Source: a virus. Taken from it: a stretch of 24,855 nucleotides of DNA. A model generated the notes under the pieces. The model did no database searches and was not told the origin of the DNA. It was given only the letters and a program-made list of their open reading frames with translations. Shown here piece by piece: positions 1 to 24,855 of the stretch (position 1 is its first letter; each line of letters opens with the position of its first letter). Position numbers and translations under genes: made by a program. Location of the stretch: the IMG/VR virus record IMGVR_UViG_3300032092_000234, positions 1 through 24,855 of that record; one strand, given 5' to 3'.

Positions 1-1461
1 TGCTCCTCCTTCCGTCCAGTCAGGAGAAACAACCCACGGTCGTATAGGAACAGTAGGAGATTCGTTTTTCGCAATTCTAATGTTGGTAAGAAGCAGAAGA
101 AACTGACTCCACGCATCCGCGGTAATTCCTGAAACGGTTGGTCCAGCATTCGTTCGGATTATTCTTGTTGTGTCTGTTCTAGAAATACCGTACACATTAG
201 GGAAGTTCCATCCCGCATACAAAGACGGGGAAATGGCATCACCAGCATACGATGCGTATATGGGAGTATGTCCATTAGCATCATACAAGTCAGCAGTTTC
301 TCCAGCCACCACAGAATCAAAATTGCTGAATTTTGTCACACCCCATTGCTGCTTTAGCGTGTTGTAGACAAATTGGTTCAAAAACTCTGTTTCAACACCA
401 AAGACTGCACGATTCCAATACAAATACTGCCTGTTTAATTGAGGATTGAATACTCTGTTTTTAATATCGCCAAACGATAAACCGTATTTGCCGTTGACAG
501 TATATAAGTTGTTAAAACTTGGAGAGTTGTACCACGGTGCATTTGATCGGGGATCGTTTGTTATTCCTGGAAGAATTTTGCTCCAGTTTGCACTATCAAA
601 GAACCCGAATGGGGTATATTCTCCGGGAGGCATATCGCCAACCACATAATCTGGCTGACATCCTTTTAGTTTTAGATCAGATATAACTCTTGTGAGTTCA
701 TTGCTCACGCTGAGTCCTGCGTTTTCAGCCCACAAAATCTGACTGCCCGACCAAGCATCGGTTCCACTAGGATATCTGTCGCGGATATCCTCATAAATCG
801 GACCCTGATCGTACCGATACAAACGGACTGCCCGCCTGCCTTGCGGCAAAGCCTTTACTTTTTCAGGAATCGCTTTATACCGATTAGAGGCAAACATCTG
901 ATCTACAGTATCAAAACCATAACCAAGATTTCCCCGTGTTCCCATGATGGAAATCATAGGCTTTACATATTCGTATTTGTTTACATCTCCATACGATTCG
1001 GTTGCATAAAATGGAACGGGTGGTTGCGTATCAGTTAGCGTACCGTTGTCTGTTGCTCCAAAATACGCTGCCCAGACAAGGGTGGCTGCTGCGGTTGTTG
1101 CACCGGTAGAAGCGGAAGCCGGAGAACCAAGAGAAGCAATTGAGTTTGCATACACAGAACTGTTTTGTGGTGTTTTGGTTGATGGACCTCTTCCACCAGA
1201 CCCAACACCAAAACTAGAAGAACTAGTTGCAAAATGCCCACAACTTGCTTGACTTGTTGTTGTGCATACAGGGATGCCGTTCACAACAAAATTCGGACTG
1301 CCTGCAACCATGACTGCATTGTTGTGTGGGCTGTCTCCGTGGGACTCTACCGGATTACCTTCAACAACCACAGGAAATCCATCCAAGTAAAAATTTGGAT
1401 TTCCCACTAATATGGTTCCACCAGCAGTATCAAGATATGCACGCAATACTCCATTTGCCAT
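1..1461 (-). CDS. PAAR-tipped baseplate spike protein with a large C-terminal domain (partial, 3' end off window)
   Basis: This frame is open from an ATG at 1461 to the window edge, giving 487 residues without a stop. Residues about 10-80 form a PAAR-type domain: glycine-punctuated repeats of the kind GNPNFYLDGFPVVVEG and GSPNFVVNGIPVCTTT, followed by a SCGH motif. PAAR proteins cap the tip of the gp5/VgrG spike as a sharp, metal-bound cone. A Ser/Gly/Ala-rich linker (about 80-125) leads to a mixed alpha/beta region from about residue 150 that continues past the edge. Its segments ILWAENAGLSV, GCQPDYVVGDMPPGEY and RPWVVSPDW resemble the strands of a TIM-barrel glycosidase, but this is only an impression. 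The start overlaps the stop of the gene before it (TGATG), so it is translationally coupled to the gp5 operon. Its position directly after gp5 supports the spike-tip role. The family of the large domain is not identified. Confidence 0.8.
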   Translation of the reverse strand, partial: MANGVLRAYLDTAGGTILVGNPNFYLDGFPVVVEGNPVESHGDSPHNNAVMVAGSPNFVVNGIPVCTTTSQASCGHFATSSSSFGVGSGGRGPSTKTPQNSSVYANSIASLGSPASASTGATTAAATLVWAAYFGATDNGTLTDTQPPVPFYATESYGDVNKYEYVKPMISIMGTRGNLGYGFDTVDQMFASNRYKAIPEKVKALPQGRRAVRLYRYDQGPIYEDIRDRYPSGTDAWSGSQILWAENAGLSVSNELTRVISDLKLKGCQPDYVVGDMPPGEYTPFGFFDSANWSKILPGITNDPRSNAPWYNSPSFNNLYTVNGKYGLSFGDIKNRVFNPQLNRQYLYWNRAVFGVETEFLNQFVYNTLKQQWGVTKFSNFDSVVAGETADLYDANGHTPIYASYAGDAISPSLYAGWNFPNVYGISRTDTTRIIRTNAGPTVSGITADAWSQFLLLLTNIRIAKNESPTVPIRPWVVSPDWTEGGA

Positions 1462-1679
1462 CAGTAGGTTCCTCCGTCCACCGGACCATTAGGTGATGGA
1501 TCTTCATAAAATGACAGCAGATCAAATCCCGAATTAGCGTCTTCGGGAATGTATCCTGATGTTTGACTCACACTGCAAACATAAAACTTGCCAGCACGCT
1601 TTACAACATCTCCGTACACATACACGGTGTATTGAGAAGACCCTTCAATGTATTTGCGGTGCAAGCCACGGTAGTTCAT
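1461..1679 (-). CDS. Small baseplate-operon protein, possible carbohydrate-binding module
   Basis: This 72-residue protein lies between gp5 and the PAAR protein. I chose the ATG at 1679, which overlaps the gp5 stop as TGATG, over a GTG one codon earlier. The pattern YVYGDVVKRAGKFYVC followed by SGYIPEDANSGF is like the short beta-sandwich modules (CBM5/12-like) common in phage tail and fibre proteins, where an aromatic-rich strand carries a GDVV...G.(F/Y)Y core. The protein is too short to hold anything else. The C-terminus is rich in Gly, Pro and Asp. Location in the spike operon suggests a virion component, perhaps decorating the hub, but the binding function is inferred from pattern only. 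Confidence 0.6.
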   Translation of the reverse strand: MNYRGLHRKYIEGSSQYTVYVYGDVVKRAGKFYVCSVSQTSGYIPEDANSGFDLLSFYEDPSPNGPVDGGTY

Positions 1680-2785
1680 CACTCACTCCCCTTCAAATTG
1701 ACACGAGCAGGTTTCAGAACAGGATTGCCCGAATTCACTTCAATTCGCTTGCCCTGCTGCATGACCATGACATTGCTGTCTGTGATGAACGAGATGGTGC
1801 GTCCCGAGAATCCAATGTCTCCGTCTGCGTAGAACTCAATGGTTTTTCCAGAAGCCTTGAGACTGCCTTCAATCTGAAGATTCACATTATCGTTTGCAAG
1901 AATATTGGTGCTGCCGTTGATCTGAATGTTGCCACCGCCATTGATGGTGAGATTGATAGCCCCGTCAACAACCAAGTTCAAGCCTTCTTTTCCTGAAATA
2001 TGAATCTTCTTGTTGCCGTGAACAATTTCGTAATCGTCACCCACAATACGCTGAACGCGAGTGCCGTTTGGATTGTCCTTCCATCCGTTGCCCACTTCGG
2101 TGAACGATCCTGACTTGTGGAACTGATGCACCCGTTCGGCTTTCGGAGTATCGTCAAACTCTTCTATGTGACCGCTCTCAGTGTAGCGAACATGATTTTT
2201 TGGATACTGTGCTGCATACGGCGTGGGTGGTTCTCCCCAAGTGAATCCTCCTGCCATGTCAGGAGTGCTGAACACTTCTTTATCTACACTGCTCGTCTTG
2301 TATGCCGCGATGGTGTAATTCATCTGATCTGCATCATTGTTTCGGGCTAGGCGATTAGTGTCTTGTTCACCAACCGCAGAAACTCCAATCGGAAACTTCT
2401 TCTCTTGTATGTCTGCTGGCTTGGCAGGATACTTGCCGCTTGGGCTTGCAAATCCTTTGGTGGTGTCTGCTTCTTTCATGGGAACACCACCAAACGATCC
2501 AATCATCACCGGATCTTGCCCCTCATCACCGTCACGGAAAAATCCAAACACATGGGAACCCTGAAGCAGTCCTGTGGGAGAAGTACCAATACCCGATACC
2601 GCAGCACTGGTGATGGGCTGCATGGGATACGCCCACGGCAGAGCAGCCGTTGGCAGTTCAGTCTTGTCGTCTGTGTGAAAACCGTACACACGAACACGGC
2701 AGCGTCCAAGGAACAGCGGATCGGCGGTGTCTTCCACCACACCGTGCCACCACACAAACCCTTCTCGTCCTAGAAATCCCTTCAT
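1679..2785 (-). CDS. gp5: Baseplate central spike protein gp5 (no lysozyme domain)
   Basis: This is the T4 gp5 spike, which forms the trimeric needle under the baseplate hub. The N-terminal OB-fold is clear: FVWWHGVVEDTADPLFLGRC, then RVRVYGFH, then LPWAYPMQPITSAAVSGIG, which follow T4 gp5 closely. The C-terminal part, from about residue 255, is a run of short alternating strands (KKIHISGKEGLNLVVDGAIN and similar) matching the triple-stranded beta-helix. T4 gp5 has about 575 residues with a lysozyme between these parts. Here there are 368 residues and the linker carries no lysozyme-like sequence, so this spike is non-enzymatic, as in several marine T4-like phages. The start is ATG 2785, which overlaps the gp27 stop as TAATG. 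A TTG at 2800 would also be open but is less likely. Confidence 0.93.
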   Translation of the reverse strand: MKGFLGREGFVWWHGVVEDTADPLFLGRCRVRVYGFHTDDKTELPTAALPWAYPMQPITSAAVSGIGTSPTGLLQGSHVFGFFRDGDEGQDPVMIGSFGGVPMKEADTTKGFASPSGKYPAKPADIQEKKFPIGVSAVGEQDTNRLARNNDADQMNYTIAAYKTSSVDKEVFSTPDMAGGFTWGEPPTPYAAQYPKNHVRYTESGHIEEFDDTPKAERVHQFHKSGSFTEVGNGWKDNPNGTRVQRIVGDDYEIVHGNKKIHISGKEGLNLVVDGAINLTINGGGNIQINGSTNILANDNVNLQIEGSLKASGKTIEFYADGDIGFSGRTISFITDSNVMVMQQGKRIEVNSGNPVLKPARVNLKGSE

Positions 2786-4116
2786 TACACCCCCATGCAA
2801 TTCCGCGAAAGTTCAAGTTTGCAACTGTACGCTGTACCGATTGTGTGCTTCACACTTGTAACCAAATACTCTCCGCTCAAGTTTTTGTCGTCCATGTCGG
2901 TCAGTACTGCAACATCGGACTGCGGCTTTGGAACCTTGATATGCACTACATCGCCCACTCGCCGTCTACTGTCCCCAAATATCTCAATCATAATCTTCTG
3001 TGTCAAAAATGCGTTCATGTGGTACTTGCGCTTGAGATACACAGACTCTATCTTTGAGTTGTCCACGATGCCGTTGGATTTACTGTGAACTGTGTATGGG
3101 GTTGACGGCAAGTACGAGTACGCCACACCACGACCAAACATCCGTTTGGATTCAGGATCCGCCGTTCTGAAGTGCGGTTCGGTTCCCAATTTCTTTATGC
3201 TGTCAAAAATGGCGGGTTCAAACAAATCGGCTATCCGTTGCTCCTTACGCACCAAATCGTGAACCACCAAACGAGACGAAACTATGCCGTTCATTATGTT
3301 GTTGGCAGCGTCAAATCGGCTCATCTCTTCAAGCCGTTGTATTTTGTGATATCGGGAAGGCAGCGAACTCTTGAATCCTAGATTTTGCAGTTGCCCTTCG
3401 GCAATACCAGCATTTGCAGTGGTGTGCAGATAGGTGACAGGATTTGCTGATCCTTGATCAATAATGGACGACAGACTGGCGAATCGGTAACCGTCTAGTG
3501 TTTCGTAAAACAAGAACGGGCTGTACTCGTTTCCTGTTTTGGTGTACGCTTTAGAGGTAAGCCAATTTATTGCTTTGAAAGGAGTGTACGCATACGGTAA
3601 CACAAAAGAGTAATTATCCTTTGTGGGTTCAATCTGCAACCGATCTTTCCACACACCTTCAGGGAAATGCTTCTTGAAAACTCCCGCCACCATATCTGAT
3701 ACCGTTCCTGACATGGCGTAACCGCAGTAATCAGAAAAATTAAAGAATCCGCCCTCACTCATCAGGTGCAGCACATACTGCTGAGTTTTTCCTGTTTCGG
3801 AAATCTGCTGTGTGTCAAGTTTATACACACGAAACAAGAGTTCAACAGGAGTAAATGCGTTGATATCAGACTTGAATGAAATCTCTATCTTCTCGTGTCC
3901 AACAATTGGAAACCGCTCTGGAAAGTTGAAAGCGTCTTCTATGTGCAGTTTAGCCGACAGATACGGAGAGAAAATGTCTTCGTAGATTTCAATATACCGA
4001 AACAGGTTTTTCAGGTCTATCTCTTTGCCGTTTATCAACGAGTGCATCACAAACTTTTGAAGTTTGTAATTTCCGGCTGCAAGTATTGAATTGCCGTGTC
4101 CCGATTGATCAGACAT
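2785..4116 (-). CDS. gp27: Baseplate central hub protein gp27-like
   Basis: This 443-residue protein sits directly before gp5, with which T4 gp27 forms the hub complex (gp27 is a trimeric torus that becomes pseudo-sixfold to join the tail tube). The N-terminal pattern FVMHSLINGKEIDLKNLFRY, then IEIYEDIFSPYLSAKLHIED, then PIVGHEKIEISFK is the hub beta-barrel signature shared by gp27, gpD and VgrG N-terminal domains. T4 gp27 has 391 residues, so the size fits. The last segments (GDVVHIKVPK, SGEYLVTSVKHTI) match the C-terminal hub strand region that precedes the OB-fold in fused VgrGs. The ATG at 4116 lies 1 nt after the gp53 stop. Confidence 0.85.
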   Translation of the reverse strand: MSDQSGHGNSILAAGNYKLQKFVMHSLINGKEIDLKNLFRYIEIYEDIFSPYLSAKLHIEDAFNFPERFPIVGHEKIEISFKSDINAFTPVELLFRVYKLDTQQISETGKTQQYVLHLMSEGGFFNFSDYCGYAMSGTVSDMVAGVFKKHFPEGVWKDRLQIEPTKDNYSFVLPYAYTPFKAINWLTSKAYTKTGNEYSPFLFYETLDGYRFASLSSIIDQGSANPVTYLHTTANAGIAEGQLQNLGFKSSLPSRYHKIQRLEEMSRFDAANNIMNGIVSSRLVVHDLVRKEQRIADLFEPAIFDSIKKLGTEPHFRTADPESKRMFGRGVAYSYLPSTPYTVHSKSNGIVDNSKIESVYLKRKYHMNAFLTQKIMIEIFGDSRRRVGDVVHIKVPKPQSDVAVLTDMDDKNLSGEYLVTSVKHTIGTAYSCKLELSRNCMGV

Positions 4117-4117
4117 T

Positions 4118-5026
4118 TTATACCCTCAGTAGTGCTTCAAGTTCCGCAAGTGCTTCGCGCTTGTAGCGCGGATGCAGAATCTTTATGGTGCGCTTGTCAT
4201 CGTTAGTAGTGTTCTCGTATGTGTAGTTGGACACCGCGTATGTGGGTACAGCCGCACCAGAAACACCCATGTATTTGCCGATGTATGTTTCCCAAAAATC
4301 AACCGTTCCTGAACCCGAGTACCCAACTCCAACGGTTGTGAGATTGGGGTATTCGTTTTCTGTATGACCAAGAACACCACCCACAACAGAATAACTGCCT
4401 GTCTGCTGACTCAGGGGATCCACCGTAAACTTGTCGTTCGCAGCACTTAGTCCACCACTGAACGCAATTTCAAAATGGTGAACTGCCATGTAGGACGGTT
4501 CTATCTTTTTGATTCTTACCGAATACGAACTACCACCAGATACACCAATAGTGGCAGATCCTGTTGCAAAACCTGTGCCGTCAATGGTGAGTTTGCATAG
4601 ATTGGGATCGTAGTCTTTTATAGCAGTGGAGCGACCGCCTTGTGACAGAGTGCTTCCGCTCTGCACACTGGTCTGATAGAAAAATCCGTCAGAGGTGTTG
4701 GTGATGTACACGGTATATCCGCCGTGCTTGTTCTGCACATAGTCTTCTATGGCAGAGCCTGACTTGTACCATCCATGATACGGATCAATAATGTTGTTGG
4801 TCATCAGCACCAACCAGTGGAAAGACGCATCGCCATACACACGCTCTGCAATGTGTTCAGGACGCTCTCCGTCTTTTATGCTGTACTCTATGAACGCACC
4901 GTCACTGCCCCTGATGTCATCACTCAACGCAACGCGGCGAAGCATATTTGCAACAAACACATAGCGAAAGGTGTCGCCATCGCGGACAGGATACTGCAAA
5001 ACAGGAAACTTTGAGAAGTACGGCAT
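4118..5026 (-). CDS. gp53: Baseplate wedge protein gp53
   Basis: The N-terminal 110 residues match gp53, which joins neighbouring baseplate wedges: MPYFSKFPVLQYPV, then EYSIKDGERPEHIAERVYGD, then FHWLVLMTNNIIDPYHGWY. The DGERPEHIAERVYGD stretch is the LysM-like wedge motif. T4 gp53 has 196 residues. This protein has 302 because of a Gly/Ser/Thr-rich beta-type middle region (about 115-270) before a short helical C-terminus (HPRYKREALAELEALLRV), which is the usual gp53 ending. The start codon overlaps the gp48 stop as TGATG, so the two are coupled. Confidence 0.9.
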   Translation of the reverse strand: MPYFSKFPVLQYPVRDGDTFRYVFVANMLRRVALSDDIRGSDGAFIEYSIKDGERPEHIAERVYGDASFHWLVLMTNNIIDPYHGWYKSGSAIEDYVQNKHGGYTVYITNTSDGFFYQTSVQSGSTLSQGGRSTAIKDYDPNLCKLTIDGTGFATGSATIGVSGGSSYSVRIKKIEPSYMAVHHFEIAFSGGLSAANDKFTVDPLSQQTGSYSVVGGVLGHTENEYPNLTTVGVGYSGSGTVDFWETYIGKYMGVSGAAVPTYAVSNYTYENTTNDDKRTIKILHPRYKREALAELEALLRV

Positions 5027-6531
5027 CAGTATCCCTTGTCTACGGTTTCGCGTGTGAGAATGCCCATTTCACTGAAGTTCAGCGTCATGGTGACAGCAGT
5101 GGGTGAGTTGTCAACAAAAGTACTGAATAGAGAATTGGGTGTGTAATCCACCGATATGGAAGTGAGTGAGCAGCGACCAATCCGCGGCAAATACTCGTTC
5201 TCCACAAATCCTGCTTGGTTCATGTTGGGATTGGACGACAGGAATCGCACTTCAAATTCCGCAGGAACACGCAGCATGATCTGTACATCGGATTCCTTTT
5301 CCCCGACCAACTGCTCGTCCCGAGCGGGGTGAGCGTGATATCGGAATGTCTCAATGATATCCCGTATGGTCTGTACTTCCGTCTGATTTCGCGGATAGAA
5401 CTCCCAACTAAACGAGAAGTTTCGGAAATCTTTTTGTTTGAACAATTTTTCAAGACGAGGATTCACCACTTTTCCCCGAGCAGCAGCAGCGGATCCTGCG
5501 ACTCCAACCGCACCTGCTAATTTTTGCGCTCCTGCTTCTAGCCCCTGTGCAGCAGTATCCGCAGGAGAACCCAAAGCATTGAAGAATGCACCGGCAATCT
5601 TGTTGTCAATGTCTTCGTATGTAAACGAGTCTTCGTTGTTTACCTTGTTGCAGAACGGCAGATAGATAGAAATCATCTGATCGTACACCGCTTCATTGGT
5701 GTACGCCTTTGCTAGTCCGACCGCACCCGCAGCCAGTCCTGCTCCCACCGCTGCACCTCCTGCTGCGCCAGGCACCGCACCCACACCACCAAAAATCATG
5801 CCTGCTGCACCACCGGCTGCTCCACCAAGAACAGCACCCGTTGCCGCAGCGTCAACCACACCGGTCTCTGCCACTATTGTGCTAATTCGGTCCTGCACCT
5901 GAAGCCGTTCGGTTTCGTCCATTCCCACACGACCAGCACCGTTATTCAGTTCTGCTTCAATGCTAGACATACGAGACTGTTCTGAAGTAATAGTCTGCTC
6001 CAAAACCTGCCGTGCTTTGCCAGGATTGTTCTGCAACATGGTTGCCATGCTCTCGTTGGTGACAGGATCAACAACCTTGAGCATATTGGGATCGTTCATC
6101 ATTTCCTGCAATGCTGCAATTTTTTCATCACTCAGGGGTGTGCTGTACAGTGACTGTGGATCCAATCCACCACCACTAATAAGACTTGCCAGCGTGGTCA
6201 GATTGCCAATATTTTTGGCAGATTCCATTTTGGCATTGGTCAGGGACTCGCGGAGATCCTTGGCTTCCCATCTCCAAAAGGCTTTGAACTGCATGACATG
6301 GGGAACCTGCGCGTTGCCCAAATCCACGGGATACCGCAGAACAGAAGGTCTATTCCGTGATCCGCGCTTTAGTTTGGGGGTTGATTCCAGACTTTGCAGC
6401 ACGGGATCACCCGCTTGTTCAGGAAAAGCAGTTCCCGTGAATCGTCCTGAACCAAAACGGTTAGTAGACACAAACGGCTTCCCGTTTGATGTGAATGCAG
6501 GGTTAATCAGGGATTGTGGAATTTGTGACAT
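5026..6531 (-). CDS. gp48: Baseplate tail-tube cap protein gp48-like
   Basis: This 501-residue protein heads the left baseplate operon. Its C-terminal third carries the tail-tube-like fold of gp48, the cap on which the tail tube is built: KQKDFRNFSFSWEFYPRNQT, then IIETFRYHAHPA, then IMLRVPAEFEVRFL, then ISVDYTPNSLFSTFVDNSP. The N-terminal part (RPSVLRYPVDLG... FKAFWRW) fits the known family pattern. T4 gp48 has 364 residues. Most of the excess is a middle insertion (about 100-350) that includes a 50-residue Gly/Ala-rich stretch at 224-275. AAAGGA precedes the ATG at a normal distance, and a CATAAATA late promoter lies 27 nt upstream. Confidence 0.82.
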   Translation of the reverse strand: MSQIPQSLINPAFTSNGKPFVSTNRFGSGRFTGTAFPEQAGDPVLQSLESTPKLKRGSRNRPSVLRYPVDLGNAQVPHVMQFKAFWRWEAKDLRESLTNAKMESAKNIGNLTTLASLISGGGLDPQSLYSTPLSDEKIAALQEMMNDPNMLKVVDPVTNESMATMLQNNPGKARQVLEQTITSEQSRMSSIEAELNNGAGRVGMDETERLQVQDRISTIVAETGVVDAAATGAVLGGAAGGAAGMIFGGVGAVPGAAGGAAVGAGLAAGAVGLAKAYTNEAVYDQMISIYLPFCNKVNNEDSFTYEDIDNKIAGAFFNALGSPADTAAQGLEAGAQKLAGAVGVAGSAAAARGKVVNPRLEKLFKQKDFRNFSFSWEFYPRNQTEVQTIRDIIETFRYHAHPARDEQLVGEKESDVQIMLRVPAEFEVRFLSSNPNMNQAGFVENEYLPRIGRCSLTSISVDYTPNSLFSTFVDNSPTAVTMTLNFSEMGILTRETVDKGY

Positions 6532-6557
6532 GGATATTCCTTTGAAGAACGGCTACA

Positions 6558-6565
6558 TATTTATG
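6558..6565 (-). promoter_or_regulatory. T4-type late promoter for the gp48-gp53-gp27-gp5 operon
   Basis: The minus strand reads CATAAATA, one base from the T4 late consensus TATAAATA. It lies 26 nt before the gp48 start, with an AAAGGA ribosome site in between. It sits inside a 14-bp inverted repeat (TACATA-2-TATGTA) in the divergent gap between gp48 and gp4. Confidence 0.7.
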
Positions 6566-6566
6566 T

Positions 6567-7007
6567 ATGGCATACAAAGGTATTTTTCAACCACAGAATC
6601 CCACCAAATACATGGGCGATCCCACCAAGATCACATACCGAAGTATGTGGGAACGCAAGTTTATGAAGTACTGCGATAGCAGTTCAAATGTTCTCCGTTG
6701 GGCATCCGAAGAGGTTGTGATTCCGTATATGAGTCCCATAGACCACAAACCACATCGCTACTTTGTAGACTTCTTGGTTGAGGTACGCACACCTGAAGGC
6801 ATCAAGACTTGGCTTGTGGAGATCAAACCCAAGAAGCAGTGCCGCGAACCCGAAAAGCGAAAAAAGATCACCCGAGGATACATCACCGAAGTCAAGACAT
6901 GGGTCACAAACAAAGCCAAGTGGGACGCGGCTAAACGGGTATCCGATGCCAAGGGATGGGAATTCAAAATATTGACCGAGGACGACTTGTTCAAGAAGAA
7001 GCCATGA
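6567..7007 (+). CDS. gp4: Head completion protein gp4
   Basis: This 146-residue protein has the length of T4 gp4 (150) and its typical layout: an N-terminal YMGDPTKITYRSMWERKFM, then EEVVIPYMSPIDHKPHRYFV, DFLVEV and WLVEIKPKKQCREP. The order E...D-F...E-I-K is the PD-(D/E)XK nuclease core (TnsA-like), with D at about residue 68 and ExK at about 86-88. gp4 acts when DNA-filled heads are completed before tail joining, and the nuclease-like residues are kept here. The ATG has only a weak ribosome site (AAGAACGG, far upstream) and lies inside the divergent promoter region, so its start may be nearly leaderless. Its stop overlaps the next start as ATGA. Confidence 0.9.
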   Translation: MAYKGIFQPQNPTKYMGDPTKITYRSMWERKFMKYCDSSSNVLRWASEEVVIPYMSPIDHKPHRYFVDFLVEVRTPEGIKTWLVEIKPKKQCREPEKRKKITRGYITEVKTWVTNKAKWDAAKRVSDAKGWEFKILTEDDLFKKKP

Positions 7008-7597
7008 TAGACGAACAAAAACAAAAAACCGATCTTCAAGAACTACTCAAAGAAACCACCGTGGTATTAGGTGGAACCGATCAGACTTACATTCAGTTTG
7101 TCCAAATGCTGAATGATTACAATCAACTAAGCATACCCACTCGCCTCCTACCGGGTTGCTTGGTCTTTTTCAAATACAAACCAATCAGTGAATCTTTTAT
7201 TTCACGGAATACATATTACGATTCGTTTCCTCTCGTCCTGATCACTGATGTGTACCGAGGCGGATTTGAGGGAGTGAATCTGCACTTCATTGCTCCCCAA
7301 TACAGAAAAGCCTTGTTTGATGTGGTTATGCGTGGACTACCCACCATCAAGGCAAACGAGGAGTGGAGAACACGATTGCGGGTGGATTATGATCGGTTGG
7401 AAGCACGAAGAATATTCAAGTATTACAAACCGTGCTACCGAAGGTATCTGTGGAAAGGCATGAAACGCAGACCAGCACTCGTGCCGTTTCAGTTGTGGGA
7501 AGACATGGTGAACGGAAATTCACAAAAGTTTGTAGGGGCAAAACCCGTAACCGTATACCGAGACAGCCGAAACGCAGTAATTCGCGGGGGAGGATAA
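7004..7597 (+). CDS. Conserved T4-like phage protein of unknown role, between gp4 and the tail-tube gene
   Basis: The chosen ATG at 7004 overlaps the gp4 stop (ATGA). A longer frame from 6956 would run inside gp4 and is unlikely. The 197-residue product has a core LPGCLVFFKYKP, then YYDSFPLVLITDV, then GGFEGVNLHFIAPQYRKALF and a basic C-terminal half (RIFKYYKPCYRRYLWKGMKRR). Proteins with this 'K-Y-K-P ... YYD.FPLVL ... G.NLH' layout are frequent in T4-like genomes near baseplate and head genes, but I do not know a tested function. Its stop is directly followed by the next start. It probably belongs to virion assembly. Confidence 0.75.
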   Translation: MIDEQKQKTDLQELLKETTVVLGGTDQTYIQFVQMLNDYNQLSIPTRLLPGCLVFFKYKPISESFISRNTYYDSFPLVLITDVYRGGFEGVNLHFIAPQYRKALFDVVMRGLPTIKANEEWRTRLRVDYDRLEARRIFKYYKPCYRRYLWKGMKRRPALVPFQLWEDMVNGNSQKFVGAKPVTVYRDSRNAVIRGGG

Positions 7598-8281
7598 ATG
7601 GCACTAGTACCGTCAAACATCAACGAAATGATTCAAGCAATCAGACGCTCTGGCGTTGCGTACAGCAATCGCTACGAACTGATGTTTGGTATTCCAAGCG
7701 TGTTTCCGTCAGGCAATCCAGCCGAACTAAAGAACCTCACGGTTCGCTGTGATGCTGTTACCGTGCCTGGTCGTGGATTTTCAACCACACCGTATCGCTT
7801 TTACGGTCCTGCCCGAAATATGCCGTATGAACCCATCTACAGCGGAGAGATAAACATCTCCGTGATTCTGTCTGCGGATTTGCGTGAACGCAAGTTTTTT
7901 GAAGACTGGATGAACTTTGTGTGCAGCCGCGACAACTTCAAGTTTGGCTACTATGACGATTACATTACCGATTTGGAAATAACGGTATTCGGCAAGGACG
8001 AAGCCCCCACCCACAAATTCTTTGTGGAAGAAGTGTATCCCAAGTCTATTGGTGATTTGCAGATGGGCTACGACAAGGATAACGACTATCTGCGCCAAGA
8101 CATAACCCTGTCGTTCCGCAAGTACACCCCACAGTATATTGGTATGCCTGGCTCTACCCCAACTCCAAACAACGGTCCGGCTTCTTTCTTGAGTCCAACC
8201 AGCAGCAAAATATACAATATGGGCGGTGCCGCAGGAGGCGATCCGCAGCAATGGAAGTCACCAACAAATACTCCAAGTTGA
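7598..8281 (+). CDS. Tail tube-fold protein (gp54 tube initiator or gp19 tail tube)
   Basis: The 227-residue product has the T4 gp19/gp54 fold pattern: NRYELMFGIP at the first strand, a strand around LTVRCDAVTVPGRGFSTTPY, then GEINISVILSADLRERKFFE with DWMNFV, then HKFFVEEVYPKSIGDLQMGY and ITLSFRKY at the end. gp19 is the tail tube subunit (163 residues in T4). gp54 (320 residues) caps the baseplate and starts the tube. The length lies between them. Clustering with hub genes and the RKFFEDWMN helix favour gp54, while the absence of other tube genes here leaves gp19 open. GGGGGAGG precedes the ATG. The C-terminal 40 residues are low in structure (Pro, Asn, Gly, Ser). Confidence 0.8.
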   Translation: MALVPSNINEMIQAIRRSGVAYSNRYELMFGIPSVFPSGNPAELKNLTVRCDAVTVPGRGFSTTPYRFYGPARNMPYEPIYSGEINISVILSADLRERKFFEDWMNFVCSRDNFKFGYYDDYITDLEITVFGKDEAPTHKFFVEEVYPKSIGDLQMGYDKDNDYLRQDITLSFRKYTPQYIGMPGSTPTPNNGPASFLSPTSSKIYNMGGAAGGDPQQWKSPTNTPS

Positions 8282-8284
8282 ACA

Positions 8285-8292
8285 CATAAATA
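8285..8292 (+). promoter_or_regulatory. T4-type late promoter for gp26 and the tape measure
   Basis: The plus strand reads CATAAATA just after the tube gene stop and 30 nt before the gp26 ATG, with AAAGGA between them. The same octamer on the other strand heads the gp48 operon. Confidence 0.7.
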
Positions 8293-8322
8293 CAGTCTGA
8301 CTATATTGACTAAAGGAATACA

Positions 8323-9033
8323 ATGACACAACTGACCCTGACGAATGCCGCGCTGCCGCAATACAGCATGACCTTGCCCGTATCGGACATCACCACAAAA
8401 TTCAGACCCTTTGTTGTCAAGGAGGAGAAAATCCTCCTCATGGGTCTACAGTCCAAAAACATCAATCAGATCAACGATGCCATGCGGAATGTGATCCTTG
8501 CGTGTACCAACAACACGGTGGACACCCGCAAACTGTGTGCTGCGGACGCAGAATACGCTTTCTTGCAGATTCGCTCCAAGTCTGTGGGTGAAGAAGTCAA
8601 GCCGCAGGTGACTTGCACCAACTGCGGCAAAGAAACCACCATCAAGATCAAACTAGATGAAATCACCATCAAGCCCATGACCAAGCCTGTGGTGGACAGC
8701 AATATCAAAATGACTGACAGTCTCACCGTGGTCATGCGCTATCCGTCCATCCACGACATTGACTACAACAAAACTGAAGTAGAAATTGCATTTGATCTAG
8801 CCAAGCGGTGCATTGAATCCGTTATTCTCAATGAGCAGGTGTATCAGGTAAAGGACATCAATCCGCAAGAACTCACGGATTTTGTGGACAATATGCTACC
8901 AGAGCAGTTTTCCAAGATCATGGATTTCGTACAGAGTGTACCTGAACTCACATACGAATTTCAGTACCCGTGTCCGCAATGCTCGGAAACTGTAAAGATA
9001 CAACTGAAGAGCGTATCTGATTTTTTTCGGTAG
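8323..9033 (+). CDS. gp26: Baseplate hub protein gp26-like, likely tail assembly chaperone
   Basis: This 236-residue protein resembles T4 gp26 (208 residues; T4 baseplate family): it opens TLTNAALPQYSMTLPVSDI, then FRPFVVKEEKILLMG, then a helical region with ADAEYAFLQIRSKSVGE. Two CxxC pairs, at residues 98/101 (CTNCG) and 217/220 (CPQCS), are placed to bind one zinc ion. The gene lies directly before a gp51-like frame and the tape measure, the position of tail assembly chaperones in other long-tailed phages. It ends ...SDFFR-stop, and its last codons TTT TTT are part of a T_TTT_TTT slippery heptamer (9021-9027). A -1 shift would give a 297-residue protein carrying the gp51-like tail. Confidence 0.85.
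   Translation: MTQLTLTNAALPQYSMTLPVSDITTKFRPFVVKEEKILLMGLQSKNINQINDAMRNVILACTNNTVDTRKLCAADAEYAFLQIRSKSVGEEVKPQVTCTNCGKETTIKIKLDEITIKPMTKPVVDSNIKMTDSLTVVMRYPSIHDIDYNKTEVEIAFDLAKRCIESVILNEQVYQVKDINPQELTDFVDNMLPEQFSKIMDFVQSVPELTYEFQYPCPQCSETVKIQLKSVSDFFR
9021..9027 (+). other. Slippery heptamer for a probable -1 ribosomal frameshift
   Basis: Seven T residues are read in the gp26 frame as T TTT TTT, the X XXY YYZ form needed for simultaneous -1 slippage. The zero frame ends two codons later (CGG TAG). The -1 frame has a TGA ending exactly at 9020 and is open from 9021 to 9212. A possible stimulating stem pairs GGTAG (9029-9033) with CTACC (9062-9066), helped by CCC and GGG inside, though the spacer of 1 nt is shorter than usual. 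Confidence 0.65.
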
Positions 9034-9068
9034 CCCTCTGTCATAACGACTTGGGGGCGTACTACCAA

Positions 9069-9215
9069 ATGAACTTCAACCTCATGCAGCACCACGGGTA
9101 TTCCCTTGCCGAATTAGAGGCAATGCTACCTTGGGAACGAGAGGTATACATACAAATGCTTATTTCTCATCTCAAACGAGAGCAAGAAAAAGCAAACAAC
9201 CGAAAACCCCTGTGA
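9069..9215 (+). CDS. gp51: gp51-like segment, probably made as the C-terminal part of a gp26 frameshift fusion
   Basis: From the ATG at 9069 this frame encodes 48 residues, opening MNFNLMQHHGYSLAELEAML and PWEREVYIQML, then a charged helix. The HHGYSLAELE...PWERE pattern is like the short frame next to gp26 in T4-like phages (called gp51, a hub assembly catalyst) and like the frameshifted extensions of tail chaperones. No ribosome site precedes this ATG (the G-run at 9053-9057 is poorly placed). The frame is already open from 9021 and the upstream codons (ALCHNDLGAYYQ) look like coding sequence. I therefore favour production by -1 frameshifting at 9021-9027. Stand-alone translation is the alternative. 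Confidence 0.7.
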   Translation: MNFNLMQHHGYSLAELEAMLPWEREVYIQMLISHLKREQEKANNRKPL

Positions 9216-9244
9216 CCCCTTTACCATGACACCGAGGTAGCATC

Positions 9245-11221
9245 ATGGCAAAGAAGATCGTCAGCGATAAACAGATGAGGCAGATGATGGCTTCCCGTCA
9301 AGAGCGGGTGGGCGGTCGCTTTGGTGGTTTGAAGCCTGAGTTCAAGACTCCTCCCGTTGCCGCTGCCAAAACTATGGCGACATCCAATGTAGCCGTAGCA
9401 GAGACAATTAATTTTCTACAGGCTATGCTTAATGAGCGGAAAGCGATGGGGATTGAGACTTCTGAACTAGAAGAGTATGTGGTTGGAACTGCTCAAAAGC
9501 AGGGTATGCGTTCGGTTGTTGAAACATTCATCGCAGAAAACCGTGAGCAGTTTAATCAAGACGATCCAGCAGGAGCGGCTGCGTATGAATTGATGAAGGA
9601 AGCGGTTGTGCTTTCCGAAGCGTCAATGAAAGCATCTTTTGATGACGCTAAAAAGATATACGCTCAACTACAGTTTATACGAAAGGTAGCAGCAAACGCA
9701 AAAGGCAAAAATGCCGCTCTTGCTAAACAGATGGAAGACATCATTGCGCCTGTTGAAGCGCAACTCAAGAAGCGAACATCCTTTGCTGCATTCATAAAAG
9801 ATAAAGCAGAATCATTCAAGAAGACACTACCTGAACGCTTGGCTGCAAAGGTTCCTGTTGTTGGTGGTCTACTGAGCGGATTCTTGAGGGATAAACGCGA
9901 AGCACAGGAAAGCATTGAAATGTTGTCTGGTCGGATACAGGAGAATGTATCCCGTGGTGGTCAACGAGGAACAGACCTAGACATTGGTGGTGTAGGATCG
10001 CCCCGTAGAGGTGGCGGAACCGGAATGATGGGCGGAACTCGCGCATCGGATATTCCAGGTCTTGATGTTGGTGGTGCAGGAAAAGGCATACCGTCAACAC
10101 TTGGTGCCATCTATAAAGAAGTCACCAAAATCCGCAGCATCATTGAAAGCAAATTTGCTCCTGTAGAAAGTGATGCCACAGAACTAAAAGCCCGCGAAGC
10201 AGAACTAGAAGGCAAGACCGGCGGCAAGGTTTCTGAAAAAGCAATCAAAATGGTAACAGGGGAAAAGGGTGGTGGCGGATTCCTGTCTTCACTACTGTCA
10301 AATCTGTTTGGTTCAGGTCTTGGTACGCTGCTTGCAAACGGACTTCTGGCTCTTGGTCCAATGATCATAGGAGCCATTGCAGCAATCGGTCCTGCACTCA
10401 TGGTAGCAATTGCAGGGCTTGGAACGGCTATTGCAGCCATTGGCAGCACACTGCTAACCGTTGCCATTCCTGCTCTAGTGGCTACTGTGGGAGCAGCCAT
10501 TGGTGGTGGCTTGGCGTGGCTCATCAACTCAGGAATTGATGCCATATTTGGCACAAACCTAGCAGAACTGATGATGGAAAAGGACACATATACATTTGGA
10601 GATGTTGACCGAGAAAACAAAATAGCAGAACAAGGCAAGGCTGCTGATGCGCGAATAGAGGCTCAACGCAACACACCCGAGTACATTGCAGCAATGTCTC
10701 AAGATCCGCGAATGCTCCCGAAACTGATCAGCGACAAAAAGATCACAGGATCACAGGCGTTGGATGCACTTGGTGCGTACGAATCAAAATATGGAGCAGG
10801 AGATGACACTGCCTCTATACGAAATCAAATTCTTCAAGTAGATCCATCGGCAACATCCACCAACATCGGAAAATTTGCCGCTGTGAATGCAGCACAGTCT
10901 GCAACCGCTGCTGCAACCATTCCTTCGGTGTCCGCAGGCACAGGATCCGCTGTGGCATCAGATCAAGCCACTACAGTGGGTGTTCTGTCTGCGTCCACGC
11001 CAAACACCACGGCAGGAAAGATGCTGAGTCAGTATTCCGCCGAACAAGCCGCGTTGAGCAGCGCACAGGCAGCGGGGACAGCGACCCCTGCGGGAACCGT
11101 AAACAACTCGTCCGTGAATACTCGCGTCAGCAATGTGGTGAACAACTTCAATGACGATCTGCGTATTCGCAACAACGAACCCACGCAGAAGCAGATGCAG
11201 ACCTTCTCGCTTGTACCGTAA
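9245..11221 (+). CDS. gp29: Tail length tape measure protein (gp29-like)
   Basis: The 658-residue product follows the gp26/gp51 pair, the standard place for the tape measure. The N-terminal half is helical and charged (residues 50-230). A Gly-rich stretch (about 235-280) precedes one long hydrophobic block at about 345-436 with several potential membrane helices (LLSNLFGSGLGTLLANGLLA, GPMIIGAIAAIGPALMVAIA and following). Such blocks are typical of tape measures, which enter the host membrane during DNA ejection. The C-terminus ends VVNNFNDDLRIRNNEPTQ, like other T4-like tape measures. T4 gp29 has 590 residues, and tape length sets tail length, so this tail may be slightly longer than T4's. 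GAGG lies 7 nt before the ATG. Confidence 0.82.
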   Translation: MAKKIVSDKQMRQMMASRQERVGGRFGGLKPEFKTPPVAAAKTMATSNVAVAETINFLQAMLNERKAMGIETSELEEYVVGTAQKQGMRSVVETFIAENREQFNQDDPAGAAAYELMKEAVVLSEASMKASFDDAKKIYAQLQFIRKVAANAKGKNAALAKQMEDIIAPVEAQLKKRTSFAAFIKDKAESFKKTLPERLAAKVPVVGGLLSGFLRDKREAQESIEMLSGRIQENVSRGGQRGTDLDIGGVGSPRRGGGTGMMGGTRASDIPGLDVGGAGKGIPSTLGAIYKEVTKIRSIIESKFAPVESDATELKAREAELEGKTGGKVSEKAIKMVTGEKGGGGFLSSLLSNLFGSGLGTLLANGLLALGPMIIGAIAAIGPALMVAIAGLGTAIAAIGSTLLTVAIPALVATVGAAIGGGLAWLINSGIDAIFGTNLAELMMEKDTYTFGDVDRENKIAEQGKAADARIEAQRNTPEYIAAMSQDPRMLPKLISDKKITGSQALDALGAYESKYGAGDDTASIRNQILQVDPSATSTNIGKFAAVNAAQSATAAATIPSVSAGTGSAVASDQATTVGVLSASTPNTTAGKMLSQYSAEQAALSSAQAAGTATPAGTVNNSSVNTRVSNVVNNFNDDLRIRNNEPTQKQMQTFSLVP

Positions 11222-11249
11222 AAAGAAAAGAGGCATCCCGAAGGATGCC
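11222..11249 (-). terminator. Intrinsic terminator of gp32 (partly bidirectional)
   Basis: On the minus strand GGCATCC-TTCG-GGATGCC (11249-11232) is followed by TCTTTTCTTTTT. The 7-bp stem, UUCG tetraloop and U-rich tail form a strong terminator for gp32. The same hairpin read on the plus strand has only a short CTTT tail, so it may also end the tape measure transcript, but more weakly. Confidence 0.85.
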
Positions 11250-11278
11250 CCTTTGCTGCGAAACCGAAGGCACAGTAT

Positions 11279-12214
11279 TTAGTCTTCGCTTGCCAACTTC
11301 TCAAAGTAAGAGAGAGCCGATTCGGTGTCGTCATCATCCGTGCTGACGGCTTCCTTCACTGGCTTCTTGGTTGGCTGCGGAGCAGCCTTCTTCACAGCAG
11401 GAACTTCATCCTCATCATCAAACGCAGCCTTTTCCGCACCACCCTTGGCAAACTCCTCCGATGCCGAAGCACGGATGTTTCCACCAAGCACGGTTTCAAG
11501 ACGAGCCTTGAGTTCGTCATAAGACTTGAAGTTCTTGGGATCAGTGAACTCCTTCAGGGAGTACTGCTTCTTCCACATCTTCTCAAGAGCCGCGTCATCA
11601 CCACCAAGTAGCGCAGACGGAGCAGCAAACTCGCTGCGGTCGTAGTTGGTGTAGCCGTCAACCTGACGAATCTTCAACTTGAAGGTAGCCCCGTTCCAAA
11701 AGTCAAACGGATTCATGGGCTTCTCGTCTTGGAACTGCGGATTCATGGCTTCCTGAATCTTCTCAAAAATCTTCTTGCCGTAGCGGAACAGGAACACCTT
11801 GCCCTCGTTCTCGGGGTGCTTGGGGTCGCTCACAACAAGAATGTTGCTGATGTACGACAACTTACGCTTGCGATCACGCGCAATCTTCTTGTCGTCATCC
11901 GATCCGCTAGCCCACAACTGCGCGTTCATGTCGGACACTGGATCCTTCAGACCAATGGTCGTGAGGGAGTTCTCAATGTACCAACCACCCGGACCACGGA
12001 AACCGTGGTTCCAAACACGCGCCCACGGCAGATCCTCGCCATCAGGAGCGGGTAGAAAGCGAATCTCGGCGTAGCCGTTGCCAGTCTTGTCGGTTTCCGC
12101 TCTCCACATACGGTCGTCCTTGTAGGACTCAGACTTCTTTGCCATCTTGTCCATTTCGGTGGCAAGTGTCTGATATGCGTTCTTGGAAGCGGACTTTAGG
12201 TCTTTGAATCCCAT
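11279..12214 (-). CDS. gp32: Single-stranded DNA-binding protein gp32
   Basis: The product (311 residues; T4 gp32 has 301) shows the family core without doubt: GNGYAEIRFLPAPDGEDLPW, then VWNHGFRGPGGWYIENSLTT, then DPKHPENEGKVFLFRYGKKI, then NPFDFWNGATFKLKIRQVDG. An N-terminal LAST-like basic region supports cooperative binding. The C-terminus is an acidic tail (DDDDTESALSYFEKLASED) used to recruit replication proteins. The whole protein contains no cysteine, so the zinc site of T4 gp32 (one His and three Cys) is missing, as in cyanophage-type homologues. AAGGAG lies 6 nt before the ATG, and a sigma70-like promoter lies about 75 nt upstream, so the gene can be expressed early from host polymerase. 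Confidence 0.96.
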   Translation of the reverse strand: MGFKDLKSASKNAYQTLATEMDKMAKKSESYKDDRMWRAETDKTGNGYAEIRFLPAPDGEDLPWARVWNHGFRGPGGWYIENSLTTIGLKDPVSDMNAQLWASGSDDDKKIARDRKRKLSYISNILVVSDPKHPENEGKVFLFRYGKKIFEKIQEAMNPQFQDEKPMNPFDFWNGATFKLKIRQVDGYTNYDRSEFAAPSALLGGDDAALEKMWKKQYSLKEFTDPKNFKSYDELKARLETVLGGNIRASASEEFAKGGAEKAAFDDEDEVPAVKKAAPQPTKKPVKEAVSTDDDDTESALSYFEKLASED

Positions 12215-12288
12215 GCGTGTCTCCTTGTACTAGATGTACTGTGTGTGTTGATGTGTGTGATGTAGAAATCAGTCAGGACTATGTATGG

Positions 12289-12316
12289 ATAGTACCATAC
12301 GATAGCCGTGTGTCAA
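12289..12316 (-). promoter_or_regulatory. Sigma70-type promoter of gp32
   Basis: On the minus strand TTGACA (12316-12311), 16 nt and TACTAT (12294-12289) lie upstream of gp32, just after the end of gp33. Predicted start of transcription is near 12282, leaving a leader of about 68 nt with repeated CACACA. The same TTGACA-16-box layout recurs three times in the accessory region. Confidence 0.75.
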
Positions 12317-12318
12317 GA

Positions 12319-12561
12319 TCAAAGGGGCAGTTTTGTCTTTTTTGGAAGCAGATTCAGTTCCTGTCCTTCAGCCTTGATTTTTTCAATAATAGGCTTGCTG
12401 AGGAACTTTGCGCCCACCTGTGGTTCAATACCGTAGCGTTCGCACACCGCAATCACAGCATCAATATACGAAACCTCGTACTTCTTTGCGTGGTTTTCTA
12501 CTTCGCGGGGAAACCGTATGTTGTTGATGTCCATATCAGCCTTACTTTCGGAAATATACAT
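12319..12561 (-). CDS. gp33: Late promoter co-activator gp33-like
   Basis: This 80-residue protein resembles gp33, which bridges RNA polymerase and the sliding clamp so that gp55-programmed polymerase can fire late promoters. Seen here: a helical core FPREVENHAKKYEVSYIDAV, then IAVCERYGIEPQVGAKFLSK and IIEKIKAEGQELNLLPKKTK with a short C-terminal LPL. The 'SYIDAV...CE..GIE...' and '...LNLLPK...LP' pattern is common to short gp33 proteins of cyanophage type, and the very C-terminus is the expected clamp-binding part. The location next to gp32 agrees with the T4 order 33-59-32. TATAAATA-like late promoters elsewhere in the window give it a job here. The assignment is by pattern and context. Confidence 0.72.
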   Translation of the reverse strand: MYISESKADMDINNIRFPREVENHAKKYEVSYIDAVIAVCERYGIEPQVGAKFLSKPIIEKIKAEGQELNLLPKKTKLPL

Positions 12562-12575
12562 AGGTGAGGTATCCT

Positions 12576-12582
12576 TATTTAG
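12576..12582 (-). promoter_or_regulatory. Possible late-type promoter of gp33
   Basis: The minus strand reads CTAAATA with the ribosome site AAGGA directly after it and the gp33 ATG 14 nt further. The same CTAAATAA-then-ribosome-site layout precedes the small genes at 17887 and 21778. The leader would be very short (about 8 nt), which lowers certainty. Confidence 0.45.
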
Positions 12583-12618
12583 TCTTCAGACAGCCCAAGA
12601 CCATCAGCGGAGAAGCCA

Positions 12619-14340
12619 ATGGCAGCGACCAGCGACAATTACAGCATTGTTACCGAAGGTGTCAGTTATACCATAGCCAGCGATTTTGTCAAGCCCTCTG
12701 GTGCCGGAGAAACTGCACATCATCAGATTGTCAAGGTTGCCTACGGTGCCAACGATACCGTAAACTATGTTTCAAATAACGCGCCGCTACCGGTGGGGTT
12801 GTGTGGATCATGGACTCGTTACGATTATTTGGGTGGTGGCGGCTACTTCAGCCTTGCCACTTCGCTTGTTGGAATCGGCGTAACCCTTGCAATCGCAGGT
12901 ATTGCCAACGCAGAAGCCGTAGGAATCACCGTTGGAACGCTGACCGTATCTGCAACCGATTTGGATATTCGCAACCTATACGGTGGCGACAGCAGCGGCA
13001 GCACAAGCGGCGCAGACTATGTGGGAGTACAGGGCATTGCGGGTGCGTATCCGGTCGGCATCACCACAAGCGGTTCGCTGCCAGTAACAGTTGCATCCTT
13101 CTCCAATCTTGGTGTATTCGGAGTAAGCGGAGCCACAGCCGTTGGTGTGACTTTCAGCACGGTTTCTATTCGTGGACTGACCACCAACAGCGACAGCGTT
13201 ACGGTTTACGGCGCAGGAGTCAACAGCACTGTTCCAACAGCACTGTACGGATTTGCCGGCTCTACTTCGGCAATTGATGTTGTGTATGTGACGAGCAATG
13301 CGTTGAATGTAAATGTGAGCAGCATCACGGGTGTCACCGTAAGTGCCACCGATCTAGACATCCGCAACCTAGATTACACCATTGACACCATAAAGATCAT
13401 TGGTGACGGCGCAAACGATAACCAATCCAAGGCTACGGTTCCTGTTTATCAGAACGCTGCGGTTGGACCGGCTGGCACACTCACCCAAGTTGGTGGAGTA
13501 ACAGGTGCGGGTTGGTGTGCTGCTGCACTAAATGTGTTCATGGTAAACAGCGGCATCACCTTCACAGTGAGCGCAAGTGCCACATTCTCGTCCATCGTGG
13601 GCGTAACAGCAGCATACAGCGCATCGCTGCCTGTTCAGGGTTCCAATCAGGCTGCATACGGCGTGTGGGTCACGGGCAGCACTAGTGGTGATCCCGTCAC
13701 AGTCAAGGGGTACAGCGGCGGATATCTGCCTGTTGAGTTGAGCAATTTCGGAACACAGACCGACACACTCAACACCAGCGTTCAGCAGGTCAAAACCAAC
13801 ACCGACTTCCTGATTGCTGCCAAACAAGCACTGTACGATTCCAGCGTGAGTGTAGGTGCATTTGACGCACCGCAGTCCCTGAGCCTGCACACCCTCATCA
13901 AGAATGCAGTAAACACTCAACTGCAAAGTCTTGCAGGCACAGTAGCCAATGGTGCAGTAACGGTAGCGATTGACTCATACCCCACACAACCGTCCTTCAG
14001 GGCGCGTACAAGTACTGTGGGATACTCCGCTAAGAACCTGATTGAGTACAACTCAAACGCAGGATTCACCTGTGCAACGGGTGTACGCATCAAGGTTTCG
14101 CGTATTGCTACAGGCGCAAACGCATCGCAGAACGAATTCATGTGCGTTATTTCTGAAGCAGATGCGGCTTTCTACGGATCCACAGCAGGAACTGCATCGT
14201 ACACCATGTACCACGGCGATGAAATGTTCTTTGAAGTAGACAACATCAACAAGATCAAGGTGTTCTACCCACCGTATTCGGCGGGATTTGCTCCACACAA
14301 CACAGGAACAGGCATTACATTCTCGTTCTACGCTTCGTAA
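12619..14340 (+). CDS. Virion structural protein with beta-repeat architecture
   Basis: The 573-residue product is rich in Gly, Ala, Ser, Thr and Val with almost no charge until its last 200 residues, typical of beta-structured phage fibre or decoration proteins. Two near-identical segments, VSATDLDIRNL at about residues 110 and 241, mark an internal repeat, with other looser copies (GVTFSTVSIRGL). A short helical stretch (TDTLNTSVQQVKTNTDFLIA, about 380-400) is like a trimer coiled coil. The C-terminal 120 residues (FTCATGVRIKVSRIATGANA, GDEMFFEVDNINKIKVFYPP) look like a compact beta domain ending at the surface. GGAG precedes the ATG by 6 nt. It starts a three-gene plus-strand block. I cannot name a family. 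Confidence 0.8.
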   Translation: MAATSDNYSIVTEGVSYTIASDFVKPSGAGETAHHQIVKVAYGANDTVNYVSNNAPLPVGLCGSWTRYDYLGGGGYFSLATSLVGIGVTLAIAGIANAEAVGITVGTLTVSATDLDIRNLYGGDSSGSTSGADYVGVQGIAGAYPVGITTSGSLPVTVASFSNLGVFGVSGATAVGVTFSTVSIRGLTTNSDSVTVYGAGVNSTVPTALYGFAGSTSAIDVVYVTSNALNVNVSSITGVTVSATDLDIRNLDYTIDTIKIIGDGANDNQSKATVPVYQNAAVGPAGTLTQVGGVTGAGWCAAALNVFMVNSGITFTVSASATFSSIVGVTAAYSASLPVQGSNQAAYGVWVTGSTSGDPVTVKGYSGGYLPVELSNFGTQTDTLNTSVQQVKTNTDFLIAAKQALYDSSVSVGAFDAPQSLSLHTLIKNAVNTQLQSLAGTVANGAVTVAIDSYPTQPSFRARTSTVGYSAKNLIEYNSNAGFTCATGVRIKVSRIATGANASQNEFMCVISEADAAFYGSTAGTASYTMYHGDEMFFEVDNINKIKVFYPPYSAGFAPHNTGTGITFSFYAS

Positions 14341-14350
14341 TAGGAACACT

Positions 14351-15100
14351 ATGCTTCACTCTAGTTATCGCAATAATTACTCTAGTTCGCGGTTAACTCA
14401 CGATGTAACACCCACCGTGAGGGTAACGGTATATGGAGCAGACGGAAACAGCGACACATACATCACCAATAAAATATCACTCAACCCTGTCAAGGCATTT
14501 GAACCAGTAAGTTCTAAATTTATAGATTTAAGTGATATCACGGAAGTTCGCACGGAAGTTCGTGGTAAAGGAAACTATAGAATAAATCAAGATTCAAATC
14601 CCAATCCAACTTTGACGCTAATGGAAGGAGAAACTTATACATTTAATATAAACGCATTAGGACATCCATTTTGGATTAAAACTGTAAGGTCAACAGGTAC
14701 TGAAAACGCATACAGTAGTGGTGTAACTAATAATGGAATTGCTAATGGAACAATAACATTTACAGTTCCATATGATGCGCCTTCCACTCTTTATTACAAT
14801 TGTGAAATTCATTCTAGTATGGGAGGTATTATTAATATAATAGATGTACCCGCACCCGTCTACACCCCAACAGAACCAACTTCACCCGAACCCATCTACA
14901 CACCACCAGAACCAACTCCAACTTCACCCGAACCCATCTACACACCACCAGAACCAACTCCAACTCCACCCGAACCCATCTACACACCACCAGAACCAAC
15001 TCCAACTCCACCCGCGCCCATCTACACACCACCAGAACCAACTCCAACTCCACCCGCGCCCATTTATACGCCACCATCCTACGGTGGATATGGTTATTAA
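14351..15100 (+). CDS. Virion-type protein with cupredoxin-like domain and proline-rich repeat tail
   Basis: I start at ATG 14351, which has AGGA 5 nt upstream. A longer frame overlaps the previous gene. Residues about 80-165 form a cupredoxin-like domain: TLTLMEGETYTFNINALGHP, then FWIKTV, then GTITFTVPYDAPSTLYYNCE, IHSSMGGIINI. His105, Cys151, His154 and Met157 are placed as the ligands of a mononuclear blue-copper site, and the 46-residue gap from the first His to Cys is nearly that of plastocyanin. Residues about 168-242 are four to five copies of a 14-residue unit, PEPIYTPPEPTPT(S/P). The end is Gly/Tyr-rich (SYGGYGY). No signal peptide is seen and neighbours are structural, so I read it as a virion protein. 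Copper binding is inferred from residues only. Confidence 0.8.
   Translation: MLHSSYRNNYSSSRLTHDVTPTVRVTVYGADGNSDTYITNKISLNPVKAFEPVSSKFIDLSDITEVRTEVRGKGNYRINQDSNPNPTLTLMEGETYTFNINALGHPFWIKTVRSTGTENAYSSGVTNNGIANGTITFTVPYDAPSTLYYNCEIHSSMGGIINIIDVPAPVYTPTEPTSPEPIYTPPEPTPTSPEPIYTPPEPTPTPPEPIYTPPEPTPTPPAPIYTPPEPTPTPPAPIYTPPSYGGYGY
14849..15076 (+). repeat. 42-bp tandem repeat encoding the proline-rich tail
   Basis: The coding unit for PEPIYTPPEPTPT(S/P) is repeated about four times with a degenerate copy at each end. Copies differ by few bases, for example GAA to GCG (Glu to Ala) in the last two units, so the array probably grows and shrinks by slippage or recombination. Confidence 0.85.
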
Positions 15101-15105
15101 AACAG

Positions 15106-15113
15106 GATAAATA
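15106..15113 (+). promoter_or_regulatory. Possible late-type promoter next to the 15120 start codon
   Basis: The plus strand reads GATAAATA, ending 6 nt before the ATG. If used, transcription would begin close to the start codon, giving a leaderless mRNA. It could also be chance AT-rich spacer, with AGGA (15104-15107) acting as a distant ribosome site for readthrough mRNA. Confidence 0.4.
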
Positions 15114-15119
15114 TATCAA

Positions 15120-16340
15120 ATGGCTGCAACAAATTTTGATATAACCAATGGCTACTTTGCACCAGAATTGTATTCGGGTGGGGACAGCGGCAACTTACTG
15201 TATAGTGCTAGAAATATATTGAAGGTTGGTGGATCGGATTTTGAGCAGTTCCGAAGCGTTGTGCTACTAAATCCACGATCCTATTTGACAAATGCGGTGT
15301 CAACCATTACAGGCTACACCGCAGGCAGTCCGTACACCATTGTGAACGGCACTCTAACGCTCACGCTACTGTCGGGAACCGCAGGAACTGCCCTGCAAGC
15401 AGTCTTGTTGCCACTTGATTCACCTGTGGACTACTCGGTATCGTGGAACAAACCTTCCGAAGCAGTAGCAACAAGTTGGACAACTGCTGGCGGCGACACA
15501 GAACCTGCCACATCAGGAATAATCTGCAATGGATCATGGAGTGGATCACAAGTTTCCTTTGACATCACCCCATTCTTGAACATTTGGGACTCGCGGGGCA
15601 GTTCTCTGCTTGCAGTGCTTATAAAAACCACAGGAAATTCGTCAGAAGTTCTGCAATTCCACTCTTGGGAGAACGAAAACGCTCCACTAGGAGGCGGAAA
15701 CCTGCTGAACTGCAAATTTTTGGCTGGTGGAGACAGCAATTCGGTGTCAACCGAAGGAATTCGCGTGCTTGTCACGGTTGGAGACACCACAACGGTGACT
15801 CTAGCCGATGAAAGTCCCACAGCAGTGCAGCAGTGGAACTCTTTTGGTGCTGCAACAAGCACGGGAACCACTTTTTCACTGTTTTCTCCCGATACGGAAC
15901 AGGGAGTTGCGCTTGGAACAGTGATTTGCACTCTGAATGATCGCGTCAGCAGTGCTGTGGGTTCGCCGCTTGTGGTGTCGGGCATATCTTTGCCCGCCGA
16001 CATCACCGAATACTACACAACAGCAGAATTCAGCAGCACATCGCTCATCCCAACAGGCACAAGCATCATAGAAATCACCACGCCATCAGCGCAAACAGTG
16101 TCTGATGTAGCCGCACTCACCGCAAACCAAACACTTTTGGTGAACTACATCGCGGGGACAGCGACCAACAACGCGCACTCGTTCACTGTGAAGTTCACGG
16201 CAGACGAAACACTAAAGCAAGACCGCGTTAGAATCTACACCAACGAGAACACCGTGTCTGAAAACAGAATTGGTCTGAACACCGAACTCCAAAGAGTGGC
16301 GAACAGACCAATTCTTACTACAGATATTCTGTTGTCTTGA
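15120..16340 (+). CDS. Virion structural protein, unknown family
   Basis: The 406-residue product is acidic and rich in Ser, Thr, Val and Leu, with regular short beta strands and no helix-rich region, as in tail or neck surface proteins. Its first 60 residues (NGYFAPELYSGGDSGNLLYS, then ARNILKVG) look like a folded N-terminal domain. The middle (SFDITPFLNIWDSRGSSLLA, EVLQFHSWENENAPLGGGN) recalls the beta-sandwich modules of phage adhesins. The C-terminus has strands such as HSFTVKFTADETLKQDRVRI and ends VANRPILTTDILLS. It is the last gene of the plus-strand structural block and converges on a minus gene with a 4-nt gap and no visible terminator. I do not recognise a family. Confidence 0.78.
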   Translation: MAATNFDITNGYFAPELYSGGDSGNLLYSARNILKVGGSDFEQFRSVVLLNPRSYLTNAVSTITGYTAGSPYTIVNGTLTLTLLSGTAGTALQAVLLPLDSPVDYSVSWNKPSEAVATSWTTAGGDTEPATSGIICNGSWSGSQVSFDITPFLNIWDSRGSSLLAVLIKTTGNSSEVLQFHSWENENAPLGGGNLLNCKFLAGGDSNSVSTEGIRVLVTVGDTTTVTLADESPTAVQQWNSFGAATSTGTTFSLFSPDTEQGVALGTVICTLNDRVSSAVGSPLVVSGISLPADITEYYTTAEFSSTSLIPTGTSIIEITTPSAQTVSDVAALTANQTLLVNYIAGTATNNAHSFTVKFTADETLKQDRVRIYTNENTVSENRIGLNTELQRVANRPILTTDILLS

Positions 16341-16344
16341 TTCT

Positions 16345-16542
16345 TTAGGCTCTCACTGCCTCCCGCTTTCGGGGAAAGTCTTTAGCATTTACAGTCTTTG
16401 CCCGATTCAGCCCATCAGTAAAGCCGTATATCTTACCGGCTTCATACCCCGTGGCGTATCCGTGTGCGTGAATTTTTAGGGTAGCCGCTGCAAAGGCGGC
16501 TACAGCCCCGATCCCGTAACAAGTGAGTGCTAGTGTTTCCAT
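16345..16542 (-). CDS. Small single-pass membrane protein
   Basis: This 65-residue protein has one N-terminal hydrophobic helix (LALTCYGIGAVAAFAAATLK, residues about 4-23), followed by a Gly/Tyr/His stretch (HGYATGYEAGKIYGFTDG) and a basic tail. It would insert in the inner membrane. AGGGT precedes the ATG. It is the last minus-strand gene before the plus structural block. Function unknown. Confidence 0.65.
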   Translation of the reverse strand: METLALTCYGIGAVAAFAAATLKIHAHGYATGYEAGKIYGFTDGLNRAKTVNAKDFPRKREAVRA

Positions 16543-16585
16543 ACCCTATGTTCATTTGTGCTGTGCTTGAACAGGTTTTTAACAG

Positions 16586-16658
16586 TGATCCTGACGGGAT
16601 TTGAACCCGTGTTCTCGCCGTGAAAGGGCGGTATCCTAGCCAACTAGACGACAGGACC
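16586..16658 (-). tRNA. tRNA-Glu (anticodon UUC)
   Basis: The 7-bp acceptor stem GGTCCTG/CAGGATC pairs fully (one G-U). The anticodon loop is CTTTCAC with anticodon TTC, and the T-arm is ACGGG-TTCAAAT-CCCGT. A73 is followed by CTG, so CCA must be added. The anticodon stem has one C-A mismatch at its outer pair. The 5' end touches the U-tract of the terminator at 16659-16690. Confidence 0.95.
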
Positions 16659-16690
16659 AAAAAAAGCGGCGGCTTTTGAATGGAGCCGCC
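16659..16690 (-). terminator. Intrinsic terminator directly before tRNA-Glu
   Basis: On the minus strand GGCGGCT (16690-16684) pairs with AGCCGCC (16674-16668) around a 9-nt loop and is followed by GC and seven T. The T-run ends where the tRNA begins, so the tRNA depends on readthrough or processing. It would end transcripts from the lipoprotein gene at 16888-17184. Confidence 0.85.
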
Positions 16691-16887
16691 GAACCATTTT
16701 CAGATGAGTGCGTTGTGCCACGGTACTCTGAAGTCACCGTTGCAAGAAGCCCAATCTTCTCTTGCGTTCCTTTGACGAATCAAAGGCTTTTTCCTGCGTT
16801 TGATGGAGATCAGCCGACCGTGATCATCGGTGCAGGAAGGGATAGGCAATTAACAATATAAACGAGTTTAACTATTCATGGGATTCC
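16691..16887. other. Non-coding stretch with consecutive hairpins, possible small RNA
   Basis: No convincing gene lies here. On the plus strand three hairpins follow one another: CGGT/ACCG (16720-16738 area), GCAAGAAG/CTTCTCTTGC (16742-16765 area) and CCTTTGA-CGAA-TCAAAGG with CTTTTT (16769-16792). The last is terminator-like. The row could be a small structured RNA, or the 3' end of readthrough from the plus structural block. No promoter is obvious. Confidence 0.4.
16769..16792 (+). terminator. Terminator-like hairpin on the plus strand
   Basis: CCTTTGA pairs with TCAAAGG around a CGAA loop and is followed by CTTTTT. It lies 430 nt past the last plus-strand structural gene, so it could catch transcripts leaving that block, or end a small RNA. 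Confidence 0.6.
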
Positions 16888-17184
16888 TTACCAAGAATTG
16901 GTGGGAGTGAAACCACCCTGCGGGTATGCAGGAGTTCCGCCAAACTGTGCAGCGGGAACAGCCCCATTGTACCCAAAGCCGTATCCGTACCCGTAGTCAC
17001 GCACATGAACAGACTGTTCAGCCGTGCCCGTGAAGTTCGGATTGTAGTTGTACCCCTTGCTCTTGTTCTCGTAGACTTCCGTGGAACCATTGGGATGATG
17101 CACGGTGCGAGTAATGTTAGTCTCCGTGGCGCAACCAACAGCGGTCAGGGAAACAGCAGTGAGAACGATTGCAGCGAAACGCAT
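16888..17184 (-). CDS. Small lipoprotein
   Basis: This 98-residue protein has a lipoprotein signal: a basic start (MRF), a hydrophobic helix AAIVLTAVSLTAV and a lipobox-type end GCATE, placing the lipidated Cys at residue 18. The mature part has a Gly/Tyr-rich repeat (YGYGYGFGYNG) and polar segments. AGGAG precedes the ATG. It follows the secreted Gly/Tyr-rich gene and probably shares its promoter. A phage-coded envelope lipoprotein may alter the host surface, for example to block superinfection, but this is a guess. Confidence 0.75.
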   Translation of the reverse strand: MRFAAIVLTAVSLTAVGCATETNITRTVHHPNGSTEVYENKSKGYNYNPNFTGTAEQSVHVRDYGYGYGFGYNGAVPAAQFGGTPAYPQGGFTPTNSW

Positions 17185-17219
17185 TTCAAAATCTCCTAGA
17201 GTGTTTGTGTAAGGTCAAA

Positions 17220-17702
17220 TCACCAAACGATTGCGGCTTGCGGGCAGTACGCGGCAGGAGCGATCACCTGCGGAGCGTAGCACGGATTACCGTAGACACC
17301 AGTGAACGGGGAGTACGGAACCACGACAGGGGTATAGCCACCACCGTAGTACGGAATCACCACAGGACCGTAGCAGCCGCCACCACCGTAGCCATAGCCG
17401 CCGTAGCCACCGTATCCACCACCGTAGTAACCACCGCCGTAGCCGCCACCGTAGTAGCCGCTATTGGTGTTGGAGTACCCACCCACACCAACGCCCCAAC
17501 GAAAATCGTTGTTGGTAACCGTGCGAGTGCGGCTGACAGAATTTCCATCAGGACCAGTTTCAGTGTACTTGTCCTTGTACTTGCCGTATGAGCCACCGAT
17601 TCCGATGTTCATACCGCTACCGCTGTTCGTCCACTGTGCAGACGCTGCGGTATTGATTGCGAGAGTCACGACAGCCACCGAGCCTAGAGTCATAAAGTTC
17701 AT
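17220..17702 (-). CDS. Secreted glycine/tyrosine-rich protein
   Basis: I take ATG 17702, which has AAAGGAG 6 nt upstream, over a GTG one codon earlier. The 160-residue product has a signal peptide (hydrophobic to residue 19, then ASA cut before Gln23). A polar segment (about 25-70) leads to a low-complexity Gly/Tyr region (about 75-120; GGYGGGYYGGGYGGYGGYGY), then a Pro/Val/Tyr-rich C-terminus with three cysteines. Such sequences self-associate in envelopes or matrices. The gene has its own sigma70-type promoter. Its role in a phage is unknown; host surface change during infection is possible. Confidence 0.75.
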   Translation of the reverse strand: MNFMTLGSVAVVTLAINTAASAQWTNSGSGMNIGIGGSYGKYKDKYTETGPDGNSVSRTRTVTNNDFRWGVGVGGYSNTNSGYYGGGYGGGYYGGGYGGYGGYGYGGGGCYGPVVIPYYGGGYTPVVVPYSPFTGVYGNPCYAPQVIAPAAYCPQAAIVW

Positions 17703-17723
17703 CACGAACTCCTTTCACGCACT

Positions 17724-17751
17724 ATTGTAACAGAACCACCCACCCTGTCAA
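17724..17751 (-). promoter_or_regulatory. Sigma70-type promoter of the secreted-protein gene
   Basis: On the minus strand TTGACA (17751-17746), 16 nt and TACAAT (17729-17724) lie 21 nt before the ATG at 17702. The boxes match the consensus at 6/6 and 5/6. Confidence 0.8.
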
Positions 17752-17758
17752 TACACGA

Positions 17759-17887
17759 TCACGATGATCGTTTATTTGATTTGGACGCACCCTTGGCACG
17801 ATCCACAGCATCACGCCGTATTTTTTCAATAGCGTTTCTCAGCAATGAATTCTTCAATGCTTCTTGAGAATTTGAGTTTTTAGGCAT
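17759..17887 (-). CDS. Small basic protein of 42 residues
   Basis: This short frame starts at ATG 17887 with GGAGGG 4 nt upstream and ends at TGA 17759. It reads MPKNSNSQEALKNSLLRNAI, then EKIRRDAVDRAKGASKSNKR, then SS. The product is one basic amphipathic helix with a basic Ser-rich tail. A CTAAATA motif lies about 15 nt upstream, overlapping the stop of the preceding gene. Good ribosome site and spacing make it likely real. Function unknown. Confidence 0.6.
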   Translation of the reverse strand: MPKNSNSQEALKNSLLRNAIEKIRRDAVDRAKGASKSNKRSS

Positions 17888-17901
17888 TATGCCCTCCAAC
17901 T

Positions 17902-17908
17902 TATTTAG
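17902..17908 (-). promoter_or_regulatory. Possible late-type promoter overlapping a stop codon
   Basis: The minus strand reads CTAAATA across the TAA stop of the 17905-18756 gene, with GGAGGG and the ATG of the small gene (17887) just downstream. Confidence 0.4.
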
Positions 17909-18756
17909 GCATTTGCGTCAGACGAATCCTCGTAGATTGTGATCCACTTGGGGTCTTCATCGCGCCGTAGATACGCAGCCTTTGCAAAATTCCATTCTTC
18001 ACGCTCTTGGATGCGGTATCCCTTGCGGTGTTTCTTTGAGAACTTCTTGGCAGAGGCTTCATCGTCAAAGTACTCGTAATTGCCTTGATCGTCCATGCCG
18101 CCCCAAACGCCACTAGAAGTCTTCCAGATGTCACCTGGACGGTGGCGTTGGGCAACCTTGGCTTCTGCTTCCTTGCCCTGCGCGGTCTGCTTGGCGGTGT
18201 CGGGCTGTACATTAAACACAAACTTCTTGTCGGCGTGTGCGCCCTTTTTGAGTTGCGAGAAGAAGTCTACAACCTTGTGCTTAGCCAGTTCAAGATTGTT
18301 CTGCCCCTCGCCCTTCTTGAAGCGCATCAGCACCTTGCCCACACCTGCTTCGTCATTCGTGCCAATGTAGTAAAAGTCCTGATCGTTCTTGTACATCACG
18401 GAGTGCTGACCGAATTGGCGACCCAAATCAATGATTTGCTTCTTTGTGATATTGGGAACCAAAATGCTCAACTCTTCGTTGAAGCCTTCGTCGCCCTTGT
18501 ATCCGCCCCGCAGTTCAATGTAGCCGTGACCCATTGCACGAATTGCCTTCTTGAGTTCTTCGTGCTTGGCTAGATTCTCCTTGTCGGAGTTTGCACCACG
18601 GAACGCGCTCACAATACCAAAGTCCTTCTTGTCGTCTTCCACATATTGGAACACGCGGGACAGTTTGGATTCAACAAGTGATACTTCGGTGATCGCTTTG
18701 TTGTTCAGCGATTCGCGCAAGTCTTGGGCATTAAGATATTGAGTGAACTTTTTCAT
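17905..18756 (-). CDS. DUF3293-like protein of unknown function
   Basis: This 283-residue protein has an N-terminal segment typical of phage proteins (MKKFTQYLNAQDLRESLNNK). Residues about 43-130 resemble DUF3293: FGIVSAFRGANSDKENLAKH, then LKKAIRAMGHGYIELRGGYK, then EELSILVPN and GRQFGQHSVMYKND. The C-terminal half is basic and helical and ends in an acidic tail (IYEDSSDANA). A perfect TATAAATA late promoter and AAGGAG lie before the ATG, so expression late in infection is likely. The start overlaps the 3' end of the deaminase-like gene by 26 nt. No tested function is known to me. Confidence 0.75.
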   Translation of the reverse strand: MKKFTQYLNAQDLRESLNNKAITEVSLVESKLSRVFQYVEDDKKDFGIVSAFRGANSDKENLAKHEELKKAIRAMGHGYIELRGGYKGDEGFNEELSILVPNITKKQIIDLGRQFGQHSVMYKNDQDFYYIGTNDEAGVGKVLMRFKKGEGQNNLELAKHKVVDFFSQLKKGAHADKKFVFNVQPDTAKQTAQGKEAEAKVAQRHRPGDIWKTSSGVWGGMDDQGNYEYFDDEASAKKFSKKHRKGYRIQEREEWNFAKAAYLRRDEDPKWITIYEDSSDANA

Positions 18757-19168
18757 GCAGTTTCTCCTTGGGTATCCCCATATTTATAGGAGTTAGTCCT
18801 TCCCCGTGCAGCATTACGCCTTCGTTCGTGGTGTACCAAATTTCGTCAAAACAGCCTACACACCACGGCATACACCGCGGACACGGACGCGCCATTCGCA
18901 TCTGCCCAAACCGATTGAATCGGATGTTGAACAAGATCATGCCTTTGGGCTTGCGCTGAAGTTTCAAAAATGCGTCAAGTTCAGAGTGCATTTCCCCAAA
19001 CAGGTATCCGTGCTGCACTGCCATCGGATGGGTCTTGATGATGTTTGTACCAATGGATTCAATGCGTCCCTTGTGCAGCACAATGCTGATGTGCTTTTTT
19101 GGACGGGGAATGTCCAAGCACATGGGGTACGCAATGCCAAGCAAACGCTGAATCTGTTTTGCGTTCAT
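18731..19168 (-). CDS. Cytidine-deaminase-fold protein
   Basis: The 145-residue product has the zinc site of the cytidine/dCMP deaminase superfamily: His61-x-Glu63 in GEMHSELDAFLKL and Cys96-x2-Cys99 in RPCPRC, after strands HISIVLHKGRIESIGTNIIK. Glu63 would be the proton shuttle. Extra cysteines (CMPWCVGC) follow the second motif. The spacing is that of free-nucleotide or small-substrate deaminases, and it is short for T4 dCMP deaminase (193 residues), so the substrate is not clear. No ribosome site precedes the ATG at 19168; a strong terminator ends only 1-4 nt before it. Confidence 0.8.
   Translation of the reverse strand: MNAKQIQRLLGIAYPMCLDIPRPKKHISIVLHKGRIESIGTNIIKTHPMAVQHGYLFGEMHSELDAFLKLQRKPKGMILFNIRFNRFGQMRMARPCPRCMPWCVGCFDEIWYTTNEGVMLHGEGLTPINMGIPKEKLHEKVHSIS
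18781..18788 (-). promoter_or_regulatory. Perfect T4 late promoter TATAAATA
   Basis: The minus strand reads TATAAATA inside the 3' end of the deaminase gene, 24 nt before the ATG at 18756, with AAGGAG in the leader. This is the exact T4 late consensus. Confidence 0.8.
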
Positions 19169-19169
19169 A

Positions 19170-19206
19170 ACAAAAACGGCTTACGGGATGTTTCACCCGT
19201 AAGCCG
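19170..19206 (-). terminator. Strong intrinsic terminator directly before the deaminase gene
   Basis: On the minus strand CGGCTTACGGG (19206-19196) pairs with CCCGTAAGCCG (19187-19177), 11 bp, around an 8-nt loop, and is followed by TTTTTGTT. The tail runs straight into the ATG at 19168. It would end the transcript of the 19218-19610 gene. Confidence 0.9.
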
Positions 19207-19217
19207 CAAATAGGGGA

Positions 19218-19610
19218 TTACTTGGACTTGCCGCACGACACCGCAGAGCGGTACTCGTCAACAGTCTCATCAAGACGATCAATTGCAGCCCACACAGCGC
19301 GAACGCGCTCTTCAGAGTCGCGCTCCACGGTTTCGTGGACGCTATCAATGCGCTGATTCATGGCATTGGAGTTCGTCCAATGCGAATCATTCACCTCATT
19401 GATATGATCAGCAAGGGCTTCAATCGCCGCCTTCTGCTTGCCGATCACATAGAACGCGCCGGTAGCACAGAAGAAAGTGTAGAAGCCAACGAAAGCAACC
19501 ACCGCATTGGTGTCGCTTGCCTTACCAGTGAAGCCAAGCAGAGCGGCACCACCAAAGCCAACCATAGAAATGGCGGCATACGAAACAAACACAGAAGTCT
19601 TATTGTTCAT
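19218..19610 (-). CDS. Membrane protein with C-terminal coiled coil
   Basis: The 130-residue product has two hydrophobic segments (residues about 7-27, VFVSYAAISMVGFGGAALLG, and 36-56, AVVAFVGFYTFFCATGAFYV) joined by a short loop, then a charged helix of about 65 residues with coiled-coil spacing (KAAIEALADHINEVNDSHWT to RLDETVDEYRSA). AAGGAAAG precedes the ATG. A strong terminator follows the stop. The fold suggests a membrane-anchored oligomer; function unknown. Confidence 0.75.
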   Translation of the reverse strand: MNNKTSVFVSYAAISMVGFGGAALLGFTGKASDTNAVVAFVGFYTFFCATGAFYVIGKQKAAIEALADHINEVNDSHWTNSNAMNQRIDSVHETVERDSEERVRAVWAAIDRLDETVDEYRSAVSCGKSK

Positions 19611-19649
19611 GTTCTTTCCTTTTTGAATGAGTCACACAACCTACCCAAA

Positions 19650-19707
19650 GGGGTGGCTACGCCAATCGGTCGCAGCCACCCCAAGGGCATCAGTTCCATC
19701 GGGAACT
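19650..19707 (-). terminator. Two hairpins after the 19712 gene, possible terminator
   Basis: On the minus strand AGTTCC-CGAT-GGAACT (19707-19692) is followed by GGGGTGGCT/AGCCACCCC (19682-19650) and only TTTGGG. Stems are strong but the U-tract is short, so termination may be partial. Confidence 0.5.
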
Positions 19708-19711
19708 TGTA

Positions 19712-19966
19712 TTAGGCAGACACAGACACCGAAGCATCAGCCATGCCGCTGCCAAGACGCTTGCTCCAACGGGAGAGCAGGATAGCCACGCCCTGCTCGG
19801 TGCAGCCGAAGGTGTAGGTGCGGGTGTCGTTCTCTTCCGAACGAGCGTTCTTCAGAGCAATGTTCGTGCCGCTGATACGCTTGGCAAAGCGGTCGAACTT
19901 GCCGTCCGTGCTGTTGTCATAGAGGTCAACGGTCACGGCAACGGTGTAATTCTTACGGTTCTTCAT
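19712..19966 (-). CDS. Small hypothetical protein
   Basis: The start is ATG 19966 with GGAG 7 nt upstream; a longer frame from 20020 lacks a ribosome site. The 84-residue product opens MKNRKNYTVAVTVDLYDNST, has a basic middle (RFAKRISGTNIALKNARSEE) and ends GSGMADASVSVSA. The alternation suggests a small alpha/beta fold. It has its own sigma70-type promoter and a leader of about 70 nt, so early expression is likely. No family recognised. Confidence 0.7.
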   Translation of the reverse strand: MKNRKNYTVAVTVDLYDNSTDGKFDRFAKRISGTNIALKNARSEENDTRTYTFGCTEQGVAILLSRWSKRLGSGMADASVSVSA

Positions 19967-20045
19967 AGCAAATCTCCAAATGTGAGCCTCATAAAGTTTA
20001 CGCTTCGGATGGCGGCTCAACCATCATTCCGCGTTTCGTGTCTTA

Positions 20046-20073
20046 ATTGTAGCAGGTCTACAGTGGATGTCAA
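20046..20073 (-). promoter_or_regulatory. Sigma70-type promoter for the 19966 gene
   Basis: On the minus strand TTGACA (20073-20068), 16 nt and TACAAT (20051-20046) lie between the gene at 20108-20602 and the start at 19966. It is the same pair of boxes as at 17724-17751. Confidence 0.8.
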
Positions 20074-20107
20074 CCCCTACGAGCGGTTTTCCATTATTTG
20101 TTTTGGA

Positions 20108-20602
20108 TCACCACTTGAAATATTGAGCAAGCAGGGCAACGCCAAGCGATGCCACGCCAAGGACGGTGCAGAACCCAATTCCAAAAATCAGCGGATGTGT
20201 AAATGCAAAATCAGTAATTACTGTAATTGGGTCGTGCTTCTTCCAATACACCTTGGCATCATCCAACTTGAAATTAATCCATTCCCAAGCGGAATCAATG
20301 AAATTCTTGTTCACTTTAGTATATTCCACGGGGGGTGAGAAAATATACGAATGGGTGTACGGACGAATCTCTTCCGCAGGAGGAGTGGTCTGTGTGTCAC
20401 CAAGGAACTCTTCGGCGGTTCCTTCGCGCCAAACAGTGTTGATAGCGGGTTCGGTGGTAATCACAGGCTTGGGCTTCTGTGCGCGGGGCTTGCGCGTCTT
20501 GGGCGCATCGGTCTTGCCAAGACGCTCGTTGCGTTCATCAAGGGTATCGGGAGTTGTGCGTTTGCTGACAGGCTTCTTTGTGATCTTCTTCTTCTTTGCC
20601 AT
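20108..20602 (-). CDS. Lys/Pro-rich protein with C-terminal membrane helix
   Basis: The 164-residue product begins with a strongly basic tract (MAKKKKITKKPVSKR), a disordered Pro/Thr/Lys region to about residue 80, an aromatic helix (FIDSAWEWINFKLDDAKVYW) and one C-terminal membrane helix (PLIFGIGFCTVLGVASLGVA). It would be tail-anchored with a basic cytoplasmic arm that might bind nucleic acid or membrane lipid. AAAGGAAA precedes the ATG. It lies directly after tRNA-Lys in the same transcript. Function unknown. Confidence 0.72.
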   Translation of the reverse strand: MAKKKKITKKPVSKRTTPDTLDERNERLGKTDAPKTRKPRAQKPKPVITTEPAINTVWREGTAEEFLGDTQTTPPAEEIRPYTHSYIFSPPVEYTKVNKNFIDSAWEWINFKLDDAKVYWKKHDPITVITDFAFTHPLIFGIGFCTVLGVASLGVALLAQYFKW

Positions 20603-20621
20603 TTGTGTTTCCTTTGTATTG

Positions 20622-20694
20622 TGCCTTGGGCGGGAGTTGAACCCGCGACTTACGAATTAAAAGTTCGTTATTCTACCAACTGAATTACCAAGGC
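20622..20694 (-). tRNA. tRNA-Lys (anticodon UUU)
   Basis: Acceptor GCCTTGG/CCAAGGC is fully paired. The anticodon arm is ACGAA-CTTTTAA-TTCGT with anticodon TTT, and the T-arm is GCGGG-TTCAACT-CCCGC. A73 is followed by CAA, so CCA is not encoded. It sits 6 nt after the stop of the gene at 20701-20940. Confidence 0.96.
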
Positions 20695-20700
20695 GATGTG

Positions 20701-20940
20701 TCAGTCAATGCCGTCCCACAGAGTGGGAGTCTTGGACAACTCCATGATCTGCTGCTTGTGAACCATTTCACCAAGCACTAGATGGAGGCGGTCAATCAAG
20801 TCTTCCACCTCATCAATACTGTATGTATCCACCTGTTCCGCCGTGTCCACACCCTTGATGTGCAGGGCAGGTTCGTCAGGATAGTGTGGATTGATGGTGA
20901 TGAAGAAATCCATGTCGGTCTTTAGTTCTCGCTTGCTCAT
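20701..20940 (-). CDS. Small acidic hypothetical protein
   Basis: The 79-residue product (MSKRELKTDMDFFITINPHY, then EVEDLIDRLHLVLGEMVHKQ) has a short N-terminal strand region and a long amphipathic helix. AGGAG lies upstream of the ATG. It lies between tRNA-Gly and tRNA-Lys in one transcript. No family recognised. Confidence 0.7.
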   Translation of the reverse strand: MSKRELKTDMDFFITINPHYPDEPALHIKGVDTAEQVDTYSIDEVEDLIDRLHLVLGEMVHKQQIMELSKTPTLWDGID

Positions 20941-20955
20941 GTGCGTTTCTCCTAA

Positions 20956-21027
20956 TGCGGGTTGGGAGAATTGAACTCCCGTGACGGGTTTGGAAAACCC
21001 GCGTAATAGCCTCTATACGAAACCCGC
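20956..21027 (-). tRNA. tRNA-Gly (anticodon UCC)
   Basis: Acceptor GCGGGTT/AACCCGC is fully paired. The anticodon arm is CGGGT-TTTCCAA-ACCCG with anticodon TCC, and the T-arm is GGGAG-TTCAATT-CTCCC. A73 is followed by TTA, so CCA is not encoded. Its first base directly follows the TAA stop of the zinc finger gene. Confidence 0.95.
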
Positions 21028-21243
21028 TTATCGTGATCGTTCACTAATGCGCCGTGCGCGGCGCAGGTTTTCCGAATCAGCACTGTCAACCATGACCAGT
21101 TCAGGGGCGGTCTTGTGCGACCAGTCCATGAACCCAACGAATGTGGTGACACGCGAACACGCCACGCAAGTGGTGGTGTGGGGCAGAGCCTCAAGACGCG
21201 CAGGGGGAATCACTGCATTACAGTTGTCGCAGGTGCGGGGCAT
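21028..21243 (-). CDS. DksA/TraR-type zinc finger protein
   Basis: The 71-residue product opens with a four-cysteine finger, CDNCNAVIPPARLEALPHTT then CVAC (Cys5, Cys8, Cys26, Cys29), which has the IP..RL.ALP spacing of DksA/TraR proteins that bind in the RNA polymerase secondary channel. The usual N-terminal coiled coil with the acidic tip is absent. The rest (FMDWSHKTAPELVMVDSADS and a basic end) is of unknown fold. So it may be a zinc-ribbon adaptor, not a true DksA. GGAGA precedes the ATG, and the start overlaps the previous stop (TAATG). Confidence 0.75.
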   Translation of the reverse strand: MPRTCDNCNAVIPPARLEALPHTTTCVACSRVTTFVGFMDWSHKTAPELVMVDSADSENLRRARRISERSR

Positions 21244-21443
21244 TACCGTGTCTCCATAACGAAAAGGCTACTCTTCACTACACGGCACTGCTGACGGAAC
21301 TCGCCGTCTAGCCGCGCCTTGCGCTCCTTGTGAGTACGCTTGTTGAAACCGAACGGCTTGCACTGCTGCTGCCGTCCTCGGGCTACTGCTGCGCCTTGCC
21401 GCTCGGCTTCAAGATCAATGGGGTCTAGGATTCGCTTTGCCAT
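21243..21443 (-). CDS. Small basic hypothetical protein, possibly leaderless
   Basis: I take ATG 21443 (MAKRILDPIDLEAERQGAAV...). A GTG two codons earlier is less likely. The 66-residue product is basic (GRQQQ, NKRTHKERKAR) with one predicted helix. The ATG lies only 6 nt after a -10 box and no ribosome site is seen, so translation may be leaderless. It starts the transcript that also holds the zinc finger gene, tRNA-Gly, tRNA-Lys and the next genes. Confidence 0.6.
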   Translation of the reverse strand: MAKRILDPIDLEAERQGAAVARGRQQQCKPFGFNKRTHKERKARLDGEFRQQCRVVKSSLFVMETR

Positions 21444-21449
21444 GCACAC

Positions 21450-21477
21450 AGTATAGCGTGTGCGCGGGGCGTGTCAA
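21450..21477 (-). promoter_or_regulatory. Sigma70-type promoter of the tRNA-Gly/tRNA-Lys operon
   Basis: On the minus strand TTGACA (21477-21472), 16 nt and TATACT (21455-21450) match the consensus closely. The expected transcription start falls at the ATG at 21443. A TTTAAATA motif about 30 nt further upstream (21498-21505) could be a late promoter. Confidence 0.78.
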
Positions 21478-21508
21478 TAGGCGCACACCAATGTACCGTA
21501 TTTAAATA

Positions 21509-21778
21509 TCAGAACAGGGTGTATACAGAAATTCCCGAAGCACAGGACGCACCCGTTATTTTAATTGGAAAAATGTTGTTGGTGGCGGTGCTTGCACCAG
21601 CAACCATCCGCATGGAAAAAGTTGCGCCTGTTGCACCATACGGAAACACATCAACATTTCCAGCAGCACCAGTATTAACAAACATAAATCCCTTGACTTT
21701 GCTGTTTGCTCCACTGAGGGTATTAGCGGCGGCAAATGACCCTGTGGTGAGAAGACTTATCTTGTGGTAAATATCCAT
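21509..21778 (-). CDS. Small virion-type protein
   Basis: The 89-residue product (MDIYHKISLLTTGSFAAANT, then GFMFVNTGAAGNVDVFPYGA) is rich in Ala, Gly and Thr with short strands and no charge clusters, like small decoration or fibre-tip proteins. It opens like its upstream neighbour (DIYHKISLLTTG against DVYSKVVLFGITG), so the two may be related or act together. CGGAGAA precedes the ATG, and a CTAAATA motif overlaps the neighbour's stop. Confidence 0.7.
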   Translation of the reverse strand: MDIYHKISLLTTGSFAAANTLSGANSKVKGFMFVNTGAAGNVDVFPYGATGATFSMRMVAGASTATNNIFPIKITGASCASGISVYTLF

Positions 21779-21797
21779 GTATGGGTTCTCCGTTTAT

Positions 21798-21804
21798 TAT
21801 TTAG
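21798..21804 (-). promoter_or_regulatory. Possible late-type promoter overlapping a stop codon
   Basis: The minus strand reads CTAAATAATAA across the TAA stop of the 21801-22805 gene, 20 nt before the ATG at 21778, with CGGAGAA in between. Confidence 0.45.
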
Positions 21805-22805
21805 TAAAGTCCGTATACTGAAAAAGTGGTAGGGGGAGTATATCCCGTAGCAACATCATTACTAATAGCAAACGGAGCAATATTTACAATTTGCGATTGC
21901 CGAGGCGCAATTCTCAAAGTAGTCACATCTATGTTGTATGCATCCGCTGACGGGTTTCCGCTTAGAGGACCACTAACGGTTCCTGCTCCAATTGGTGCAA
22001 CCACTCCATTCCACTCGGTGCTTGTTGGAATGTAGTTGTTTGCCGTATTACCGTCACACACCTGTGCGCCCCACAAAACAATCTGAGAAGATGTCGTTTT
22101 GTATCCACAACTGAATGCTATATTTTCTTCGTCATCACTTGTGGTTGTACTGGAAACAAAGGTGAAAGAATACCGCGTGGGAACTGGTGTGAGTGTGAAC
22201 TCTTCTGAAAAAATACTTGAAGTAGCAGGAGCATTGGTGTAATAACCAATTCGGAATTTAGGATTTTGTGAAAACGCTCCACCACCAGAATCTCCACACG
22301 CCCACACTGATGCAGTATACATTTTCCCCTTGACAAAAATTCCAGGAGATTGCACTCCAAGAGGATGATACACACCACCTTGAGTGAGTCCCGCACTACC
22401 AACAATTAAACGAACTCCGTTTGTGCTTCCGTCAGGCATTCGTATAGGTGAAAATCTACTTGTTCCTGCTGGATGAGTAGAGTCATAGTTGTACCAACGA
22501 TTCACATTAAACGCCCCTGCTGCGGTCAGTCCGCCCTGCACATTTTCACTGAACCTACAGTAGTTGGTAACACCAGTCATGGGAGAGCCATAAGAATACG
22601 CATTATAGGTTAGTCCCGTAACAGCGGTGTTTACTGCAAAGATAGCCGTTGGCTCACTTTTACTGCGGAGCGTTTCGGCACTATACCAATAGTTGCTAAT
22701 TGCTGCACCGCTTGCGTTCACCATATTCGGTACACCGACAGTACTTGGCGGTCCAGTTATTCCAAACAGCACAACTTTTGAGTAAACATCAAATCCGTCA
22801 GACAT
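21801..22805 (-). CDS. Virion structural or fibre protein with carbohydrate-binding-like domain
   Basis: The 334-residue product begins MSDGFDVYSKVVLFGITG and has a central region with the strand order of CBM4/9-like or concanavalin-type beta-sandwiches: SENVQGGLTAAGAFNVNRWY, then GVRLIVGSAG, then KGKMYTASVWACGDSGGG, FRIGYYTN, PTRYSFTFVS and IVLWGAQVCDGNTANNYIPT. That 'W..G.Q...G..A..YIPT' ending is common in phage tail-fibre modules. The C-terminus (VTTLRIAPRQSQIVNIAPFA) is a separate strand region. GGAGGAAA precedes the ATG. It probably contacts the host surface. Binding specificity cannot be read. Confidence 0.78.
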   Translation of the reverse strand: MSDGFDVYSKVVLFGITGPPSTVGVPNMVNASGAAISNYWYSAETLRSKSEPTAIFAVNTAVTGLTYNAYSYGSPMTGVTNYCRFSENVQGGLTAAGAFNVNRWYNYDSTHPAGTSRFSPIRMPDGSTNGVRLIVGSAGLTQGGVYHPLGVQSPGIFVKGKMYTASVWACGDSGGGAFSQNPKFRIGYYTNAPATSSIFSEEFTLTPVPTRYSFTFVSSTTTSDDEENIAFSCGYKTTSSQIVLWGAQVCDGNTANNYIPTSTEWNGVVAPIGAGTVSGPLSGNPSADAYNIDVTTLRIAPRQSQIVNIAPFAISNDVATGYTPPTTFSVYGLY

Positions 22806-22835
22806 GGGCTTTCCTCCAGTCCCTTATGTAGACCA

Positions 22836-22864
22836 ATAGAAAAGGGAGCCTTGCGGCTCCCCTT
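22836..22864 (-). terminator. Intrinsic terminator of the tmRNA gene
   Basis: On the minus strand GGGAGCC-GCAA-GGCTCCC (22861-22844) is followed by TTTTCTATT. The GCAA tetraloop and 7-bp G/C-rich stem make it strong. It ends the tmRNA precursor 38 nt before the next gene start. Confidence 0.88.
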
Positions 22865-22903
22865 TCAGCCCGTTCAGATGCGGGAGGGCTAGTCCCCACG
22901 GCT

Positions 22904-22945
22904 TCAAGCCGCCATTGCCAGTCTGTTGGCAATTATTGTTGCAGC
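22904..22945 (-). other. tmRNA proteolysis-tag reading frame
   Basis: The frame GCT GCA ACA ATA ATT ... GCG GCT TGA encodes AATIIANRLAMAA. The end (LAMAA) is close to the ALAA/AVAA degrons of bacterial tags, and the double Ala at the start is like alphaproteobacterial tags. The exact first codon is inferred from the AAACT just before it. Confidence 0.75.
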
Positions 22946-23027
22946 AGTTTTTTTAACGAGGATCCACCACACGCCTCGGGCATCTCCTGCTTCAGTACTC
23001 CGCACCAGTCGATTCCGAATCGACCCC

Positions 23028-23114
23028 TTATGTTTTGCCCCCGCTGCAAACGGAGGGCTTGACTGCGGGAAGAGGCGGGTGATGCAGTCACTCCGCATTC
23101 GCGCATCTGAGTAA
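23028..23114 (-). other. Spacer between the two tmRNA pieces
   Basis: These 87 nt lie between the 3' acceptor strand and the 5' acceptor strand. In two-piece tmRNAs this segment is cut out during maturation. It contains G/C-rich inverted stretches (CTCCGTTTGCAGCGGGGG and others) and no gene. Confidence 0.75.
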
Positions 23115-23180
23115 TGGAGTCGGGGGGAGTCGAACCCCCGTGCTGTATGCGTTTTCGTCCACGATCAACAATGCCGTAAG

Positions 23181-23187
23181 TATTTAG
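23181..23187 (-). promoter_or_regulatory. Possible late-type promoter of the tmRNA
   Basis: The minus strand reads CTAAATA overlapping the stop of the 23184-23585 gene. Transcription would begin near 23175, a few nucleotides before the acceptor piece, which fits a tmRNA precursor start. Confidence 0.5.
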
Positions 23188-23585
23188 GCTGGCTCTAGCA
23201 TTTCGTCTTCGCGGTACTGCCCTCTCCACGCAGCAAGAGGAATAAACAGGTGTCCCACCGTATCGTCCCACACCCACCACCCACCGCTGGCTTCTGCACA
23301 GTACAGCAGCATCTGTCCCTCTGTGGTGTCCTGACGCAACGCCAAGTTCCACAGGTAATGCTCCAATCCAATCATCCACCCTGAACCGTAGTACTCTTCG
23401 CTCAGGTCGCGCATGATACGCAGCAAGATTTGCTTATGGATTTCGCGGTCGCTTATCCGTCCGAGTGCGCGGTTTCCGCTTGGTGGCTTTTCGTTCAGTC
23501 TTGGCTTTGCCGAAAACAGCCTCCCAACCAGCGTCCCAAGCCACGCGATCAACCTTCCGATACGAGTCACCTTTTCCTGCGCCAT
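23184..23585 (-). CDS. Hypothetical protein with tryptophan-rich C-terminus
   Basis: The 133-residue product starts with a short amphipathic/hydrophobic helix and basic residues (RIGRLIAWLGTLVGRLFSAK), then a helical segment (SDREIHKQILLRIMRDLSEE) and a compact aromatic part (GWMIGLEHYLWNLAL, then GGWWVWDDTVGHLFIPLAAW). GGAAGG lies before the ATG. The N-terminal helix may bind membrane. No family recognised. It is followed directly by the tmRNA. Confidence 0.68.
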   Translation of the reverse strand: MAQEKVTRIGRLIAWLGTLVGRLFSAKPRLNEKPPSGNRALGRISDREIHKQILLRIMRDLSEEYYGSGWMIGLEHYLWNLALRQDTTEGQMLLYCAEASGGWWVWDDTVGHLFIPLAAWRGQYREDEMLEPA

Positions 23586-23611
23586 GAGTGCCTTCCATTT
23601 CTAAACCTCAT

Positions 23612-23827
23612 TTACTGCTGCTTTTCGTCTTTCTTTAGCAACCGCTTCCAATCGTTCAGGGATCGGTACGCGGATCGGAATAGAGCGAGGGTGAGAGGGG
23701 TGTATCCAATACGACCGCTCTTGTCTCGTCTGTACTTTTCAAGTCGCGGCAAGTCTCCGCATAGGTCATCAAAGGCTTTCGCCAGTTCACGAAGGGCTTG
23801 CAGTTCTTCAGCATCTCGTTCACGCAT
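23612..23827 (-). CDS. Small charged helical protein
   Basis: The 71-residue product (MRERDAEELQALRELAKAFD, then LPRLEKYRRDKSGRIG, then SAYRSLNDWKRLLKKDEKQQ) is almost all charged helix. GGAGGTG precedes the ATG. Function unknown. Confidence 0.66.
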   Translation of the reverse strand: MRERDAEELQALRELAKAFDDLCGDLPRLEKYRRDKSGRIGYTPLTLALFRSAYRSLNDWKRLLKKDEKQQ

Positions 23828-23875
23828 CGCACACCTCCTGTACCGCCGATATCGTGAGTCAAGCCGCGTTCTCCT

Positions 23876-24133
23876 TTACGCTTGCGGCTTGGCAGAAAAG
23901 CCAAACGGCTTTGGCTCGTAAGGCTCAATCTCTGATGCCTTGCGAATGTTGAGACTTGCGGGGACAGCGACCGCAGGACGGTCAAGGTTGGCTACCGCGT
24001 CCTGCACGATGCGATTAATCTGATCGTTAAAGGTGCGGTTGTTGGCGTGAGCCGCCTTGGCAATCTTCAGGAACGCAGCGTCCCCGATGTTCATGTCAAG
24101 CGTAATGCTTGTGGTCTTCTTGGGTGTACTCAT
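23876..24133 (-). CDS. Possible ribbon-helix-helix regulator
   Basis: The 85-residue product has a short strand (TTSITLDMNI) followed by two helices (DAAFLKIAKAAHANNR and TFNDQINRIVQDAVANL), the Arc/CopG ribbon-helix-helix layout of small DNA-binding dimers. The C-terminal 35 residues are Pro-rich and end FGFSAKPQA. GGAG lies upstream of the ATG. It may regulate the neighbouring accessory genes. No operator was identified. Confidence 0.65.
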   Translation of the reverse strand: MSTPKKTTSITLDMNIGDAAFLKIAKAAHANNRTFNDQINRIVQDAVANLDRPAVAVPASLNIRKASEIEPYEPKPFGFSAKPQA

Positions 24134-24136
24134 GGT

Positions 24137-24436
24137 TTAGTCTCCAATCTTCTTGCCGTTGAGAGCAAGCAGCGCAACTTCGCGTCCACATGGGGAAACC
24201 CACAGTTCATACGGGTCAACACCCCAATCCATCACTGCTCTCTTCACGAGTTTATTTAGGTCACCGTCCCGATCAATGATTTCTGAAATAGCGAAATCCT
24301 GAATTTCGTAATTGGGGGTGGCGATTCCAAACATCCACAACCCATCGCCTTCGTAATCAATGAAAGCCATCTGATCGTTTTGCGTGGGGTTGCTGCCGTT
24401 GAATTCACTGTCGAAATTGGTGTTGTTGTAGTGCAT
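24137..24436 (-). CDS. Small acidic hypothetical protein
   Basis: I start at ATG 24436 because the longer frame from 24580 would run through the tRNA. The 99-residue product (MHYNNTNFDSEFNGSNPTQN, then MAFIDYEGDGLWMFGIATPN, then AVMDWGVDPYELWVSPCGRE) appears as a small alpha/beta domain. The ribosome site is poor (only A-rich bases upstream), so translation may rely on the AT-rich leader just after tRNA-Ile. Function unknown. Confidence 0.62.
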   Translation of the reverse strand: MHYNNTNFDSEFNGSNPTQNDQMAFIDYEGDGLWMFGIATPNYEIQDFAISEIIDRDGDLNKLVKRAVMDWGVDPYELWVSPCGREVALLALNGKKIGD

Positions 24437-24450
24437 GGTAGTTTTGTAAA

Positions 24451-24521
24451 TAGGCGGTTCAGGTGTCGATCCTGAATGAACCTGGTATAAGCAGGTCTGC
24501 GAAGCCGTCCGCCCACCGCCC
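24451..24521 (-). tRNA. Probable tRNA-Ile (anticodon UAU), unusual T-loop
   Basis: Acceptor GGGCGGT/ACCGCCT pairs over 7 bp (first pair G-U). The anticodon arm is ACCTG-CTTATAC-CAGGT with anticodon TAT. The T-stem is TCAGG/CCTGA, but the loop is ATCGACA instead of TTCRANN. The D-stem is short (GCG/CGC), position 8 is G, and the total is 71 nt. Most features of a tRNA are present but the T-loop makes it less certain. Confidence 0.65.
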
Positions 24522-24527
24522 AGTGGT

Positions 24528-24707
24528 TTAGTTCTTGAGAACAGAGATGAACAGCGTGAGCGTGAGCAGCACGGACGCAACGGAAATGGCGCACAGCATC
24601 ACGGTGACAAGAATGGTTTCAATGTCATCACGGGTGTAGCACAGCGCGGGTGCAGTCTTCTTTGCGGTCTTGCTCTTCTTGGTGGTCTTTTCAATCTGAA
24701 TCTTCAT
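24528..24707 (-). CDS. Small tail-anchored membrane protein
   Basis: The start is ATG 24707 with GGAG 7 nt upstream; longer starts at 24758 or 24752 overlap the upstream gene. The 59-residue product has a basic N-terminus (MKIQIEKTTKKSKTAKKTAP) and one C-terminal membrane helix (IETILVTVMLCAISVASVLL). It lies directly before tRNA-Ile. Function unknown. Confidence 0.66.
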   Translation of the reverse strand: MKIQIEKTTKKSKTAKKTAPALCYTRDDIETILVTVMLCAISVASVLLTLTLFISVLKN

Positions 24708-24711
24708 GGGT

Positions 24712-24855
24712 TTACTCCGTAACGGTGATTCGGTTCTTTTGATTGGTGACATGACCACTCGGAGTCTTCACAAAATAGTTGCTCCGTTGCCGATCATCGT
24801 CATGTCCCAAACGGTAGTTGATTGAGGAGACTCCACGGCTCTGGAGTTCCTGAAA
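24712..24855 (-). CDS. C-terminal end of a hypothetical protein (partial)
   Basis: The minus frame is open from the window edge to TAA at 24712, giving 47 residues (FQELQSRGVSSINYRLGHDD, then NYFVKTPSGHVTNQKNRITV and TE). The sequence is polar and basic and reads like real coding sequence; its stop lies 4 nt before the next start, as in the other gene pairs here. The 5' part is outside the window. No family recognised. Confidence 0.6.
   Translation of the reverse strand, partial: FQELQSRGVSSINYRLGHDDDRQRSNYFVKTPSGHVTNQKNRITVTE

Follow-up and report, generated by a model that had tools for sequence, protein, structure and literature searches.

A putative programmed -1 frameshift joining gp26 to a gp51-like tail in an uncultured T4-like phage

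The tail assembly chaperones of T4-like phages were identified by Vladimirov, Gautam & Davidson (Virology 2022;566:9-15). As relayed by papers that cite this work, T4-like phages include some with poly-T -1 signals in their TAC-N genes (PMC12846349) and others in which a short and a fused chaperone copy stand in for frameshifting (PRFect, PMC10885494). By these accounts the mechanism and the family are already known, since the citing papers credit the 2022 work with both the poly-T signals and the two-copy phages, and the contig described here is one more instance. The original prediction had presented a chaperone layout for a T4-like gp26/gp51 pair as something it did not know to have been demonstrated; on the same accounts, it was published in 2022. 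Our locus fits the chaperones so described, and we see no clear difference from them, this contig being that of an uncultured phage.

Several other systems offer points of comparison. Lambda G/GT, like this locus, pairs a short form with a -1 long form beside a gene in the tape-measure position (PMC5009743). The two differ in that the family here is PF12322 and the heptamer is poly-T. The lambda heptamer is G_GGA_AAG. The E. coli dnaX cassette shares a heptamer, an upstream Shine-Dalgarno-like element and a downstream hairpin (here predicted) with our locus, but it lies in another gene with another product and uses an A run rather than a T run. In T4 itself, gp26 and gp51 are homologues of the short form and the predicted fused form of this locus, although T4 encodes them in two divergent genes on opposite strands and the end of its gp26 has no heptamer. 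A 2016 review describes T4 as the exception among long-tailed phages (PMC5009743), and a 2010 study describes cyanophage gp51 as truncated (PMC3037559).

Reading frames and neighboring genes

The window, meaning the whole 24,855-nt stretch of DNA analyzed, contains the following features at and beside gp26.

8323-9033, + strand: gp26, short form (TAC-N), 236 aa, 0 frame; from PF12322, phrog_150 and predicted structure
9007-9015, + strand: Shine-Dalgarno-like stretch AAGAGCGTA, weak here (-3.3 kcal/mol) and stronger in most relatives; putative stimulator
9021-9027, + strand: slippery heptamer T_TTT_TTT; from its phase, conservation and a synonymous null
9021-9215, + strand: -1 frame tail (gp51-like, TAC-C), stop at 9213-9215, fused product of 297 aa; from phrog_634 and alignment with gp51
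9033-9058, + strand: predicted hairpin with arms 9033-9038 (GCCCTC) and 9053-9058 (GGGGGC); from folding z; putative stimulator
9245-11221, + strand: 658-aa ORF in the tape-measure position; from position only

Read directly from the sequence, the gp26 ORF ends in GAT TTT TTT CGG TAG. The heptamer supplies the 0-frame codons 9022-9024 and 9025-9027 and is followed by one further codon before the TAG stop at 9031-9033, three bases past its end. The -1 frame is closed by TGA at 9018-9020 and then open from 9021 to its stop, with the translation FFSVALCHNDLGAYYQMNF...KPL. Phase, distance to the gp26 stop and the opening of the -1 frame are all as originally claimed. The predicted products are 236 aa without a shift and 235 + 62 = 297 aa with one.

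The gp26 protein matches Pfam PF12322 (T4_baseplate, E 1.2e-55), a profile that stops at the junction, and also phrog_150 in PHROGs, a family that itself extends into the -1 tail. For the tail the match is phrog_634 ('baseplate hub assembly catalyst', gp51; E 8.8e-25), beginning at the second residue, before any ATG is reached. The locus thereby shows what characterizes the T4 gp26/gp51 family, namely PF12322 in the short form and homology between the tail and the C-terminal part of gp51.

The contig is T4-like, because the flanking genes encode head closure, DNA end protector, tail tube, tail lysozyme, wedge and single-strand binding proteins. In relatives, a long ORF starts a median of 5 nt after the tail. 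The claim that the next gene is the tape measure is a positional one: a long ORF does follow, it matched no Pfam or PHROGs family, and from its position it is probably the tape measure. Elsewhere in the window, on the - strand, ARAGORN identified a permuted (two-piece type) tmRNA gene at 22813-23205 with the tag peptide ANRLAMAA, also matched by Rfam RF04321 at 22904-23175 (65.3 bits against a cut-off of 47), and tRNA genes for Glu(ttc) at 16585-16658, Lys(ttt) at 20621-20694, Gly(tcc) at 20956-21027 and Ile(tat) at 24450-24522, three of the four reaching the Rfam tRNA cut-off.

Conservation of the slippery heptamer

The -1 frame tail was found wherever the region was covered in 78 IMG/VR relatives, with tail homology beginning at the heptamer. 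When the set was widened with an alignment-based scan and with named phages, it came to 165 single-copy loci whose gene end is complete; these fall into 101 groups that share less than 80% nucleotide identity. The original prediction had proposed that heptamer and phase be checked in related T4-like phages; an in-phase heptamer (87 TTTTTTT, 77 TTTTTTC and 1 TTTTTTA) with a gp51-like tail in the -1 frame was retained in 165 of 165 loci. The 0-frame stop falls 0 or 1 codon after the heptamer in 155 of these and up to 12 codons after it in the others, so the heptamer persists even at loci with a displaced stop.

With amino acids and codon use held fixed, a slippery site is expected with a mean synonymous probability of 0.43 per locus, and the product of these probabilities is not a p-value because the loci were partly picked by homology and are related; the site was observed in all 101 dereplicated loci. 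Comparable dipeptides elsewhere in the same genes take the form NNT TTT in just 103 of 327 instances. The heptamer site is thus much more T-rich than synonymous codon use predicts. Given this excess and conservation in every single-copy locus examined, the heptamer is not there by chance; a fortuitous poly-T run was ruled out by conservation and the synonymous null together.

Sequences flanking the heptamer also depart from synonymous expectation. Across the family, anti-Shine-Dalgarno pairing upstream is in excess and is strongest in 9-mers whose first base lies 15-16 nt ahead of the heptamer (z about -12), and the first 16 downstream codons fold more stably than synonymous recodings (mean z -2.9 in this contig's clade and -1.4 elsewhere; later segments give about -0.3 in the same comparison), both signals being statistics over related sequences. 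This contig combines a weak Shine-Dalgarno-like element with a strong hairpin 5 nt past the heptamer; a covariation check of the hairpin revealed no compensatory changes. From these patterns we infer that the upstream element and the hairpin act as frameshift stimulators.

Alternative routes to the tail

We considered whether the tail could instead be a separate small protein, initiated at ATG 9069 (or TTG 9051) in the ordinary way or by coupling. Many public records do list gp51 as a gene of its own that starts internally, and the original remark that ATG 9069 has no ribosome site needs softening because in this contig a G-run (9054-9058) lies 10 nt upstream and could pair with the ribosome (predicted anti-Shine-Dalgarno pairing, -8.4 kcal/mol). 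The remark otherwise holds: the G-run has a long spacing to the ATG, lies inside the predicted hairpin and is not conserved. Among relatives, a ribosome site accompanies the first ATG in 6% of loci and the first start codon of any kind in the tail in 1%, versus about 75% at gp26 starts. Initiation at ATG 9069 would also lose 16 conserved residues and would leave the conserved heptamer unexplained. The codons ahead of the ATG, which had looked like coding sequence in this contig, are most variable in relatives at third positions of the -1 frame, the pattern of coding sequence. The locus has a C-terminal domain in the -1 frame, conserved from the junction and without initiation of its own, which together with an in-phase heptamer near the end of the short gene characterizes a chaperone pair made by -1 frameshifting. 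Comparison across the relatives thus indicates that the tail is not an independent gene, and we regard its separate initiation as very unlikely.

Seven consecutive Ts, present in this contig and in 87 of the 165 loci, might also let RNA polymerase slip, so that transcripts with altered U counts would encode the fusion without ribosomal frameshifting. The other 78 loci, however, have only six Ts, usually too few for efficient polymerase slippage, and selection on a Shine-Dalgarno-like site and on downstream structure suits ribosomes instead; polymerase slippage is accordingly a most improbable source of the fusion. The report that cyanophage gp51 lacks its first ~200 residues (PMC3037559) could be taken to mean that the T-run and overlap arose by chance or by annotation artefact and that the -1 tail is left over from a decayed gp51. 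Yet the missing residues are those that gp26 supplies through the frameshift, and every locus has an intact, conserved tail. Because this tail begins at the junction at every locus and aligns within T4 gp51, we rejected a truncated or decayed gp51, and the probability we attach to this explanation is negligible. Ribosomal frameshifting at T_TTT_TTT, producing a chaperone pair of gp26 and gp26-51, is as a whole very probably correct.

Proposed chaperone forms in one gene or two

When the predicted structure of gp26 (mean pLDDT 86) was compared by VIA-align, the HK97 tail assembly chaperone 2ob9 came first, a moderate match (Z 7.2 over 84 residues; next chain Z 2.3). Foldseek found no significant match to this model in the PDB, and no relative turned up when solved structures were searched by sequence. 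The HK97 match is supportive and not conclusive, because Foldseek alone gave nothing significant. A model of one Tevenvirinae gp51 predicted without an alignment was poor (pLDDT 43) and was discarded.

T4, a Klebsiella phage, Aeromonas phage 25 and an Erwinia phage each encode gp26 on one strand and gp51 on the other. The abstract of the 2022 chaperone study reportedly names T4 genes 26 and 51. Genes of both types match PF12322, giving two copies in these two-gene phages, whereas each of nine named phages bearing the heptamer has one. T4 gp26 stops at the junction and T4 gp51 runs through it; a profile of the predicted frameshift fusions aligns across the junction of T4 gp51, the tail profile starting at residue 200 of 249. 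In a tree, Tevenvirinae gp26 proteins form one group and gp51 proteins another, and none of the Tevenvirinae gp26 gene ends examined carries the heptamer. On these comparisons, Tevenvirinae gp26 corresponds to the short form and gp51 to the fused long form. Since gp51 aligns through the junction as a fused form and the gp26 model matches HK97, gp26 would be a chaperone like lambda G (TAC-N) and gp26-51 its GT-like counterpart (TAC-NC), in keeping with the chaperone layout originally proposed and with the conserved heptamer, phase and -1 tail.

We infer that slippage takes place, and at a rate such that most ribosomes terminate at 9031 to give the 236-aa short form, while a minority would move back by one base on T_TTT_TTT and continue to 9215, giving the 297-aa form with its gp51-like tail. 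On the model of lambda G/GT, gp26 would be the tail assembly chaperone of this phage: its short form would coat the tape measure protein, its long form would recruit tail-tube subunits, and neither would stay in the virion. T4 gp51 is needed for assembly and missing from the final particle (PMC3004832). In T4 and other Tevenvirinae, gene 26 would supply the short form and gene 51 the fused one.

Loci without a heptamer were those with the two forms on two genes and, in addition, one group made up of the Ackermannviridae and Vibrio phage K362, where a single gp26 precedes a conserved -1 frame tail resembling gp51:

L093, 2277-2450: heptamer-less -1 tail
L207-L224, around 2802: heptamer-less -1 tails
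L092, around 2173: heptamer-less -1 tail

The gp26 ends of this group contain no canonical X_XXY_YYZ heptamer; that of Ackermannviridae reads ATT TTC ATY TAA. Ribosomes may slip there at T_TTC, or reinitiate at TAATG where it is present. The possible additions of our computational analysis to known work are the Shine-Dalgarno-like stimulator, the downstream hairpin and the heptamer-less Ackermannviridae. That they amount to a dnaX-like cassette across phages, with Shine-Dalgarno-like element and hairpin swapping between clades (weak element and strong hairpin in the clade of this contig), and a fusion without a canonical heptamer in Ackermannviridae, is a tentative proposal that we think somewhat doubtful.

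Public records leave the conserved -1 tail unannotated in ACG-2014h (L081, 1501-1686), S13 (L085, 1501-1677) and Aeh1 (L091, 1501-1674). Following the 2022 work, annotation errors are indicated in many marine T4-like genomes, in which the -1 tail was missed or given an internal start. Also following that work, and not from this contig alone, these phages provide a clear case in which one gene with a frameshift alternates with two separate genes.
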